From the NCBI RefSeq assembly GCF_900109365.1, contig NZ_FNZR01000002.1, positions 434,001 to 498,000 of the forward strand: a stretch of DNA of 64,000 nucleotides, in the 5' to 3' direction. A model generated the notes under the pieces. It made no database searches. It saw only the letters and a list, made by a program, of their open reading frames with translations, and had not been told where the DNA came from. Origin of the DNA: Parapedobacter koreensis. GTDB lineage: Bacteria; Bacteroidota; Bacteroidia; Sphingobacteriales; Sphingobacteriaceae. Shown here piece by piece: positions 1 through 64,000 of the stretch (position 1 is the first letter of the stretch; each line of letters begins with the position of its first letter). Position numbers and translations under genes: made by a program.

Positions 1-157
1 CTCCCGGCTGGTGCACAATCTGCATCTTATAAGCTGATGCAATAAACTCGCCCGTATCCCAAAAGCTTGCCGTGCGCTCCGCCGTGAATATATACACCGT
101 GGTCGCCAGCAATCCGCATAACCAGCCTATAATATTGTTGATCCTATTGTAGTTCAT
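1..157 (-). CDS. DUF2723 (GT-C-like) membrane protein, 5' end only
   Basis: The minus strand from an ATG at 155-157 encodes 52 residues that run off the left edge of the window. After a short N-terminus there is a first membrane segment (about residues 8-25), then the stretch TASFWDTGEFIASAYKMQ, which is the hallmark start of the Bacteroidota DUF2723 family. These are large multi-pass inner-membrane proteins related to GT-C / protein O-mannosyltransferase-type glycosyltransferases, and the Asp/Glu pair after FW sits in the first periplasmic loop where GT-C enzymes carry catalytic acids. A TAnnTTTG-type box (TATGTTTG, minus strand, 222-229) lies 65 bases upstream. The family call is firm; the exact biochemical role is not known to me. 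Confidence 0.82.
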   Translation of the reverse strand, partial: MNYNRINNIIGWLCGLLATTVYIFTAERTASFWDTGEFIASAYKMQIVHQPG

Positions 158-221
158 AAAGTATTGTGCGTATGGTTCATTATAAAATCACGCCCCGAAA
201 ATAAAGAATAGTATGGTAACA

Positions 222-229
222 CAAACATA
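222..229 (-). promoter_or_regulatory. candidate -7 box for the DUF2723 gene
   Basis: The minus strand reads TATGTTTG, a perfect Bacteroidota TAnnTTTG -7 element, 65 bases before the ATG at 157. No clear -33 TTG is seen at the right distance, so support is moderate. Confidence 0.4.
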
Positions 230-291
230 ATATTTGGATTTTTAACACATTAGGCATACTATCAGGCCCTTGCAGCAAAAAATAAAATATT

Positions 292-323
292 TTTGCAATA
301 ATTGTTTTGTCGCCCTATATTTG
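292..323 (+). promoter_or_regulatory. promoter of tRNA-Gln
   Basis: TTTG at 292-295 and TATATTTG at 316-323 are separated by 20 bases, which is the classic Bacteroidota sigma-ABfr arrangement (-33 TTTG, -7 TAnnTTTG). The tRNA begins 38 bases further on. Confidence 0.8.
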
Positions 324-361
324 CAGTCCCATTCGCAAGGGTGGCAAAACAAAACTCGGAT

Positions 362-432
362 TGCCCGATAGTATAATGGTAGTACGACAGATTTTGGTTC
401 TGTTTGTCTAGGTTCGAATCCTGGTCGGGCAA
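362..432 (+). tRNA. tRNA-Gln (anticodon TTG)
   Basis: A 71-nt cloverleaf reads clearly. The acceptor stem TGCCCGA (362-368) pairs with TCGGGCA (425-431). The D-arm contains AATGGTAGTA. The anticodon stem ACAGA/TCTGT encloses a seven-base loop TTTTGGT with TTG as the anticodon. The T-arm carries GGTTCGAATCC. The discriminator base is A432 and no CCA is encoded. It has its own promoter upstream and a rho-independent terminator immediately downstream, so it is a stand-alone transcription unit. Confidence 0.97.
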
Positions 433-436
433 CAAG

Positions 437-473
437 AAATTACGGATTGTCTTTCGGCAATCCGTAATTTTTT
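437..473 (+). terminator. rho-independent terminator of tRNA-Gln
   Basis: An 11-13 bp hairpin (AAATTACGGATTG against CAATCCGTAATTT) with an eight-base loop, followed by a short T run, sits five bases after the tRNA. Confidence 0.85.
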
Positions 474-650
474 AACGGATATTTGTTTTAATACAATAGC
501 AGCACACCGTATTGGTTAAACGGTTTATCTGTGAATAAATTGTTTTGAAAAAAAATAGGAAAGTTGTGGAAACAATTTTTATCTTAGCCTTACAGTGAAA
601 CATCACAATATCCCAGTCTATTTGCTAACCCACAAAACAACAGTAAGACC

Positions 651-1595
651 ATGCCCTTGCAATTCAATCCGGTAAAACTTTTTTCCGGTTCCGGATCCAC
701 GGAATTAGCCCATAAAATTGCCCTGTCTTATGGCAAAGATCTTGGCAAAATGACCGTCTCATGCTTCAGCGACGGCGAAATCCAGCCGTTTTATAATGAG
801 TCTGTCCGTGGATGCGACGTATTTCTTATCCAGTCTACCAACCAACCCACGGACCACCTGTTCGAATTGCTATTGATGATTGATGCGGCCAAACGGGCGT
901 CTGCGCACTACATCACGGCCGTGGTGCCTTACTTTGGTTTTGCCCGGCAGGATCGCAAAGACAAACCTCGTGTAGCCATTGGTGCCAAGATGATTGCCAA
1001 CCTCATCACCGCCGCCGGTGCGCACCGCATCATGACCATGGATCTCCATGCGGCCCAGATACAAGGCTTCTTTGACATTCCCGTCGACCACCTGGATGCC
1101 TCGGTCATCTTTGTACCACATATCAAATCGCTCAACTTGCCGAACCTGACCATTGCCTCTCCTGATATGGGCGGCTCGTACCGTGCGCGTACGTTTGCCA
1201 AGTTTTTCAATGCCGAGGTGGTCATCTGCGATAAGCAGCGCAAACGGGCCAACGAAATCGAATCCATGTCTATCATCGGCGACGTCACCGGGCAAGACAT
1301 TGTCCTTATTGACGATATCTGCGATACTGCCGGCACCTTATCCAAGGCCGCTTCACTCATTATGGAAAACGGAGCGACAAGCGTGCGGGCAGTATGTACC
1401 CATCCCGTATTGTCCGGCAAGGCCTACGAGACCATTGAAAATTCTGCGCTTACCGAACTCATTGTCACCGATACCATCCCATTGAAACATCCCAGTCCCA
1501 AAATTAAGGTCCTTTCTACCGCTAACTTGTTTGCAGAAGCCATCAAGAACGTCAATGAGCATGGTTCCATCAGCGATCTATTCAAAGTAGAATAA
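651..1595 (+). CDS. prs: ribose-phosphate pyrophosphokinase (PRPP synthetase)
   Basis: This cytoplasmic enzyme transfers pyrophosphate from ATP to ribose 5-phosphate to make PRPP, the precursor of purines, pyrimidines, NAD, His and Trp (the trp genes lie in this window). The 314 residues match the class I length. Visible signatures are the N-terminal FSGSGSTELA, the flexible-loop region VVPYFGFARQDRKDKPR (91-107), the DLHAAQIQGFF motif (131-141) and the PRPP-binding loop VLIDDICDTAGTL (218-230), where the usual VDDMIDTAGT is slightly altered. The ATG at 651 begins with the family-typical short lead. The downstream neighbour rplY has its own promoter, so co-transcription is possible but not required. 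Confidence 0.97.
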   Translation: MPLQFNPVKLFSGSGSTELAHKIALSYGKDLGKMTVSCFSDGEIQPFYNESVRGCDVFLIQSTNQPTDHLFELLLMIDAAKRASAHYITAVVPYFGFARQDRKDKPRVAIGAKMIANLITAAGAHRIMTMDLHAAQIQGFFDIPVDHLDASVIFVPHIKSLNLPNLTIASPDMGGSYRARTFAKFFNAEVVICDKQRKRANEIESMSIIGDVTGQDIVLIDDICDTAGTLSKAASLIMENGATSVRAVCTHPVLSGKAYETIENSALTELIVTDTIPLKHPSPKIKVLSTANLFAEAIKNVNEHGSISDLFKVE

Positions 1596-1601
1596 TGGTA
1601 C

Positions 1602-1632
1602 TTTTAATTATCGAATAATTTGCATACCTTTG
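1602..1632 (+). promoter_or_regulatory. promoter of rplY
   Basis: TTTT (1602-1605), a 19-base spacer and TACCTTTG (1625-1632) lie 33 bases before the rplY ATG. The -7 box is a perfect TAnnTTTG. Confidence 0.7.
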
Positions 1633-1665
1633 CGGCCTTAATTTTATTTATAATTTAGATTCAAA

Positions 1666-2256
1666 ATGAAATCAATTGCTATTAGCGGTTCTTTAAGAAA
1701 GAACGTAGGGAAAAGAGATGCGAAAGAGCTACGCTACGCTGGTAAAGTACCCGCAGTGCTCTATGGTGGTGACAAACAATACCACTTTTCCGTATCCGCA
1801 ACTGATTTGAAGCCGGCAATCTATACGCCGGATATTCAATTCATCGATTTGGACGTCGAAGGCCAAAAATTCCAAGCCGTCGTACAAGACGCACAATTCC
1901 ATCCATTGACGGATAAGATTCGCCACGTGGATTTCCTGGAATTAAATGACAAAAAAGAAGTTGCATTGGAAGTTCCCATCAAGCTTACCGGCACATCCCC
2001 CGGCGTAAAAATGGGTGGTAAATTGATTCAAAAACTCCGTAAGCTACGCGTAAAAGCGCTTCCTAAGGACTTACCGCAATACATCGAAGTGAGCATAGAA
2101 AGCCTGGAAGTGGGCAAGTCTGTCCGCGTGGATGAAATCCAATTGAAAAATGCACGGATACTTAATAACGGCGATGATACCATTGTATCCGTAGTTATGT
2201 CACGTGCGTTACGTCAAGCCGAACAAGAGGCGGCTAAGGCTGACAAGAAAAAATAA
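1666..2256 (+). CDS. rplY: 50S ribosomal protein L25 / general stress protein Ctc
   Basis: The 196-residue product is the long (Ctc-type) form of L25, which binds 5S rRNA in the large subunit. The N-terminal L25 domain (about 1-95) starts MKSIAISGSLRKNVGKRDAK and contains GKVPAVLYGG. It is followed by the TL5/Ctc C-terminal beta domain (about 100-185) with VPIKLTGTSPGVKMGG and a lysine-rich tail. It lies between prs and pth, a common Bacteroidota order. It has its own promoter at 1602-1632 and a strong terminator at 2284-2319, so the mRNA is probably monocistronic. Confidence 0.96.
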   Translation: MKSIAISGSLRKNVGKRDAKELRYAGKVPAVLYGGDKQYHFSVSATDLKPAIYTPDIQFIDLDVEGQKFQAVVQDAQFHPLTDKIRHVDFLELNDKKEVALEVPIKLTGTSPGVKMGGKLIQKLRKLRVKALPKDLPQYIEVSIESLEVGKSVRVDEIQLKNARILNNGDDTIVSVVMSRALRQAEQEAAKADKKK

Positions 2257-2283
2257 CATTATCACGCTAATCCGTGAACAGAC

Positions 2284-2319
2284 AAAAAGCATCAGCCGTT
2301 TAAGCTGGTGCTTTTTTTT
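2284..2319 (+). terminator. terminator after rplY
   Basis: AAAAAGCATCAGC pairs with GCTGGTGCTTTTT around a short loop, followed by eight T. A GTG that would extend the pth frame upstream (2308) lies inside this terminator, which argues for the later pth start. Confidence 0.9.
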
Positions 2320-2346
2320 GCAGTCCATTACGAATTGTGCTTAAAC

Positions 2347-2913
2347 ATGGCAAAAAAACAGTTGATCGTGGGGCTTGGCAACATCGGCCAGGAGTATGCC
2401 GATACCCGGCATAACATCGGGTTCATGGTGGCCGATGAGCTTGCCAAACAAGCCGGGACCACCTTCTCTACCCTACGGCATGCTTTTTATACGGAATACC
2501 GCCAGCGCGGCAGCAGTGTGTACCTCATCAAACCAACCACGTACATGAATTTGAGCGGCAAAGCCGTCAACTACTGGATGCACGAGCTGAAAATTCCGCT
2601 GGAAGACATCTTGGTGATCGTAGACGATCTGGCTTTGCCATTCGGCAAGATACGGCTCCGATCCAAGGGCAGCAGTGCCGGGCATAATGGGCTGAAAAGC
2701 ATCGAAGCCTTATGCGGCGGGCAGGGCTATCCACGGTTACGGTTTGGCATAGGCGACAATTTCCCGAAAGGCAGGCAGGTCGATTACGTGCTCAGCGGGT
2801 TTGACGGTGATGAATTACCGGAGCTACCCAGCCTCATCGAACGTTCCGTACAGATGGTGAACAGCTTCGTCCATGTGGGTGTCGAACTCACCATGACGCA
2901 ATTCAACAAATAA
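2347..2913 (+). CDS. pth: peptidyl-tRNA hydrolase
   Basis: Pth cleaves peptidyl-tRNAs released by stalled ribosomes, recycling tRNA in the cytoplasm. The 188-residue product shows the family signatures: LIVGLGNIGQEYADTRHNIGF at the N-terminus with the catalytic His in TRHN, YMNLSG, and VDDLALPFGKIRLRSKGSSAGHNGLKS with the substrate-contacting Asp and Asn. The ATG at 2347 is chosen because the frame upstream of it runs through the rplY terminator. The gene ends eight bases before the convergent M56 gene. Confidence 0.95.
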   Translation: MAKKQLIVGLGNIGQEYADTRHNIGFMVADELAKQAGTTFSTLRHAFYTEYRQRGSSVYLIKPTTYMNLSGKAVNYWMHELKIPLEDILVIVDDLALPFGKIRLRSKGSSAGHNGLKSIEALCGGQGYPRLRFGIGDNFPKGRQVDYVLSGFDGDELPELPSLIERSVQMVNSFVHVGVELTMTQFNK

Positions 2914-2921
2914 AGCGGCAA

Positions 2922-4535
2922 CTATTGCCTGTCCTTTGTCGTGATTTCAATCACGCCGTTGGCTCCTTTCTCTCCATATTTGTCCGTAGCGGCTTTATCT
3001 TTCCATACGCGTATGCCGTCTATATCATCCGAAGAAAGTTTACCGAGTGCATCAGACGTTTGTTCTTCTCCATCGACAATGATTAACGGCACGTTGTGCC
3101 CGTCGCCCTTGGACTGTCTCCTGATAACAACTGCAAGATTACTGGAATCAGCCGGATTTGCTACCGAGTAATCCGCTTGTTTTTTGGTCTTAATTTGGAT
3201 TGCACCATTGGCTCCCCGGCTGCCATACATGGCTGTGGCTGATGTCTCTTTAAGCACGTTTATGCTTTCAATGCGCATCGGATCCAATCCCTTAAATTTC
3301 TTTTGCGCTATGGGTTCGCCATCCAAGAGGTAAAGTGGATCCCTTTTTTGACCATAACCGGTGATACGGACTTTCGTAATGGCGGTGCCCTCGGGTTTCA
3401 TTGGCCTGTCTACTGCCTTCACCAATGTTGGCTTATCGTTCATTTCTTTTTTGGTCGTAATGAGGATGACACCGTGGGCGCCCCGACTGCCGTATATTGC
3501 AGTCTCTGACGCATCTTTGAGGACAGAAATGCTTTCGATGCTTTCCGGCGTTACGCTCCGCAACCTATTCTCATCGATTGGTTTGCCATCCAATATGTAG
3601 AGCGGCTTTTCATCCGCTTTGGTATGAGAATCCCACCCAATGACCAGGGGATCCTGATGCAGTTGCTGCTCGTCTCTTGCTCTCGTAACCGTAAAAACCA
3701 GTACAAAAACCGCAATTGCGGGAATCGCAAATACATATTTGCCCAACTGTAAGTTGGATGACCGCCTTTTGTTCATCATGATGATGCGCTGTTTCAGGTT
3801 CTTCAAATTGAACCCGTTGGCGACCGAGGGGTGAGTGCGGGCATATTCGCCGACTTTCAGCAGGCTGTACTGGTATATTTTTTTATCGATGCCGCTTTGC
3901 AACACCCTGCTGTCTGTAATAAATTCAAGGTTTTCGTGGATAGCATGGCGAATCAACCAGACACCGGGATTAAACCAGCACAGCACACCGCATAATTCGG
4001 CCACCAAGATATCCACGGTGTGCAACTCATTCACATGGATTTGCTCGTGTTCAAAGATACCATTCAACTCTCCCTCTTCATGATTATGCACATTGAGGTA
4101 GATATTCCGCCAGAAAGAAAAAGGTATTACATTGTCGAATAGCTGTCGATACCGAAAAACCCGCCACATCGCGGGCTGCGACTTACGGTGGATGTGCCAA
4201 AGGCTCACCAAACGGACAAGCAGCCTGAACAGACAGTAAGCCATTCCTGCCCAGATGACTGCAACAACAAAAGGCCACAAGCTGAATGTATCGGCAGGCA
4301 ATTGCCGCCAGTCCGGCATGACATATCCGATTCCTTCCGGTAGTTTGCGTTGTGTAGTGGACAACCAGGCCTCCACATCCACCAACGGATAGCCGGCGGC
4401 AAAAAACAATGCGAACAGCAGATAGAATCGGTTGAGGTGATAAAACGTAAGCTTGCGCAACAGCCACCTGTATACCAAATAAAACAGGACGATGGAAAGA
4501 TTGGCTTTCAGGAGGTATAAGACGATATCAGGCAT
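2922..4535 (-). CDS. M56 (BlaR1-like) peptidase with three TonB-plug-like repeats
   Basis: The 537-residue protein begins with membrane segments (about 4-24, 34-52, 86-110) and a cytoplasmic M56 metalloprotease domain with the zinc motif HEQIH (163-167). A further membrane segment lies at about 265-283. The rest, presumably periplasmic, holds three copies of a roughly 52-residue unit (311-362, 400-451, 483-534). Each has the form PLYxLDGxPI...IESIxVLK...[17 protein letters not shown], the signature of the SusC/RagA TonB plug. BlaR1-type proteins sense a signal outside and proteolytically relieve their BlaI partner inside; the partner gene lies two bases upstream. The ligand is unknown. The repeats replace the penicillin-binding sensor of true BlaR1, so a beta-lactam role should not be assumed. 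Confidence 0.88.
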
Positions 4536-4537
4536 GG

Positions 4538-4903
4538 TTACTCGCTTTTTTCTTCTTTGATCATCTTGATGATTTCATCCAGCTCATCGGTGCTGATTTT
4601 TTCCTCCTTGGCAAAAAAACTAACCAGTTCCTTATAGGAGTTTTTAAAGTAATCACTCACAAACCCGTTCATGAACACCTTCTTGTAATCTTCCTCCCCG
4701 ACCATCGGCTCATACCGATAAGCATTGGCATACCTTACCGCCTTTACATAGCCCTTGCGCTGCAAATTTTTGATTGTAGAGGCCAGCGTGGTGTACGGCA
4801 CCTTTTCACCAGGCATGCTATCCAACAATTCCTTGACGAATCCGCCATTGTTTCGCCAAATTAATTGCATGGCTTCCTCTTCTTGTATGGTCAGTTTTTC
4901 CAT
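4538..4903 (-). CDS. BlaI/MecI/CopY-family repressor
   Basis: The 121-residue product matches the family in length. It has a winged-helix N-terminal half ([25 protein letters not shown], then [19 protein letters not shown] as the recognition and wing region) and a C-terminal dimerisation helix rich in Glu/Lys. The [20 protein letters not shown] tail is typical of the Bacteroidota subgroup. It is the first gene of a two-gene unit with the M56 peptidase two bases downstream. Palindromes at 4909-4925 and 4941-4950 in its own promoter region are the likely operators, so autorepression relieved by the M56 protease is inferred. Confidence 0.93.
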
Positions 4904-4908
4904 TGGAC

Positions 4909-4925
4909 TTACGTTTATGACGTAA
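4909..4925. promoter_or_regulatory. operator candidate, palindrome TTACGT-N5-ACGTAA
   Basis: A perfect 6+6 bp inverted repeat with a five-base spacer lies just upstream of the blaI-like ATG and over the transcription start predicted from the minus-strand -7 box at 4931-4938. BlaI-family repressors bind short inverted repeats at their own promoters. Binding is inferred. Confidence 0.55.
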
Positions 4926-4930
4926 AAATA

Positions 4931-4962
4931 CGAAAATAACGTAGAACTACAAATCCTTCCAA
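4931..4962 (-). promoter_or_regulatory. promoter of the BlaI/M56 pair
   Basis: On the minus strand TTGG (4962-4959), a 20-base spacer and TATTTTCG (4938-4931) form a near-consensus Bacteroidota promoter. A second small palindrome, GTAG-AA-CTAC (4941-4950), sits in the spacer. Confidence 0.55.
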
Positions 4963-5014
4963 GCTGTTACATTAATTTAACATTACTATGGCATCAAATA
5001 ATCTGTTTAAACGC

Positions 5015-5044
5015 TTTTATATTTTCTCAATTTCATTACATTTG
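5015..5044 (+). promoter_or_regulatory. promoter of gltA
   Basis: TTTT (5015-5018), an 18-base spacer and TACATTTG (5037-5044) lie 19 bases before the gltA ATG. Confidence 0.65.
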
Positions 5045-5063
5045 CAATTCATCCAACTCGATT

Positions 5064-6350
5064 ATGTCAGAAACAGCTTCAATATCATTAAACGGAAAAT
5101 CTTATGAACTGCCTGTTATTACGGGCACAGAAAATGAGCAAGGTATCGATATATCCAAACTTCGCGATGTATCGGGAGCAATCACCGTTGACCCGGGATA
5201 CAAGAATACCGGTGCTACCAAAAGTGCCATTACTTTTTTGGATGGCGAGGTAGGTATTCTCCGTTACCGCGGGTATCCGATTGAACAATTGGCTGAACAA
5301 TCAACATTTTTGGAAGTAGCTTACTTACTGATATACGGCGAACTGCCTTCTTCAGAAACCCTGCTGGATTTCAGGAAGAAAATCAGCCGCCACACACTCA
5401 TCCATGAAGACATGAAAAAATTCTTTGATGGTTTTCCATCAAAGTCGCATCCCATGGGGCAGTTGTCTTGCTTGGTAGGCGCACTGTCCGCCTTTTATCC
5501 CGAATCACTCAACCCGAACCCCAGCGAAGAAGAAGAAAACCTGACCATCATTAAGCTGTTGGCCAAAATGCCGACCATTGTGTCATGGATTTATAAGAAA
5601 TCGCTTGGGCATCCGGTGATTTATCCCCGCAATGAACTTAATTATGTGCACAATTTCCTGAACATGACGTTTGGGCAAATTACTGAAGACATTTCCATCG
5701 ATAAATCAATAGTGAGTGCCATGCACAAGTTGCTGATCCTGCATGCGGATCATGAGCAAAACTGTTCTACATCCACCGTCCGCATTGTTGGTTCATCCAA
5801 TGCCAACCTCTACGCGTCGATATCGGCAGGCATCTCTGCGCTTTGGGGGCCATTGCACGGCGGGGCCAACCAGGCGGTCATTGAAATGCTTGAAAACATC
5901 AAGAATGATGGTGGAAACAGCGCAAAATGGTTGGCGAAGGCCAAGGACAAGAACGATCCGTTCCGCCTAATGGGTTTCGGCCACCGCGTATACAAGAATT
6001 TTGACCCCCGTGCCAAAATCATCAAGGAAGCGTGCGATGAAGTGCTGGAAAAACTAGGCATCAATGATCCTGTACTGAACATTGCCAAAGAACTCGAAGA
6101 GGCGGCATTGAAAGACCAATACTTCGTCGATCGCAAGCTTTACCCCAACGTAGACTTCTACTCTGGCATCATCTATCGGGCACTGGGCTTCCCCACCGAC
6201 ATGTTTACCGTGCTATTTGCTTTGGGCAGGTTACCCGGCTGGATTGCACAATGGAAAGAAATGAAAGCCAACAAGGAGCCTATCGGTCGCCCCCGGCAGA
6301 TATATACCGGCAGCACGACAAGGGACTACGTGCCGCTGGATCAACGATAA
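5064..6350 (+). CDS. gltA: citrate synthase
   Basis: It condenses oxaloacetate and acetyl-CoA to citrate, the entry step of the TCA cycle. The 428 residues match hexameric type II (GltA) synthases. The active-site histidines and aspartate are readable: HADHEQNCSTSTVR (His at about 230), GPLHGGANQAVIEML (His 265), GFGHRVYKNFDPRA (His 307) and NVDFYSG (Asp 364). The N-terminal region (about 1-60) has the small beta domain typical of type II enzymes. It is transcribed from its own promoter at 5015-5044. A GC-rich hairpin follows, and then the complex I genes start from a separate promoter. Confidence 0.97.
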   Translation: MSETASISLNGKSYELPVITGTENEQGIDISKLRDVSGAITVDPGYKNTGATKSAITFLDGEVGILRYRGYPIEQLAEQSTFLEVAYLLIYGELPSSETLLDFRKKISRHTLIHEDMKKFFDGFPSKSHPMGQLSCLVGALSAFYPESLNPNPSEEEENLTIIKLLAKMPTIVSWIYKKSLGHPVIYPRNELNYVHNFLNMTFGQITEDISIDKSIVSAMHKLLILHADHEQNCSTSTVRIVGSSNANLYASISAGISALWGPLHGGANQAVIEMLENIKNDGGNSAKWLAKAKDKNDPFRLMGFGHRVYKNFDPRAKIIKEACDEVLEKLGINDPVLNIAKELEEAALKDQYFVDRKLYPNVDFYSGIIYRALGFPTDMFTVLFALGRLPGWIAQWKEMKANKEPIGRPRQIYTGSTTRDYVPLDQR

Positions 6351-6362
6351 TCCAGTTTTGAA

Positions 6363-6393
6363 GCCCCGACAGATTTATCATGCTTGCCGGGGC
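6363..6393 (+). terminator. weak terminator or hairpin after gltA
   Basis: GCCCCG and CGGGGC arms flank an 18-19 base loop. The T tract is poor (TCACTCTT), so termination is uncertain. Confidence 0.35.
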
Positions 6394-6425
6394 CTCACTC
6401 TTAGAATCATTCAAAATAAATTCCT

Positions 6426-6433
6426 TATGTTTG
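6426..6433 (+). promoter_or_regulatory. -7 box for the nuoH-N operon
   Basis: TATGTTTG is a perfect TAnnTTTG element 28 bases before the nuoH GTG. No good -33 TTG is seen. Confidence 0.5.
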
Positions 6434-6460
6434 CACGATGTTTTTAGCGTGTAAAACAAC

Positions 6461-7537
6461 GTGGTTTTCTACATTACATATATTATTGTCGCTATTGCTT
6501 TATTTGGGTTCATTGCCCTCTTTACCTTATTTGCGGTATACAGCGAGCGTAAGATAGCGGGCTTTGTCCAAGATCGGCTTGGCCCGATGGAAACGGGCAA
6601 ATACGGTACGTTACAAACCTTTGCCGACATCCTCAAGCTCATCCAAAAGGAATTCATCACCCCCTCGGCGGCAGACAAGATACTGTTTGGCGTGGCCCCC
6701 GTCGTCATTTTTGTGGCTGTTTTCCTTGGTTTTGCGGTGATGCCATGGGCACCGGGTATCGCTCCCGCAGCACTTCACCTGGGGCTTTTTTATGCCATTG
6801 CCATCATTTCAATTGATGCGATCGGCCTCTTGATGGCCGGGTGGGGCTCGAACAACAAGTTTTCACTGCTCGGATCCATGCGGGCCGTAGCACAGATTGT
6901 CTCCTATGAAATCCCCGCGGGCATCGCACTGATTGCGGCGGTCATGGTTGCGCAAACACTCGACATGCAAGAAATCACGCGCAACCAGGGCATCGGTACG
7001 GAAGACACCCTGCTGTTTCTCGGCTTATGGGATGTCAGCGATATTGGCGGCATACTGGCTTGGAACGTATTCCAAGCGCCGCACCTCCTGCTGGCTTACG
7101 TCATTTTTTTCATCGCCTCGCTTGCGGAATGCAACCGTGCACCGTTTGACATTCCCGAAGCCGAATCCGAATTGGTGGGGGGATTCCATACCGAATATGG
7201 CGGACTGCGCTTTGCGTTTGTCTTTCTCGCGGAATACGCCATGATGTTTCTGGTGGCCATGATCGGCGTCGTGGTCTTCCTCGGCGGGTGGAATACGCCG
7301 CTGCCCAACATCGGGGTGGTGAAGTTGGCCGATTGGACCACGGGACTGGCGTGGGGAATTTTGTGGACACTGTCCAAGACACTGCTTATCGTGGGCATAC
7401 AGGTATGGATACGGTGGACGTTGCCCCGCCTGCGTGCCGACCAGCTCATGGCGCTTTGCTGGAAAGTGCTCACGCCGTTGGCGTTCTTATGCATGGCGCT
7501 TTCGGGCATCTGGCGGGTATGGGTAATCGGTGGTTGA
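6461..7537 (+). CDS. nuoH: NADH-quinone oxidoreductase subunit H
   Basis: NuoH is the membrane subunit of respiratory complex I that links the peripheral arm to the proton-pumping arm and forms part of the quinone tunnel. The 358 residues contain about eight hydrophobic segments. Conserved loop motifs are visible: [21 protein letters not shown] near the N-terminus, [39 protein letters not shown] in the middle, and [24 protein letters not shown], a quinone-site loop. GTG is used as start; no in-frame ATG lies nearby. It heads the nuoHIJKLMN unit. No nuoA-G genes are in the window, and the upstream neighbour is gltA. Confidence 0.96.
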
Positions 7538-7557
7538 TAAATAGGATAACGAAAAAA

Positions 7558-8118
7558 ATGTTTAAGACAGCCTTACAAGCGTTCATTACCGCAGCGAAGG
7601 GATTGGCCATCACCCTTGCCCACCTTTTCGGTGCCCGCAGGTCGCGCAAGGTACTGGATGTGCGCAAGGCAGACTACTTTGGCAACCAGGAGGGGATTAC
7701 CACCGTACAATTCCCCAAGGAAAAAATGCCTATTCCTGAGGTGGCACGCTACCAACTGGATGTCGAAATAGACGATTGTATTGTCTGTGATTTATGTGCC
7801 AAGGCCTGCCCTGTGGATTGCATTACCATTGAATCGGTCAAAGCCACGGGCGTCATCGGCAAAACTTCCGATGGCAGCGTCAAACGCTTATATGCCGCCA
7901 AATTTGATATCGACATGGCCAAATGCATGTACTGTGGCTTATGTACCGTGGTATGCCCCACGGAATGCATCACCATGACCGACCAATACGACCGCAGCAT
8001 GACCAACCTTGCGCAACTGACCTACGCCTTTGCGGAAATGACTCCCGAAGAGGTCGAAGAAAAAAAACGGGAATGGACGCAATTCCAAGCTGAAAAGGAG
8101 GCGGCAAAGACCAAATAA
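7558..8118 (+). CDS. nuoI: NADH-quinone oxidoreductase subunit I
   Basis: NuoI carries the two 4Fe-4S clusters (N6a/N6b) that pass electrons towards the quinone site. The 186-residue product has both ferredoxin motifs: CIVCDLCAKACP (Cys 74, 77, 80, 84) and CMYCGLCTVVCP (Cys 123, 126, 129, 133). An N-terminal amphipathic stretch serves for membrane docking. The ATG at 7558 is chosen because it lies 20 bases after the nuoH stop. The same frame stays open into nuoH, but that part would overlap 250 bases of nuoH and lacks NuoI similarity. The C-terminal Glu/Lys-rich tail is normal for this phylum. Confidence 0.95.
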   Translation: MFKTALQAFITAAKGLAITLAHLFGARRSRKVLDVRKADYFGNQEGITTVQFPKEKMPIPEVARYQLDVEIDDCIVCDLCAKACPVDCITIESVKATGVIGKTSDGSVKRLYAAKFDIDMAKCMYCGLCTVVCPTECITMTDQYDRSMTNLAQLTYAFAEMTPEEVEEKKREWTQFQAEKEAAKTK

Positions 8119-8124
8119 CCACCT

Positions 8125-8667
8125 ATGGAAACAATTGTATTTTACGGCTTTGCGACTACGGCCGTTGGTTCGGCCCTCCTGTTGGTCAGCATGCGCAACA
8201 TCGCGCGCGCACTGTTCCTCTTTTTTATCGTACTCTTTTCGGTCGCTGGATTGTACCTATTTGCTTTGGCCGACTTCGTAGCGATCACGCAGATCCTGAT
8301 TTATGTGGGTGGCGTATTGGTGTTGCTGCTGTTTGCGTTTATGCTTTCCAACAAGGAACTGCTCCAGCAGCTCCACAGCGGCACGTCCCACTTCTTTGCG
8401 CTTCCGGTGTGGCAGGCACTGCTCATCGCCGCTTCATTCCTCGCTATACTGGTCTATACGGCCATACAAGGGGGTACTGACGAACCGGCTTGGATAACAG
8501 CTTCCAAAATGGCGGGCACGGCCATCCACCCCACAGACAATACGGTCGAACAAATCGGCCTGCAGATCATGACGCAATACCTGCTGCCGTTTGAAGTGGT
8601 ATCCGTGCTATTGATGATGGCCTTGATCGGCGCCGCACACCTGACCCGGAAGGAGGAGACGCCATGA
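8125..8667 (+). CDS. nuoJ: NADH-quinone oxidoreductase subunit J
   Basis: NuoJ is a five-helix membrane subunit of the proton-translocating arm. The 180-residue product has hydrophobic segments at roughly 1-22, 28-48, 55-78, 93-112 and 140-165. The conserved piece is FVAITQILIYVGGVLVLLLFAFML, the pi-bulge helix region of TM3. It starts six bases after nuoI, and its stop overlaps the nuoK start by four bases, so the two are translationally coupled. Confidence 0.94.
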   Translation: METIVFYGFATTAVGSALLLVSMRNIARALFLFFIVLFSVAGLYLFALADFVAITQILIYVGGVLVLLLFAFMLSNKELLQQLHSGTSHFFALPVWQALLIAASFLAILVYTAIQGGTDEPAWITASKMAGTAIHPTDNTVEQIGLQIMTQYLLPFEVVSVLLMMALIGAAHLTRKEETP

Positions 8668-8969
8668 TTACACTTACGCATTTTCTTGTTGTCGGCGCAT
8701 GCCTGTTTTCAACAGGTTTATATGCCGTATTGTCCCGCCGCAACGCCCTATTGGTACTGGTGGGCATCGAACTGATGATCAATGCCGCAATCGTAAACCT
8801 TGTGGCCTTCGGCCGCTACGACAAATCGCTCTACGGTGGGCAGGTCTTTGCGCTTTTTGCTATCGTGCTGGCCGCTGCGGCCGTAGCTGTTGCATTGGCC
8901 ATCATCCTGAATGTGTACAAATTTTACAAATCGGTTAACCCCGAAGATATCAGCAACTTAAAAGATTAA
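8664..8969 (+). CDS. nuoK: NADH-quinone oxidoreductase subunit K
   Basis: NuoK is a small antiporter-like membrane subunit (MrpC-related). The 101 residues form three hydrophobic helices. The conserved glutamate sits in LVGIELMINAAIVNLVAF (helix 2), and a second acidic/histidine-proximal position lies in helix 3. The start overlaps the nuoJ stop (ATGA). nuoL follows 12 bases after. Confidence 0.95.
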   Translation: MITLTHFLVVGACLFSTGLYAVLSRRNALLVLVGIELMINAAIVNLVAFGRYDKSLYGGQVFALFAIVLAAAAVAVALAIILNVYKFYKSVNPEDISNLKD

Positions 8970-8981
8970 AGAAAGACAACA

Positions 8982-11027
8982 TTGCCTGCATACACGCTGA
9001 CATATCCGCTATTGGCTGCCTTATCGGCGGTATTGTTGCCTTTCGCTGCCTTTTTATTAACTGCCGTATTGGGTAAAAAAGCCAAGCATGGAACGATTTC
9101 CATTGTTGCCATTTCACTGAGTTTGTTGGCTGCGGGATATGCATTCACGCAAGTGTGGGGGAATACCCCCATCCACATCCAATGGCATTGGTTTACCATT
9201 GGCCGCCACGCCTTCCATGTGGGGCTATTATTGGACAACATGGCGGTATTGATGCTGGTACTGGTTTGCCTTATTGCTTTGCCTGTGCACTGCTACTCCA
9301 TCGCCTACATGAGGGGCGACCCCGGCATCCACCGCTACTGGGCTTACCTCAGCTTGTTCTGCTTTGCCATGCTTGGCCTGGTGGTAGCTGACAACCTGTT
9401 GCTCATGTACATTTGCTGGGAGCTTGTGGGCTTCGCCTCCTACCTGCTCATCGGCTTTTGGTATACCCGGGATGCGGCCGTCCAGGCCAACAAAAAAGCA
9501 TTTATCGTCAACCGTATCGGCGACATCGGTTTCCTTCTCGGCATTGCCATCCTGCACAGTAGCTTTGGCACGTTGGACATCCAGGCGCTTTTCGGTCCGC
9601 AGGGGCTGCTTACAGCACCGATGGGGGCAGACACACCAGCCATTGCCGCAGAAGGCACCATCACTTCCGGCTGGCTCACCGTGGCAGGGCTTGCTTTTTT
9701 CCTTGGCACGATGGCCAAATCGGCACAGTTTCCCTTGCACGTGTGGCTGCCTGATGCCATGGAAGGGCCTACATCGGTGTCGTCACTCATCCACGCCGCC
9801 ACCATGGTCGCCGCAGGTGTATTCCTGCTCGCCCGTGTATTTCCGATCTTCGATGATACCACGCTGTTGGTCATTACCACCACGGGCACCGTCACGGCCT
9901 TTGCTGCTGCTTACTTTGCGCTCGCCCAATACGACATTAAAAAAATATTGGCCTTCTCCACCATCTCGCAACTGGGGTTCATGATGGTTGGCATCGGTAT
10001 CGGTATGTACCACGTAGCATTGTTCCACCTGGTCACCCATGCCTTCTTCAAATGCTTGCTATTCCTTTCGGCAGGGGCCATCATCCACGGGATGCAGCAT
10101 GCCAAGGAAAAGCACCAGCTGGATATCGACCCGCAGGACATCCGCCACATGGGCGGGCTGCGTAGGCATATGCCCCTGACATTCACCACCATGCTCATCG
10201 CCTCACTCGCGCTGGCGGGATTCCCGTTTACCGCAGGTTACCTTTCCAAGGATGCCTTGCTTGTCCATGCTTTCGAATGGGCAGCCTTACATGGAGAAGC
10301 GGCCATTGCCATTCCTTTGGTGCTGGTCATCGTGAGCATATTGACCAGCTTTTACATTTTCCGTCTGTTGGCCAAGGTATTTTTCGCCCGCCCGTCCGTA
10401 TTGGCCAATAACGACATCCACATACATGAGGCATCGCGCTGGATGCTGGCCCCGATGGCGTTCCTCGCCTTTTGCTCGCTCTTCCCCATATTCACATTCC
10501 ATCCGCTGAACGATGGCCAGGTGTGGCTGCTGCACGGGCTTGTCGCTGAGGCACCTACGTTGCCGCCCCTCCGGCCGCTGCACATCCTCGTGCCTGCCCT
10601 GGCTACGGCGGCGACGCTGGTCATGGCTACCCTTGCTTGGCGCTGGTATGTCAACGGACACTACCCAATCAGGACAAAGGGTGTATTGTACCGCCTATCG
10701 GAGCGCCAGGGCTACCTGAATGAGCTGTATGATGCCATCATTGTCCGCCCGTTGCTAAAACTGTCACTCTTGTTGTTGTGGATAGATCACCACGTTGTGG
10801 ACGGTGCCATAAACGGCATGGCTACGGCTGGGCGATCCCTTGCCGGTATAGCCGCATGGATAGACTACCACCTTGTGGATGGCCTCATCCGTTTGGTGGG
10901 TAACCTCGCCTGGGGGGCTGGCCATGTGCTGCGGCGATCGCAGACCGGCCGGGTGCAGCAATACGTTGCCCTGGTATTTTTTATTGTTTTGGTGATTTTG
11001 CTTTATCATATATTCGCACAAGCATGA
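8982..11027 (+). CDS. nuoL: NADH-quinone oxidoreductase subunit L
   Basis: NuoL is the largest antiporter-like pump subunit, with a long lateral helix. The 681 residues show the proton-channel core: ICWELVGFASYLLIGFWYTRD with the key Glu, FLGTMAKSAQFPLHVWLPDAMEGPTSVSSLIHAATMVAAGV with the key Lys, and AQYDIKKILAFSTISQLGFMM. The start is TTG at 8982, preceded by an AAAGAAAG purine stretch; no ATG fits. The C-terminal tail repeats a small unit, IDHHVVDGAINGM then IDYHLVDGLIRLV. The stop overlaps the nuoM ATG by four bases. Confidence 0.95.
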   Translation: MPAYTLTYPLLAALSAVLLPFAAFLLTAVLGKKAKHGTISIVAISLSLLAAGYAFTQVWGNTPIHIQWHWFTIGRHAFHVGLLLDNMAVLMLVLVCLIALPVHCYSIAYMRGDPGIHRYWAYLSLFCFAMLGLVVADNLLLMYICWELVGFASYLLIGFWYTRDAAVQANKKAFIVNRIGDIGFLLGIAILHSSFGTLDIQALFGPQGLLTAPMGADTPAIAAEGTITSGWLTVAGLAFFLGTMAKSAQFPLHVWLPDAMEGPTSVSSLIHAATMVAAGVFLLARVFPIFDDTTLLVITTTGTVTAFAAAYFALAQYDIKKILAFSTISQLGFMMVGIGIGMYHVALFHLVTHAFFKCLLFLSAGAIIHGMQHAKEKHQLDIDPQDIRHMGGLRRHMPLTFTTMLIASLALAGFPFTAGYLSKDALLVHAFEWAALHGEAAIAIPLVLVIVSILTSFYIFRLLAKVFFARPSVLANNDIHIHEASRWMLAPMAFLAFCSLFPIFTFHPLNDGQVWLLHGLVAEAPTLPPLRPLHILVPALATAATLVMATLAWRWYVNGHYPIRTKGVLYRLSERQGYLNELYDAIIVRPLLKLSLLLLWIDHHVVDGAINGMATAGRSLAGIAAWIDYHLVDGLIRLVGNLAWGAGHVLRRSQTGRVQQYVALVFFIVLVILLYHIFAQA

Positions 11028-12628
11028 ACCCGCATTTATTGACCATACTGATATTTTTGCCATTGGCCGCTGCCACGTCGATGTTGCTTGTGCCATCGGC
11101 CAAAAAGGCTGCCTATAAGTACATGGCGCTCACCACGGGACTGCTGCAGCTGGTGCTGAGCGGGGCGATGTACCACCTCTTCCATCCAAAGGGAGCAGGC
11201 ATCACCGACGAACGGCTGTACCAGTTTGTAGACCATGTACCTTGGATACGGCTGGACATGGGAAGCCTCGGCCGATTGGAAATCGATTATTTCATTGGGG
11301 TAGATGGCCTCTCCATGCCTTTTCTTTTTCTTACATCGCTGGTGATGCTCATTGCCATCGGGGCATCATGGCATGTGCAAAAGCGTGTAAAAGGCTATTT
11401 CATCCTGCTCATGGTACTCGACATGGCCGTGATGGGGGTCTTCTCCGCCCTGGATTTTTTCCTGTTTTACATCTTCTACGAGTTGATGTTGCTTCCCTTG
11501 TATTTCCTCATCGGCATCTGGGGTGGGGCGCGGCGCGAATATGCAGCCATCAAATTTTTCCTGTATACCCTGTTTGGTTCGGTGTTTATGCTCCTTATCA
11601 TCGTGGGGCTTTATTTTTCGGTAATCAATCCCGAAACCGGCGCGCACACGTTCAACATGCTGCACATGATGGATGCGGCCAATTACGTCCCCGATTCGCT
11701 GTTTTCAGCGATCGCCCAGCGGGAACTGTTCGGCATGCCGGCCCGGCTGCTGGGCTTTATCGTCCTGTTCATCGCCTTTGCCATTAAGGTACCCATCGTA
11801 CCGCTGCATACGTGGCTGCCGGATGCGCACGTGGAGGCCCCTACCCCCGTATCCATCATCCTTGCGGGGATCCTGCTCAAAATCGGCGGATACGGCATCT
11901 TACGGGTTTGCCTCAGCATTTTTCCCGATGCGGCGCTGCAATCGGCATGGTGGCTCGGGCTCATCGGCGTCGTGTCCATCACCTATGGAGCATTGGTAGC
12001 CCTTGCCCAGCGTGATCTGAAACGCATGATCGCCTATTCGTCTGTATCCCACATGGGCTTTGTGTTGCTCGGCATAGCTTCCCTCACCGCGGCGGGTACT
12101 GCAGGGGCGGTATTCCAGATGATCAGCCACGGCTTCCTGTCGGCCGCGCTGTTTTTCCTCGTGGGCATGTTATACGATCGGGTGCATGACCGTGACATCT
12201 ACCATTTCCGGGGACTGGCAAGCTTGATGCCCCGGTTTACGGTATTCGTGGCTATCGCATTTTTTGCATCCCTGGGTCTACCCGGATTTTCGGCATTCAT
12301 TGGGGAAGCTTTCGTCATCATCGGGGCTTTCAATGCCGAGAGCATACATGGTCTACTGCCACGGTGGATGGCCATCAGCGGCTCAGTGGGTATCCTGCTA
12401 AGCGCCGCATATTTCCTCTGGACACTGCAACGGATGTTTTTCGGACAGCCCCGCCTCAAGGGGGGGGTGGAGTGGGCAGCAGCCCTCTCCGACGCTTCTC
12501 CCCGCGAAACGCTCATCATGGTACCTATGCTCGCGTTGGCATTCCTATTGGGGATATACCCGGCCTTAGCATTGGACAACATCAATGCCTCCGTGCTGGC
12601 GTTGGTAGAATTAGTGACAGGGAACTAA
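11024..12628 (+). CDS. nuoM: NADH-quinone oxidoreductase subunit M
   Basis: NuoM is the second antiporter-like proton-pump subunit. The 534 residues contain about 14 membrane segments. Landmarks are FYIFYELMLLPLYFLIGIWGG (key Glu in helix 5), FAIKVPIVPLHTWLPDAHVEAPTPVSIILAGILLKIGGYG (key Lys) and ALAQRDLKRMIAYSSVSHMGFVLLG. It is coupled to nuoL by an ATGA overlap. Confidence 0.96.
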   Translation: MNPHLLTILIFLPLAAATSMLLVPSAKKAAYKYMALTTGLLQLVLSGAMYHLFHPKGAGITDERLYQFVDHVPWIRLDMGSLGRLEIDYFIGVDGLSMPFLFLTSLVMLIAIGASWHVQKRVKGYFILLMVLDMAVMGVFSALDFFLFYIFYELMLLPLYFLIGIWGGARREYAAIKFFLYTLFGSVFMLLIIVGLYFSVINPETGAHTFNMLHMMDAANYVPDSLFSAIAQRELFGMPARLLGFIVLFIAFAIKVPIVPLHTWLPDAHVEAPTPVSIILAGILLKIGGYGILRVCLSIFPDAALQSAWWLGLIGVVSITYGALVALAQRDLKRMIAYSSVSHMGFVLLGIASLTAAGTAGAVFQMISHGFLSAALFFLVGMLYDRVHDRDIYHFRGLASLMPRFTVFVAIAFFASLGLPGFSAFIGEAFVIIGAFNAESIHGLLPRWMAISGSVGILLSAAYFLWTLQRMFFGQPRLKGGVEWAAALSDASPRETLIMVPMLALAFLLGIYPALALDNINASVLALVELVTGN

Positions 12629-12641
12629 CAATGTGCGTACA

Positions 12642-14132
12642 ATGACCGAATTGCTGCCCCATATCACCGATAAGCTAGATCATATACTCGCCGGCCTTCC
12701 CATGCTGCTGCCCGAATTGGTTTTGGCCGTGGCGTTCCTTGCGACCATAGCGTCCGGGCTGTTCGTTGATCACCATTGGCGGAACGGCTCATATGTGGTC
12801 ACCACCGCAGGGATTGTACTCACTGGGATATACGGCGCATTGCAACTCGCATTGCCCACGGTAGATGATCTGCTATTTGGGATGGCAACGATGGATGCCC
12901 TCGGCCAGTACGTCCGCATCCTTACCTCAGCCGTTTGCTTGCTATTCGTGCTGTTTGTAAAGGCAAATCCCGGATTCAATGCACATCGTAAGAAGACATC
13001 CGATCTATACAGCATCCTGCTCGCTGTGCACATCGGGCTCAACCTCATGGGAATGGCCACGAACTGGCTGATGGTCTTTGTGGCCATTGAAATGGTGTCC
13101 ATCGGTTCCTACCTCATGGTGGGATACCTCTCGAACGAAGCACGGCAGACCGAAGCCGCCATGAAGTACGTGCTGTTTGGCTCCGTATGCTCGGCCGTGA
13201 TGCTATACGGCCTGTCGTTCCTGTACGGTTTCACGGGTGACCTTGATTTTACATCCGCCGCACATATCCGCGGATTGGCGGGTACCGCGCCATTGCTTAC
13301 CGCCACGGCGCTGCTGTTCGTCTTCACGGGCATCGGCTTCAAGCTATCATTTGTGCCCTTCCATTTTTGGACACCCGATGTATACCAAGGTGCACCTACA
13401 CCGGTGACGGCCTTCCTCTCCACTGCACCAAAAATCGCCGGGATCGCTTTGTTGTCGCGTATCATGTATGCTTGGCCCGCCGATAGTGCCGCCTTCCAAT
13501 ACGTGCAGACGCTTGTGCTGGTATCCGCCATAGCCACCATGCTGCTCGGCAACCTCGCCGCACTCCGCCAGACCAACGTGAAGCGGATGATGGCCTACTC
13601 ATCCATTGGCCATACCGGCTTCCTCATGATGGCGGTGTTGGCCTATTCATCTGGCGAATATGCTATACTCTTGTTTTACCTTGCTGTATATGCACTGATG
13701 AACATGGGCGTATTCATACTCGCCGATTATATTGAAGCACGTACCGGTGCCACCAATGTGAGCGAGTACCGCGGGCTGGGCAAAACCCTACCCACAGCCT
13801 TCGTCAGCTTCGTCATCCTGCTGATATCCCTCACCGGTTTACCCCCTACCGCTGGATTCATCGCCAAGCTATTTGTATTCAGCGCGGTATTCAGCAACTG
13901 GCAGCTCACTGGCAATACGGGCATGGTGCTGCTGCTCATTGTTGGTGCGCTTACTACAGTCCTTTCGCTGTTTTACTACTTCAAAGTGCCGCTGAATGCA
14001 TTCCTGCGAACATCGGAGGACGCCAGGGAAATCAGACCTGCGCGTACCTATGTCGTGGTGCTAGCCACCCTGATTACGGCGGCTGTACTGTTGCTGGGTA
14101 TTTTCCCGGGCTGGTTGGTGGATCTATTCTAA
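12642..14132 (+). CDS. nuoN: NADH-quinone oxidoreductase subunit N
   Basis: NuoN is the third antiporter-like pump subunit, next to NuoK. The product of about 496 residues is highly hydrophobic. It carries MVFVAIEMVSIGSYLMVGYL (key Glu), FVPFHFWTPDVYQGAPTPVTAFLSTAPKIAGIALL (key Lys) and RQTNVKRMMAYSSIGHTGFLMMA. The ATG at 12642 is preferred; an in-frame GTG at 12633 would add three residues. It is the last gene of the nuo unit. Convergent with the next gene; no clear terminator is seen in the 107-base gap. Confidence 0.94.
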   Translation: MTELLPHITDKLDHILAGLPMLLPELVLAVAFLATIASGLFVDHHWRNGSYVVTTAGIVLTGIYGALQLALPTVDDLLFGMATMDALGQYVRILTSAVCLLFVLFVKANPGFNAHRKKTSDLYSILLAVHIGLNLMGMATNWLMVFVAIEMVSIGSYLMVGYLSNEARQTEAAMKYVLFGSVCSAVMLYGLSFLYGFTGDLDFTSAAHIRGLAGTAPLLTATALLFVFTGIGFKLSFVPFHFWTPDVYQGAPTPVTAFLSTAPKIAGIALLSRIMYAWPADSAAFQYVQTLVLVSAIATMLLGNLAALRQTNVKRMMAYSSIGHTGFLMMAVLAYSSGEYAILLFYLAVYALMNMGVFILADYIEARTGATNVSEYRGLGKTLPTAFVSFVILLISLTGLPPTAGFIAKLFVFSAVFSNWQLTGNTGMVLLLIVGALTTVLSLFYYFKVPLNAFLRTSEDAREIRPARTYVVVLATLITAAVLLLGIFPGWLVDLF

Positions 14133-14239
14133 ACCGATATCGCACGCACGCTATTACTGATTTACAACCCGTAAACAGGCATCTTGAAGATGGAACCGAA
14201 AGCTGCGGCAGTTGGTCTTACTTAAACAGTGAACCGCTG

Positions 14240-15550
14240 TTAGTCCGGTACTACCGCCCAAATGGTATTTGCGGCATCATCTGCCACCAATAGGTAACCT
14301 CGCTTCGTAAACGTCACCCCTACGGGACGGCCATATACTTCACCTTTTTCCGTGTCAGCAATAAAGCCCGAGAGGAAATCCTCCGGCATCCCGGTGGGCT
14401 TGCCGTTTTCAAAAGGCACATACAAGATCTTGTAGCCCACAAGCGCCGACCGGTTCCATGAGCCATGCTGGCCGATGTAAGCCCCCGGCCGGAATCCTTT
14501 ATGCTTGCTGAAGGCCAGCCCAAGGGATGCGGTGTGCGAGCCCAGGGCATAATCCGGTACTATGCTCTTTTCAATCAGTTCCTTACGCTCCCCTTTCCAG
14601 TTCGGATCGGGATGCGACCCCCAATAGGCGAAGGGCCACCCGTAAAAGCCACCCTCCTGCACGGCGGTTATGTAATCCGGCACCAGCGCATCGCCCAGTT
14701 CATCCCGCTCGTTGACGGCCGTCCACAGGGCTCCCGTTTGCGGCTCCCAATCCATTCCTACAGGGTTTCGGAGGCCGGATGCAAAAACATGCTCACCGGT
14801 GCCGTCGGGATTAACCTCCAGGATATTGGCCCGCCGTACCTCATGCTCCATGCCATTTTCGCCGACATTGCTGCCCGAACCGACTGATATATAAATCTTA
14901 CTCCCGTCTGCATTGGCAATGATGTTGCGCGTCCAATGGTTGTTGTATCCACCCGCCGGTAAATCCAGTAGCTTTTCTCCCTCCGCAACAATGCTCAATG
15001 CTGCCGGATCGTAAGGAAATCGCCACAGTCCATCCGTATTGGCCACGTAGAAGTGGCTGCCCAATACCAGCATGCCGAAGGGCTGGTTGAGGCCATCCAG
15101 ATACACGCGCTGCACATCCGGCTTGGCATCGCCATCGGTATCCCGGAAAAGGATGATTTGGTGGGAGCTCACTTCCAGGTTTTCATTTTGCGACCGAGCT
15201 TTTCCGCTGACCAAATCCTTGATGCGATCTACGCCACGCTTCACTGTGCGCGCCTCCGAAACGAAAATATCACCATTCGGTGCCTCATAGATCCACCGGG
15301 GGCTGTTCAGACCCTCAACAAACCTGACAACCTTGTATCCTTCCGGAGCAGTGGGTGTCTTCCCTTCCGGCCAACCGACCACCTTGGACAGCTTGGTTTC
15401 GGATGGCGTAGCCATCGGTGCTGGTAAGTTTACGTCCTTTCCATACTCGACAACCGCTTGGGCATACAAATGCGATGTTGCATAAATCAATGCGGATACC
15501 CCTAAAATCGAATATTTGCAAAATGTGGCTATTGATCTTCGTGATTCCAT
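14240..15550 (-). CDS. PQQ-dependent sugar (sorbosone-type) dehydrogenase, secreted
   Basis: The 436-residue product has an N-terminal signal peptide (about 1-32, ending LYAQA). A six-bladed beta-propeller of the soluble glucose/sorbosone dehydrogenase family follows. Recognisable parts are GLNSPRWIYEAPNGDIFVSEA, GGYNNHWTRNIIANADGSKIYISVGSGSNVG, ASGLRNPVGMDWEP, VNERDELGDALVPDYITAVQEGGFYGWPFAYWG and GRPVGVTFTKRGYLLVADD. Such enzymes oxidise aldoses or sorbosone using PQQ and Ca2+ in the periplasm. The ATG at 15550 is chosen because it starts the signal peptide; the frame stays open 78 bases further upstream. Substrate is not deducible, and no pqq genes are in the window. Confidence 0.88.
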   Translation of the reverse strand: MESRRSIATFCKYSILGVSALIYATSHLYAQAVVEYGKDVNLPAPMATPSETKLSKVVGWPEGKTPTAPEGYKVVRFVEGLNSPRWIYEAPNGDIFVSEARTVKRGVDRIKDLVSGKARSQNENLEVSSHQIILFRDTDGDAKPDVQRVYLDGLNQPFGMLVLGSHFYVANTDGLWRFPYDPAALSIVAEGEKLLDLPAGGYNNHWTRNIIANADGSKIYISVGSGSNVGENGMEHEVRRANILEVNPDGTGEHVFASGLRNPVGMDWEPQTGALWTAVNERDELGDALVPDYITAVQEGGFYGWPFAYWGSHPDPNWKGERKELIEKSIVPDYALGSHTASLGLAFSKHKGFRPGAYIGQHGSWNRSALVGYKILYVPFENGKPTGMPEDFLSGFIADTEKGEVYGRPVGVTFTKRGYLLVADDAANTIWAVVPD

Positions 15551-15662
15551 AATGTCCGTGACTAAATCCAATGACCCGATTACACGAAAGCCAACAACTG
15601 GCTGTCGCAAATGTTTGTCATCATCCATTGTGGATTTGACACGGCATATGGTGAGGCGGCGA

Positions 15663-16442
15663 TTACAGTAGTATGGCTTTCAGGATAGCCTGTGCACGAT
15701 CGCCCCAGTTTTTCAAGCTAGCTTCCAACTGCGTACGCAACTCGCGGTAATTCAAGGCTTTGCCCTTTTTTGGCATTTCCAGTTCCTTGGCTGTCACTGG
15801 CCTGTCCTCCACTTTGGTGGCGAAATAGGTCGTATTCTCGTAGGGCAATGCTACGCCCAGAATCAGGCCGGGTAAACCAGTAAATGATTCCGGACCTCCT
15901 GCCACCGGAATCTGGTCGGTATAAAACGCGACGACGTAAACCGAATCGAGCACAAGCGCATTGGCACGCCGGCATTCATAACCGGCAATCTCACGGGTCT
16001 CATTGGTGAGCCGCCATTGGATGCGCCTCGTGCTGTCCGTAATCAAGTACGTCTCCTCGTAAATACTTTTCTGGCTGGTACTTTGTCCCGTCAACAAATC
16101 GGTAAAAATGGTATTTCCCATATCGACGGATGGATCGCTGCCAAAAAAACCGGTATTGCTGCCCGGGGCCGCATGGGGCCAAAACCGCGTCTTCCCTTGG
16201 CCAAATGCCAGGCTGTATTTGAATGATTTGAATTGCGGATTGGCTTTCTGGTATTGCTCAAAAGCCTGCTCCATAAATGAATTGCCGCCTATCTGGTTTT
16301 TGATCTTCGCGTACATATTTACCCGTTTTTCAAATTCGACGACACCGCTCTCGACAAAGCGGGCATACTGCGCCCGCAGCGGTTGGGAGGCGACCATCAA
16401 CGTAAATAAACAGGATAACAGGTGAACTATCTTCGTTTTCAT
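15663..16442 (-). CDS. GLPGLI-family secreted protein
   Basis: The 259-residue product has a signal peptide (MKTKIVHLLSCLFTLMVASQ, cut near LRAQ). The diagnostic GLPGLI motif is at residues 189-194, in the context PVAGGPESFTGLPGLILGV. The family is restricted to Bacteroidota and has no established biochemical function. It typically lies next to an outer-membrane receptor, as here: it begins four bases after the stop of the upstream receptor gene. The ATG at 16442 is chosen over the one at 16466 because it begins the signal peptide and does not overlap the receptor. Confidence 0.93.
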   Translation of the reverse strand: MKTKIVHLLSCLFTLMVASQPLRAQYARFVESGVVEFEKRVNMYAKIKNQIGGNSFMEQAFEQYQKANPQFKSFKYSLAFGQGKTRFWPHAAPGSNTGFFGSDPSVDMGNTIFTDLLTGQSTSQKSIYEETYLITDSTRRIQWRLTNETREIAGYECRRANALVLDSVYVVAFYTDQIPVAGGPESFTGLPGLILGVALPYENTTYFATKVEDRPVTAKELEMPKKGKALNYRELRTQLEASLKNWGDRAQAILKAILL

Positions 16443-16446
16443 AGCG

Positions 16447-19239
16447 CTAATTTTGTATGGATACACCGCCCATCCGATTGAAATCCCACGTGAGTGAAAA
16501 CATCAGATAGCGTGTAATGGTGGTATAGCTGTTTTGCGAAAGGATATTGTTGCTGGCCGACCGACTGAAGCCGACATTTTGGTTGAGCAAGTCATTTACG
16601 CCGACGGAAAAGCGAAGGGTTTCATCTTTCAGGAATTTTTTGCTCACCGATGCATTGACAATGAACCGCTCAAATTCTTCATCAAATGACTGGGTAGCGG
16701 CGGTATAGGTATACTGGCCGTCGGACGTGATCTGGAATTTCAATGGCAGGTAAATATTGAAGGAGTAGTTACCGTTCAGCCCCCACCCATTATTGTTCTG
16801 CTGCCGTTGCAATGACGATTGCCCATACGTATAAGTTGGGCCGAAATTGACAAAGAAATCGTATTTCTTTTGGATATACTGCCGGATATTGATGCTCCCA
16901 CCGTAAGTTGAGCTTTGCGTCTTATTGAGCTCACCGTTGGTTAAGTTATAGTAAATGTTGCCGTTCGTATTCAATCCCGCCCCCACATTAACATTCCACT
17001 TCTTCAGATTCTTGCTGAAATTGGAATAGAAATAATAATTGAACGGCGATTCATCGTCCAGGTTTGCGTACTGGAAGGTGCTGCGGCCCACCGAGTCGGT
17101 ATACGTATTGCTGACAATCGGATTATTGGTATTGGAGAAGCTTCCCGAAAAATATACATATTGATTACCGATCACCTTGAATGAGTTGTATGAAACGTTA
17201 AAGCGGTTAGTATACGACGGCTTCAAATCGGGATTACCGAGCACGATGTTCATGGGGTCATCATTCACCCGTACGGGCTGGATTTGATTGATATTAGGCT
17301 GGGTATTATTGCCATTATAAGACAACGTAAACGACTTCTGCTGGGAAAAACGGTATTGCCACCGCACTTGCGGGTTATGGTTGGTGAAGCTGCGTTCAAA
17401 GCGGCTGTCGGCATACCTGTCCGTTTGGTCAAATTGTACCCGGCTGACCCGGGTACCAAAATTAACGGTGGATTTTCCTTTCTTGAAATTAAAGATGGCT
17501 CCCAACTGGTTCGAAAGCTGGTTGAGTTTAAAATCGTTACTGAACAAGGAATCCAGATCGGTGTAATTGCCAACACCCGCCGGGTTGAACGATTGCCTGA
17601 GCGATGTACCATTGCTCGCCGTGAGCCGGTAATTCAAGACCAAGGCAAGTGCAGGTGAAAATGGTTCGGAATACGTCACATTGGAGTTGAATACTGAACT
17701 GTTGTTGTCATTGATTTTGTGTTGGTCGACTATCCATATGCTATCCACCGCACCGCGCTCATAGAATGTATTTTCTGAATACAAAAATCCGTTTGCATTG
17801 CTTTGCTCGATGGTTTCATTGAGCTCCCAGGAAAGTGTCCGACCCTGCTTGCGAAGCTTTTTGGTCCACAGGGCGGTCAGGTAAGCACTAACGCCTTCGG
17901 TATCGTTGGTGGTACGGCGGATTGACTGGTTGAGCATATCCCCTGCCCCGTCCGTACCTGATGATTGGTTGAATTCCGTTGTCTCGCCATTCCGCAATGT
18001 GCCGTCCACGGTCACTTTCAACGTAGATGTCGAGTCAAACTGGGTTTCAAAGATGGCCCCGCCGCGCTGACGGAATATCCGTCGGTCAAAGGTCTGGCCG
18101 GACACGGTATTGATGGTTCCGGTAGGTAGGTTATTTTGAGTGATCGTATTGTTGACACCTTCTACGCTGAGCTCACCGATTTTATAGTTTCCGTTGATGG
18201 ACTGCTTACCATCATTCCATTTGTTGCTGTAAAAGGCTCCTCCATTCAATGCCGAGGGAATACCCCGGCCGTCATAACGGCCGCCCCATGATTCAATGTC
18301 GTCCTGTCCACCCGTCATCATGATCATGATGCCCCCGTCTTCCATCAAGGTTGTATTGCCCGACGGAGCATACCGATCGGCATCTTGCCAGCTCAATCCC
18401 GTTTGGCCCGTATTGCCTATCGTACCAAAGGCTGAAAAACGCTGCTTGTCATTGAACCTGTTGAACATGGCTTGGCCCTGGTAAAAATCTTTGCTGCCAA
18501 CGCCTGCGTCTATTTTCCCGAAATGGCCCTTTTTCTTGTCGTCTTTGAGTACAATATTGAGCGTCTTCGACCGCTCACCATCGTCCACGCCCGTGAATTC
18601 GGCCTGGTCGCTCCGCTTGTCATAAAGCTGCACTTTGTCTACCATGTCACCGCGGAGGTTGCGGGTCACCAACGTCGGGTCGTCGCCGAAAAACTCTTCC
18701 CCATCCACCAATACTTTGTTGACCGTCTGTCCCTGTGCTGTGATTTTCCCATCCTGGTCTACCTGTATGCCCGGTAGTTGCTGGAGCAAGTCTTCGACCT
18801 TGGAATTGGGCTGGATGGTGAAACTCGCTGCGTCATACTCCGTCGTGTCCCCCCGGATGGTGATGGCCTGCCGACGATTCACCAGCACTTCCTCCAGCAG
18901 CTTAGCACGGAGCACCAACCCCAAATTGCCAAAATCCATAACCTTGTTTGCGCTGTCCAGCGTAAACCGCTCCACATAATCGGCGTATTCGGGAAAGGTA
19001 GCAAAAAGGATGTATTCGCCAGTATCCAGGCCTTCCAGTTGGAAATTCCCGGAAGCGTCCGCACGCGTAAATGTATAAAGCATGGAATCTTTGGCATGTA
19101 CCAAAACGATGGACGACTTGGCAAGCTTGATACTGGACGCCGTATCAACCACCGCACCTTTAATGGCATAACCATCCTGGGCCATCGAAAGTAACCAGCA
19201 AAAACATACCATCAACAGCGTAACGAGGAATCTCTTCAT
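16447..19239 (-). CDS. TonB-dependent-receptor-like outer-membrane beta-barrel protein
   Basis: The 930-residue product has a signal peptide (1-20, ending LSMAQ). A carboxypeptidase-regulatory/CnaB-like domain follows (about 22-105; IKGAVVDTASSIKLAKSSIVL ... GNFQLEGLDTGEYILF). Next is a plug-like domain (about 125-240; TTEYDAASFTIQPNSKVEDLLQQLPGIQVDQDG, VNKVLVDGEEFFGDDP). The C-terminal barrel belongs to the outer-membrane beta-barrel family common in Bacteroidota and ends in alternating aromatics with a polar terminus. The substrate is unknown. The downstream GLPGLI gene, four bases away, is its operon partner. A promoter is visible at 19336-19365. Confidence 0.92.
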   Translation of the reverse strand: MKRFLVTLLMVCFCWLLSMAQDGYAIKGAVVDTASSIKLAKSSIVLVHAKDSMLYTFTRADASGNFQLEGLDTGEYILFATFPEYADYVERFTLDSANKVMDFGNLGLVLRAKLLEEVLVNRRQAITIRGDTTEYDAASFTIQPNSKVEDLLQQLPGIQVDQDGKITAQGQTVNKVLVDGEEFFGDDPTLVTRNLRGDMVDKVQLYDKRSDQAEFTGVDDGERSKTLNIVLKDDKKKGHFGKIDAGVGSKDFYQGQAMFNRFNDKQRFSAFGTIGNTGQTGLSWQDADRYAPSGNTTLMEDGGIMIMMTGGQDDIESWGGRYDGRGIPSALNGGAFYSNKWNDGKQSINGNYKIGELSVEGVNNTITQNNLPTGTINTVSGQTFDRRIFRQRGGAIFETQFDSTSTLKVTVDGTLRNGETTEFNQSSGTDGAGDMLNQSIRRTTNDTEGVSAYLTALWTKKLRKQGRTLSWELNETIEQSNANGFLYSENTFYERGAVDSIWIVDQHKINDNNSSVFNSNVTYSEPFSPALALVLNYRLTASNGTSLRQSFNPAGVGNYTDLDSLFSNDFKLNQLSNQLGAIFNFKKGKSTVNFGTRVSRVQFDQTDRYADSRFERSFTNHNPQVRWQYRFSQQKSFTLSYNGNNTQPNINQIQPVRVNDDPMNIVLGNPDLKPSYTNRFNVSYNSFKVIGNQYVYFSGSFSNTNNPIVSNTYTDSVGRSTFQYANLDDESPFNYYFYSNFSKNLKKWNVNVGAGLNTNGNIYYNLTNGELNKTQSSTYGGSINIRQYIQKKYDFFVNFGPTYTYGQSSLQRQQNNNGWGLNGNYSFNIYLPLKFQITSDGQYTYTAATQSFDEEFERFIVNASVSKKFLKDETLRFSVGVNDLLNQNVGFSRSASNNILSQNSYTTITRYLMFSLTWDFNRMGGVSIQN

Positions 19240-19335
19240 AAACCGGGTTTTAATGCTACAAAATATGCTTTAATCAACGCATTGGCACTGGATCATTTAG
19301 GCTGCGTCGTTATTGCCCCATGCTTCCAACTGTTG

Positions 19336-19365
19336 CAAATATAAAACTAAAAAAATAGTTCCAAA
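19336..19365 (-). promoter_or_regulatory. promoter of the receptor/GLPGLI operon
   Basis: On the minus strand TTTG (19365-19362), an 18-base spacer and TATATTTG (19343-19336) precede the receptor ATG by about 96 bases. Confidence 0.65.
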
Positions 19366-19457
19366 ATTAATTCATGCATTTTAACATCTTTTTGCAAATC
19401 CTGCCCTTTCAGGCCAGACGATTGCGTCCGGCTTTAGGGCGCGATTGCGGACAAAAT

Positions 19458-19489
19458 GTTGCATAAGCGATCTACTTTGCCTAAGTTTG
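19458..19489 (+). promoter_or_regulatory. promoter of the M20 dipeptidase
   Basis: GTTG (19458-19461), a 20-base spacer and TAAGTTTG (19482-19489) place the transcription start near 19495. This supports the ATG at 19507 and excludes the earlier in-frame ATG at 19456. Confidence 0.65.
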
Positions 19490-19506
19490 TGGCAAAGCCT
19501 CTTACT

Positions 19507-20874
19507 ATGCAGAAAATCAAAGAATATGTAGAAGCGAACCAACAGCGCTTTTTGGAGGAACTGTTTGATTTGCTTCGTTTTCCATCAGTCAGTGCGGATC
19601 CAAAGTATGCAGCAGATGTTCGAAACGCAGCGGAATATGTAGCCCAAAAATTACGGGACGCAGGTGGAAACAACGTGGAAATATATCCCACCGCAGGCCA
19701 TCCTATTGTATACGGTGAAAAAATAATCGATGCCAGCAAACCCACGGTGCTGGTATATGGCCATTACGACGTACAGCCGCCTGATCCGCTGGAGCTTTGG
19801 GAAACGCCACCGTTTGAACCGACCGTTCGCGATGGTAAAATATTTGCCCGTGGCGCATGCGATGACAAGGGGCAGTTTTATATGCACATTAAGGCCTTTG
19901 AATTGATGCAAGCCACGGGAACCCTGGCCTGCAACGTCAAATTCATGATTGAAGGCGAAGAAGAGGTCGGGTCGGACAACCTGGGCACATTCGTGAAAGC
20001 CAATAAGGAACGCCTGGCCGCTGATGTTGTGCTCATCTCGGATACAGCGATGATCAGCCTCGATACGCCTTCATTGGAAACGGGCTTGCGGGGCCTATCT
20101 TATGTTGAAGTGGAAGTGACAGGGCCGAACCGCGACCTGCACTCCGGCGTGTACGGTGGAGCTGTGGCCAATCCGATTACCATCCTGACGAAACTCATCG
20201 CTTCATTGCATGACGAAAACAACCGCATTACCATCCCTGGCTTTTATGACGATGTGGCCGAACTCAGTGACGCTGAACGTAAGGCGCTCAATGAAGCACC
20301 ATTCAATGAAGATGAATACAAGCAGGATCTCGGTGTAAAGGCCCTTTGGGGCGAAAAAGGATACACCACCATCGAGCGTACCGGTATACGCCCGACGTTG
20401 GAAGTGAATGGCATCTGGGGTGGATATATCGGCAAGGGCGCCAAGACGGTACTACCATCGAAAGCGTCTGCCAAGATTTCCATGCGGCTGGTGCCCAACC
20501 AGGATTCGGACACCATCACGGCCCTGTTTACGAAGCACTTCGAACGCATCGCGCCGGACTATGTATCGGTGAAAGTAACTCCCCACCACGGCGGGCAACC
20601 GGCGGTAACACCCACGGACAGCGTGGCCTACCGGGCTGCCGAGCAAGCCATCGAAGAGGCTTTCGGAAAGAAACCTATCCCGACGCGCGGTGGCGGCAGC
20701 ATTCCCATCGTGTCGTTATTTGAAAACGAATTGGGACTAAAAACCGTGTTGATGGGCTTTGGGCTGGATAGCGACAACTTGCATTCGCCCAATGAGAAGT
20801 ACGACATCGCCAATTATTTTAAAGGTATTGAAACAATTCCGCTGTTTCACAAGTATTTTGCGGAATTGAGCTAA
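19507..20874 (+). CDS. M20-family dipeptidase
   Basis: The 455-residue cytosolic metallopeptidase belongs to the CNDP/PepV-like M20 dipeptidases. Metal-binding and catalytic elements are visible: VLVYGHYDVQPPD with His 86 and Asp 88, ARGACDDKGQ (Asp 119/120), MIEGEEEVGS with the Glu pair near 150, the Asp in LISDTAMISLDTP, and the C-terminal His in SDNLHSPNEKY. GPNRDLHSGVYGG marks the dimerisation lid domain. The start at 19507 is fixed by the promoter just upstream. It is followed 20 bases later by plsC-like. Confidence 0.92.
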   Translation: MQKIKEYVEANQQRFLEELFDLLRFPSVSADPKYAADVRNAAEYVAQKLRDAGGNNVEIYPTAGHPIVYGEKIIDASKPTVLVYGHYDVQPPDPLELWETPPFEPTVRDGKIFARGACDDKGQFYMHIKAFELMQATGTLACNVKFMIEGEEEVGSDNLGTFVKANKERLAADVVLISDTAMISLDTPSLETGLRGLSYVEVEVTGPNRDLHSGVYGGAVANPITILTKLIASLHDENNRITIPGFYDDVAELSDAERKALNEAPFNEDEYKQDLGVKALWGEKGYTTIERTGIRPTLEVNGIWGGYIGKGAKTVLPSKASAKISMRLVPNQDSDTITALFTKHFERIAPDYVSVKVTPHHGGQPAVTPTDSVAYRAAEQAIEEAFGKKPIPTRGGGSIPIVSLFENELGLKTVLMGFGLDSDNLHSPNEKYDIANYFKGIETIPLFHKYFAELS

Positions 20875-20894
20875 CAAAGGGGGGCGTGAACGGG

Positions 20895-21638
20895 ATGATA
20901 CGCGTAATGAGAAAAGTACACAGATGCCTCTATTTGGCATCTGTTTTAGTTTTCTTTGCACTCTTTTATCCGTTGTTAGCCATCCTGGCACGGAATCCCG
21001 AACGGCATTTCCACGCCATCGCCCGTTGTCGCCGCATCATCGGCTTCCTCAGCTCGGCATGTGTGGGGATATTTTACCGATTCCGGTTTGAAACACCCAT
21101 CGATTGGTCGCACCCTTATATCCTTTGCTCCAACCATACCTCCAACCTCGATATTACGGCCATGGTGGTGCTCTGTCCATCAGCCTTTTCCTTCATGGGA
21201 AAAATCGAGCTGCTGGACAATCCGGTGACCGGCCTATTTTTCAAGACCATTGACATCCCGCTGAACCGCCAAAGCAAAATTTCGGCCTTCAAAGCCTTCA
21301 AGCGTGCCGATGAATACCTAAGCAAAGGGCGGAGCATGGCCATATTTCCCGAAGGACATATCGGTGAAGAATACCCGCCCTACCTCTACGATTTTAAAAA
21401 CGGTCCCTTTAGGCTGGCCATCGAAGCCCAAGCGCCCATTATCCCCATTATCATCCACAATGCGTGGAAAATCTTCTGGGACGATGGCAAGACCCATGGC
21501 AGCCGTCCGGGAATCATCGATATCGAAGTGCTGAAGCCTATCGAAACCGCTAATCTACAGCTGGAACAAGCCAACCAGATCCGGGACGACGTGCACCAGC
21601 TGATAAAAAAACACTGGAACCGGACAGGGGGCTTGTAA
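20895..21638 (+). CDS. 1-acyl-sn-glycerol-3-phosphate acyltransferase (PlsC family)
   Basis: The 247-residue membrane-associated enzyme would transfer an acyl chain to lysophosphatidic acid in phospholipid synthesis. It has an N-terminal hydrophobic anchor (about 12-32), the HX4D catalytic motif in NHTSNLD (His 81, Asp 86) and the substrate motif FPEGH (151-155) followed by a Gly/Pro-rich loop. The ATG at 20895 is preceded at good spacing by AAAGGGGGG, an unusually clear Shine-Dalgarno sequence for this phylum. A GTG at 20886 is the alternative start. Related acyltransferases for ornithine lipids cannot be excluded. Confidence 0.88.
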   Translation: MIRVMRKVHRCLYLASVLVFFALFYPLLAILARNPERHFHAIARCRRIIGFLSSACVGIFYRFRFETPIDWSHPYILCSNHTSNLDITAMVVLCPSAFSFMGKIELLDNPVTGLFFKTIDIPLNRQSKISAFKAFKRADEYLSKGRSMAIFPEGHIGEEYPPYLYDFKNGPFRLAIEAQAPIIPIIIHNAWKIFWDDGKTHGSRPGIIDIEVLKPIETANLQLEQANQIRDDVHQLIKKHWNRTGGL

Positions 21639-21645
21639 CTTTTGC

Positions 21646-21653
21646 TATCTTCG
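21646..21653 (+). promoter_or_regulatory. -7 box for the ABC ATPase gene
   Basis: TATCTTCG matches the common TAnnTTCG variant 26 bases before the ATG. No clear -33 partner is seen. Confidence 0.35.
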
Positions 21654-21678
21654 TACGTCTTAAGGAAAAGATAAATTT

Positions 21679-22437
21679 ATGTCGCAACAGCCACTCATAC
21701 AAATCAAGGACATTGGACGCAAATACGTGATTGGCGCGGAAACCATCCACGCATTGAAGTCGGTGACCCTTGAAATCAATAAAGGTGAATTTGTTGCCTT
21801 GATGGGACCCTCTGGCTCGGGCAAATCCACGCTGATGAACATCCTTGGCTGCCTGGATACGCCTACACGGGGGGAATACATCCTCAATGGCATCAATGTG
21901 AGCGACATGAGCGACGACGAACTCGCCGAAGTGCGCAACAAAGAGATCGGCTTTGTCTTCCAGACATTCAACTTGCTGCCGCGCTCGACCTCCCTGGACA
22001 ATGTGGCATTGCCCCTGGTCTATGCAGGATATAGCAAGAAAAAGCGAGATGAAATGGCACAGCAGGCATTGGAAAGCGTGGGGCTAGGCAACCGTGTTGA
22101 CCACAAGCCCAATGAACTCTCCGGTGGCCAGCGCCAACGGGTGGCCGTAGCCCGCGCACTGATAAACAACCCGTCCATCATCCTCGCTGATGAACCCACC
22201 GGCAACCTGGACACCAAGACGTCCATTGAGATCATGGGGTTGATGGAAGAAATCCATTCCCATGGCAATACCATCATCCTCGTCACGCACGAAGAAGACA
22301 TTGCCCAGCACGCACACCGGATTGTCCGCATGCGGGACGGACTCATTGAAGATGACTACCCCAATAAAGACATCAAAAGCGTATCGCCACGGCTTGCCGC
22401 ATTACGGGAAAAGGGTACCGATTTTGAAAATATCTAA
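21679..22437 (+). CDS. ABC transporter ATP-binding protein, MacB/LolD type
   Basis: The 252-residue ATPase has Walker [10 protein letters not shown] (43-51), a Q-loop in [10 protein letters not shown] (about 92-101), signature LSGGQRQR (147-154), Walker [13 protein letters not shown] (167-178) and the H-loop in VTHEED. Sequence type is that of MacB/LolD/FtsE ATPases, which pair with FtsX-like permeases. No permease gene is adjacent, so the partner must be elsewhere. A 3' gap of 220 bases separates it from the next gene. Confidence 0.9.
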
Positions 22438-22509
22438 CCCTGCATTTACGTGCGTTCTCAAGCGGTTTTAGGTTCATTTCTCCAGCATGATGTACGTGCA
22501 AAAAAGCGG

Positions 22510-22525
22510 TTTTTACGTAAAAACA
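22510..22525. repeat. 16-bp perfect palindrome
   Basis: GTTTTTAC-GTAAAAAC is a perfect palindrome in the 220-base gap between the ABC ATPase and the DUF2795 gene, about 86 bases before the latter's -33 region. It could be an operator; no function is shown by sequence alone. Confidence 0.4.
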
Positions 22526-22595
22526 ACATTACATTACCAAACAAAACCCTACTGATCAACCATTTAAATTAACGCCAAAAAATATTGACAAAAAA

Positions 22596-22628
22596 TTTAA
22601 AAATCATAATAGAAATATTATATTTTTG
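22596..22628 (+). promoter_or_regulatory. promoter of the DUF2795 gene
   Basis: TATTTTTG (22621-22628) is a perfect -7 box 29 bases before the ATG. TTTA at 22596-22599 is a weak -33 at 21-base spacing. Confidence 0.55.
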
Positions 22629-22657
22629 CGCAAAAATGAAACTTAAATTGACAGGTT

Positions 22658-22879
22658 ATGTATTGGACACTAGAGTTAGCCTCACATTTGGAAGATGCAC
22701 CTTGGCCAGCAACAAAAGACGAGCTTATTGACTATGCGATACGCTCAGGTGCTCCAGTGGAAGTCATCGAAAACTTGCAAGCTTTGGAGGATGATGGTGA
22801 GCCTTATGAAAATATAGAGGAAATTTGGCCCGACTACCCTACCAAGGACGACTTCTTCTTCAATGAAGATGAATATTAA
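22658..22879 (+). CDS. DUF2795 small acidic protein
   Basis: The 73-residue product begins MYWTLELASHLEDAPWPATK, then DELIDYAIRSGAPVEVIENL and a very acidic end (EEIWPDYPTKDDFFFNEDEY). It matches the strongly conserved small Bacteroidota family annotated as DUF2795. No function is established. It is monocistronic: a promoter lies just upstream and a strong terminator just downstream, implying regulated or high expression. Confidence 0.9.
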   Translation: MYWTLELASHLEDAPWPATKDELIDYAIRSGAPVEVIENLQALEDDGEPYENIEEIWPDYPTKDDFFFNEDEY

Positions 22880-22885
22880 CGGATA

Positions 22886-22923
22886 GCCGCCCCGCACGAA
22901 AACGTCCGGGGCGGTGTTGTTTT
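22886..22923 (+). terminator. terminator after the DUF2795 gene
   Basis: CCGCCCCG and CGGGGCGG form an eight-base-pair GC stem around a 12-base loop, followed by TGTTGTTTT. Confidence 0.85.
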
Positions 22924-22955
22924 AATGTCAACCTTTCCCTATACACACCATCGTT

Positions 22956-23549
22956 ATGGAAAACAGCATGCATCACACGGCCCACGAACGCATTGCAGCG
23001 CTTTTTAACGAGATATACCCAATCAGCGCTGGCTTATCCGAAAGCATCCGGCAGCACAGCAAGGTGATTACGGTCGAAAAAAGGGCGCAACTGCTACACA
23101 TTGACGAGACCTGCAAATCCATTTATTTCATCCTCCGGGGCGGCGTGCGCACGTATTATATCGACAAGGAAGGCAATGATATCACTTCGTGGTTGCTCTT
23201 CGAAGGCGAACTGGCCATATCGGTATATAGTTTTTTCAGCCAGCGGCCCAGCTTTGAAGCCATTGAAACCTTAGAGAGGTGTACCCTGCTTGCGCTCACC
23301 TACGAAAAACTATCCCTTTTGTATCGCCAATACCCTGAATTCAACTTCATCGGTCGCCACCTCACCGAGCACTATTACATCCGCAGCGAAGCGAAGGCTA
23401 ACACGCTTCGCATGCTGAGCGCCAAGGAACGCTACCTGGACTTGCTGAAAAGCCAACCACAGCTGCTAACACGCGTGCCCCTGGGATACGTTGCATCTTA
23501 CTTGGGTATCAACCAATCCACCCTAAGCAGAATCCGGGCAAGTATTTGA
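22956..23549 (+). CDS. Crp/Fnr-family transcriptional regulator
   Basis: The 197-residue product has an N-terminal cyclic-nucleotide-binding-like jelly roll (about 20-125; LLHIDETCKSIYFILRGGVRTYYIDKEGNDITSWLLFEGELAISVYSFF). A C-terminal helix-turn-helix is also present (about 150-197; LLTRVPLGYVASYLGINQSTLSRIRAS). This is the Bacteroidota Crp/Fnr subgroup with a short HTH. It lacks the cysteine cluster of true Fnr. An FNR/CRP-like site begins two bases after its stop, in front of the next gene (see 23552-23569). A Met at codon 5 (22968) is an alternative start. Confidence 0.92.
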   Translation: MENSMHHTAHERIAALFNEIYPISAGLSESIRQHSKVITVEKRAQLLHIDETCKSIYFILRGGVRTYYIDKEGNDITSWLLFEGELAISVYSFFSQRPSFEAIETLERCTLLALTYEKLSLLYRQYPEFNFIGRHLTEHYYIRSEAKANTLRMLSAKERYLDLLKSQPQLLTRVPLGYVASYLGINQSTLSRIRASI

Positions 23550-23551
23550 TT

Positions 23552-23569
23552 TTTTGACTTTTGTCAAAA
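23552..23569. promoter_or_regulatory. FNR/CRP-like box TTTTGAC-N4-GTCAAAA
   Basis: A perfect 7+7 bp inverted repeat with a four-base spacer contains TTGAC-N4-GTCAA, close to the FNR-family consensus TTGAT-N4-ATCAA. Its centre (23560.5) is about 43 bases upstream of the transcription start expected from the -7 box at 23590-23597, a class II activator position. The gene just upstream encodes a Crp/Fnr protein. Binding is inferred. Confidence 0.5.
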
Positions 23570-23589
23570 GTTTTCCCAATGTATGGGAT

Positions 23590-23597
23590 TAGTTTTG
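23590..23597 (+). promoter_or_regulatory. -7 box before the FAD oxidoreductase gene
   Basis: TAGTTTTG is a perfect TAnnTTTG element. The -33 region lacks TTG at standard spacing but is adjacent to the FNR-like box, as in activator-dependent promoters. Confidence 0.5.
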
Positions 23598-23702
23598 CAT
23601 GAGTTATACAAACTAAATATAGAAAGGAAATCAACTATGGGTGATTACTTCGGTGATTGAATATCCACGCCGTATTGAAAATAAAAAAATCCACCATTGA
23701 CC

Positions 23703-25187
23703 ATGAAGAAAAAGCATGTCGTTTACTTGATACTACTTGCCGGGGCTATGCTGTTGATTCTCATAGCAATTCCATTTTTTCATATCTACAGAACTTACCT
23801 GAAAGAGGATAAAATCGCTGTCGAAACCCCGAAAGGCTACACCAATGATGCAAGTCGACTCAATCTCACCAAAATGGATACCATCATTGATGTGGCCTCG
23901 TCAAAAGCAGCTATTGAAAACCAGCTCAGGAGGCTCATTGCCTACAGCAAAACAAAAAACATCCCAATCTCTATTGCAGGTGCTAAGCATAGCATGGGAG
24001 GACACACCATGTACCCCGACGGCATACTCATCAATATGCGTCCGTACAACCACATGCAAATAGACTTGGACAATAATATCTTAACAGTGGGTGCCGGGGC
24101 GCTTTGGGCAGATGTGATTGATTACTTAAATGGATACAACAAGTCTGTGGCGGTCATGCAGGCATTCAGTTCGTTTTCCATCGGGGGATCCATCAGCGTA
24201 AACGGCCACGGGTGGCAGAAAAACACCCCTCCAATATCGTCAAGCGTGGTTTCCTTTACATTGATGGACGCCAATGGCGAAATCATCGCCTGTAGCCCAA
24301 CCCTAAACCGGGAGCTATTTGGCTTGGCCATAGGTGGGTATGGGCTATTCGGGATAATCCTCGATGTAACACTGAAAATCGTAGACAACACCAACCTAAA
24401 ATTCATTCGCTACAAAATTAATTCATCCGAATACCTGGATGCGTTCAAAAAATATGCGAGCGATGACAACAGTGTTGAGCTTGTATTTGGCCGACTCAAT
24501 ATAACCAACAAACAGTTTCTTGAAAACGCCACATTAAATGTTTTCAAAAAAACAGGTGAGCAATCGGATGCAAATGGCAAAAATAGCTATAGCCAAATAC
24601 CCATTGAGGTCAAACGATTGGTTTTTAGGAGTACGGTCAATAGTGAATATGGAAAACGGTTACGTTGGGATTTAGAAACAACGTTAGGCAGATTTGCCTC
24701 AAACAACACCGTAACCCGAAACCAATTACTACATGATGATGTCAGTCTCATCGAAAACAAAGATGCTAAATCGACCGATATTTTACAGGAATATTTCATC
24801 CCAGCGAGGCATTTCAACACCTATATCGACGAATTGAAAACTGTTCTCCCCCACCAAAACATCGATTTGCTAAATATCACCATACGGGATGTCTATCAGG
24901 ACGAAATCAGTTACCTCAATTACGCACGGGAAAATGTATTTGGATTTGTATTCCTTTTTAATCAAAAGAAAACAACTCAAGACGAAGAAGCCATGAAAGC
25001 ACTTACCAATGTGTTGGCTCAACTAGCCCTCAAGTATGAAGGTACATTTTACCTGCCCTACCGGCTACACGTAGATAAAAACACCATGAAAGCGATATAC
25101 CCGAAAGCCGATGATTTTTTCAGTCTGAAATTGAAATACGACCCGCAGGAAGTATTCAAAAACAACTTTTACACGTATTACAGGTGA
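23703..25187 (+). CDS. membrane-anchored FAD-binding oxidoreductase (FAD_binding_4 type)
   Basis: The 494-residue product starts MKKKHVVYLILLAGAMLLIL, a membrane anchor or uncleaved signal (about 5-28). A PCMH-type FAD domain follows (about 55-235): VASSKAAIENQLRRLIAYSKTKNIPISIAGAKHSMGGH, then LTVGAGALWADVIDYL, and SFSIGGSISVNGHGWQK. The C-terminal part resembles the substrate domain of aldonolactone/DprE1-like oxidases and ends YDPQEVFKNNFYTYYR. Electron acceptor and substrate are unknown. The ATG at 23703 is used; a TTG two codons upstream is possible. Its first codons resemble those of the two genes downstream. Confidence 0.87.
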   Translation: MKKKHVVYLILLAGAMLLILIAIPFFHIYRTYLKEDKIAVETPKGYTNDASRLNLTKMDTIIDVASSKAAIENQLRRLIAYSKTKNIPISIAGAKHSMGGHTMYPDGILINMRPYNHMQIDLDNNILTVGAGALWADVIDYLNGYNKSVAVMQAFSSFSIGGSISVNGHGWQKNTPPISSSVVSFTLMDANGEIIACSPTLNRELFGLAIGGYGLFGIILDVTLKIVDNTNLKFIRYKINSSEYLDAFKKYASDDNSVELVFGRLNITNKQFLENATLNVFKKTGEQSDANGKNSYSQIPIEVKRLVFRSTVNSEYGKRLRWDLETTLGRFASNNTVTRNQLLHDDVSLIENKDAKSTDILQEYFIPARHFNTYIDELKTVLPHQNIDLLNITIRDVYQDEISYLNYARENVFGFVFLFNQKKTTQDEEAMKALTNVLAQLALKYEGTFYLPYRLHVDKNTMKAIYPKADDFFSLKLKYDPQEVFKNNFYTYYR

Positions 25188-25341
25188 CTTCTCTATTAGT
25201 ACGCCATGTGGAGTAGCAGGTTAGAAAGCAGTGCATGACTCAGGCGATGCGTAGTGCTAAAGCACAAGGGGATAATCGTATAGACACTGCCAATAACGCC
25301 AAAGTACCTACTAGTAAAGGCCCTTGTTAAACATCTTAGCT

Positions 25342-25737
25342 ATGAAAAAGAAACATGTAAGATTAATCATTTGGTCATCATTATTTATTGCTTTGGTTTT
25401 AGGAACCAACTTGACCATTGTTGGATACTTTCTAAAGCGGAACTACACATATAGTAATTACAATGGCAGCTTTAGACATTATGAGGACAGACTGAAAGGC
25501 AAATCATATGAAGGAAGAGATAATCGATATGGAACTTTCCTTGAACGTAACCCTAACATCAAAGACAAGCAACTCTACCGTACATTCACTTTAGACCCCT
25601 GGCGTTTCTGGGAATGGCGCGAATGGTATTATCATTTTGACCGATTCACACTGCCTTATATTTCGGAGAAAGAGATACAGCGCAATCGCGCATTGGAAGG
25701 GCTGGACAACGAACAACGTAAGGATTCGCTGCCATGA
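25342..25737 (+). CDS. small anchored protein, first of two tandem paralogues
   Basis: I do not recognise this family. The 131-residue product has an N-terminal anchor (MKKKHVRLIIWSSLFIALVL, about residues 5-28). A tyrosine-rich linker follows (YTYSNYNGSFRHYEDRLKG). The strongly conserved C-terminal block is rich in aromatics (LYRTFTLDPWRFWEWREWYY, then HFDRFTLPY). It ends with a 15-residue tail absent from the next copy. The ATG at 25342 begins the anchor; a TTG at 25324 is rejected. Its stop overlaps the next start (ATGA). Base composition is clearly AT-richer than the surroundings. Confidence 0.8.
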   Translation: MKKKHVRLIIWSSLFIALVLGTNLTIVGYFLKRNYTYSNYNGSFRHYEDRLKGKSYEGRDNRYGTFLERNPNIKDKQLYRTFTLDPWRFWEWREWYYHFDRFTLPYISEKEIQRNRALEGLDNEQRKDSLP

Positions 25738-26081
25738 AAAAGAAACATGTTAGATTAATTGTTTGGTCTTCCGTATTCATTGCTGTTGTCTTAGTAACAA
25801 ATCTCACTATCATTGGATATTTCTTGAAAAGGCATTACACTTATAGCAACTATAATGGCACTTTTAGATTTGATGAAATGAGGTTAAAAGGTATTTCATA
25901 TCATACAAGAAATGAAGCATATCACAATTTCCTTAAACGCAATCCCGACATTAAAGACAAGCAACTCTACCGTACATTCACTTTAGACCCCTGGCGTTTC
26001 TGGGAGTGGCACGAATGGTATTATCATTTTGACCGATTTACCCTGCCTTATCTTTCGGAAAAAGAATTGCAACAAAACTGA
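25734..26081 (+). CDS. small anchored protein, second tandem paralogue
   Basis: The 115-residue product repeats the architecture of the gene before it: anchor MKKKHVRLIVWSSVFIAVVL, YTYSNYNGTFRFDEMRLKG, then LYRTFTLDPWRFWEWHEWYY and HFDRFTLPYLSEKELQQN. The 3' half is almost identical in DNA to the first copy: 53 consecutive bases at 25953-26005 equal those at 25561-25613, synonymous sites included. The 5' halves differ more, which suggests gene conversion. Function unknown. It is translationally coupled to the first copy. Confidence 0.8.
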   Translation: MKKKHVRLIVWSSVFIAVVLVTNLTIIGYFLKRHYTYSNYNGTFRFDEMRLKGISYHTRNEAYHNFLKRNPDIKDKQLYRTFTLDPWRFWEWHEWYYHFDRFTLPYLSEKELQQN

Positions 26082-26228
26082 AACACCGTGACTACACTCA
26101 ATCTTGTATGGCCAGCGCTTTATGTTTACCAAAAACTGGGAATTTTGGTTTATCATTTTTAGAACTATCATCGTTGAGGCTACGATGGTCAACCTAATTA
26201 CAAAATATTCCTGGGGAAGGGCTTGGTA

Positions 26229-27020
26229 TCATGATACTTGCTTACCTACCTTGGTTTTTTTCCGTTGTATCCGCTTCGGCCGGGATACCAGTTCTACCGG
26301 GATATCCAATAGATCGCGGATAACCACCGATGCGCATGCCCCACCAAATGCGGCCGGCAAATAGGAGATGGTACCATACGCCGAGCGCTTGAAATTGTTG
26401 CCGTCGGTCATGACCAGCGAATCGCGCCTTACTTCTTCCGTCGAAAATACGGCCTTTACCGTACTTGCATTGGCCAGCCTTTTCAGTCGCTTGCGTACAT
26501 AATGCGCAAATACACACTGGTAGGTTTCCGGTAGCCACGTGACGCGTATCATCGTAGGATCGAGCTTCCCGCCAGCGCCCATCGAGCTCACGATGGGCAT
26601 ACCTGCGTTCAATGCCGTCGAAAGCAAGGTCACTTTCGGCGTAATGCTGTCGATGCAATCCATGACATAGTCATAAGGTTTGCTCAGGATTTCACGGCAC
26701 TTTTGCGGCGTGAGGAACTCTTCCACGACATGCAGTTTCAAATCAGGGTTGATGGCCAGCAGGCGATCCTCCATGATGCGCGCCTTGCTTTGGCCATGGT
26801 TGGTGGCCAACGCTGGCAATTGGCGGTTGCGATTGGTGGGATCCACCACATCGCCATCAACGATGGTCATCTCCCCCACTCCTGCCCGGCAGATAAATTC
26901 CGCAGCAAAAGACCCCACACCACCAAGGCCCACCACCAGTACGTGTTTTTGTTGTAATAATGCAATCCCTTCATCGCCCACCAGCAATGCCGAGCGTGAT
27001 AACCAGTTGATCGTTGTCAT
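26229..27020 (-). CDS. tcdA: tRNA threonylcarbamoyladenosine dehydratase
   Basis: TcdA (CsdL/YgdL) uses ATP to dehydrate t6A37 of tRNA to the cyclic form ct6A. The 263-residue product belongs to the ThiF/MoeB/E1-like family. Visible elements are the nucleotide-binding VLVVGLGGVGSFAAEFICRAGVG and VDGDVVDPTNRNRQLPAL with the conserved Arg/Asn. YDYVMDCIDSITPKVTLL and MPIVSSMGAGGKLDPTMIRV are typical of the TcdA branch. No CxxC zinc pairs are seen, as expected for TcdA. The first base of its coding region abuts the stop of the TatD gene upstream. The Sua5/YrdC gene, needed for t6A, begins at the right end of the window. Confidence 0.94.
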   Translation of the reverse strand: MTTINWLSRSALLVGDEGIALLQQKHVLVVGLGGVGSFAAEFICRAGVGEMTIVDGDVVDPTNRNRQLPALATNHGQSKARIMEDRLLAINPDLKLHVVEEFLTPQKCREILSKPYDYVMDCIDSITPKVTLLSTALNAGMPIVSSMGAGGKLDPTMIRVTWLPETYQCVFAHYVRKRLKRLANASTVKAVFSTEEVRRDSLVMTDGNNFKRSAYGTISYLPAAFGGACASVVIRDLLDIPVELVSRPKRIQRKKTKVGKQVS

Positions 27021-27677
27021 TTAAATCAGTTGAATCTGTTGCCAAGCCGCAAAAATAGCATCTTTCAACTCATCTACTGTGACCTTACGCAAAAAAGCGG
27101 CTTGCTCATAGATGGCTTCGATGCCTTGCCCGCTATCATCCGTTTCGAGGAAAAAAGGCTGGTTTACCTGGCGGAGGGTCTTCGCGGCACCGCTGGCTTC
27201 ATCCAATATCGCGGCACCAAAGGAAAGAAAAAAGCCCTGCCTGATCAACTGCTCCCCCAATTCGCTCGATTTATTAAATCCGTGCACGATCATCGGTATT
27301 TTATGGGCATACCGCTTGCCAACGGGCTGTAGCTCGTCAAACGCCCGTACACAATGAATAATCAACGGTTTGCGGTGGGCCAAGGCCAAATCGACCTGTC
27401 GCTCAAACGCGGCACGTTGGACGGGCATTGCCGGACCGCGCAGCCTATCGAAGCCGCATTCGCCAATAAGCCTGACGTTTTCGTCTCCGATATGGGCTTC
27501 CAAGAAAGCCAATTGGGACGCTATATTACCGGCGGTGAGGTACCACGGATGCAGGCCAAGAGAAATCCATTTGTCCACAGGCATCGGCTTATCAAGTGAA
27601 GAATGGGCATTATAAATTGCCCTTGCGCCGAGTGAGTACGGTGTACAATGGTGGGTATGGATATCAAGAAAAATCAC
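27021..27677 (-). CDS. TatD-family metal-dependent hydrolase
   Basis: The 218-residue product shows the TIM-barrel amidohydrolase metal ligands of the TatD family: FLDIHTHH at the N-terminus, ISLGLHPWYL, RLIGECGFDRL with the bridging Glu, LIIHCVRAFDEL, VHGFNKS and FLETDDSG with the Asp. It is shorter than canonical TatD (about 255-265) and diverged, as is common for a second TatD-like copy in Bacteroidota. Likely a DNase or 3'-exonuclease-type phosphoesterase, but the substrate is not certain. It is immediately followed, without a gap, by tcdA. Confidence 0.88.
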   Translation of the reverse strand: MIFLDIHTHHCTPYSLGARAIYNAHSSLDKPMPVDKWISLGLHPWYLTAGNIASQLAFLEAHIGDENVRLIGECGFDRLRGPAMPVQRAAFERQVDLALAHRKPLIIHCVRAFDELQPVGKRYAHKIPMIVHGFNKSSELGEQLIRQGFFLSFGAAILDEASGAAKTLRQVNQPFFLETDDSGQGIEAIYEQAAFLRKVTVDELKDAIFAAWQQIQLI

Positions 27678-27726
27678 GGGAACACAATTGATGCCGGGTC
27701 AAATTTCAACTATTTATTTCACTTCC

Positions 27727-27757
27727 TTGCATCTTTCAAAACAAAAACCCATATTTG
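27727..27757 (+). promoter_or_regulatory. promoter of the trp operon
   Basis: TTG (27727-27729), a 20-base spacer and CATATTTG (27750-27757) form a near-consensus promoter. The transcription start would fall at about 27763, only a few bases before the leader ATG at 27769. Confidence 0.65.
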
Positions 27758-27768
27758 CCACAAGCAAA

Positions 27769-27816
27769 ATGAATTTTCAAACAGAACATATTACTTGGTG
27801 GTGGCATAGCAACTGA
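27769..27816 (+). CDS. trpL: trp operon leader peptide
   Basis: A 15-codon reading frame (MNFQTEHITWWWHSN, then TGA) contains three consecutive tryptophan codons at 27796-27804. It lies directly after the operon promoter and 52 bases before a terminator hairpin that precedes trpD. Size, position and clustered Trp codons match classical trp leader peptides: low charged tRNA-Trp would stall the ribosome and prevent termination. This is a reading-based inference supported by the layout. Confidence 0.85.
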   Translation: MNFQTEHITWWWHSN

Positions 27817-27896
27817 CGTTGTGGCAATCCATCTATTGTAAGTAATCGTGTTACTGAAACGTATAGCGGCTTGCCCATCACCGGCAGGCTTTTTTT
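27808..27896 (+). promoter_or_regulatory. trp attenuator region
   Basis: After the Trp codons, GCAAC/GTTGT (27809-27813 with 27818-27822) can form a small hairpin around the leader stop codon. The terminator is GCTTGCC/GGCAGGC (27869-27875 with 27883-27889) followed by seven T (27890-27896). GGCAA at 27823-27827 can pair with TTGCC at 27871-27875, so an antiterminator that blocks the terminator is possible but short (5 bp). trpD starts right after the T run. The exact alternative fold needs modelling. Confidence 0.75.
27869..27896 (+). terminator. intrinsic terminator inside the trp leader
   Basis: A seven-base-pair stem with one G-U pair, a seven-base loop and an uninterrupted run of seven T lies between the leader peptide and trpD. 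It is the termination half of the attenuator. Confidence 0.8.
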
Positions 27897-27914
27897 ATGG
27901 CGTCTATATATATG

Positions 27915-28901
27915 ATGAAACAGATATTAGCACATTTATTTGAATTTAAGACTTTCACCAAGAGTGAAGCGTATGAGATACTGACCCACATCGCTTCGGG
28001 AAAGTACAACAACTCGCAGATAGCGGCGTTCATGACGGCATACGGCATGCGCAGCATCCGGGTGGAAGAACTGGAAGGGTTTCGCGATGCGATGTATGAC
28101 CTGTGCCTTAAGCTCGATTTTCCGGGGTATCAACTGATTGATCTTTGCGGTACGGGCGGTGACGGTAAAAATACCTTCAACATCTCCACATTGGCTTCCT
28201 TCGTGGTGGCGGGTGCCGGCTATCCCGTGGCAAAACACGGCAACTACGGCGTTTCGTCCGGATGCGGTTCGTCCAACGTGATGGAGCACCTGGGCTATCA
28301 GTTTACCAATGATAAAGATACCATCAGCCGCCAGTTGGAAAACGCTAATATTTGTTTCCTCCATGCACCGCTGTTCCATCCGGCGATGAAGACCGTGGCA
28401 CCCATCCGTCGCGAATTGGGTGTAAAGACTTTCTTCAATATGATTGGGCCGTTGGTCAATCCGACCAATCCCCGCTACCAGTCCGTTGGGGTATTCAGCC
28501 TGGAGCTGGCCCGCCTCTATGGTTACCTCTACCAGCAATCTGACAAGCAGTATACCATCCTCCATGCGCTGGACGGCTATGATGAAATTTCGCTGACAGG
28601 CGACTTTAAGACGGTTACTAATAAAGGGGAACACTTCTATACCATCGAACAATTAGGCTTTGCCGCGCAATCCGCCCAAAGCATCCACGGTGGGGAAACC
28701 GTGGAGGAAGCGGCAAGAATATTTACGGCAGTCATCAACGGTAGTGGCACCACGGAGCAAAACAATGTGGTGCTCGCCAATGCGGCAATCGCCATACAGA
28801 CAATCCATCCGGAGAAAAGTTTCGGCGACTGCTACTATGAAGCCGAGGCTTCGCTATTGAGCAAGAAAGCGCTGGAGAGTTTTCGCAGGTTGGTTCAATA
28901 A
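27915..28901 (+). CDS. trpD: anthranilate phosphoribosyltransferase
   Basis: TrpD attaches PRPP-derived ribose phosphate to anthranilate, the second committed step to Trp. The 328 residues show the PRPP/diphosphate motif GTGGDGKNTFN (79-89), KHGNYGVSSGCGSSNVMEHLG (the usual KHGNRA variant) and PIRRELGVKTFFNMIGPLVNPT. The ATG at 27915 gives the normal N-terminus MKQILAHLFEFK; in-frame ATGs at 27912 and 27897 also exist, the latter touching the attenuator T run. It is the first structural gene of trpD-F-B-A. trpE, trpG and trpC are not in the window. Confidence 0.95.
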   Translation: MKQILAHLFEFKTFTKSEAYEILTHIASGKYNNSQIAAFMTAYGMRSIRVEELEGFRDAMYDLCLKLDFPGYQLIDLCGTGGDGKNTFNISTLASFVVAGAGYPVAKHGNYGVSSGCGSSNVMEHLGYQFTNDKDTISRQLENANICFLHAPLFHPAMKTVAPIRRELGVKTFFNMIGPLVNPTNPRYQSVGVFSLELARLYGYLYQQSDKQYTILHALDGYDEISLTGDFKTVTNKGEHFYTIEQLGFAAQSAQSIHGGETVEEAARIFTAVINGSGTTEQNNVVLANAAIAIQTIHPEKSFGDCYYEAEASLLSKKALESFRRLVQ

Positions 28902-28911
28902 AGCGAACATG

Positions 28912-28938
28912 GATAATCATAGGGTATCCGTGATTATC
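28912..28938 (+). repeat. intergenic hairpin between trpD and trpF
   Basis: GATAATCA (28912-28919) and TGATTATC (28931-28938) form a perfect eight-base-pair stem with an 11-base loop and no T tract. It sits 10 bases after trpD and may mark RNA processing or modulate trpF expression. Confidence 0.4.
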
Positions 28939-28981
28939 GGAAGTATCAATGTGTGTCATCAGCGTTCAGAAAAACAAAAGC

Positions 28982-29611
28982 GTGAACCCGAAAATAAAAA
29001 TATGCGGTTTGAAATTCCCCGAAAACATCGGGGCGGTGCTGGCATTGCAACCGGATTATATCGGCTTCATTTTCCACGCTGCCTCTAAACGTTTTGCCGG
29101 GGCATTGGATGCGACTTGGGTGGCGGGATTACAAAGCAGAGCAAAAAAGACTGGCGTATTTGTCAATGCGGATTTGGATCAGGTACGGGCAGCAATCGGG
29201 CAATACCACTTCGAAGCGGTGCAGTTGCATGGAGACGAAAGTGCCGAGTACTGCGCCGGACTGCATGATCTCGACGTGGAAATCATCAAGGCATTCGGTA
29301 TCGGAGAAGGCTTTGACTGGGCTGTATTGAACGATTATGAAGCGGTGGCAGATTATTATTTGTTTGATACGAAAAGCACCGGATACGGCGGTACCGGCAC
29401 CCGCTTCGATTGGCGATTGCTTGATGGCTATCGATCCGACAAGCCTTTTTTCCTAAGCGGCGGCCTAAGTGCAGAAAACATACAAGATGCCTTGCACCTG
29501 GGTGATGATCGCTTATATGCCTTGGATTTGAACTCCAAATTCGAGATTGAACCGGGCGTCAAAAATATTGAATTACTGAAACGAACGTTACAAACGATGA
29601 ACGATGAGTGA
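28982..29611 (+). CDS. trpF: phosphoribosylanthranilate isomerase
   Basis: TrpF converts phosphoribosylanthranilate to CdRP by an Amadori rearrangement in a TIM barrel. The product is about 209 residues from a GTG at 28982, which gives the standard N-terminus [15 protein letters not shown] with the catalytic Cys in KICGL. Other landmarks are [36 protein letters not shown] (catalytic Asp) and [12 protein letters not shown]. An ATG at 28949 would add 11 unrelated residues. The stop overlaps the trpB start by eight bases. Confidence 0.94.
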
Positions 29612-30788
29612 ATACCAGGTAAACGACAACGGATATTATGGCAATTTTGGCGGTGCTTACATCCCCGAAATGCTTTACCCCAACGTGGAAGAATTGCGGC
29701 AACAGTATCTTGCCATTATCCAAAGCGGTGACTTCCAACGGGAATTTGACAGGCTGCTGCGGGATTATGTAGGTAGACCCTCACCGCTATATCCAGCTGC
29801 GCGCCTTTCCGAACGCTATGGTGCGAACATCTTCCTTAAACGGGAAGATCTCAACCACACCGGGGCCCACAAGATAAACAACACGATTGGCCAAATCCTG
29901 CTTGCCGAACGGCTTGGCAAGAAACGCATCATCGCCGAGACGGGGGCTGGCCAGCATGGCGTGGCAACGGCCACGGTGTGTGCACTGAAGGGGTTGCAAT
30001 GCGTGGTTTATATGGGAGCCATTGACATCGAACGGCAGGCACCCAACGTTGCCCGCATGAAGATGATGGGAGCCGAAGTGGTGGCCGCCAATTCGGGCAG
30101 CAAGACCCTCAAAGATGCCACCAACGAAGCCCTGCGCGACTGGATAAACAATCCCGTGGATACGCATTACATCATCGGATCGGTAGTAGGTCCCCATCCC
30201 TACCCGGATATGGTTGCCCGGTTCCAATCGGTCATCTCTGCCGAAACCCGGAAACAACTGCTGGAAAAGACCGGACGTGAAACGCCCAACTATGCCGTGG
30301 CCTGCGTAGGGGGCGGCAGCAACGCTGCCGGCATGTTCTACCATTTCCTTGACGAACCCTCGGTAAAGTTGGTCGCCGTAGAAGCCGCTGGAAGGGGTAT
30401 ACATTCCGGAGAATCTGCAGCCACGACCGTCCTTGGCCGCGAGGGTGTACTGCACGGCAGCCGCTCCATCCTGATGCAAACCGCAGATGGGCAGGTCATC
30501 GAACCTTATTCTATCTCCGCAGGGCTGGACTATCCCGGCATCGGACCGCAGCATGCCTGGCTGCATAAAACGGGCCGGGCAACCTACGCGGCCATCACGG
30601 ATGACGAGGCCATGCAAGCCGGTCTCCTGCTTACCCGGCTTGAAGGAATCATCCCGGCCATCGAAAGCGCCCATGCATTGGCCCAGCTTGAAAAAATGGC
30701 TTTCAAGGGCGACGAAAATGTTGTCGTGTGCCTATCCGGCCGCGGCGACAAGGATTTGGATAATTACATGAAGTATTTTGGGTTTTAA
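29604..30788 (+). CDS. trpB: tryptophan synthase beta chain
   Basis: TrpB condenses indole with serine using PLP. The 394 residues begin with the typical [12 protein letters not shown]. The PLP lysine is Lys 90 in [10 protein letters not shown], followed by [13 protein letters not shown] with the active-site Glu, the phosphate loop [10 protein letters not shown], and [15 protein letters not shown]. It works as an alpha2-beta2 complex with TrpA, whose gene starts four bases downstream. Confidence 0.97.
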
Positions 30789-30791
30789 ACC

Positions 30792-31565
30792 ATGAATCGG
30801 ATCAATCAATTATTCGCCGACAAAGGCGACAGACGTATACTTTCCATTTATTTTACCGCAGGCTACCCCACATTGGAGAGCACCCTTGATATTGCCGAGG
30901 CTTTGGAAAAAGCTGGTGTCGATTTCCTCGAAATTGGCTTCCCTTATTCCGATCCGGTAGCCGATGGGCCGGTCATCCAACACAGCTCGGAAGTGGCCCT
31001 GCATAATGGCATGACCCTCCACGTGCTTTTCGAACAGCTCAAGGAACTGCGCAAACGCGTCTCCATTCCGGTATTGCTGATGGGCTACGTGAACCCGGTA
31101 TTGCAATATGGTGTGGAGAATTTCTGTGAATCGTGCAGAGCAGTCGGCGTGGATGGCGTGATTGTGCCGGACTTGCCGATGTATGAGTTTGAAGAACACT
31201 ATCAATCTGTGTTCGAAGCCAATGGGTTGAGCAATATCTTTTTGGTGACACCTCAGACTTCTGAAGAACGTATCCGTAAAATTGATGGCTTATCCACGGG
31301 ATTTATTTACCTCCTTTCTTCCTCGGCCACCACGGGCAAGAACCTTTCGGTATCCGAAAGCACGACGGCTTATTTTTCGCGTGTCCGCGCCGTGGGCCTA
31401 AAGAATCCTACGGTTATCGGTTTCGGCATCTCCGACCATGAAACGTTTGTCCGTGCAACGGAATACGCCGAAGGCGCTATTGTGGGTAGCGCCTTCGTAC
31501 GATTGCTGGGTGAGGCGGATTACCGGGAGAAAATACCCCAGTTTATCCACCAATTGAGGGGCTAA
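30792..31565 (+). CDS. trpA: tryptophan synthase alpha chain
   Basis: TrpA releases indole from indole-glycerol phosphate and channels it to TrpB. The 257-residue TIM barrel has the catalytic Glu 47 and Asp 58 in FLEIGFPYSDPVADGP, VLLMGYVNPVLQYG and GFIYLLSSSATTGK (the usual Y-V-S-x-x-G-x-T-G region). The phosphate-binding GFGISDHE and AIVGSAFVRLL follow. It is the last gene of the trp unit; a hairpin terminator begins two bases after its stop. Confidence 0.96.
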   Translation: MNRINQLFADKGDRRILSIYFTAGYPTLESTLDIAEALEKAGVDFLEIGFPYSDPVADGPVIQHSSEVALHNGMTLHVLFEQLKELRKRVSIPVLLMGYVNPVLQYGVENFCESCRAVGVDGVIVPDLPMYEFEEHYQSVFEANGLSNIFLVTPQTSEERIRKIDGLSTGFIYLLSSSATTGKNLSVSESTTAYFSRVRAVGLKNPTVIGFGISDHETFVRATEYAEGAIVGSAFVRLLGEADYREKIPQFIHQLRG

Positions 31566-31566
31566 A

Positions 31567-31595
31567 CGGATGGGCATCAGTCCATCCGCTCTTTT
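31567..31595. terminator. terminator after trpA, shared with the convergent gene
   Basis: CGGATGG (31567-31573) and CCATCCG (31582-31588) form a seven-base-pair stem with an eight-base loop, followed on the plus strand by CTCTTTT. The right arm overlaps the last codons of the minus-strand PepSY gene. Confidence 0.6.
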
Positions 31596-32026
31596 AGGAT
31601 TTTTCCGTCCGAATCAAAGCGCACCTGTAAATCACCATAACGGCTTTCCAGCTCTACTTCGTAGGCAACCGTTCCTGCTGTGTCTATTTTTTTTGCATCT
31701 TCGACGCGGTAGCCATCAAATTCCGTTTTCAGCTGTTTCTTGACCGCCTCCGGGAGCGCGCTGGAAGCGATTTCCTCCTCATGCTTCAACACCTTCCCTT
31801 CTGGGCTGATGAATGCCTTTTGGTCTCTTCCTATCAAACCAACGTTGAACTCGACCTCATAACTACCATCTTTTCTCCGCTCCCATTCTACTTGGCGTGC
31901 CTTTGAAAATTGCTGTTGGAACGCATTGATTACCACAGCAGGCACTCCCCGCGGCGAAGCGCCTTGCGCCATCACTGAAAGCCCTGTCAAAAAAAGGACA
32001 AATAGATTGAATACTAACTTTTTCAT
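31577..32026 (-). CDS. secreted PepSY-like domain protein
   Basis: The 149-residue product has a signal peptide (MKKLVFNLFVLFLTGLSVMAQ) and two copies of the small beta-lactamase-inhibitor-like PepSY-like fold (pattern VxWExxKDGSYEVEF ... KAFISPEGKVLKHEEEI; VAYEVELESRYGDLQVRFDSDGKILKE). The first covers about 25-90 and the second 95-149. Such proteins are periplasmic in Bacteroidota and of unknown function. A second Met two codons upstream (32032) is an equally good start. The gene is convergent with trpA. Confidence 0.85.
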   Translation of the reverse strand: MKKLVFNLFVLFLTGLSVMAQGASPRGVPAVVINAFQQQFSKARQVEWERRKDGSYEVEFNVGLIGRDQKAFISPEGKVLKHEEEIASSALPEAVKKQLKTEFDGYRVEDAKKIDTAGTVAYEVELESRYGDLQVRFDSDGKILKERMD

Positions 32027-32194
32027 GTTCATACATTTTTGATTCGGTACAAATCAACTCATCAAAGTAGGAAAAACTTTGGAAATTGGGATTTGCTGTA
32101 ACATCTACCCAAATTCGGCATCAAATAAGCGAAAACCGGGGCCCCTGAAATACCACAGGACCTGGAGAAAAGAACCCATAAATCTATTCGTAAC

Positions 32195-32788
32195 ATGGCA
32201 AACACATTATCCATAGCAACCTGGTGGCACACCTTAGCAGGAGTCGAAAAATTCTTCTGGGCTGTAGCCCTGTTATTCTCCTTCATGTTCGTCGTGCAGA
32301 CCGTCATCTCCTTCATCGGAGGTGACGATGATGGCACCTTCGGTGATTCAGACGAATACGTGGAAGGCGATGGTGGTATTGACTACCAGTTTTTTACCAT
32401 CAAAAACTTCATTACGTTTTTTACTGTTTTTGGATGGGTTGGCTTAGCTTGTCTTCAAGGCGGCTTATCCATGTTCCAGATTGTCCTTTGGTCGACCTTA
32501 TCAGGCCTCGCCATCGTACTGATTATGTTTTTCCTCTTTTCCAGAATGGCCAGGCTTCGCTCCAGTGGCACCTTACAGATTCAAAATGCATTGCAGAAAC
32601 AGGCAGAGACTTACCTGCGGATACCTGCTTTGCGAAGCGGTTATGGTAAGGTACATGTGCGGGTACAGGGATCGCTCCGCGAACTACGGGCACTCACTGA
32701 CGATGAAAACGATATTCCGACCGGGAAACCCGTGACGGTCGTCGGCATCGTGAATGAAAGCGTATTGCTGGTCACCGGGATGAAGTAG
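32195..32788 (+). CDS. NfeD/YuaF-like membrane protein with OB-fold tail
   Basis: The 197-residue product has three likely membrane segments (about 17-38, 68-86, 92-113), an acidic loop after the first (GGDDDGTFGDSDEYVEGDGG) and a soluble C-terminal domain (about 140-197; GYGKVHVRVQGSLRELRALTDDENDIPTGKPVTVVGIVNESVLLV). The tail has the look of the NfeD OB-fold. In Bacillus the equivalent YuaF is encoded beside the flotillin YuaG; here a large flotillin follows 37 bases downstream, supporting the same partnership in membrane microdomains. Confidence 0.8.
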   Translation: MANTLSIATWWHTLAGVEKFFWAVALLFSFMFVVQTVISFIGGDDDGTFGDSDEYVEGDGGIDYQFFTIKNFITFFTVFGWVGLACLQGGLSMFQIVLWSTLSGLAIVLIMFFLFSRMARLRSSGTLQIQNALQKQAETYLRIPALRSGYGKVHVRVQGSLRELRALTDDENDIPTGKPVTVVGIVNESVLLVTGMK

Positions 32789-32825
32789 TCAACAGATTTT
32801 TACACCTAATAACACACAAAACCGT

Positions 32826-34400
32826 ATGGAATTTATCTTGATTGCAATTGCTGTAGGCATCATTATCGTATTTGTCTTTATTGTCTCACTATTCAAGCGG
32901 TACAAGCGATGCCCTTCGGACCGCATTTTGGTTGTATATGGCAAGGTCGGCAAAAATGCCTCCGATGGTACCCGCACCGCAAAATGTATTCATGGTGGAG
33001 CTGCTTTCATCTGGCCTGTGATTCAGGACTATTCGTTCCTGGATCTCACGCCCATTTCCATCGAAGTAAACCTGACCAGCGCGCTTAGCAAGCAAAACAT
33101 CCGGGTAGACGTGCCGTCGCGCTTCACGGTAGGCATATCCACAGAACCTTCCGTCATGCAGAATGCGGCAGAGCGGCTGCTGGGATTGCAACGCCCGCAG
33201 GTGCATGAACTGGCTAAGGACATCATCCTCGGTCAGATGCGCTTGGTGGTGGCCATGATGGATATTGAGGAAATCAACAACAACCGGGACAAATTCCTGC
33301 ACAATATCGCCACCAATGTGGAAGCCGAGCTCAACAAAATCGGCCTCAAGATGATCAATGTAAACGTAACGGATATCAAGGACGAGAGCGGCTATATTGA
33401 TGCTTTGGGGAAGGAAGCGGCGGCCAAAGCAATCAATGACGCTAAAATCAGGGTGGCCGAGCAAGAGCGATTTGGCGATGTGGGAAAAACGGAAGCTGAA
33501 AAAGAACGTGACATCAAGGTGGCCGAAATGCTGCGTGACCGGGATACCGAGGTCGCCATTGCTACCAAAGACAAAGAAGTCAGCATTGCTGGGGCAGCCC
33601 GTGATGAAAATATCGGTAAAGCCGAAGCCCAGCGGGATACCCGGGTAAAGATCGCTGATGCCAACGCCATTGCCGTACAGGGCGAAAACCTTTCCAAGAT
33701 CCAGATAGCAGCATCTGATGCCGAACGTCGCGAGCGGGAGGCTGAGGCCCTTAAAAAAGCCGTGGCAGCCGAAAAGGTACAACAAGCCAAAGCACTCGAA
33801 GAAGCCTACAAGGCTGAACAGCGGGCGGAAGATGCACGTGCCGAGCGTGATCGCGCCGCACAGAACGCCACCATCGTGGTGGCCGCTGAAATCCAAAAGC
33901 AAAAAGCCATCATCGAAGCCCAGGCCGAGGCTGAACAGCTACGGGAGAAAGCCCGGGGTGAAGCAGATGCCATCTTTGCCAAACTGGAAGCTGAAGCACG
34001 CGGGGTATATGAAATGCTGACCAAGCAGGCCGAGGGCCTCAAGGAAATCGTCAAGTCGGCGGGTGACAACCCGAAGGATGCGGTACTGCTGCTGATTACC
34101 GATAAATTGCCCGAGCTGGTGAAGCTGCAGACCGAAGCCATCAAAAACATCAAGATTGACAAAGTCACCGTATGGGATGGTGGAAACGGTGGCGGTGAGG
34201 ACGGCAAAACCTCCACGGCCAACTTCGTGTCTGGCCTGTATAAATCCGTACCGCCACTGAAGGATATCTTCGATATGGCCGGGATGGAACTGCCCAGCTA
34301 CCTGGGCGAAAGCAAGGGCGACCAGCCACCGCTCGCCAGCAGGCAACCCAAAAAAGATCGGCCTGGAAGTGGCATACAAGATGCCGAAGAAGTGAAATAA
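32826..34400 (+). CDS. flotillin family protein (YuaG/FloT type)
   Basis: The 524-residue product has one N-terminal membrane anchor (about 3-22). The SPFH/Band 7 domain follows (about 30-200; VVYGKVGKNASDGTRTAKCIHGGAAFIWPVIQDYSFLDLTPISIEV, VNVTDIKDESGYIDALGKEAAAKA). A long Ala/Glu/Lys-rich coiled-coil flotillin region (about 205-400) carries repeated EA dipeptides. The C-terminus (about 400-524) is polar and probably disordered. Flotillins scaffold membrane microdomains. It forms a two-gene unit with the NfeD-like gene and ends in a strong terminator at 34406-34455. Confidence 0.93.
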   Translation: MEFILIAIAVGIIIVFVFIVSLFKRYKRCPSDRILVVYGKVGKNASDGTRTAKCIHGGAAFIWPVIQDYSFLDLTPISIEVNLTSALSKQNIRVDVPSRFTVGISTEPSVMQNAAERLLGLQRPQVHELAKDIILGQMRLVVAMMDIEEINNNRDKFLHNIATNVEAELNKIGLKMINVNVTDIKDESGYIDALGKEAAAKAINDAKIRVAEQERFGDVGKTEAEKERDIKVAEMLRDRDTEVAIATKDKEVSIAGAARDENIGKAEAQRDTRVKIADANAIAVQGENLSKIQIAASDAERREREAEALKKAVAAEKVQQAKALEEAYKAEQRAEDARAERDRAAQNATIVVAAEIQKQKAIIEAQAEAEQLREKARGEADAIFAKLEAEARGVYEMLTKQAEGLKEIVKSAGDNPKDAVLLLITDKLPELVKLQTEAIKNIKIDKVTVWDGGNGGGEDGKTSTANFVSGLYKSVPPLKDIFDMAGMELPSYLGESKGDQPPLASRQPKKDRPGSGIQDAEEVK

Positions 34401-34405
34401 CTGTT

Positions 34406-34455
34406 AAAACCTGCCAAGTTTTGAAGGCCATACGTTGGAAACTTGGTAGGTTTTT
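34406..34455 (+). terminator. terminator after the flotillin gene
   Basis: AAAACCTGCCAAGTTT (34406-34421) pairs with AAACTTGGTAGGTTTT (34439-34454) over 16 bases with one G-U pair, ending in five T. Its right arm overlaps the -33 region of the next promoter. Confidence 0.8.
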
Positions 34456-34466
34456 ACCTACCTTTG
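34435..34466 (+). promoter_or_regulatory. promoter of the HYC_CC_PP/TonB-receptor unit
   Basis: TTGG (34435-34438), a 20-base spacer and TACCTTTG (34459-34466) place the transcription start at about 34472, practically on the GTG start codon (34474), so the mRNA would be leaderless or nearly so. Confidence 0.65.
34445..34462. promoter_or_regulatory. operator-like palindrome over the -7 box
   Basis: GGTAGGT-N4-ACCTACC is a perfect 7+7 bp inverted repeat that occupies the spacer and overlaps the first half of the TACCTTTG box. A bound repressor here would block the promoter. The genes behind it look metal-related, so a metal-responsive repressor is a reasonable guess; none is encoded adjacent. 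Confidence 0.5.
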
Positions 34467-34473
34467 CATTATT

Positions 34474-34953
34474 GTGGTAAAGGTATTCGTCATATTACTC
34501 ACTTTCATCTATGCGTTCTCGGCAACGGGTGCAACCATGCATTTGCATTACTGCTGCGGGGAGCCCCAGAGACTAGCGATGGAACATGAAAAACCTGGAC
34601 ATGAAGATTGCCCGCTCTGTTTAACACACCACGGATCGGAAAAAAAAGATACCATTTGCTGTACTGACGGCAGCAATAGTGACGACGATAGCAATGCCAG
34701 TTGTGATACCGATCGGGCAGGATACGCACACTGCCAGAATGTAAAGGTGGAAGCGAAGAAAACCACCGAGGAACACCTTCCCAGTGTGGACAAAAAGCTG
34801 GCAAAGATCTATCCGCTGGAGCTATTGGTTTTCACCTTAGCCTACGTCATCGACCTGCCGCTGAATATCCGCCATGCCGTCCAAACGGCAGATGACGGCC
34901 CGCCCAACACGGCTGTCCCTTTATTCATCCAGCACTGCACGTACCGCATTTGA
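34474..34953 (+). CDS. HYC_CC_PP family protein
   Basis: The 159-residue product shows the three signatures that name this Bacteroidota family: HYC in MHLHYCCG (residues 23-29), CC in DTICCTDG (62-63) and PP in DDGPPN (143-144). The N-terminal hydrophobic segment (about 3-20) is a signal or anchor, and a second hydrophobic stretch lies at about 112-127. Further Cys and His residues (CPLC at 46-49, HH, HCQ) suggest metal binding. The gene sits just upstream of a TonB receptor with a heavy-metal domain, as family members usually do. The start is GTG; function is inferred as metal handling. Confidence 0.85.
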   Translation: MVKVFVILLTFIYAFSATGATMHLHYCCGEPQRLAMEHEKPGHEDCPLCLTHHGSEKKDTICCTDGSNSDDDSNASCDTDRAGYAHCQNVKVEAKKTTEEHLPSVDKKLAKIYPLELLVFTLAYVIDLPLNIRHAVQTADDGPPNTAVPLFIQHCTYRI

Positions 34954-35064
34954 TTGTTGAATGTTTGCCCTCGGGTAGAGCCCAGCTGCTTCGCCCGTTG
35001 CGACAATGGTGCAACCGCACCAGATTTTGTTTTAAATCAACATCAGCAATCAAATTCGTATACC

Positions 35065-37626
35065 ATGACTTATCTTATCAAAGCGTACATTGCGCTATTG
35101 CTCTTGCTACCGACCTCGCTGCCAGCCATGGCCCAGGATCGGAACGACCTTACCTTTACCGTGTCAGGCAACTGCGACATGTGCAAGGCCCGTATCGAGA
35201 AAGCGGCAAAAGATGCAGGCGCCGAAACGGCCATATGGGATGCCGGGAGCCAACAGCTCCGGCTGGTCATCAATCCCAAAACAACAAGTGCTGAGGCCAT
35301 TAAAAAAAGCGTCGCTGCCGCAGGCCACGACGTGGATGGGCTGCGTGCAGACGACGGTGTCTATGAAGGACTGCCTGCTTGCTGCCATTACCGGGATGAA
35401 ACAAACATCCATAAGGCCGCCGCACAAGGCCATGACGACCATTTGGTCACGGGCGTGGTCATGCAGGAAAACAACCGTGGCGAACTTACGCCCATCGAAT
35501 CAGCCAACATACACTGGGTAGAAGACGCCACCATCCATGCGCAGACCGATGCTTCCGGGGTATTCAAGATTGGCCACCAACAACACTTTAAGCAGCTCGT
35601 TATCTCCCATGCGGGAAACCAACCGGACACGCTCACCATCACCAACCCACGTGAAGTGGTGGTGGTCACCGCGAAGGACAACGTGCTGGCCGAGGTATCC
35701 ATATCGGCAAGACGGCGATCCAACTACATTTCAGCGCTCAGCCCCACCCGGCTGGAGGTATTGACGGGGCAGGAACTGTTCAAGGCCGCGTGCTGTGATC
35801 TCAGCGAAAGCTTCGAAACTAATGCATCGGTAGACGTGGTGAGCAGCGATGCCGTCACGGGCAGTAAACAAATCCAGATGCTCGGCCTAAGCGGCATCTA
35901 CACGCAGTTGACGGTGGAAAACCTGCCGGGGCCACGTGGACTGGCTGTGCCACTCGGACTGAACAGCATCTCCGGAACATGGATTGAGTCCATCCAAATC
36001 GGCAAGGGCATCGGCTCCGTGGTGAACGGCTTTGAAAATATTGCCGGACAAATCAACGTGGAGTTGAAGAAACCGGAAACTTCTGAGCAACTCTTCTTTA
36101 ATGCCTACACCAACAACATGGGCAGATCCGACATCAACCTCAACCTGTCCCACCGATTCAATGAACGGTGGACGGGCGGACTGTTGCTGCATGACAATTT
36201 CATGTATAATAAAAACATGAATTTCAGCAACAATGGTTTTCGGGATATCCCAGTGGGTAACCTCTTCTCGGGTGTCAGCAGGTGGAAATACGAAGACGGG
36301 AAAGGCTTCATGCTCCAATTCGGTGCCAAGTTTCTCAGCGACGGCCGTACCGGTGGCCAGATAGACTTCGACCCCGCCACGGACAAGCTGACGGAAAACC
36401 GATACGGGCTGGGCTTTGATATCGAGCGTTATGAGGTATTTGCCAAGATAGGCTACGTATTCCCCCAGCATACCCAACGGAGTATCGGATTGCAGCTCTC
36501 GGGCACATCGTACGACCAAAGCTCCTATTTCGGTCTGCGCACATACGACGCCGAACAACGCAATGCCTATGCCAACCTGATTTACCAGGACATCATCGGT
36601 ACCGTCGTGCACAAATACCGCACGGGCCTCAGCATGCAGTACGATCGGTATCATGAACATTACATCGGGCAACGCTTTGCACGTACCGAAATCGTCCCGG
36701 GAGGCTTCTTCGAATACACGTATAGCCCATCCGAAAAATTTGATGCCGTCTTGGGCATGCGGGGCGACTACAACAACCTATACGGCTGGTTTGCCACGCC
36801 CCGCGCACATGTGCGCTACCAACCTGTGGCCGGTACCACCTTCCGGATCAGCAGCGGCCGTGGACAGCGTACGGCCAACATCTTTGCGGAAAACACGGCG
36901 GCATTGGCCAGCTCGCGTATGGTACGCATCGCCTCGGCTAATAGCAATGCAAACGCCTACGGACTCAAACCGGAGGTCGCCTGGAACACGGGCATCAGCG
37001 TTGACCAGTCGTTTCGGCTGTTCCACCGTGAGGCATCCATCAGTGCCGAATTTTTCAGAAACAACTTCACCAACCAGGTGGTGGTTGATTATGAAAACCC
37101 ACGCGAACTGGCGTTTTACAACCTGGAAGGCCAGTCGTATTCCAATAGCCTGCAAACCGAGCTACGTCTTATGCCTTTGCCGAATTTCGAAGCACGGATG
37201 GCCTATCGATTTTTTGACGTGAAGACCACCTACGGCAATACGTTGCTGCAAAGGCCATTGGTAGCCCGCCACCGCGGTTTCCTCAACCTTGGCTACGCAA
37301 CTCCTAGCGGCGGCTGGCATGTTGACTATACGCTCAACATCACGGGCCAGAAGCGATTGCCGTCCACGACGGCCAACCCCGTCGAATACCAGGTACCGGG
37401 ACATTCGCGTACATACACCACGATGAATGCCCAAATCAGCAAAACCGTAGGCAAGATCCATCCCATTGATCTTTACATCGGTGGTGAAAACCTGACGGAC
37501 TTTTTCCAGCAAAATCCGATATTGGCCGCAGACCAGCCCTTCAGTCAGTTTTTCGACTCCTCGCTGCTTTGGGGCCCCATCACCGGCAGGATGTTTTATG
37601 CCGGGATTCGGTTCGGCATCAAGTAG
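35065..37626 (+). CDS. TonB-dependent receptor with N-terminal heavy-metal-associated domain
   Basis: The 853-residue product has a signal peptide (1-23, ending LPAMAQ). An HMA-type domain follows (about 28-98), with the metal motif GNCDMCK (Cys 37 and 40) and the ferredoxin-like pattern through AAGHDVDGLRADDGVYEGLPACCHYR (extra Cys 106-107). A carboxypeptidase-regulatory-like domain (about 127-200) precedes a TonB plug (about 220-345; LEVLTGQELFKAACCDLSESFETNASVDVVSSDAVTGSKQIQMLGLSG) and a 22-strand-type barrel to the C-terminus (...MFYAGIRFGIK). It probably imports a metal or metal complex; copper is a guess from the HMA motif. The ATG at 35065 starts the signal peptide; upstream in-frame codons are unrelated. 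Confidence 0.92.
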   Translation: MTYLIKAYIALLLLLPTSLPAMAQDRNDLTFTVSGNCDMCKARIEKAAKDAGAETAIWDAGSQQLRLVINPKTTSAEAIKKSVAAAGHDVDGLRADDGVYEGLPACCHYRDETNIHKAAAQGHDDHLVTGVVMQENNRGELTPIESANIHWVEDATIHAQTDASGVFKIGHQQHFKQLVISHAGNQPDTLTITNPREVVVVTAKDNVLAEVSISARRRSNYISALSPTRLEVLTGQELFKAACCDLSESFETNASVDVVSSDAVTGSKQIQMLGLSGIYTQLTVENLPGPRGLAVPLGLNSISGTWIESIQIGKGIGSVVNGFENIAGQINVELKKPETSEQLFFNAYTNNMGRSDINLNLSHRFNERWTGGLLLHDNFMYNKNMNFSNNGFRDIPVGNLFSGVSRWKYEDGKGFMLQFGAKFLSDGRTGGQIDFDPATDKLTENRYGLGFDIERYEVFAKIGYVFPQHTQRSIGLQLSGTSYDQSSYFGLRTYDAEQRNAYANLIYQDIIGTVVHKYRTGLSMQYDRYHEHYIGQRFARTEIVPGGFFEYTYSPSEKFDAVLGMRGDYNNLYGWFATPRAHVRYQPVAGTTFRISSGRGQRTANIFAENTAALASSRMVRIASANSNANAYGLKPEVAWNTGISVDQSFRLFHREASISAEFFRNNFTNQVVVDYENPRELAFYNLEGQSYSNSLQTELRLMPLPNFEARMAYRFFDVKTTYGNTLLQRPLVARHRGFLNLGYATPSGGWHVDYTLNITGQKRLPSTTANPVEYQVPGHSRTYTTMNAQISKTVGKIHPIDLYIGGENLTDFFQQNPILAADQPFSQFFDSSLLWGPITGRMFYAGIRFGIK

Positions 37627-37637
37627 GATTTAGGTTT

Positions 37638-37688
37638 GGAGCAAAGATTGAAGGAGTAAGGATATCCTTATTCCTTCAATCTTACTCC
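37638..37688. terminator. long hairpin between convergent genes
   Basis: A near-perfect inverted repeat, centred at 37663-37664, has a core of 40 bases (37644-37683) with one G-U pair and outer arms GGAG/CTCC. It lies between the receptor stop and the convergent VOC gene stop and probably ends transcription or protects 3' ends from both sides. Confidence 0.6.
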
Positions 37689-37696
37689 TTGTTCAT

Positions 37697-38539
37697 TTAA
37701 GCATCCAGCAATGCTTCGATATCAAACTTCTTCATCTTCATGTAAGCCTGCATGACCCGTTCTGCACGTCCGGGATCACCCAAGAGCTTGGGCAAAATCG
37801 TTGGCACGACTTGCCACCATACCCCAAATCGGTCTTTCACCCAACCGCACATGCTTTCTTCGCCACCTTCAGTAAGCTTATCCCAGTAATCATCTACTTC
37901 TTCCTGCGTTTCGCAATCGATCACCAGCGAGATTCCTTCATTGAACGTAAACGGCTGCGGAACCGCACTGTCCATCGCCATAAACACCTGATCACCAAGC
38001 AAGCGGAAACGTGCATGAACAATGGTGGCATCATGCGCTACCTGGCCGGGTGCATAATTTGCCAAAAATGTGATCGCTGAATCACGGAATACCGACATGT
38101 AGTGATCCATTGCCGCGCCAGCCTTTCCTTGTTGCTCGCCACAGAACATCAGCAAGGGCACAAACCGCTGCCCCACGTCATCACTATTGCCCAGTGACAG
38201 TTGCCAATTGACCCCGAAGCGATCCTGTACCCATCCGTACCGCTCACTCCACCCGTATTTATCCAAGGGCATCAATACGGTACCGCCATCGGCAAGCTGG
38301 CTCCATGCACCTTCCAATGCCCTGCGGTCTTCGAGGGTCACGTAAAACGATATGGCCGCGTTGGGCTTGAATTGGGAACCACCATTTAAACCCATGAATT
38401 TGATACCATCAAGTTCGAAGGTGACCACCATCGGCGTGTCTGCCGTGATGGTTGCATTGGCAAAAACTGAACAATACAAATTGGCAGCTGCTTTAGCGTT
38501 GCCATCAAACCAAAGACATGGATAAATGGAATTTTTCAT
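37697..38539 (-). CDS. VOC-family protein with tandem PhnB-like domains
   Basis: The 280-residue product contains two consecutive glyoxalase/PhnB-like units. The first (about 1-118) includes IYPCLWFDGNAKAAANLYCSVF and WVQDRFGVNWQLSL. The second (about 128-272) includes VPLLMFCGEQQGKAGAAMDHYMSVF and WVKDRFGVWWQVVPTILPKLL. These are the beta-alpha-beta signature pieces often annotated as '3-demethylubiquinone-9 3-methyltransferase' or PhnB; neither activity is proven for the family. Not co-transcribed with an obvious partner. Confidence 0.88.
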   Translation of the reverse strand: MKNSIYPCLWFDGNAKAAANLYCSVFANATITADTPMVVTFELDGIKFMGLNGGSQFKPNAAISFYVTLEDRRALEGAWSQLADGGTVLMPLDKYGWSERYGWVQDRFGVNWQLSLGNSDDVGQRFVPLLMFCGEQQGKAGAAMDHYMSVFRDSAITFLANYAPGQVAHDATIVHARFRLLGDQVFMAMDSAVPQPFTFNEGISLVIDCETQEEVDDYWDKLTEGGEESMCGWVKDRFGVWWQVVPTILPKLLGDPGRAERVMQAYMKMKKFDIEALLDA

Positions 38540-38603
38540 AAAGCAAAATTAGTATCACCTCATCGAAAAGAAGCTGTGCAAAAGCGACAACTATCGGGGG
38601 CAT

Positions 38604-39167
38604 TCATGACAATCCGTACCGTTGCAATTCAACACTAAGACGTGCCGTAGGCAAACCCACAACGTTGGTATACGAACCTTCAATCTTTTCAATGGCGACG
38701 GCACCAATCCATTCCTGGATGCCGTAGGCACCGGCTTTATCAAACGGCTGGTAATGGTCGATATAATGGGTGATTTCTCCGGGGGCAAGCGTTCGGAAAT
38801 AAACCGCTGTCACCTCGTAGAATATGGTGATATCTCCCTGGTGAAGCAACGCCACTGCGGTAATTACCTCATGTTTTCTTCCGGACAACTGCATGAGCAT
38901 ATCCGTTGCCTGTGCTTTGTCAGCGGGTTTACCGAGGACTAGGCCATCAATGGCCACCATGGTATCCGCCGCAATGACCAACTCATCCGTGATGTCGGTG
39001 ATGAATGCCCTGGCCTTTTTTTCGGCAACATATTGGGCGGCAGTAATTGGATCGGCCTGATCGGGGAACGACTCATCCACCGCCTTGACCACGACTTCAA
39101 AGGGAATCCCCATAAGTGACAGCAATTCTTTTCGGCGCGGCGACTGTGAAGCCAGGATAATCTTCAT
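38604..39167 (-). CDS. maf: Maf-family nucleoside triphosphate pyrophosphatase
   Basis: Maf/YhdE-type enzymes hydrolyse non-canonical or excess dTTP/UTP-type nucleotides to monophosphates. The 187-residue product shows the N-terminal P-loop-like LASQSPRRKELL, DESFPDQ, the catalytic VIAADTMVAIDGLVLGKPAD with Asp, and MQLSGRKHEVITAV. The gene starts one base after the stop of the KdsC-like phosphatase gene, a frequent Bacteroidota pairing. Confidence 0.94.
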   Translation of the reverse strand: MKIILASQSPRRKELLSLMGIPFEVVVKAVDESFPDQADPITAAQYVAEKKARAFITDITDELVIAADTMVAIDGLVLGKPADKAQATDMLMQLSGRKHEVITAVALLHQGDITIFYEVTAVYFRTLAPGEITHYIDHYQPFDKAGAYGIQEWIGAVAIEKIEGSYTNVVGLPTARLSVELQRYGLS

Positions 39168-39168
39168 C

Positions 39169-39669
39169 TCACCGATCCTCCCAAGTGCCCTGAAGCTTCA
39201 TCACCTTTTCCAAGACATCCCGCACAGCGCCCGCTCCCCCATTGCGGAATGAAATGTATGCCGCCACGGCCTTAATCTCTTCCATCGCATCGGCTGGGCA
39301 CGTAGGCAGGCCGACAACCTGCATATTGGCTAAATCGGGAATATCATCACCCATGTACAGGACATCTTCAGGTAAAAGCCGCTTTGCTGACAACCAGTCA
39401 CGAAGCACTGCATTTTTGTCATCAATACCTAAAAAAATATCCGTGACACCCAATCCTTCCATTCGCTTCTTAACTCCTAAGGATTTACCCCCCGTGATGA
39501 TGGCTACCGGATACCCCCTTTTGACCGCCAATTGTAACGCATAACCGTCTTTGATATTGAAAGACCGTAATTGTTCGCCTTGTTCCGTCACCAAGATGTT
39601 TCCATCGGACAGTACGCCATCCACATCCAGTACAAAAGCTTTTACCTGTTTAAATTTATCAAATAACAT
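39169..39669 (-). CDS. KdsC-like HAD-III phosphatase
   Basis: The 166-residue product is the length of 3-deoxy-D-manno-octulosonate 8-phosphate phosphatases (KdsC). HAD motifs are intact: VLDVDGVLSDG with the nucleophile Asp 15 and Asp 17, AIITGGKS with the motif II Thr, Lys in GIDDKNAVL, and YMGDDIPDLANM for motif IV. Together with the short cap-less fold this fits KDO synthesis for lipopolysaccharide, though related sugar phosphatases are possible. The ATG at 39669 is chosen because a TAnnTTTG box lies just upstream (39691-39698, minus strand); the frame continues 30 codons further without family similarity. Confidence 0.88.
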   Translation of the reverse strand: MLFDKFKQVKAFVLDVDGVLSDGNILVTEQGEQLRSFNIKDGYALQLAVKRGYPVAIITGGKSLGVKKRMEGLGVTDIFLGIDDKNAVLRDWLSAKRLLPEDVLYMGDDIPDLANMQVVGLPTCPADAMEEIKAVAAYISFRNGGAGAVRDVLEKVMKLQGTWEDR

Positions 39670-39690
39670 GGCACTTCGACTAATTGCGAC

Positions 39691-39698
39691 CAAACTTA
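39691..39698 (-). promoter_or_regulatory. -7 box of the kdsC-like/maf unit
   Basis: The minus strand reads TAAGTTTG, 21 bases before the ATG. The -33 region is not obvious. Confidence 0.45.
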
Positions 39699-39942
39699 GC
39701 CAAAATCCGCCGAACGCCATGTTCCTTTTAAAAAAACATGGCGTCAATCGCAGGTACATCTTGTCTTGTTTTCTGATCTCAACTATACTGGTATCCTACT
39801 GAAATGGTGTAGGGGATACACGCAGGCCTGCATTTATATATTTTGGCATAGGATTTGACAGTATACCCGTGAAAGCGCTTTAAAAGTGTTTCAAGCCACA
39901 AAAGCGGCAATGTTCTTTTGACAATTTGTTAACAAAAGGTTC

Positions 39943-39973
39943 ATTGAGAAATAAAAAAATGGTGTTAATTTTG
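39943..39973 (+). promoter_or_regulatory. promoter of the candidate small RNA
   Basis: ATTG (39943-39946), a 19-base spacer and TAATTTTG (39966-39973) form a full promoter facing a region with no plus-strand gene. CTTTTG/CAAAAG arms (about 39915-39938) lie just upstream. The remaining part of the gap back to 39670 shows nothing else I can assign. Confidence 0.6.
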
Positions 39974-39978
39974 CATCA

Positions 39979-40086
39979 TGTATTTAACCCGAGTAATACC
40001 GGGGATTTAGATTGTCTTTTCATAATTTAGGTTTATAATTGGTTAGTAACAAACCCCGGTGCCCATCATCGGGGTTTTGTTTTTTA
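39979..40086 (+). ncRNA. candidate small RNA of about 108 nt
   Basis: A promoter at 39943-39973 and a strong terminator at 40048-40086 bracket a transcript with no credible ORF. ACCGGGG (39998-40004) is fully complementary to CCCCGGT (40054-40060), which is also the left arm of the terminator, so two exclusive folds are possible. CCCG/CGGG can also form a local 5' hairpin. The next gene on the plus strand is 2 kb away, so a leader role is unlikely. I cannot assign it to a named family with certainty. Confidence 0.5.
40048..40086. terminator. terminator between the small RNA and floA
   Basis: AACAAACCCCG and CGGGGTTTTGTT form a stem of about 11 bp with an 11-base loop. The plus strand continues TTTTGTTTTTT. 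It also lies at the end of the minus-strand floA gene and may serve both. Confidence 0.8.
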
Positions 40087-40087
40087 T

Positions 40088-41074
40088 TTATTTGTCGCCT
40101 TTGCCGGTTCCCCCTCCAGGCTTTGCAATGGAACCGCGCATATCGGTATCGGCTTGGATATTTTGCATCCGGTAATAATCCATCACACCAAGATTGCCGC
40201 TGCGGAACGCCTCGGCCATTGCCAGGGGTACCTGAGCTTCGGCTTCAATGACCTTCGCCCGGGCTTCCTGCGCTTTGGCCCGCATCTCCTGTTCGGAAGC
40301 AACGGCCATGGCCCTTCGTTCTTCTGCACGGGCATTGGCCACTTTAAGGTCGGCCTCGGCTTGATCAGTTTGCAATTTTGCGCCTACGTTTTCGCCGATG
40401 TCGATGTCTGCGATATCGATAGAGAGGATTTCGAATGCCGTACCGCTGTCCAATCCTTTTGCTAAAACGGTTTTTGAAATGCGGTCGGGATTTTCAAGCA
40501 CTTCTTTGTGATTTAACGCCGAACCGATAGTGGTCACAATGCCTTCTCCCACACGTGCGAGGATGGTCTCCTCCCCAGCTCCACCGACCAGCTGATTAAT
40601 GTTGGCCCGTACTGTTACCCTTGCTTTTGCGATAAGCTGAATACCGTCCTTCGCTACGGCTGCTACCGGCGGTGTATTGATGACCCGTGGGTTTACCGAT
40701 AGTTGCACCGCATCAAATACATCGCGGCCTGCGAGGTCAATCGCCGTAGCCAGTTTGAAATCCAATGGAATATTGGCCTTATCCGCCGAAATCAACGCCT
40801 TTATCACGTTGTTGACATTACCACCAGCCAAAAAATGGGTTTCGATTTCGTTTGAAGTAATGTTTAAGCCTGCTTTCGTAGAAGTAATCATTGCATTGGT
40901 AACCAATGCAGGTGAAACCTTGCGCAACCGCATCAGCAGCAAGTTCAACAGGTTGACACGAACACCGGATAACTGTGCGGTGAACCACAGATTTACGGGG
41001 AGCAGGTAGAGCAATACGAAGAATGCTACAATAGCTCCTACAATAATTAAAATAGGGGTGAAATTGGGATCCAT
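40088..41074 (-). CDS. floA: flotillin-like protein FloA
   Basis: The 328-residue product is the FloA (YqfA) type. It has an N-terminal hydrophobic hairpin anchor (about 7-34; [21 protein letters not shown]), an SPFH domain ([74 protein letters not shown]) and a coiled coil with [15 protein letters not shown]-like repeats near 235-285. The C-terminus is Gly-rich. It is the second flotillin of the window and differs from the YuaG type at 32826. Its own promoter is at 41110-41140. Confidence 0.95.
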
Positions 41075-41109
41075 AAGGTCAATATGTTTTATAGCGCTAA
41101 TACAGTTTC

Positions 41110-41140
41110 TAAAGGTACAACTTTTTAATGGCGATTCAAA
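41110..41140 (-). promoter_or_regulatory. promoter of floA
   Basis: On the minus strand TTTG (41140-41137), a 19-base spacer and TACCTTTA (41117-41110; one mismatch to TAnnTTTG) precede the floA ATG by 35 bases. Confidence 0.6.
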
Positions 41141-41188
41141 GGTTGTTGCGCTTTTTAAAACCGTCGCGCGCTATAAAACATCGGCGCA

Positions 41189-41908
41189 CTAAATCTTGCG
41201 AAGCCGACCGGAACCTGATGTCCTTACGTTCGTTTGTGCATTTCCGCTGTAATTGACATTGCCAGATCCGCTAATGGATGCATCCAATTGTTTATCGGTA
41301 TGGATGGTAATATTGCCCGATCCGGATATTTTAAGGTTTGCAGATTGGCTTTTTAGTTCACCGCCATCAAACCGTCCCGATCCACTTATGGAAATATTAC
41401 TCTCCGTTGCGTCTCCGGCAGCCGTTATCCGCCCTGATCCGCTGATCGCACCATTGAAGACCTGCACATCAGATTCAAAAGTAATGCGCCCGGATCCGCT
41501 CAGCGCCGCACTAAGCTCATTGCCCGACAGGATTCCCGATACGGTAACATTCCCGGAGCCAGATTGCTTAATCCCATCGAGCCGCTTGGCGGTTACATGA
41601 GCGGTCACTTTACCCCAGTTGCGTCCCATTTTCCAAGAACCTTTTTTAAATCCGATTTCCAACGTGCCGTTTTCCACCTTGGTCTCGACTTCACGGATGG
41701 CAGCATCGTCACCCACTAACCGTACGGATTCCCGGTCGCCAAAATGTACTTCCACATCAATGCTGCCGCTATTGGCTATTGCATGGAAGCCTTGGACTTC
41801 GCGGACTTCATCGCCAAAAGACAGCCCCGCGGCCGCATGAACCAATCCGATACTAAAAAATGGCAACAACAATGTCAACCAGCCTAATGAAGATAGTTTT
41901 TTGTTCAT
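41189..41908 (-). CDS. head-GIN (DUF2807) secreted protein
   Basis: The 239-residue product has a signal peptide (1-26, ending LVHAAAG). A repetitive beta-helix of the DUF2807 'head GIN' family follows, with many short ISGSGxI/SGSG repeats (for example GSGNVTVSG, GSGRITFES, GSGRITAAG, GSGRFDGG, GSGNITIHT, GSGNVNYSG, ending TSGSGRLRKI). These proteins are predicted to be periplasmic or outer-membrane, and some are called putative auto-transporter adhesins without proof. The ATG at 41908 is chosen because it begins the signal peptide; 39 upstream codons in frame are unrelated. Confidence 0.9.
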   Translation of the reverse strand: MNKKLSSLGWLTLLLPFFSIGLVHAAAGLSFGDEVREVQGFHAIANSGSIDVEVHFGDRESVRLVGDDAAIREVETKVENGTLEIGFKKGSWKMGRNWGKVTAHVTAKRLDGIKQSGSGNVTVSGILSGNELSAALSGSGRITFESDVQVFNGAISGSGRITAAGDATESNISISGSGRFDGGELKSQSANLKISGSGNITIHTDKQLDASISGSGNVNYSGNAQTNVRTSGSGRLRKI

Positions 41909-42074
41909 GGTATTCTTTTTTCTTTGTGTTCTTTTGATAAGACGCCATAAAATGGAATACGTTGCAGCGGTGGCGCCATTTTTTTTAACCAACTCCTCAC
42001 CATATGCCATTATTGCATAAACCACTACAAACTGCTATTTTTAACGCGTTTTCGAATATTGTACGATATCGCTT

Positions 42075-43241
42075 ATGAAAATTCTTCCCGTAGCCGGAAC
42101 GGAACTGGATCGGTTGTTTGTAACCATGGCTCCCCCGCTTTACCATGGAGATCCCAATTACCTAAGGCCATTGGACCAGGACGTGCTGGATGTATTTAAC
42201 CCCCTCACCAATTCGTATCACGAACGCGGCCAATGCGCCCGCTGGCTCCTCCACGATGACACCGATCGCGTTATTGGCCGTATCGCAGCGTTTTATAATT
42301 TTGACACCTTTGATCGCGATGAATTTCCCATTGGAGGCTGTGGTTTCTTCGAATGCATTGATGACCAAGAGGCGGCAAATTTATTGTTTGACACGGCAAA
42401 AGCATGGCTTGGCGAAAAAGGTATACAGGCCATGGATGGGCCAATAAACTTCGGGAACAGGGAACGTTGGTGGGGCTTACTTACTGACGGTTTCCACCCA
42501 CCCTGCTACTGCTGCAACTACAATCCGCCGTATTATCAACGGCTTTTCGAGCAATATGGCTTTCAGCTCTATTTTAAACAATTCACCTATCGCCGCGAAA
42601 TCGCCGCCGAAATTTCCAACAGGGTGGCTGAAAAAGCGGCATATGCCTTACGGGATACCGATTATACCTTTCGTCCTATTGACCACCGCCAGCTCGAAAA
42701 GGTTGCCGAAGACTTCCGGACGGTCTATAATGGAGCGTGGGCCCGGCATGAAGGGGTAAGCCCAATGAGCAGGGACAGCGCCTTGAAGCTCATGCAAACC
42801 ATGAAACCCATCATCGATCCGAAAATTATTTGGTTTGCCTACCACCAAGACCAGCCGGTGGGTTTCTGGGTCAACATCCCAGACGTAAACCAACTTATCG
42901 TGAAATACATGAACGGACGCCTGGCATGGTGGGGCAAGGTGCTTTTCCTTTGGAACCGCTGGCGGAAACGTTGCAAGACCATGTTTGGCATTGTATTTGG
43001 CGTAGTGCCAGAGCACCAGCGGAAAGGCGTGGAAGCCGCCCTCGCAATGGCTGCCGCAAAGGTGATGCGGGATCGTTCACAGCTGCGCTACGAAGACTTG
43101 CAGATGAACTGGATAGGTGATTTCAATCCGAAAATGATGAATGTGGCCCGGTATGTCGGTGGTACCATCTATAAAACCCACCACACCTACCGCTACCTGT
43201 TTGACCGGCATAAACCGTTCGAGCGGCATCCTATCCTGTAG
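42075..43241 (+). CDS. uncharacterised protein with possible GNAT-like C-terminal part
   Basis: I recognise this only as a conserved Bacteroidota protein of unknown function. The 388 residues are soluble. The N-terminal part contains PPLYHGDPNYLRPLDQDV and VIGRIAAFYN. The middle has FGNRERWWGLLTDGF and a Cys/Tyr-rich YCCNYNPPYYQ. Near 305-330, MFGIVFGVVPEHQRKGVEAALAM resembles acetyltransferase motif A (V-x-P-x-x-R/Q-x-K-G). An acyl-CoA-dependent transferase is therefore possible. No operon partner is evident; the sensor kinase downstream has its own -7 box. Confidence 0.75.
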   Translation: MKILPVAGTELDRLFVTMAPPLYHGDPNYLRPLDQDVLDVFNPLTNSYHERGQCARWLLHDDTDRVIGRIAAFYNFDTFDRDEFPIGGCGFFECIDDQEAANLLFDTAKAWLGEKGIQAMDGPINFGNRERWWGLLTDGFHPPCYCCNYNPPYYQRLFEQYGFQLYFKQFTYRREIAAEISNRVAEKAAYALRDTDYTFRPIDHRQLEKVAEDFRTVYNGAWARHEGVSPMSRDSALKLMQTMKPIIDPKIIWFAYHQDQPVGFWVNIPDVNQLIVKYMNGRLAWWGKVLFLWNRWRKRCKTMFGIVFGVVPEHQRKGVEAALAMAAAKVMRDRSQLRYEDLQMNWIGDFNPKMMNVARYVGGTIYKTHHTYRYLFDRHKPFERHPIL

Positions 43242-43264
43242 CTGGGCGAGATCACAATTGTTTG

Positions 43265-43272
43265 TATCTTTG
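43265..43272 (+). promoter_or_regulatory. -7 box of the signalling operon
   Basis: TATCTTTG is a perfect TAnnTTTG box 25 bases before the ATG at 43298. It excludes the in-frame upstream start at 43262. No good -33 is seen. Confidence 0.5.
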
Positions 43273-43297
43273 CAAAACCGGGGGGATAGCGTTAATA

Positions 43298-44833
43298 ATG
43301 AAAAAGCTAACGTTCAAGACACCTATCTATTTAGGTTTTTCCGTTTTAATTATCCTTCTGTCAGCCAGTCTGCTGTATGGATTCTTGCTGTCTGGGCGGG
43401 TTGTTTTTCTGATGGCCGCCGTTTTGGCATTCATGGCCATCCTATGGATATTCGTTTACGTGGCCAAATCGGTGGGAGCGCTGCAGGCCCAGCAGGAGGA
43501 ACTCCGTACGATCAATGACAAGCAGTCCGGCCAATACAAAAATGAATTTCTTGCCAATATGAGCCATGAGCTACGCACGCCGCTCAACAGCATCCTCATA
43601 TTGGCCAAATTGCTGGAAAACAATAAACCGGGCAATCTCCTGCCTGAGCAGGTACAATATGCCACGATTATCCATCGCGGGGGCAGCGAGTTACTCAACC
43701 TCATCAATAACATCCTTGATTTGGCCAAGATTGAGTCTGGCAACGTAGCGCTGATCATCGAACGCATTGAATACTCGGATATCGCCCAAGACTTGTTCGA
43801 ACTATTTAGCAGCGTAGCCGACAGCAAAGCCATCGATTTCCACATGGCCATCGATGACGAGTTGCCCCCGTTCATCATTACCGATGGGCAGCGCCTCAAG
43901 CAAATCCTGAACAACTTACTGGCCAATGCCTTTAAATTCACAGGGGAAAACGGGCGGATAGCGTTGTCATTCGCCAGGGCGAATCAATCTCCGGCATGGA
44001 AAGCAGGGATGCTCAATGGTATTGCTGCCGATCAGGTAGTTGCTGTGTCCGTGACCGATACAGGCATAGGCATCGCCGAAGACAAACAACAGCTGATTTT
44101 TGAGGCATTCAAACAAGCGGATGGCTCCACCAGCCGCCGATTTGGCGGCACCGGGCTTGGGCTATCCATTTGCCGGGAGCTGGCCACTGCGCTTGGCGGC
44201 GAAATCCACGTCACAAGCGAAGAGCATAAAGGCAGCACATTTACACTATTTATTCCGCTGCGGTATGTGGGCGGGGCGGGAAGCGATCTTCAACCGGTGC
44301 TTTCCGAAGTACCAACCATCACAGGGAAGCAAGCTGCTGAATCACTCGACGAAGTCTTTGCTACGTTACCTCAAGCTGTCGCGCCACCATTGAAAAATGC
44401 GTTGCTCACCGAAGCTCAGGATACGGACGTGCCGCAGGTATTTACCGATGTGCATCAGGCACTAAAAGGCAAACGTATCTTCCTTGTGGATGACGACATG
44501 CGCAACATATTTGCGCTAAGCACGGTCTTCTCGACTTATGGGATCAAGGTAGAAATCGCCAACAACGGGATTGAGGCACTCGACGTGATTCAGCAGCAGC
44601 CGAACATTGATTTGGTATTGATGGATATCATGATGCCGGCATTGGATGGTTATGAAGCTATCAAGAAAATCAGGACGATCGATCGGCTTGCCAAATTGCC
44701 CATTATCGCAATGACTGCCAAAGCCAAGCAGGGGGACAAGCGGCACGCACTTGATGCAGGGGCAAATGATTACATTGCCAAGCCGATAGCTATTAATGAA
44801 CTACTCTCCCTAATACGGGTATGGCTAAGCTAA
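43298..44833 (+). CDS. membrane hybrid histidine kinase with C-terminal receiver
   Basis: The 511-residue product has two membrane helices (about 10-30 and 34-55) with almost no periplasmic loop. A short coiled coil follows, then a HisKA domain with the phospho-acceptor His 90 in NMSHELRTPLNS. The ATPase domain (about 200-320) carries NNLLANAFKFT, DTGIGIAED and FGGTGLGLSICREL. A receiver domain (about 385-511) has FLVDDDMRNI, the phospho-acceptor Asp in LVLMDIMMP, MTAKAK and the Lys in YIAKPI. It is the first gene of a four-gene unit with CheR, CheB and another kinase; the CheR gene follows after seven bases. The lack of a sensor domain suggests it reads its partners or the membrane. Confidence 0.92.
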   Translation: MKKLTFKTPIYLGFSVLIILLSASLLYGFLLSGRVVFLMAAVLAFMAILWIFVYVAKSVGALQAQQEELRTINDKQSGQYKNEFLANMSHELRTPLNSILILAKLLENNKPGNLLPEQVQYATIIHRGGSELLNLINNILDLAKIESGNVALIIERIEYSDIAQDLFELFSSVADSKAIDFHMAIDDELPPFIITDGQRLKQILNNLLANAFKFTGENGRIALSFARANQSPAWKAGMLNGIAADQVVAVSVTDTGIGIAEDKQQLIFEAFKQADGSTSRRFGGTGLGLSICRELATALGGEIHVTSEEHKGSTFTLFIPLRYVGGAGSDLQPVLSEVPTITGKQAAESLDEVFATLPQAVAPPLKNALLTEAQDTDVPQVFTDVHQALKGKRIFLVDDDMRNIFALSTVFSTYGIKVEIANNGIEALDVIQQQPNIDLVLMDIMMPALDGYEAIKKIRTIDRLAKLPIIAMTAKAKQGDKRHALDAGANDYIAKPIAINELLSLIRVWLS

Positions 44834-44840
44834 TAAAATA

Positions 44841-45653
44841 ATGGGTATATCGTTTGAAAATCTGGAAGAACTCATTGAGTTGATCAACCACGTCCATGGT
44901 TTTGATTTACGAGGCTATACCCGTGCGTCACTTAAAAGGCGGGTGGCGCATATCATGGAATTGTACCGCCTTGATTTCAATAACCTGAAGGACAACCTGG
45001 TGAATACATCCGGTTTCTTCAATCGGTTTTTAACCGAAGTGACTGTCAACGTGACGGAGCTATTCCGCGATCCGGCTTTTTATGCAGCCTTGCGAGAAGA
45101 AGTTTTTCCTTACCTCGCCACCTTTCCGCATATCAAGCTTTGGAGTGCCGGCTGTTCGAGTGGTGAAGAGGCGTATTCCTTGGCCATCTTATTAAAAAAG
45201 CAGGGATTATACGAACGTTCCTTTATCTATGGCACGGATATCAATTCCAAGGTATTGGAACGTGCCAAACAAGGCATTATCGATTTGAGGAAGATGAAAG
45301 AATATTCAGACAATTACCTTCAAACCGAATCCGGGGAATCACTTTCCGAATACTATACTGTCCGGTACGACGCAGCCATCATGCATCACGAATTGCGTAA
45401 AAATATCCTCTTTTCGATTCATAATTTAGTCTCTGACGGGGTGTTCAATGAATTTCAGCTCATCACGTGCCGCAATGTACTCATCTACTTCGATTTGACG
45501 CTGCAACAGCGTGTACTCAAGCTGTTGTATGAAAGCCTGGCAATGTTTGGCTTTCTTTGCCTGGGAACAAAAGAAAGCCTCCGATCCGAGCAGTTGAAGC
45601 ATAAATTTCGTTTAATCAATAAAAAACAAAATATTTATCAAAAAATTGCTTAG
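44841..45653 (+). CDS. CheR-type protein-glutamate methyltransferase
   Basis: The 270-residue product has the CheR N-terminal helical domain (about 1-75; GFDLRGYTRASLKRRVAHIM, TEVTVNVTELFRDPAFY) and the SAM-binding domain with LWSAGCSSGEEAYSLAILL (about 100-118), FIYGTDINSKVLERA, and FQLITCRNVLIYFD. It should methylate glutamates on a receptor or partner protein using S-adenosylmethionine. No methyl-accepting receptor, CheA, CheW or flagellar gene is present, so a non-chemotaxis role within this signalling unit is likely. Its stop overlaps the cheB start by eight bases. Confidence 0.93.
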   Translation: MGISFENLEELIELINHVHGFDLRGYTRASLKRRVAHIMELYRLDFNNLKDNLVNTSGFFNRFLTEVTVNVTELFRDPAFYAALREEVFPYLATFPHIKLWSAGCSSGEEAYSLAILLKKQGLYERSFIYGTDINSKVLERAKQGIIDLRKMKEYSDNYLQTESGESLSEYYTVRYDAAIMHHELRKNILFSIHNLVSDGVFNEFQLITCRNVLIYFDLTLQQRVLKLLYESLAMFGFLCLGTKESLRSEQLKHKFRLINKKQNIYQKIA

Positions 45654-46263
45654 GCTGGCCCCACATATCGCACACAGACTTCAACGGATTGAAGTAATAT
45701 TACTGGCTTGTTCTGCGGGTGGGTTTAAGGTTTTGGTGGAAATGCTGAAGGCATTTCCAGAAAACCTATCAATCGGGGTACTGGTCATCATCCATCGGAG
45801 TCCCAAATACGAGACCAACATCGAAGAAAGTATCGGGACGAAATGCCGCATTGCTATCAAAGTTGCCGAAGAAAAAGAACCCATTAAACCCGCTACCGCA
45901 TATTTCGCACCCGCAGGGTATCATCTATTGGTTGAGCCTGACCGTAGCCTGTCTTTGGACGTTTCCGAACCGGTGAATTTTTGCCGACCTTCGATAGATG
46001 TGACGATGCAAAGCACCGCTGATGTGTATGGTGCGTCCGTAGCCGCCGTACTGTTATCCGGCGCCAATCAGGACGGTGCCCAGGGTATGCAAACCATCCG
46101 GAATGCTGGCGGTTTATGTATTGTGCAGCATCCAGAATACGCAGAAATCAAGGCAATGCCCGAGGCCGCTATTGCGCGGGGCGCGGCAACGCTCATCCTT
46201 AATGATGAAGAACTGGTGGTCTTCAGTCAGGAATTAAATAACCATATTTTGAAGCGCGACTAA
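45646..46263 (+). CDS. CheB-type methylesterase, catalytic domain only
   Basis: The 205-residue product is a stand-alone CheB catalytic domain without a receiver. The triad is visible: Ser in LLACSAGGFKVL, His in VLVIIHRSPK and Asp in GANQDGAQGMQTI. RPSIDVTMQSTADVYG is the usual substrate-cleft motif. It would remove methyl groups added by the adjacent CheR. The start is TTG, overlapping the cheR stop; translational coupling would explain the weak start. Being receiver-less, its control presumably depends on direct contact with the kinases. Confidence 0.92.
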   Translation: MLRLAPHIAHRLQRIEVILLACSAGGFKVLVEMLKAFPENLSIGVLVIIHRSPKYETNIEESIGTKCRIAIKVAEEKEPIKPATAYFAPAGYHLLVEPDRSLSLDVSEPVNFCRPSIDVTMQSTADVYGASVAAVLLSGANQDGAQGMQTIRNAGGLCIVQHPEYAEIKAMPEAAIARGAATLILNDEELVVFSQELNNHILKRD

Positions 46264-46265
46264 CA

Positions 46266-47879
46266 ATGGAGAAATTGAAGCTGGTCATCGTAGACGATAA
46301 AGAAGAGAATGTACTGAGTCTAAAGGCATTATTAGCTGACGTAGACAACCTGGACATTTGGGGCAGCACTTCTCCAAATGAGGCCTTGCGGTATTGCTGG
46401 AACCAAGATGTAGCCATTGCACTGGTAGATGTACAGATGCCGGAAATCAACGGTTTTGAATTTGTCTCCTTATTGCAAAGTAACCCAAAGACCTGGCAAA
46501 TCATGGTCATCATGATTACGGCGATATCCAAGGAAGATAAATCCCTGCTCAAAGGATTGCATAGCGGTGCCGTGGATTACCTGTATAAACCCCTTAATCC
46601 AGACGTGACGCTGGCCAAGGTGAAATCGTTTATGCAACAGGTATACATCCAACGGGAACTGAAACGGAAAAATGAAGAACTGGAACGTTCGCACATGGAA
46701 TTGGTCAAAGCCAAAAAAGAGGCCGACCTTGCCCGCAAGTCAAAAGAAAACTTCCTTGCCAACATGAGCCATGAAATCCGTACGCCGATCAATGGCATCA
46801 TGGGCATCACCACCATGCTGAGGAACTCCCCGCTCAATGAAGAACAGTCCGAATGGCTGGACTACCTCGAAAATGCATCGCAGCAACTGCTGCTCATCAT
46901 CAACGATATCCTTGATCTTTCTAAAATTGACTCGGGCAAGATGCGGCTTGACTATGCCAAAACATCGCTTTCTAACATTATCAAGGAGCTCAACAACCTG
47001 TTTGCCTATAAAGCGGAGCAGAAAGGCATTACATTCCATGTCGTCACGGATCATAACCTACCTAAGTTCATCCTTGCAGATTCCCTTCGGCTGACCCAAA
47101 TATTAAGCAACCTGATTTCAAATGGCATTAAGTTTACGGAAAAAGGAAGTGTCACCCTGGAAACGACATTGCTCAGCCGTGCCAAGCAACGCGTCCATAT
47201 CCAATTTTCGGTGAAAGACACGGGCATCGGTATCAATAGCAGTGCCATCGACAAAATCTTCCAGTCGTTTGAACAAGGAGAAGAAGGCATCACCAAGCGC
47301 TTTGGCGGCACAGGCCTAGGGCTGGCAATTGTAAAACGGCTGGTAAACTTGTACCAGGGACAGATTTATGCCCATAGTGAACTCGATAAGGGCAGTGAGT
47401 TTGTATTTCAATGTTGGTTTGACGAGGAAGCCGCTGACGCGGCTCCAAAATCGGATAAGAAACAATATACCGATATGCCGCCATTCAACGATATCCATGT
47501 CCTCCTTGCCGAAGACAATGAGCTGAACAGCTTCATGGTGAAACACATGCTCAATACGTGGGGCATATCAGTAGACACCGTCAAAAACGGCAAAGAGGCA
47601 TTGGATAAAGTAGAACATACGGCTTACAACCTTATCCTCATGGATGCACACATGCCGGTGATGAGTGGGTTTGACGCCATCCGAATCATCCGAAACGACC
47701 AACGAGAACACATCCGGCGCATTCCGATTATTTCCATATCTGCATCCGTATTGCAACGCGAGCAACAAGCGGCCTACGCGGCCGGAGCCGATGCAGTAGT
47801 GGGCAAACCATTCGACCCGGTATCCTTGTACCAAATCATTAAAACACTGACCCGAGCAAATACCCGGGCCAGCGAGTAA
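46266..47879 (+). CDS. receiver-kinase-receiver hybrid histidine kinase
   Basis: The 537-residue soluble product has a first receiver (about 1-125; LVIVDDKEENVL, Asp in ALVDVQMPEINGFE, Lys in YLYKPL) and a coiled coil (RELKRKNEELERSHMELVKAKKEA region). HisKA follows, with His in NMSHEIRTPING (near 178), then the ATPase domain (LSNLISNGIKFTEKG, DTGIGINS, FGGTGLGLAIVKRL) and a second receiver (VLLAEDNELNSFMV, Asp in LILMDAHMP, Lys in VVGKPF). It starts two bases after cheB. With the membrane kinase at the operon head it could form a phosphorelay; no DNA-binding output domain is encoded in the unit. Confidence 0.92.
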   Translation: MEKLKLVIVDDKEENVLSLKALLADVDNLDIWGSTSPNEALRYCWNQDVAIALVDVQMPEINGFEFVSLLQSNPKTWQIMVIMITAISKEDKSLLKGLHSGAVDYLYKPLNPDVTLAKVKSFMQQVYIQRELKRKNEELERSHMELVKAKKEADLARKSKENFLANMSHEIRTPINGIMGITTMLRNSPLNEEQSEWLDYLENASQQLLLIINDILDLSKIDSGKMRLDYAKTSLSNIIKELNNLFAYKAEQKGITFHVVTDHNLPKFILADSLRLTQILSNLISNGIKFTEKGSVTLETTLLSRAKQRVHIQFSVKDTGIGINSSAIDKIFQSFEQGEEGITKRFGGTGLGLAIVKRLVNLYQGQIYAHSELDKGSEFVFQCWFDEEAADAAPKSDKKQYTDMPPFNDIHVLLAEDNELNSFMVKHMLNTWGISVDTVKNGKEALDKVEHTAYNLILMDAHMPVMSGFDAIRIIRNDQREHIRRIPIISISASVLQREQQAAYAAGADAVVGKPFDPVSLYQIIKTLTRANTRASE

Positions 47880-47910
47880 CACCAAAATTACAATTACATG
47901 ATAAATGCAC

Positions 47911-47941
47911 TTTTCTACCTCTCTAAATTCAACTACCTTTG
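47911..47941 (+). promoter_or_regulatory. promoter of the azurin gene
   Basis: TTTT (47911-47914), a 19-base spacer and TACCTTTG (47934-47941) lie 78 bases before the azurin ATG, leaving a 5' leader of about 70 bases. Confidence 0.6.
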
Positions 47942-48019
47942 GGGCGCAAACACCAAAATGGAGTTAAATTGTTTAACGTATACTTGGTAACCTGAAAGAT
48001 TATAACACAAAAAAGAACA

Positions 48020-48553
48020 ATGAAAAAGTTATTTTTAGTCCCTGTAGTAGCAGGAGCAGTTTTTATCGCTGCATGCGGTGGCAGCCAGACAAAGGAAGAA
48101 TCCGCTGAAACGGCCGAAACGGCAACCGAACAGCCAGCTGCCCCTGCGGCAAACATCCCTGGCTTGGATACGGTAGCTGTGAGCAATGAATTGGCCTTAG
48201 AGGGAAATGACCTGATGAAATATAACAAGACCCTTTTCAGGGTCAAAGCCGGCCAACCGGTAAAGCTTACCTTCCACAACGCAGGTGAAATGCCCAAAGA
48301 ATCTATGGGACATAATGTCGTAATCCTTCAGCCGGGTACTGATTTGCCTGCTTTCGGTGGCGAAGCCATCAAAGCGCCGGACGCAGAATATATCCCCGCG
48401 ACTTTCGCATCTTCCATCATCGCCCATACCAAACTATTGGGACCTGGAGAAACCGATACCATCGAGTTTACGCTGGAAGCAGGGGTGTATCCCTTTTTAT
48501 GCAGCTTCCCCGGCCACTATGGCGTCATGCAAGGAAAAATCGTTGCGGAATAA
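48020..48553 (+). CDS. azurin, lipoprotein form
   Basis: Azurins are blue-copper electron carriers. The 177-residue product has a lipoprotein signal with Cys 19 in FIAACGG, an Ala/Glu/Thr/Pro-rich linker (about 22-46), then the cupredoxin domain. All type 1 copper ligands are present with azurin spacing: His 98 in MGHNVV, Cys 161 in YPFLCSFPGH, His 166 and Met 170. The extra flap PAFGGEAIKAPDAEYIPATFASSIIAHTKLLGPGE is also azurin-like. It should sit on the periplasmic or outer-membrane face and shuttle electrons. Own promoter and terminator. Confidence 0.95.
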   Translation: MKKLFLVPVVAGAVFIAACGGSQTKEESAETAETATEQPAAPAANIPGLDTVAVSNELALEGNDLMKYNKTLFRVKAGQPVKLTFHNAGEMPKESMGHNVVILQPGTDLPAFGGEAIKAPDAEYIPATFASSIIAHTKLLGPGETDTIEFTLEAGVYPFLCSFPGHYGVMQGKIVAE

Positions 48554-48571
48554 TGTAAACGACTCTATAAC

Positions 48572-48604
48572 AAAAAAGACAGTCAGACGGCTGTCTTTTT
48601 TGTT
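48572..48604 (+). terminator. terminator after the azurin gene
   Basis: AAAAAAGACAG and CTGTCTTTTTT form an 11-base-pair stem with an eight-base loop and a T tract. Confidence 0.92.
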
Positions 48605-48610
48605 ATTCGC

Positions 48611-48643
48611 TTTTCTGCCCCAGTAGAATTATATGTACCTTTG
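48611..48643 (+). promoter_or_regulatory. promoter of the first lpdA
   Basis: TTTT (48611-48614), a 21-base spacer and TACCTTTG (48636-48643) lie 27 bases before the ATG. Confidence 0.6.
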
Positions 48644-48670
48644 AATTATCGAATTGACTAATTTCATCAC

Positions 48671-50077
48671 ATGCAATACGACGTCATTGTAGTCGGTAGC
48701 GGGCCCGGTGGTTATGTGGCCGCTATCCGTTGCGCGCAACTAGGCTTGAAAACAGCCGTTATCGAAAAATATAATACGTTTGGCGGCACCTGCCTTAATG
48801 TGGGATGTATTCCCTCAAAGGCCCTATTGGATTCGTCCGAACATTACCACAATGCTGCCACGCACTTCGGCTCCCATGGCATCAACCTGAGTAACCTCCA
48901 GGTAGACATGAAGCAGATGATAGCGCGGAAGGACGATGTCATTGCCCAAAATGTATCCGGCATTGAATTTTTGTTCAAAAAGAATAAAATAGACAGCTTC
49001 ATTGGTGTGGGTTCTTTTGTAGACAAAAACACTGTCAAGGTGACGAAGAGCGATGGCTCTTCGGAGCAAATCACAGGTCAAAACGTGATTATCGCCACCG
49101 GATCAAAACCCACCGCATTGCCGTTTCTCCCGGTAGATAAAAAACGAATCATTACCTCTACCGAGGCGTTGACACTTAAGGAGGTGCCCAATCACCTCAT
49201 CGTCATCGGGGGCGGGGTCATCGGGCTGGAGCTTGGCTCGGTCTACGCCCGCTTGGGAGCCAAAGTATCGGTTGTGGAATACGAAAAATCCATCATTCCG
49301 ACAATGGACGGTGGCTTAGGCAAGGAGTTGCAACGGGTATTAAAGAAATCCCTTGGCATGGAGTTTTTCCTCGGGCATAAAGTCACTGGTGCCACAGCCA
49401 AGGGCAAGAAGGTGACCGTCACGGCGGAAGACTCCAAAGGAGAAGCCGTGAAATGGGAAGGCGACTATTGTATCGTGGCCGTAGGCCGTACGGCCTATAC
49501 CGAAGGGCTGGGCTTGGAAAATATCGGCATTACCCTGGAAGAGCGCGGCAAAAAAGTACCGGTGAATGAACACCTCGAAACCCCGGTACAAGGCATTTAT
49601 GCCATCGGCGATGTGATCCGGGGAGCCATGCTTGCCCACAAGGCTGAAGACGAAGGTGTTTTTGTGGCCGAACGCATTGCAGGCCAAAAACCACACGTCG
49701 ACTATAACCTGATACCCGGCGTCGTATATACTTGGCCTGAGGTAGCCAGCGTAGGGAAAACGGAAGAACAGCTGAAGGCTGCGGGCCAAAAATATAAGAC
49801 CGGTTCCTTCCCCTTCAAAGCCAGTGGCCGCGCCAAGGCGAGCGGTGACACCGATGGCTTTGTCAAAGTGCTGGCCGACGCCGAAACCGACGAGGTACTG
49901 GGCGTGCATATGATAGGCCCACGTGCGGCCGACATGATTGCCGAGGCTACCGTGGCGATGGAATACCGTGCATCCGCAGAGGATATTGCCCGGATCTGCC
50001 ATGCGCATCCCACGTTTACCGAAGCATTCCGGGAAGCTTCCCTTGCGGCAACGGCCAACAGGGCCATACACATGTAA
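48671..50077 (+). CDS. lpdA: dihydrolipoyl dehydrogenase (first copy)
   Basis: Lpd (E3) reoxidises dihydrolipoamide of 2-oxoacid dehydrogenase and glycine-cleavage complexes with NAD+. The 468-residue product shows the FAD site VIVVGSGPGGYVAAIRCAQL, the redox disulfide in FGGTCLNVGCIPSKALL (Cys 41, Cys 46), the NAD site VIGGGVIGLELGSVYARLG, the second FAD motif GIYAIGDVI and the catalytic His-Glu dyad in HAHPTFTEAFREA. GGTCLNVGCIPSK is the mitochondrial/alpha-proteobacterial-like variant and differs from the second copy at 51079. Monocistronic, ending in a long hairpin. Confidence 0.96.
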   Translation: MQYDVIVVGSGPGGYVAAIRCAQLGLKTAVIEKYNTFGGTCLNVGCIPSKALLDSSEHYHNAATHFGSHGINLSNLQVDMKQMIARKDDVIAQNVSGIEFLFKKNKIDSFIGVGSFVDKNTVKVTKSDGSSEQITGQNVIIATGSKPTALPFLPVDKKRIITSTEALTLKEVPNHLIVIGGGVIGLELGSVYARLGAKVSVVEYEKSIIPTMDGGLGKELQRVLKKSLGMEFFLGHKVTGATAKGKKVTVTAEDSKGEAVKWEGDYCIVAVGRTAYTEGLGLENIGITLEERGKKVPVNEHLETPVQGIYAIGDVIRGAMLAHKAEDEGVFVAERIAGQKPHVDYNLIPGVVYTWPEVASVGKTEEQLKAAGQKYKTGSFPFKASGRAKASGDTDGFVKVLADAETDEVLGVHMIGPRAADMIAEATVAMEYRASAEDIARICHAHPTFTEAFREASLAATANRAIHM

Positions 50078-50086
50078 AAAATCCGT

Positions 50087-50118
50087 ATTGCTGCTGTGCC
50101 TGCAAGCACAGCAGCAAT
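50087..50118 (+). terminator. 13-bp hairpin after the first lpdA
   Basis: ATTGCTGCTGTGC (50087-50099) and GCACAGCAGCAAT (50106-50118) form a perfect stem with a six-base loop. There is no T tract, so it may stabilise the 3' end rather than terminate by itself. Confidence 0.55.
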
Positions 50119-50197
50119 ATACGAGACATACCTTTCTATAAACCGTGTTATGCAGTGAAAAAAGTTAAATGGTTAAAATTTTACTGATAATACGCAT

Positions 50198-50587
50198 ATG
50201 AATTTCCATACACGTAAATGGGTCAAACCGGAAGATCTCAATCCCAACGGGACGTTGTTTGGGGGCACGTTGCTTCGGTGGATCGATGAGGAAGCGGTGA
50301 TTTATGCCATTGTGCAATTAGGCAACCCGCATGTCGTGACCAAGTTTATTTCCGAAATCAATTTTGTAAGTTCAGCCAAGCAGGGCGACATCATTGAACT
50401 GGGTATCACCGCCACGCATTTCGGCCGCACATCGATTACGCTCACCTGCCAGGTACGTAATAAAATCACACGCAAAAGCATCCTGACGATAGACAAGCTG
50501 GTATTTGTGAATCTCGACCTGGATGGCAATCCGACTCCCCATGGGAAAACGGAAATCACATATGCTTTTGCAGGTGATCGGCCCTAG
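50198..50587 (+). CDS. acyl-CoA thioesterase (hotdog fold, YciA-like)
   Basis: The 129-residue product is a single hotdog domain of the acyl-CoA thioesterase family. It has FHTRKWVKPEDLNPNGTLFGGTLLRWIDEEAVIYA with the catalytic Asp/Glu region, then FVSSAKQGDIIELGI and TSITLTCQVRNKIT. It would hydrolyse acyl-CoAs of unknown chain length in the cytoplasm. It ends four bases into the convergent DUF3817 gene. Confidence 0.9.
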   Translation: MNFHTRKWVKPEDLNPNGTLFGGTLLRWIDEEAVIYAIVQLGNPHVVTKFISEINFVSSAKQGDIIELGITATHFGRTSITLTCQVRNKITRKSILTIDKLVFVNLDLDGNPTPHGKTEITYAFAGDRP

Positions 50588-50892
50588 CCGTGCATTTCAT
50601 CCTTCAGTTTTCTTTCGACAAAAAATGGTGCAAAAGGGATAATCGATGCAAAAAGGAAAAGGGCCACGCGACGCCAGTTCCATCGATATTTCGAAGCGCA
50701 TGCCCACAACAGGTATACATAGGCGATGAAAAGCAGGCCATGCGCCATGCCGATATACTGAACACCAAGTACCGCCCACGCATAAGTAGTGGTGCGCTTT
50801 AATACGGAGAACGTAAGCAATACAATTAATGAAAGCCCCTCAATGAGGGCAACATTGCGAAACCAGGACAGCGCTTGTTTAGTTGTGCTCAT
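50584..50892 (-). CDS. DUF3817 membrane protein
   Basis: The 102-residue product has three hydrophobic helices (about 13-32, 38-62, 76-92). The family-typical FRNVALIEGLSLIVLL, GMAHGLLFIAYVYLL and ASIIPFAPFFVERKL are all present. DUF3817 proteins are small integral membrane proteins of unknown function. Its stop overlaps the thioesterase stop by four bases, tail to tail. Confidence 0.9.
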   Translation of the reverse strand: MSTTKQALSWFRNVALIEGLSLIVLLTFSVLKRTTTYAWAVLGVQYIGMAHGLLFIAYVYLLWACASKYRWNWRRVALFLFASIIPFAPFFVERKLKDEMHG

Positions 50893-51009
50893 GACGAATA
50901 ATTTGCTGGTGCAAGTATAGGCAATTATCCAATGTGCATGGGATTACTTAAAAAGGGTTTGACGGAAATGTGACGATGGAACCCACCTACAGCTTATCAA
51001 AAAAATATG

Positions 51010-51017
51010 TAAGTTTG
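51010..51017 (+). promoter_or_regulatory. -7 box of the second lpdA
   Basis: TAAGTTTG is a perfect TAnnTTTG box 61 bases before the ATG at 51079. No good -33 is seen. Confidence 0.4.
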
Positions 51018-51078
51018 TAGCCACCGTATTTTGATTGGACAACGCAAAGTGAATCAATCTCAAGAAACAATTAACTAT

Positions 51079-52467
51079 ATGAACTACGACATCATTGTAA
51101 TCGGGAGCGGACCAGGTGGTTATGTAGCAGCCATCAGGGCTTCCCAACTTGGTTTTAAAACCGCTATTGTAGAGCGGGAATCCTTGGGTGGCATCTGCCT
51201 CAATTGGGGATGTATCCCCACCAAGGCGCTACTCAAGAGCGCCCAGGTATTTGAGTACCTTAATCATGCGGAAGAATACGGCATCAAAGTAAATGGCGGC
51301 GAGGCCGATTTCGGTGCCATTATCAAACGTAGCCGTGGTGTTGCCGACGGGATGAGCAAAGGCATCCAGTTCCTGATGAAAAAGAATAAGATTGACGTGA
51401 TCACGGGTGTTGCCAAAATCAAGAAAGGCGGCAAGGTGGAGGTCAAAGATGCTGAGGGTGCGACAAAGGAGTACAGTGCAAAACATACCATATTGGCTAC
51501 CGGCGCACGTTCGCGCGAGCTGCCCAACCTGAAGCAAGATGGCAAACGGATTATTGGGTACCGCCAGGCCATGAATCTTGAAAAACAGCCCAAATCTTTG
51601 GTGGTCGTCGGATCCGGGGCCATCGGTGTCGAGTTTGCTTACTTTTACAATGCCATCGGCACCAAGGTGACCATCGTGGAATTCCTTGACCGCATCGTGC
51701 CCGTAGAAGACGAAGAAATATCCAAACAATTGGAGCGTAGCTTGAAGAAGGCCGGCATTACGGTGCTCACCAATGCAGAAGTCCAATCCGTAGATACTTC
51801 CGGCGAACTCAGCAAGGTGCAAGTCAAAACGGCAAAAGGTACCGAAACCATCGAAGCCGAAACCGTGCTTTCCGCAGTGGGTATTACCCCAAATATTGAA
51901 AACATCGGATTGGAAGAAGTAGGGGTCAAAACGGAAAAGGGCCGTGTGGTGGTAGATGATTTCTATAAAACCAACATCGCCGGTATTTATGCCATTGGCG
52001 ATATCGTGAAAGGCCAGGCATTGGCGCACGTAGCCTCCGCTGAGGGCATTACTTGTGTTGAAAAAATAAAAGGGCTGGATGTATCGCCCATCAATTATAA
52101 CAACATACCGGGCTGTACTTATTGCTCGCCCGAAATTGCGTCTGTAGGCTATACCGAAAAAGCGGCCAAGGACGCCGGTTATGAAATCAAAGTGGGCAAA
52201 TTTCCATTTTCAGCATCTGGCAAAGCCAGCGCCGCCGGCGCGAAGGATGGCTTTGTAAAGGTCATCTTCGATGCCAAATACGGTGAGTTTCTGGGAGCCC
52301 ATATGATTGGCTCCAACGTCACCGAAATGATTGCCGAGGTGGTTGTGGCCCGCAAGCTGGAGACCACGGGACACGAAATCATCAAATCGGTGCACCCGCA
52401 CCCCACCATGAGCGAAGCCATTATGGAAGCTGCCGCTGATGCGTATGGTGAAGTGATCCATCTATAA
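51079..52467 (+). CDS. lpdA: dihydrolipoyl dehydrogenase (second copy)
   Basis: The 462-residue product is a second E3-type flavoprotein. The FAD site is IIVIGSGPGGYVAAIRASQL, the disulfide is in LGGICLNWGCIPTKALL (Cys 40, Cys 45), the NAD site is VVGSGAIGVEFAYFYNAIG, with GIYAIGDIV and the dyad HPHPTMSEAIMEA. GGICLNWGCIPTK marks the pyruvate-dehydrogenase-type E3 of many Gram-positive and Bacteroidota strains. The ATG at 51079 gives the normal N-terminus; the 16 codons upstream in frame are unrelated. No E1/E2 genes are near either copy. A very long hairpin follows. Confidence 0.95.
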   Translation: MNYDIIVIGSGPGGYVAAIRASQLGFKTAIVERESLGGICLNWGCIPTKALLKSAQVFEYLNHAEEYGIKVNGGEADFGAIIKRSRGVADGMSKGIQFLMKKNKIDVITGVAKIKKGGKVEVKDAEGATKEYSAKHTILATGARSRELPNLKQDGKRIIGYRQAMNLEKQPKSLVVVGSGAIGVEFAYFYNAIGTKVTIVEFLDRIVPVEDEEISKQLERSLKKAGITVLTNAEVQSVDTSGELSKVQVKTAKGTETIEAETVLSAVGITPNIENIGLEEVGVKTEKGRVVVDDFYKTNIAGIYAIGDIVKGQALAHVASAEGITCVEKIKGLDVSPINYNNIPGCTYCSPEIASVGYTEKAAKDAGYEIKVGKFPFSASGKASAAGAKDGFVKVIFDAKYGEFLGAHMIGSNVTEMIAEVVVARKLETTGHEIIKSVHPHPTMSEAIMEAAADAYGEVIHL

Positions 52468-52473
52468 CAGGAG

Positions 52474-52521
52474 TCCGGAGACCGACGATGGAAGTTTAAA
52501 TTTCCATCGTCGGTCTCCGGA
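52474..52521 (+). terminator. 20-bp perfect hairpin after the second lpdA
   Basis: Twenty bases (52474-52493) are perfectly complementary to 52502-52521 with an eight-base AT-rich loop. There is no T run. It begins seven bases after the stop codon, so it probably terminates or protects the mRNA 3' end. Confidence 0.65.
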
Positions 52522-52579
52522 TCTCAGTCTAATCAGCTGAACTTAACAAAAATGTAACAGCAAAAAAACCGCCGAATTG

Positions 52580-52610
52580 TTTACCTAAGCTAAAACAATT
52601 ATTATATTTG
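52580..52610 (+). promoter_or_regulatory. promoter of the actin-like gene
   Basis: TTTA (52580-52583), a 19-base spacer and TATATTTG (52603-52610) lie 23 bases before the ATG. The position shows that the gene starts at 52634 and has not lost a 5' part. Confidence 0.65.
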
Positions 52611-52633
52611 CCATTACACTACCTAAAAATAAG

Positions 52634-53707
52634 ATGGCAACAAAATTCCTAAGTATCCCCAGTGTTATTGAGCGGCATGACAAACCCTTAACGCAGCTCA
52701 CGTCTGCCCTGGAGAAACGCATTCAACTATTTGAAGGCGATGGTGGTTTTTTGGTAGGCGACTTGGCACTATCCCAAGGGCATGTTCCCTACCGCAACAT
52801 CAACAGCTCTCCTTCCGACATGGATTATCAATTGCTGGCCAAAACGGGGTTACTCTTGGCCTCCGGGGCTAAATCCGGCGAATTGGTGGTGACTACGGGC
52901 TTCCCTTCGGCAGTCTACGAGCTGTTCAGACAACAAGCGGAGAAGTTCTTTGCCGTGCGTGACGTCATTACCGAGTACAATAGCGACACCCTAAATGGTG
53001 GCGGCAGGAGCCGTGTACAACTAACTATCTCCCATTTGGAGGTCATGTCTGAAATTATGGGCTGTATCAATGCGGTTCGAAAAGGACCGTTGGCAGACAA
53101 TGGCAATTTCTTCATTGTAAGCTTGGGCTATGGCACCTGTGAAACGGCTTTAAGCACAGCTGAAGGCCCCATCGCGCGGACATGCGTGAGCGTTCCGGGA
53201 CTTCGGCATGCTGTCAATACGCTCTATGACGAGTTGAGTGCCAGCTATTACCTCTCCATGAAAAACGAACACATGATCAATCAGAGTTTCCAGCGTGGGG
53301 ATATGGTCATCGGTCGAAAGCGCATGAGCCTGCTCGGCGCAAGGAACAGCCATTTGGCGAGCTATTACGATGAAGTACTATCGCCAGCGATGCGGAAAGC
53401 TTTTACAGACACTGACTTCGAAAAAACCAACCGGTTGTATTTGGTTGGCGGCGGTGCAAAATATCCCGAATTGGTCGCGCATTTCAAGCAGGAATTTGAC
53501 GGTGTACTTGACGTCATCGTTCCCGAAGGCGCTGACAATTTTGCCGCATTGGGGTACTACTTACGGTCGGCCCTATGGTGTGGCCCCAATCACATCGAAC
53601 GTGCGGTAGGGCTCGATATCGGCAATGCATATACCGTTATTTCTACCCATGAGGCTGAAAAACCCGTGGCCAAACAAGAAGAGGTATCGGCATTCCTGGA
53701 AGATTGA
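52634..53707 (+). CDS. actin-fold (ParM/Alp-like) protein, apparently circularly permuted
   Basis: The 357-residue soluble product resembles plasmid/phage actin-like proteins, but in a shifted order. The N-terminus (FLSIPSVIE ... GGFLVGDLALSQG, 5-49) matches the part normally after the first hairpin. VVTTGFPSAVYELF (85-98) follows. A phosphate-2-like IVSLGYGTCETALS (161-174) has Ser where Asp is usual. The adenosine motif is LYLVGGGAKYPEL (268-280), and a connect-2-like NFAALGYYL is at 302-310. The phosphate-1 motif VGLDIGNAYTVIST (325-338), normally at the very N-terminus, comes last. A promoter just upstream shows the start is genuine. No ParR-like partner is adjacent. Function unknown; filament formation is a guess. 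Confidence 0.75.
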   Translation: MATKFLSIPSVIERHDKPLTQLTSALEKRIQLFEGDGGFLVGDLALSQGHVPYRNINSSPSDMDYQLLAKTGLLLASGAKSGELVVTTGFPSAVYELFRQQAEKFFAVRDVITEYNSDTLNGGGRSRVQLTISHLEVMSEIMGCINAVRKGPLADNGNFFIVSLGYGTCETALSTAEGPIARTCVSVPGLRHAVNTLYDELSASYYLSMKNEHMINQSFQRGDMVIGRKRMSLLGARNSHLASYYDEVLSPAMRKAFTDTDFEKTNRLYLVGGGAKYPELVAHFKQEFDGVLDVIVPEGADNFAALGYYLRSALWCGPNHIERAVGLDIGNAYTVISTHEAEKPVAKQEEVSAFLED

Positions 53708-53715
53708 AGGAAAGG

Positions 53716-54726
53716 TCAGGCTTGATTGATCAGGCTTGATTTGAAGACAATCTTTACAGGATCGGTGCGTTCGGGGGTTTGGATGAGCTCAAAGAGCAGC
53801 TCTGCGGCTTTTCTCCCCTGATCGCCAGGAAATTGTTCGATAGAAGCCATGGGCGGGTTTTCCATATACTTCCAAAGGGGGTAATTGGCATAGCTGATAA
53901 AATGGATATCCTGGTTGAGTGTAAGGCCCCGTTGGCGAACGATCATCATCACATCCAACGCCACATAATCGTTAAAGGAGACTACGGCAGATGGTCGGTC
54001 AGGCAGCGCAAGCAGTTGCAAAATAGCGGATTCGTTTCCTTCGGACGTCAGATCGGTATTCACGACGTATTCTTCCCGGAATGGGATATTGCATTTCTCC
54101 AGCCCTTTGCAGTATGCATTTCTACGTTCGATGCTGGCAGGCAACCGTGCGGGTCCATTAATGAGGGATATCGCATGATGGCCACAGGAGACGAACATAT
54201 CGATAGCTTCCAACATGCCTGTTTCCAGATCGCTCACCACGGTATGGATATTATCCAAATCCGGCACACAATCAAAAAAAACGATGGGGATACCGGCGCC
54301 TTTCAGCAGCTCGACAAACTGGTAGTCTTGCGTATTTTTACCAATCGACATCAGTACGCCATCTACCCGGTGTGTTTTTAACGTCTGTAAGATACGGAAC
54401 TCTCGGTCGGCGTCATCAAGTGATTGCCCCATGATAACGGTATAGTTTTTTTCATGGGCTACATTTTCAATTTCGCTGATGGCAGCGGAAAAGAACGGCT
54501 CTGACAGGCTCGGCAAGACCACACCTATCGTGAAGGTCTTACGTTGTTTAAAAAAAATGGCGGTCTGATTAGGTTCATAGTTCAACTCCGCTGCAACCTT
54601 CTTGACACGCATCGTCGTCACCAAACCGATGCTCGGATGGTCATTCAATGCCCTGGAAACTGTAGAAGGCGATATCTTCAACCGCTTCGCAATCTCCTTT
54701 ATTGTTGCAGGTTTACCTTCTTTCAT
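53716..54726 (-). CDS. LacI-family transcriptional regulator
   Basis: The 336-residue product has the LacI helix-turn-helix at the N-terminus (TIKEIAKRLKISPSTVSRALNDHPSIG, with hinge helix about 40-60). A periplasmic-binding-protein-like sensor domain follows (FTIGVVLPSLSEPFFSAAISEIENVA, DGVLMSIGK, PIVFFDCVPDLDNIHTVVSD, SAVVSFNDYVALDVMMI). Effectors are usually sugars. No sugar-utilisation genes lie next to it, so the target is unknown. It ends nine bases from the convergent actin-like gene, and an 80-base gap separates it from the S41 protease gene upstream. Confidence 0.94.
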   Translation of the reverse strand: MKEGKPATIKEIAKRLKISPSTVSRALNDHPSIGLVTTMRVKKVAAELNYEPNQTAIFFKQRKTFTIGVVLPSLSEPFFSAAISEIENVAHEKNYTVIMGQSLDDADREFRILQTLKTHRVDGVLMSIGKNTQDYQFVELLKGAGIPIVFFDCVPDLDNIHTVVSDLETGMLEAIDMFVSCGHHAISLINGPARLPASIERRNAYCKGLEKCNIPFREEYVVNTDLTSEGNESAILQLLALPDRPSAVVSFNDYVALDVMMIVRQRGLTLNQDIHFISYANYPLWKYMENPPMASIEQFPGDQGRKAAELLFELIQTPERTDPVKIVFKSSLINQA

Positions 54727-54806
54727 CGGATTCAGTTAGTATAAAGCCGGTTTCATGCACAAAGCAAGCGCAATATACTAATAATTTGGAAAAGTACGAT
54801 TCGGAA

Positions 54807-56249
54807 TCACGGTGCAAAATGATACATTCCTTTGGTCCCGTGCCGATCCAGTACCCTATTGATATGAACGGATGTCCGCTTGGCACTGCTCGTCTGCCCA
54901 CTTGATTGCAAACCAACACCTTCAGCTGAAAAATGGCCATTGGCAGCATGGTACAGTGCTTCGGCGACCATGTCTTCCTGCACATCTCCAAAATCCCTTG
55001 TCAGGTCATCATATACCAGCTTATCCACAGGCATCCCCGAAAAATAGTCGCCCTCCCCTAGTGCATTGAACGTCTGGTACGAAACCGCATATAGATCAAC
55101 CCCCGATATATTCCAATTAAAATAGCCCACGGGCTTTCCATATGTCAAGTGTTCACCAATAAGTTTGACATCCATATAAGGTTTCAGGTTATTGATGAGC
55201 AATTCACTGGCCGAAGCCGTACCTTCAGTCACGAGAAAATAAATCCGCTGAAGATTAAGGGCATTCACCTTATTAAAGTGAACTGGAGAAAAATCCAGGA
55301 ATACACCTTCGGCTTGCAAAAAGTCCTCAAGCCCGCCGTTTATCTTATTGGTGTACATCAGCCTATTGCCAACAGTCGTCGGCGCCAATAAATTTGATAA
55401 ATATTCAGCGGTCACTACGGCGCCGCCGCCGTTATAACGGAGGTCTACAATCAACTCTTGGATACCCGCATCCTCAAATTCGGCAACCAGTTGGTCTAAT
55501 TGATTCTTCACATAGGTGGCATTGCCCCGACTATTGAGGGTAGATATAAAACTATCGAAAGCAAAGTATCCTACCTTCTTGGCACCCACGGTGAATAGCT
55601 GATGTGCTGAGATAGGCTGCAACTGATAATTTCCCCTATCGAGGCTGATGGATACTTCCCCGCCGTCCGGTTTACGTAGCGACAGGCTGATGTGTGTATC
55701 ACTCAATGCATTGAAAAGGAAATCAAGGTTGTCCCGTTCCAACGCTGCAAGCGAAAGATCGCTATTGCCATTGATTTGCAATAGTTGCCACCCCCGTCTT
55801 ATCCCCGCAGCATAAGCCGGTGAGCCGATATCTACTTTTTTCACGTACAAGCGCTCGTCATCCTGATAGCGTACATCCAAACCAAAACTACCGGCAAGCC
55901 CCTGTTGCACCTCGGCATTTACGGTACCCCATCGATCCAAAAAGCTGAACCGATCGTACGGATTGCCCTCATCATCCCGCGCATAGCCCTTGAGCGCTTC
56001 TAACACAGCATCGGCGGAATTGTAGCGGCTGGTATTTCCGCGTACATCGGAGAACCAGTCGGGCAAGTCCTCTTGCCACAAATAGATTTGGTAAGTATCC
56101 ATGTAGACTTGGTCTTTTAACCGATCTTCCTGTGTATCGGTGCGCGCCGGCCGTTCCAATTCGGGCATCACCGTATCCCGGCTACAGCCAACGAACATGC
56201 TGCCCAATAACAGCAAGCCTGCAAGGAGTTTAATGGAGGTTATCTTCAT
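54807..56249 (-). CDS. S41-family peptidase, lipoprotein
   Basis: The 480-residue product has a lipoprotein signal with Cys 22 (LLGSMFVGCSRD) and a helical N-terminal domain typical of the Bacteroidota S41 group (DQVYMDTYQIYLWQEDLPDW). A PDZ domain (about 125-205; FGLDVRYQDDERLYVKKVDIGSPAYAAGIRRGWQLLQING) and the S41 protease domain follow. The catalytic Ser lies in VTEGTASASELLINNL and the substrate strand in LIVDLRYNGGGAV. It would act in the periplasm or at the outer membrane on unfolded protein tails. It lies 37 bases after the HAD-like gene, so it may be co-transcribed with it. Confidence 0.92.
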   Translation of the reverse strand: MKITSIKLLAGLLLLGSMFVGCSRDTVMPELERPARTDTQEDRLKDQVYMDTYQIYLWQEDLPDWFSDVRGNTSRYNSADAVLEALKGYARDDEGNPYDRFSFLDRWGTVNAEVQQGLAGSFGLDVRYQDDERLYVKKVDIGSPAYAAGIRRGWQLLQINGNSDLSLAALERDNLDFLFNALSDTHISLSLRKPDGGEVSISLDRGNYQLQPISAHQLFTVGAKKVGYFAFDSFISTLNSRGNATYVKNQLDQLVAEFEDAGIQELIVDLRYNGGGAVVTAEYLSNLLAPTTVGNRLMYTNKINGGLEDFLQAEGVFLDFSPVHFNKVNALNLQRIYFLVTEGTASASELLINNLKPYMDVKLIGEHLTYGKPVGYFNWNISGVDLYAVSYQTFNALGEGDYFSGMPVDKLVYDDLTRDFGDVQEDMVAEALYHAANGHFSAEGVGLQSSGQTSSAKRTSVHINRVLDRHGTKGMYHFAP

Positions 56250-56286
56250 CTTGTTTTTATGATCGTCACGTATCGGTTAGGGTCAG

Positions 56287-56901
56287 CTACGGATTCCAAA
56301 ACCGTTCAGCATTGATGCTATCAATGCCCAGGGTACCAGCCAATGCGGGCCTGCCGGCAGCATGGATATATAACACATCCTGTACATGCAAGCCGTTGTC
56401 GGCTAATAAAAAAGCCAGTGGATCCAGCTGCCGCTTCAAAAGTTCTTCATGGAAATATACGTTTATCACCTTGTCAAGGCCGTCCCATTCCATGTGCTTT
56501 AACTTATTCAATTGCATGGTTGGATTACCTTCCGTCAATACAAATAATCGTTTTCCATGCTGGTGCAAAGCCTGCATCATCTCCAGCATGGGTTTATAAA
56601 GCAACAACCTCAAGGGCAGCCGTGCCGCCAAATGCAGACTGTCAAAGTGTTCTTTATACTTGTGGTCGATACCAAATGCTTCCGCTGCCCGCTCAAAGAT
56701 CCCTTCTTCGCCATGATGCGTGTACGCTGTCTTGAAAAAATCGGTCAGATCGCCCGCCGGAGGCGCTGTCTCCGTGTACTCCAGCAAATTGGCAAACAAG
56801 TAATATACCTGTAACAAATAATCTTTTCTTGGAAAAAGCACATCATCCAATTCAAACACAACCGCCTTCTTAGCGCTGTCGATATCCGCGTATGTCAGCA
56901 T
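56287..56901 (-). CDS. HAD-superfamily protein with degenerate catalytic motifs
   Basis: The 204-residue product keeps the haloacid-dehalogenase shape: motif I region VVFELDDVLFPRKDYLLQVYYLF, cap helices, motif II VLTEGNP, a Lys/Arg region ELLKRQLDPLAF and motif IV region VLYIHAAGRPALAG. The nucleophile Asp of motif I is Glu (Glu 17, where FDLDDTL is usual), and the metal-binding acidic pair of motif IV is missing (IHAAGRP where VGDSxxD is usual). It is therefore likely inactive as a phosphatase, or has another role. Its neighbour upstream is a truncated ATP-grasp-type protein, a pairing also seen with intact versions. Confidence 0.78.
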   Translation of the reverse strand: MLTYADIDSAKKAVVFELDDVLFPRKDYLLQVYYLFANLLEYTETAPPAGDLTDFFKTAYTHHGEEGIFERAAEAFGIDHKYKEHFDSLHLAARLPLRLLLYKPMLEMMQALHQHGKRLFVLTEGNPTMQLNKLKHMEWDGLDKVINVYFHEELLKRQLDPLAFLLADNGLHVQDVLYIHAAGRPALAGTLGIDSINAERFWNP

Positions 56902-56983
56902 ATATGGTTTGAATCAAAAACACGGGAATGGTTTAATGATGTCGTGTTCGTTTTAGCGGAATCATTGAGATCGTTTCACTATG

Positions 56984-57490
56984 TTAATCTGCCACGCAGC
57001 ACAAAGCCAATTCGTCGCCGGAATCTGCCGGCGAAAAAACACCTGACAGCGTCCCGTATTGGCCAATTGCTTGTTCCTGATCAGCTACCACTGGCCTGCC
57101 GTGGTGCAGCAACAGCAAGGGCAGTTGTTTTGGTGGATTTTCAATGATGGCCAGCTCAGCGAGTTCCGTTGGAGAAGGCACGCAAATGGTAATGCCGTAT
57201 TCCGAAAAAAGTTGCCGCGCTTCCGCCAAGGGATAAAGTTCATCAACGCCAAGCGGAATTAAAATCGCAACATGTTTGTCAAGGCAAGTTTTAAGCATTT
57301 CATGTGCAAAGGCGGCCGTGGAGACTTGGGGGATTTTTAGGTAATTGTCCAAACGTAGCAATACCTGCGGCATTTCTTCTGAGGAGCCGAATAATACGTG
57401 CTTCCGCTGCCTTTCCGATAGCTGATTGGCCACCCGTTGCGCGAATGGCCGCATACCTTGTGTAATCAACATTTTCCCCGGTTGTTCCAT
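56984..57490 (-). CDS. stand-alone pre-ATP-grasp domain (truncated ATP-grasp protein)
   Basis: The 168-residue product resembles only the N-terminal, Rossmann-like pre-ATP-grasp part of PylC/carbamoyl-phosphate-synthase-like enzymes. It has HVLFGSSEEMPQVLL, then IPQVSTAAFAHEMLKTCLDKHVAILIPLGVDELYPLAEARQLFSEYGITICVPSPTE. It then ends in a Leu-rich and Ala/Asp tail without any ATP-binding grasp domain, and the 82 bases downstream hold no remnant. It may be a decayed enzyme or a small binding protein. Its ATG overlaps the lolD stop by one base (TAATG), so translation is coupled. Confidence 0.65.
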   Translation of the reverse strand: MEQPGKMLITQGMRPFAQRVANQLSERQRKHVLFGSSEEMPQVLLRLDNYLKIPQVSTAAFAHEMLKTCLDKHVAILIPLGVDELYPLAEARQLFSEYGITICVPSPTELAELAIIENPPKQLPLLLLHHGRPVVADQEQAIGQYGTLSGVFSPADSGDELALCCVAD

Positions 57491-58152
57491 TATCCTTGGT
57501 GGGATTCAATCATTCCGTCCTTGATATGCACCGTGCGATCGGCCATGTTCGCCAATTCCTCGTTGTGTGTGACTACAACAAATGTTTGGTTTAATTGATT
57601 ACGCAATTCAACAAACAATTGGTGTAAGGCCGCAGCATTCTCTGAATCCAAGTTTCCCGACGGTTCATCGGCCAACACAATAGCAGGGTTGTTTACAAGG
57701 GCGCGGGCCACGGCTACCCGTTGTTGCTCTCCGCCAGAGAGTTCTCCGGGTTTATGGCCCTTGCGGTGGCTCACGCCCAGCAACTCCAATAGCTCAGAAG
57801 CCCTATGTTCCGCCTCCCGTTTACTCACCCGCTTGATAAAGGCCGGAATACAAACGTTTTCCAACGCTGTAAATTCGGGGAGCAGGTGGTGAAACTGGAA
57901 AACAAAGCCAATATGCGCATTGCGAAAAGCACTCAATTGCCTGGCATTCAACTTATCGATGGGGGTGCCGTTAATGACGACAGTCCCTTTATCCGGGCGA
58001 TCCAGTGTTCCGATGATGTGCAATAAGGTACTTTTCCCGGCACCGGAGGCTCCCACGAGGCTGACAATCTCCCCTTTGGCGACGTGCAGGTCTACTCCTT
58101 TAAGGATTGCTAATGTACCATACGATTTATAGATGCCCGTTGCATGTAGCAT
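57490..58152 (-). CDS. lolD: LolD-type ABC transporter ATP-binding protein
   Basis: The 220-residue ATPase shows Walker [11 protein letters not shown]-loop [12 protein letters not shown], signature LSGGEQQR, Walker [13 protein letters not shown] and the H-loop [23 protein letters not shown] is characteristic of LolD, which powers lipoprotein release by the LolCE complex in the inner membrane. No lolC/E gene is adjacent. The ATG at 58152 is preferred. A TACCTTCG box (58164-58157, minus strand) ends four bases before it, which would make the mRNA leaderless; an ATG eight codons upstream lies in front of that box. Confidence 0.88.
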
Positions 58153-58230
58153 TCCGCGAAGGTAGGAAAATTTCAAGTCAATATGGAAAATGGAAAGGAA
58201 ACAAAAACAGTGCAGCCGTTATTAAGTTAT

Positions 58231-58263
58231 TTTGGATATCATAAGTATAATCCCTTATGTTTG
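58231..58263 (+). promoter_or_regulatory. promoter of kup
   Basis: TTTG (58231-58234), a 21-base spacer and TATGTTTG (58256-58263) form a consensus promoter. It overlaps the upstream in-frame ATG at 58232 and so fixes the kup start further downstream. Confidence 0.75.
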
Positions 58264-58288
58264 CATGCGAAAAATAACAACAGCAACA

Positions 58289-60229
58289 ATGCAACAGCTG
58301 TCTCCCAAACATCCGCTGACCGTCGCGGGATTACTCATTGCTCTCGGCATCATCTACGGGGATATTGGCACTTCGCCGCTTTATGTTTTCAAGGCAATCA
58401 TTGGGCAGGATGCCATTACTGCCGACGTGGTCTACGGGGGGCTGTCGTGCATTTTTTGGACACTCACCTTACAAACGACGGTCAAATATGTGATCATCAC
58501 CCTGCGAGCCGACAACAAGGGCGAGGGTGGTATCCTTTCCCTCTTTTCGCTAGTCCGGAAACAGGGCAGATGGGTCGTATTTCCTGCTATGCTCGGTGGT
58601 GCGGCCTTGTTGGCCGACGGCATGATCACGCCAGCCATCACCATCTCGTCCGCCGTGGAAGGGCTGGACATCTTTTATCCAGGTTTGCAGACCGTCCCCA
58701 TTGTACTGGTCATCGTAGTCGCTCTTTTCTCCCTGCAGCGGTTTGGAACCGCTATCGTGGGACGGATGTTCGGCCCGGTCATGTTTGTCTGGTTTTCCAT
58801 GCTGGCGGTAATCGGGTTTGCCTATCTAATCGGGAATCCTGCAGTCCTCAAGGCCCTAAGTCCGCATTTTGCCATCCAGACCATCGCCACACATCCCAAT
58901 GCGCTTTTGATTATCGGCGCCGTGTTTCTCTGTACAACGGGCGCGGAAGCATTGTATTCGGATCTCGGCCATTGTGGGCTGAAGAATATCCGGATTTCCT
59001 GGATTTTCGTAAAGGCCTGTTTACTATGCAACTATTTCGGGCAGGGTGTTTGGTTGCTTGAACATGAGGGCGCGCTACTTGGCAGCAGCAATCCGTTTTT
59101 CGTAACGATGCCCAAGTGGTTTATACCTTATGGCATTTCCGTGGCAACCATTGCCGCCGTGATTGCCAGCCAAGCCATGATTTCTGGTGCGTTTACCTTG
59201 ATTTCCGAGGCCGTGCGGCTCAATCTTTGGCCCAAGGTGCGTATTGTGCACCCCAACATGCTAAAAGGGCAGCTCTATGTGCCTTCTGTAAATTGGATAT
59301 TGTTGCTGGGCTGTATTCTTGTGGTACTGGTATTCCGTGAATCTGCCCGCATGGAGGCGGCCTACGGACTAGCCATCAATATCAGCTTCATCGTGACCAC
59401 GGCATTGATGACCGCTTTTCTTTTGCAAAAGCGGGTATCCAAATTCCTTGCCTACAGTTTTCTCACCCTGTTCCTGATTATCGAAATCACGTTTTTTATC
59501 GGCAATGTATCTAAATTTTCGCATGGTGGGTGGCTTACCCTGCTGATTACGGCAATCGCTTTTTTCCTGATGCTCTGCTGGTGGTGGGCCCGGAAAATTA
59601 AAAACAGGCATACCCGCTTTGTAGACGTCGAGCAGTACCTGCCGATTATCTCCGAAATCGGCACAGACAAATCGATACCGTTGTATGCGTCGCAGCTTGT
59701 CTACTTGACGAGTGCAAACTTTGATTCGGAAATCGAAGAGAGCATCATCTACTCGATCATAAAAAAGAAACCCAAGCGGGCGGATGTCTATTGGCTGGTA
59801 CACGTGGATGTAACCGATGCTCCATACACTGGTGAGTATGAAGTCATGCAATTGGTGCCGGGGAAATTAATTCGGATAGATTTCAGGCTGGGATTCCGTG
59901 ATGAACAACGTATCAGCGTCTTGTTTCGGGAAGTTGTGGAAAACCTCGTCGCCAATGGGGAAGTAGACATCAAAAGCAATTTTGACACGCTCCGTAAACA
60001 CAAGATTGACGGTGATTTCCGCTTTGTGGTGCTGGAGCGCATCTTGTCCAATACCTCCGAGCTTAATTTCGTAGAACGGATCATACTGGACATCTATAGC
60101 ATGCTGCGGATGTTCAGCTTATCGGAAGAGCGCGGATTTGGCCTTGACTCCAGCTTCGTAACCATTGAGCGGGTACCGCTGATGGTGCCTTCACAGTCCA
60201 AGCGTGGAAAGCTAAAAAGGATTAAATAG
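58289..60229 (+). CDS. kup: KUP-family potassium uptake protein
   Basis: The product of about 646 residues is a K+/H+ symporter of the inner membrane. The 12 helices cover about 10-425, with the family start ALGIIYGDIGTSPLYVFKA. LRADNKGEGGILSLFSLV and MITPAITISSAVEGL follow, then TGAEALYSDLGHCG and SQAMISGAFTLISEA. A soluble C-terminal domain (about 440-646) completes it. The ATG at 58289 (MQQLSPKHPLTVAG) is chosen because the promoter ends at 58263; an ATG at 58265 would be too close. It is transcribed divergently from lolD. Confidence 0.95.
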   Translation: MQQLSPKHPLTVAGLLIALGIIYGDIGTSPLYVFKAIIGQDAITADVVYGGLSCIFWTLTLQTTVKYVIITLRADNKGEGGILSLFSLVRKQGRWVVFPAMLGGAALLADGMITPAITISSAVEGLDIFYPGLQTVPIVLVIVVALFSLQRFGTAIVGRMFGPVMFVWFSMLAVIGFAYLIGNPAVLKALSPHFAIQTIATHPNALLIIGAVFLCTTGAEALYSDLGHCGLKNIRISWIFVKACLLCNYFGQGVWLLEHEGALLGSSNPFFVTMPKWFIPYGISVATIAAVIASQAMISGAFTLISEAVRLNLWPKVRIVHPNMLKGQLYVPSVNWILLLGCILVVLVFRESARMEAAYGLAINISFIVTTALMTAFLLQKRVSKFLAYSFLTLFLIIEITFFIGNVSKFSHGGWLTLLITAIAFFLMLCWWWARKIKNRHTRFVDVEQYLPIISEIGTDKSIPLYASQLVYLTSANFDSEIEESIIYSIIKKKPKRADVYWLVHVDVTDAPYTGEYEVMQLVPGKLIRIDFRLGFRDEQRISVLFREVVENLVANGEVDIKSNFDTLRKHKIDGDFRFVVLERILSNTSELNFVERIILDIYSMLRMFSLSEERGFGLDSSFVTIERVPLMVPSQSKRGKLKRIK

Positions 60230-60253
60230 ATCCCTGTTTTTTGGCTATTTTCC

Positions 60254-60284
60254 TTGACCGTTCTCAATTAAAACGCTATTTTTA
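60254..60284 (+). promoter_or_regulatory. promoter of sucC
   Basis: TTG (60254-60256), a 20-base spacer and TATTTTTA (60277-60284; last base off consensus) lie 17 bases before the ATG. Confidence 0.6.
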
Positions 60285-60301
60285 CGCCAAATTTTTCGCA
60301 A

Positions 60302-61492
60302 ATGAACATTCACGAATATCAAGGCAAACAAATACTGAAAAGTTTCGGTGTGCGGGTGCAGGAAGGCATCGTAGCCGAAACGCCTGAGCAAGCTGTGGAA
60401 GCAGCCAAAAAGCTGAAGGAAGGCTACAACTCGGACTGGGTAGTGGTGAAAGCCCAAATCCATGCCGGTGGCCGTGGTAAAGGCGGCGGCGTGAAGCTCG
60501 CCAAAAACCTCGACGAAGTGAAACAACGAGCTACTGATATCATTGGTATGCAATTGGTAACCCCACAGACTGGCCCTGAAGGTAAGAAAGTAAATAAAGT
60601 GTTGATTGCACAGGATGTTTATTATCCCGGCGAAAGCGAGACCAAGGAATTTTACATGAGCGTATTGCTTGATCGTGGTCGCGGCCGCAACATTATCATG
60701 TATTCCACGGAAGGTGGTATGGATATCGAAGAGGTTGCCGAAAAAACACCCCACCTGATTTTTAAGGAAGAAATCGATCCCAAGGTAGGGCTTCAGGGCT
60801 TCCAAGCCCGGAAAATCGCATTCAACCTTGGTCTAGGGGGTGCCGCATTTAAAGATATGACCAAATTTGTGGCTGCCTTATACAAAGCGTATGATGCCAC
60901 CGATTCCTCACTTTTTGAAATCAATCCGGTGCTCAAAACTTCCGATGACAAAATATTGGCGGTAGATGCCAAGGTGAACCTGGATGAAAATGGCCTGTTC
61001 CGCCACGCAGACTATGCTGCTTTGCGCGACGTGGCCGAGGAAGATCCCACGGAAGTGGAAGCTGGCGAATCCAATCTGAACTATGTAAAGCTTGACGGAA
61101 ACGTAGGCTGTATGGTCAATGGTGCCGGGTTGGCCATGGCCACGATGGACATCATCAAGCTTGCAGGCGGTGAACCGGCCAACTTCCTGGATGTGGGCGG
61201 CACAGCCAATGCCCAGACAGTGAAGGCTGGATTTAACATCATCCTGAAAGACCCCAATGTAAAGGCCATCCTGATTAATATTTTTGGCGGCATCGTACGT
61301 TGTGACCGTGTGGCCCAGGGGGTCATTGACGCCTACCAGGAAATCGGCAACATTCCCGTGCCCATCATCGTGCGTTTGCAGGGTACCAATGCCGAAGAAG
61401 CCAAACAGCTTATTGACGAATCCGGATTGGAGGTATACTCTGCGATTCTGCTCAAAGAGGCGGCTGAATTGGTAAAAAAGGTCTTGTCTTAA
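60302..61492 (+). CDS. sucC: succinyl-CoA synthetase beta subunit
   Basis: SucC is the ATP-grasp beta subunit that, with SucD, interconverts succinyl-CoA and succinate with nucleotide triphosphate formation in the TCA cycle. The 396 residues show [90 protein letters not shown] and [14 protein letters not shown]. The following gene is lgt, not sucD, so the alpha subunit is encoded elsewhere. Own promoter and terminator. Confidence 0.96.
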
Positions 61493-61534
61493 GTCTCGTT
61501 GGGTTCAACGATTTTAAGCATAAATTTAGTTGAT

Positions 61535-61564
61535 AAAAAACCTCCAGCTATTTGGGGGTTTTTT
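61535..61564 (+). terminator. terminator after sucC
   Basis: AAAAACCTCC pairs with GGGGGTTTTT (one G-U) around an eight- to nine-base loop and ends in six T. A GTG extending the lgt frame (61552) lies inside it, which supports the later lgt start. Confidence 0.85.
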
Positions 61565-61581
61565 ACGTTAAATCCCACGAT

Positions 61582-62415
61582 ATGATCGCAAGCATCATCT
61601 ATTGGCATATGTCTCCTGAAATCACCAAGCTCTTCGGTGTATTTCCACTCACCTACTACGGTTTGTTGTTTGCCGGCGGGATCGGGTTGGCCTATTATGT
61701 GATGGCACGCATCTACAAACAGGAAGATATCCCGAATGAACACTTTGAACGGCTAACCCTATACGTACTACTGGGAACCGTAATCGGTGCCCGGCTCGGC
61801 CATTTCCTCTTTTACCAGCCGTCTTATTTTTGGACAAATCCGATTGAAGTTTTTCTTCCAATAGAAAAAATCAATGGCTCCTATGCGTTTGTGGGCTACC
61901 GGGGATTGGCCAGCCATGGCGGTACCATCGGCATCATCATCGCCGTCCTCCTGTATTGCCGCAAAACCAATCAGCATTTTCTATGGGTAGCCGATCGGTT
62001 AGCCATTGTCGGCCCCGTTACCGGCGCGTTTATCCGCATAGGCAATTTCATGAACTCCGAAATGATTGGCAAACCTACAGGCGGCGACTACGGCATTGTG
62101 TTCCAATTGGTCGACACCGTCCCTCGGCATCCCGGACAACTGTATGAAGCATGTGCCTATTTGCTCATTTTTGTCACGATGCTCATCCTGTATCGAAGAA
62201 ACACAAAACCGGATGGCTTTATTTTCGGAATATTCTTAATCTTGCTATTTTCGGCCCGATTTGGCCTTGAGTTTTTCAAGGAAGATCAGGTAGCTTTTGA
62301 GCATGGAATGGCCTTCAACATGGGGCAATGGCTGAGCGTACCGTTTGTATTAGCCGGTCTGGCGCTGGCGTTTTACAAGAACGGACAGAAAATACTATCA
62401 ACAACAATGAAATAA
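61582..62415 (+). CDS. lgt: prolipoprotein diacylglyceryl transferase
   Basis: Lgt moves diacylglycerol from phosphatidylglycerol to the lipobox cysteine of prolipoproteins such as the azurin and S41 protease encoded nearby. The 277-residue inner-membrane protein has seven hydrophobic segments. It shows the essential [12 protein letters not shown], the Lgt signature [23 protein letters not shown] with the catalytic Arg, and RHPGQLYEA. The ATG at 61582 is chosen because the upstream frame runs into the sucC terminator. Confidence 0.95.
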
Positions 62416-62459
62416 AAATAGAAAGGGCCGACGTCTTGACGTCTCAAGTCTCCAATCAC

Positions 62460-63905
62460 ATGAAACATACTCGTATAAAGGATTTATTGAACGCCACAAC
62501 ATACGGACACCAAGTGACCGTCAAAGGATGGGTAAAAACATTTCGCAACAACCAATTCATTGCTATCAACGATGGTTCCACATTGGGCAATATCCAGGCC
62601 GTGGTCGACTTCAACAATACGGATGAAGCGCTGCTGAAACGGATTACCACGGGTGCCGCCATTGCCGTTACGGGTGCTTTGGTGGAATCGCTTGGCAAAG
62701 GCCAACGTGTGGAGGTCAAAGTAGACACCTTGGAAATTCTGGGCGACAGCGATCCCGAGAAATTCCCGCTGCAACCCAAAAAGCATAGCCTCGAATTTCT
62801 GCGTGAAATCGCACACCTGCGTTTTCGCACTAACACCTTCAATGCGGTATTTAAGGTACGTAATGCCCTTTCCTTCGCTGTCCACCAGTTTTTTTATGAA
62901 CGTGGATTCGTATATATGCACACGCCCATCATTACCGGATCAGATGCGGAAGGTGCCGGAGAGATGTTTAAGGTAACCACGCTGGATTTTGATCACACGC
63001 CACGGACTCCCGATGGGGCCGTGGATTATAAAGAAGATTTTTTTGGTAAACCAACAAACCTCACGGTATCGGGCCAGTTGGAAGGTGAACTTGCCGCCAT
63101 GGCATTGGGTAATATCTATACCTTCGGCCCCACGTTTCGCGCCGAGAATTCCAATACCACGCGCCACTTGGCGGAGTTTTGGATGATTGAGCCTGAAATG
63201 GCGTTTTACGAGCTGGAAGACAACATGGATCTGGCTGAGGAACTCCTAAAATATGTCATCCGTTTCGCGCTGGATCATTGCCCGGATGAAATAGAGTTCC
63301 TCAAAAACAGGTTGCTCGATGAAGAAAAAGGTAAGCCCCAAAACGAACGCTCGGAAATGGATCTGGTAGCTAAGCTCCACTTTTGCTTAGACAACCGATT
63401 TGAGCGCATCACCTACACGGAGGCCATTGACATCCTGCATCGCAGCAAGCCCAACCAAAAGAAGCAGTTCAAATATCCTATCGAGGGCTGGGGCGCCGAT
63501 TTGCAATCCGAACATGAGCGTTATCTTGTAGAAAAACACTTCAAGAAGCCCGTGATCCTGACGGATTATCCGGCAGAAATCAAAGCGTTTTACATGCGGC
63601 AGAACGACCCCGACGAACAGGGACGGCATACCGTCCGTGCCATGGATATTCTCTTCCCCGGTATCGGGGAAATGGTTGGTGGCTCGCAACGCGAAGAGCG
63701 TTTCGACAAACTGGTCAAACGCATGGAGGAAATGAACGTACCGGCAAAAGAGCTGGATTGGTACCTGGATACCCGCCGTTTCGGCACGGCACCTCATGCC
63801 GGATTCGGGCTTGGCTTCGAACGCCTCGTCGTATTCGTCACGGGCATGACCAATATCCGGGATGTCATCCCCTTCCCAAGGACACCAAACAATGCGGAAT
63901 TTTGA
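62460..63905 (+). CDS. asnS: asparagine-tRNA ligase
   Basis: The 481-residue class II synthetase attaches Asn to tRNA-Asn. It has the N-terminal OB-fold anticodon-binding domain (about 1-110; [33 protein letters not shown]) and the catalytic core with motif 1 near [24 protein letters not shown]. Motif 2 is [29 protein letters not shown], and motif 3 is [33 protein letters not shown] distinguishes AsnS from AspS. The ATG at 62460 is chosen because upstream in-frame codons overlap lgt. A Sua5-type gene follows 25 bases later. Confidence 0.96.
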
Positions 63906-63930
63906 TTGTTGACACCAGATAGTCAAGGTC

Positions 63931-64000
63931 ATGCTACTCAAAATATACGAAGAAAATCCGAACCCCAAGGCCATCCAACAAGTGGTGGACATACTGCACA
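63931..64000 (+). CDS. Sua5/YrdC-family L-threonylcarbamoyladenylate synthase, 5' end
   Basis: From the ATG at 63931 the 23 complete codons read MLLKIYEENPNPKAIQQVVDIL and continue off the window. This is the usual start of the Bacteroidota Sua5/YrdC/YciO protein, which makes threonylcarbamoyl-AMP for t6A in tRNA. The catalytic part is outside the window, so the call rests on the N-terminal pattern only. It lies 25 bases after asnS and may share its transcript. Confidence 0.7.
   Translation, partial: MLLKIYEENPNPKAIQQVVDILH

Follow-up and report, generated by a model that had tools for sequence, protein, structure and literature searches.

Does a gene of Parapedobacter koreensis encode an actin-like ATPase whose chain has been naturally circularly permuted, and if so, what might such a protein do? 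The window, a stretch of 64,000 nucleotides of contig NZ_FNZR01000002.1 (positions 434,001–498,000), carries on its forward strand an open reading frame (P0001, window positions 52634–53707) with an ATG start and 357 codons for amino acids. Its motifs follow the order post-hairpin region, phosphate-2, adenosine and phosphate-1. Residues 1–140 (52634–53053) correspond to the rest of subdomain I/II past the phosphate-1 hairpin, cover positions 18–145 of the ALP_N profile and close with Glu140, an invariant residue that corresponds in alignment to the NEP Glu of Hsp70. The phosphate-2 motif IVSLGYGTCETALS (residues 161–174, 53114–53155) includes SLGYGT at residues 163–168, with Ser163 instead of the usual Asp, and the adenosine motif LYLVGGGAK (residues 268–276, 53435–53461) includes LVGGGA at residues 270–275. 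The phosphate-1 motif VGLDIGNAYTVIST (GLDIGNAYT, residues 325–338) lies in a C-terminal β-hairpin (residues 324–339, 53603–53650, same strand as the other motifs), and the N-terminal region of the protein has no DxG motif. The chain ends in a disordered tail (residues 343–357, 53660–53704, pLDDT below 50); operon members have a shorter tail than the orphan subfamily. These positions, first proposed in a sequence-only reading of the window, are borne out by re-reading of the DNA.

Truncation or mis-calling of the gene, combined with a fortuitous DxGxxxT string near its end, would give the same picture; nothing favors such an artefact except the unusual motif order itself, and we give it practically no credence. 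An in-frame stop codon is located 15 codons upstream of the ATG, and a promoter box of the Bacteroidota −7 type, TATATTTG, is present 23 bases before the ATG (52603–52610, forward strand), as a consensus match only; an exact-consensus −33 element was searched for this gene and not found. Comparison with Parapedobacter relatives gives pN values of 0.05–0.11 against pS values of 0.74–0.81, indicating that the gene is maintained under strong purifying selection. Finally, all 63 distinct full-length homologues that we found in Bacteroidota have the permuted order, with in-frame stops ahead of the start codon, which refutes both a chance motif and a truncation and upholds the claim that the N-terminus is intact. 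Further upstream, a perfect 20-bp inverted repeat with an 8-base loop (arms 52474–52493 and 52502–52521), terminator-like and read directly from the sequence, separates the gene from a dihydrolipoamide dehydrogenase gene; this repeat, 3′ of the second dehydrogenase gene, was missed by the terminator scan. The region carries two distinct dihydrolipoamide dehydrogenase-like genes on the same strand, at 48671–50077 and 51031–52467, about 950 bases apart.

The native protein matches Pfam ALP_N (PF17989) with 33.6 bits (E = 5.6e-8, profile positions 18–145), above the curated cut-off of 26.3 bits; a sub-threshold MreB-like_C match was also detected in Pfam, and no match in NCBIfam. When residues 318–343 are moved to the front, the ALP_N score rises to 43.0 bits and the match spans profile positions 1–145, the hairpin supplying the 17 missing start positions. 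A search with a reordered version had been proposed by the sequence-only reading; the specificity of this gain also speaks against an artefact. Profile-profile comparison gave a concordant result. With hhalign, the family profile was aligned to 13 ordinary ParM/Alps of phage and plasmid origin: the native order yields two out-of-order matches, q3-307/t21-309 (score 137.0) and q322-331/t5-14 (21.5), and the rotated order a single collinear match, q3-329/t5-309 (147.0; hairpin plus core, 150.5), while control rotations remain split (77.4 and 117.4). The HMMER scan of rotation points peaks at the hairpin, with small differences, and the HMMER-only rotation test is weak, since placing the hairpin before the core brings a mean gain of 1.58 bits, equalled by 2 of 150 shuffled hairpins; the case for permutation relies on the profile-profile and Pfam tests instead. 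In the PDB sequence search, three query stretches match Hsp70/BiP chains in rotated order (query 320–340 to chain 5–25, 126–182 to 163–221, and 251–317 to 317–384). The hairpin is not a chance motif, because it completes ALP_N, aligns to ParM/Alp positions 5–14 and is invariant in 63/63 homologues; judged from these alignments, the motif order as a whole is likewise not attributable to chance.

The AlphaFold2 model of the protein has an actin fold (pLDDT 87.2, pTM 0.87), with the hairpin strands 324–329 and 333–339 in blocks of pLDDT around 92–93. The model of a divergent member, L067, is similar (pLDDT 92.3, pTM 0.91; strands 322–327 and 331–337). Foldseek ranks Ta0583, Dh-cParM1, pCBH ParM and CorM at the top, with a best E value of 2.9e-14 for Ta0583 (entry 2fsk), and VIA-align 2 gives its best Z scores of 27–28 with the chromosomal ParM 8x1i over 305–306 aligned residues. 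In sequential alignments to ParM, MreB, actin and Hsp70, model residue 1 falls at target residue ∼18–24; over the entries without a numbering offset, model residue 1 or 2 falls at ∼18–29, and the value is higher in offset entries such as BiP, CorM and BeeR. VIA-align 2 aligns the model from residue 1 or 2 to ∼312–322, with chain ends near 285–412, and leaves the hairpin without a counterpart, the outcome that any sequential aligner is bound to give for a permutant. The structure prediction proposed at the outset has yielded two models with an actin fold, ParM-like by sequential alignment. Together, the sequence, profile and structure tests support the proposal that a ParM/Alp-type actin fold has been naturally circularly permuted, and we consider it almost certain that the window gene encodes such a permutant.

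Sequence and profile show that the chain begins in the β2/β3 loop of subdomain IA and proceeds in the usual order to the C-terminal helix, after which a short linker leads to the phosphate-1 hairpin. The first strand of canonical actin folds is close to the C-terminal helix, so that an intramolecular fit requires only a short linker, and the hairpin is probably placed within its own molecule. Alternatively, it could act in trans by donor-strand exchange, entering the open lobe of the following subunit, the swapped hairpins holding a polymer together. Every member does have its hairpin at a free chain end, following a short linker, and such an insertion is sterically conceivable, but the linker present suffices for the intramolecular fit and AlphaFold2 is confident for the monomer including its hairpin, a result that is not decisive; we judge the exchange to be improbable.

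The active site is nearly complete. Asp328, Gly330, Asn331, Glu140, Gly272 and Gly273 are found in 63/63 homologues, as is Gly326, and Thr334 in 62/63. The phosphate-1 Asp, the hydrolytic Glu and the adenosine Gly-Gly being kept, the protein probably binds ATP through this actin site. At the phosphate-2 Asp position, the Ser pointed out by the sequence-only reading proves to be family-wide: 60 homologues carry Ser, two Gly, one Asn and none Asp. D199S mutants of Hsc70 hydrolyze ATP slowly. Ser163 falls in alignment at the site that is altered in the D199S Hsc70 structures (PDB 1qqm is named so), and the family-wide Ser represents a natural counterpart to these engineered D-to-S mutants. From the loss of the phosphate-2 Asp we infer slow ATP hydrolysis, and the missing residue could even leave weak or no hydrolysis.

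The family is Bacteroidota-wide and every member is permuted. Its hairpin is C-terminal in 63/63 homologues, 11–38 residues from the chain end as counted from the GN dipeptide, and no homologue has a genuine additional N-terminal DxG motif, which would have spoken against permutation; the single DxG-like string near an N-terminus among the 63, LFDAGAGF in L005, is a chance occurrence. Genome searches located homologues at nine places in 7 of 100 genomes of relatives, and the family in 24/395 Bacteroidota genomes and 12/171 genera. A pattern scan of contigs returned 42 family loci, in Parapedobacter, Sphingobacterium, Olivibacter, Daejeonella, Mucilaginibacter, Cyclobacterium, Lunatimonas, Pleomorphovibrio, Mongoliitalea, Dysgonomonas, Massilibacteroides and metagenome-assembled genomes; the scan relied on narrow patterns, which members such as L066 would escape, and confinement of the family to Bacteroidota is thus unproven. 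When 296 Bacteroidota genomes were searched with ALP_N for a non-permuted close relative, only permuted members came up (profile starts 16–21). Two irregular copies were met: in Dysgonomonas sp. Marseille-P4677 (L048:5995-7012), the gene is broken into two frames near residue 266, by pseudogenization or a sequencing error, with both flanking bactofilins present, and L072 (G211:C101:14421-15425) has one in-frame TAA inside the match.

Among 72,556 plasmids and in viral contigs, no family relatives were found, apart from one weak match to an ordinary ParM-like gene of one Bacillus phage (two records, E = 0.01, 29.5%), and a phage or plasmid origin was rejected on this ground. The same searches bear on a possible role as a chromosomally encoded, ParM-like protein of DNA segregation. 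Such a role could be suggested by the nearest solved fold, Dh-cParM1, which is a chromosomal ParM (PMC12270681); against it stand the lack of homologues in these plasmids and viral contigs, where the phage ParM match is the single, weak one, the lack of a recognized ParR-like partner among the neighbors and the nature of the actual partner gene, a bactofilin. A role in segregation is disfavored and, in our estimate, very unlikely.

The association with bactofilins is well supported as a genomic fact. A bactofilin gene lies immediately downstream, on the same strand, in 36 of the 42 contig-scan loci, a count in which L023 is taken as adjacent (its listed gap being an artefact of the upstream ORF start) and L048 is frameshifted. 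Among 20 further regions, a bactofilin is encoded within 300 bp downstream in 11, one gene away with a gap of ∼1.0–1.2 kb in four, and in a divergent M23-bactofilin pair upstream in one; four have none in the fetched flank (none is present there in L096, L098, L100 and L108). Pfam confirms PF04519 (bactofilin) and PF01551 (M23 peptidase) at the operon loci. A second bactofilin and an M23 peptidase are often near the family gene, the second bactofilin being upstream in the operon copies of Dysgonomonas, Massilibacteroides, Sphingobacterium and Parapedobacter; the neighbors are otherwise unrelated genes. All 30 family-bearing genomes that were searched encode a bactofilin, versus 241/390 in the phylum sample, a comparison for which no probability is claimed because the genomes are related. 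Gene adjacency is not proof of interaction.

Several details of these loci deserve mention. The directly downstream bactofilins often match PF04519 from profile position 11–34 only (for example G000:C16:110258-110479, G361:C26:7970-8161 and G118:C125:74148-74375), with full-length matches elsewhere in the same genomes. In L099:4977-9171, an M23 peptidase gene comes first, followed by the genes for the permuted actin, a TPR protein and a bactofilin and by two small membrane-protein-like ORFs; in L106 and L107, the bactofilin is about equally far from the family gene. Three separate bactofilin-actin-bactofilin loci are present in Dysgonomonas mossii (L033, L034 and L049).

The window copy departs from this arrangement. 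It is flanked by the dihydrolipoamide dehydrogenase gene on one side and a LacI-type regulator on the other; no bactofilin is encoded nearby, and this neighborhood is near-identical in named Parapedobacter species. The same genome encodes a paralogue (L091, contig C16) between two bactofilins, preceded by an M23 peptidase; the genome's third bactofilin is on contig C7 and its ordinary MreB on C14. A bactofilin-M23 adjacency is thus seen for operon relatives such as L091 and not for the window copy, whose nearest bactofilins are on other contigs. The description of the gene as encoded alone is correct for this copy and fails for most of the family, which resides in operons with bactofilins. The window copy belongs to a clade of Parapedobacter, S. 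alkalisoli and Olivibacter sequences (support 100/100, stem 0.87) without an adjacent downstream bactofilin; this lack and the long stem suggest that the role of the clade may have changed. The window copy, an orphan paralogue, is a diverged duplicate gone from the operon; it would need to work on bactofilins from other loci of the genome, or it has acquired a related new role. The bactofilin operon is a better lead on function than the lone window copy.

The protein is most likely a nucleotide-binding cytoskeletal partner of bactofilins. The reading as a whole, a natural Bacteroidota-wide permutant with a bactofilin partner that serves as a nucleotide-dependent cytoskeletal element or switch, appears probable to us; the cytoskeletal role in particular is the likeliest, favored with some reserve. 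The permuted protein would bind ATP, hydrolyze it slowly and assemble with, or position, bactofilin polymers, through which the cell-wall peptidase would be reached. Tentatively, the permuted fold might build, together with bactofilin, a composite cytoskeleton that steers a peptidoglycan peptidase, the moved chain ends and the loss of the Asp giving stable, slowly hydrolyzing filaments. The same fold might instead be a non-polymerizing nucleotide switch, or an adaptor for membranes or partners like the FtsA-, PilM- and Hsp70-type regulators, that recruits bactofilin; the phosphate-2 Asp is absent in 63/63 homologues, the bactofilins that usually adjoin or lie near are polymer-forming and could supply the filament, and the weak sequence matches are to Hsp70 chains. 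The closest folds, however, are those of polymerizing ParM/Alp proteins (Z 22–28, against ∼21 for Hsp70), and we hold this switch or adaptor to be possible but rather doubtful.

Beyond the preferred cytoskeletal role, the conserved permuted family would indicate that the phosphate-1 loop of this fold need not be N-terminal and that new chain ends can lie in subdomain IA. Actin-like and bactofilin cytoskeletons are usually studied separately. The operon joins the two, pointing to an unrecognized actin-bactofilin system and offering a handle on cell shape in Bacteroidota. The literature that we searched, mostly without subscription journals, held nothing relevant on naturally occurring circular permutants of the actin/Hsp70 fold or on a bactofilin-actin operon.

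Compared with known systems, the family shares with MreB (PF06723) the actin fold (Z ∼21) and a cell-shape context, and the window protein has no MreB_Mbl match in Pfam scans with E limits of 10 and 1. The archaeal actin homologue Ta0583 (2fsj, 2fsk), the best Foldseek match, differs in its canonical order. Chromosomal ParMs are known (PMC12270681, whose main text mentions neither permutation nor bactofilin). The ParM/Alp proteins (Dh-cParM1 8x1i, pCBH ParM 6izr and Alp7A 5ec0) have the same actin fold over model residues 1–322 (Z 22–28); the window protein exceeds the ALP_N cut-off, and the phosphate-1, adenosine and hydrolytic Glu motifs are common to both. Unlike them, it carries its phosphate-1 hairpin at the C-terminus instead of the canonical N-terminal position, and its family has Ser for the phosphate-2 Asp and is chromosomal with a bactofilin partner, ParR/parC not being recognized. 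As far as the available part of PMC10945521 goes, clustering of bactofilin and M23 genes is known and no actin-fold partner of the BacA-LmdC morphogenetic module is described; the operon copies sit with the same pair, a bactofilin and an M23 peptidase, to which the permuted family adds an actin-fold protein.
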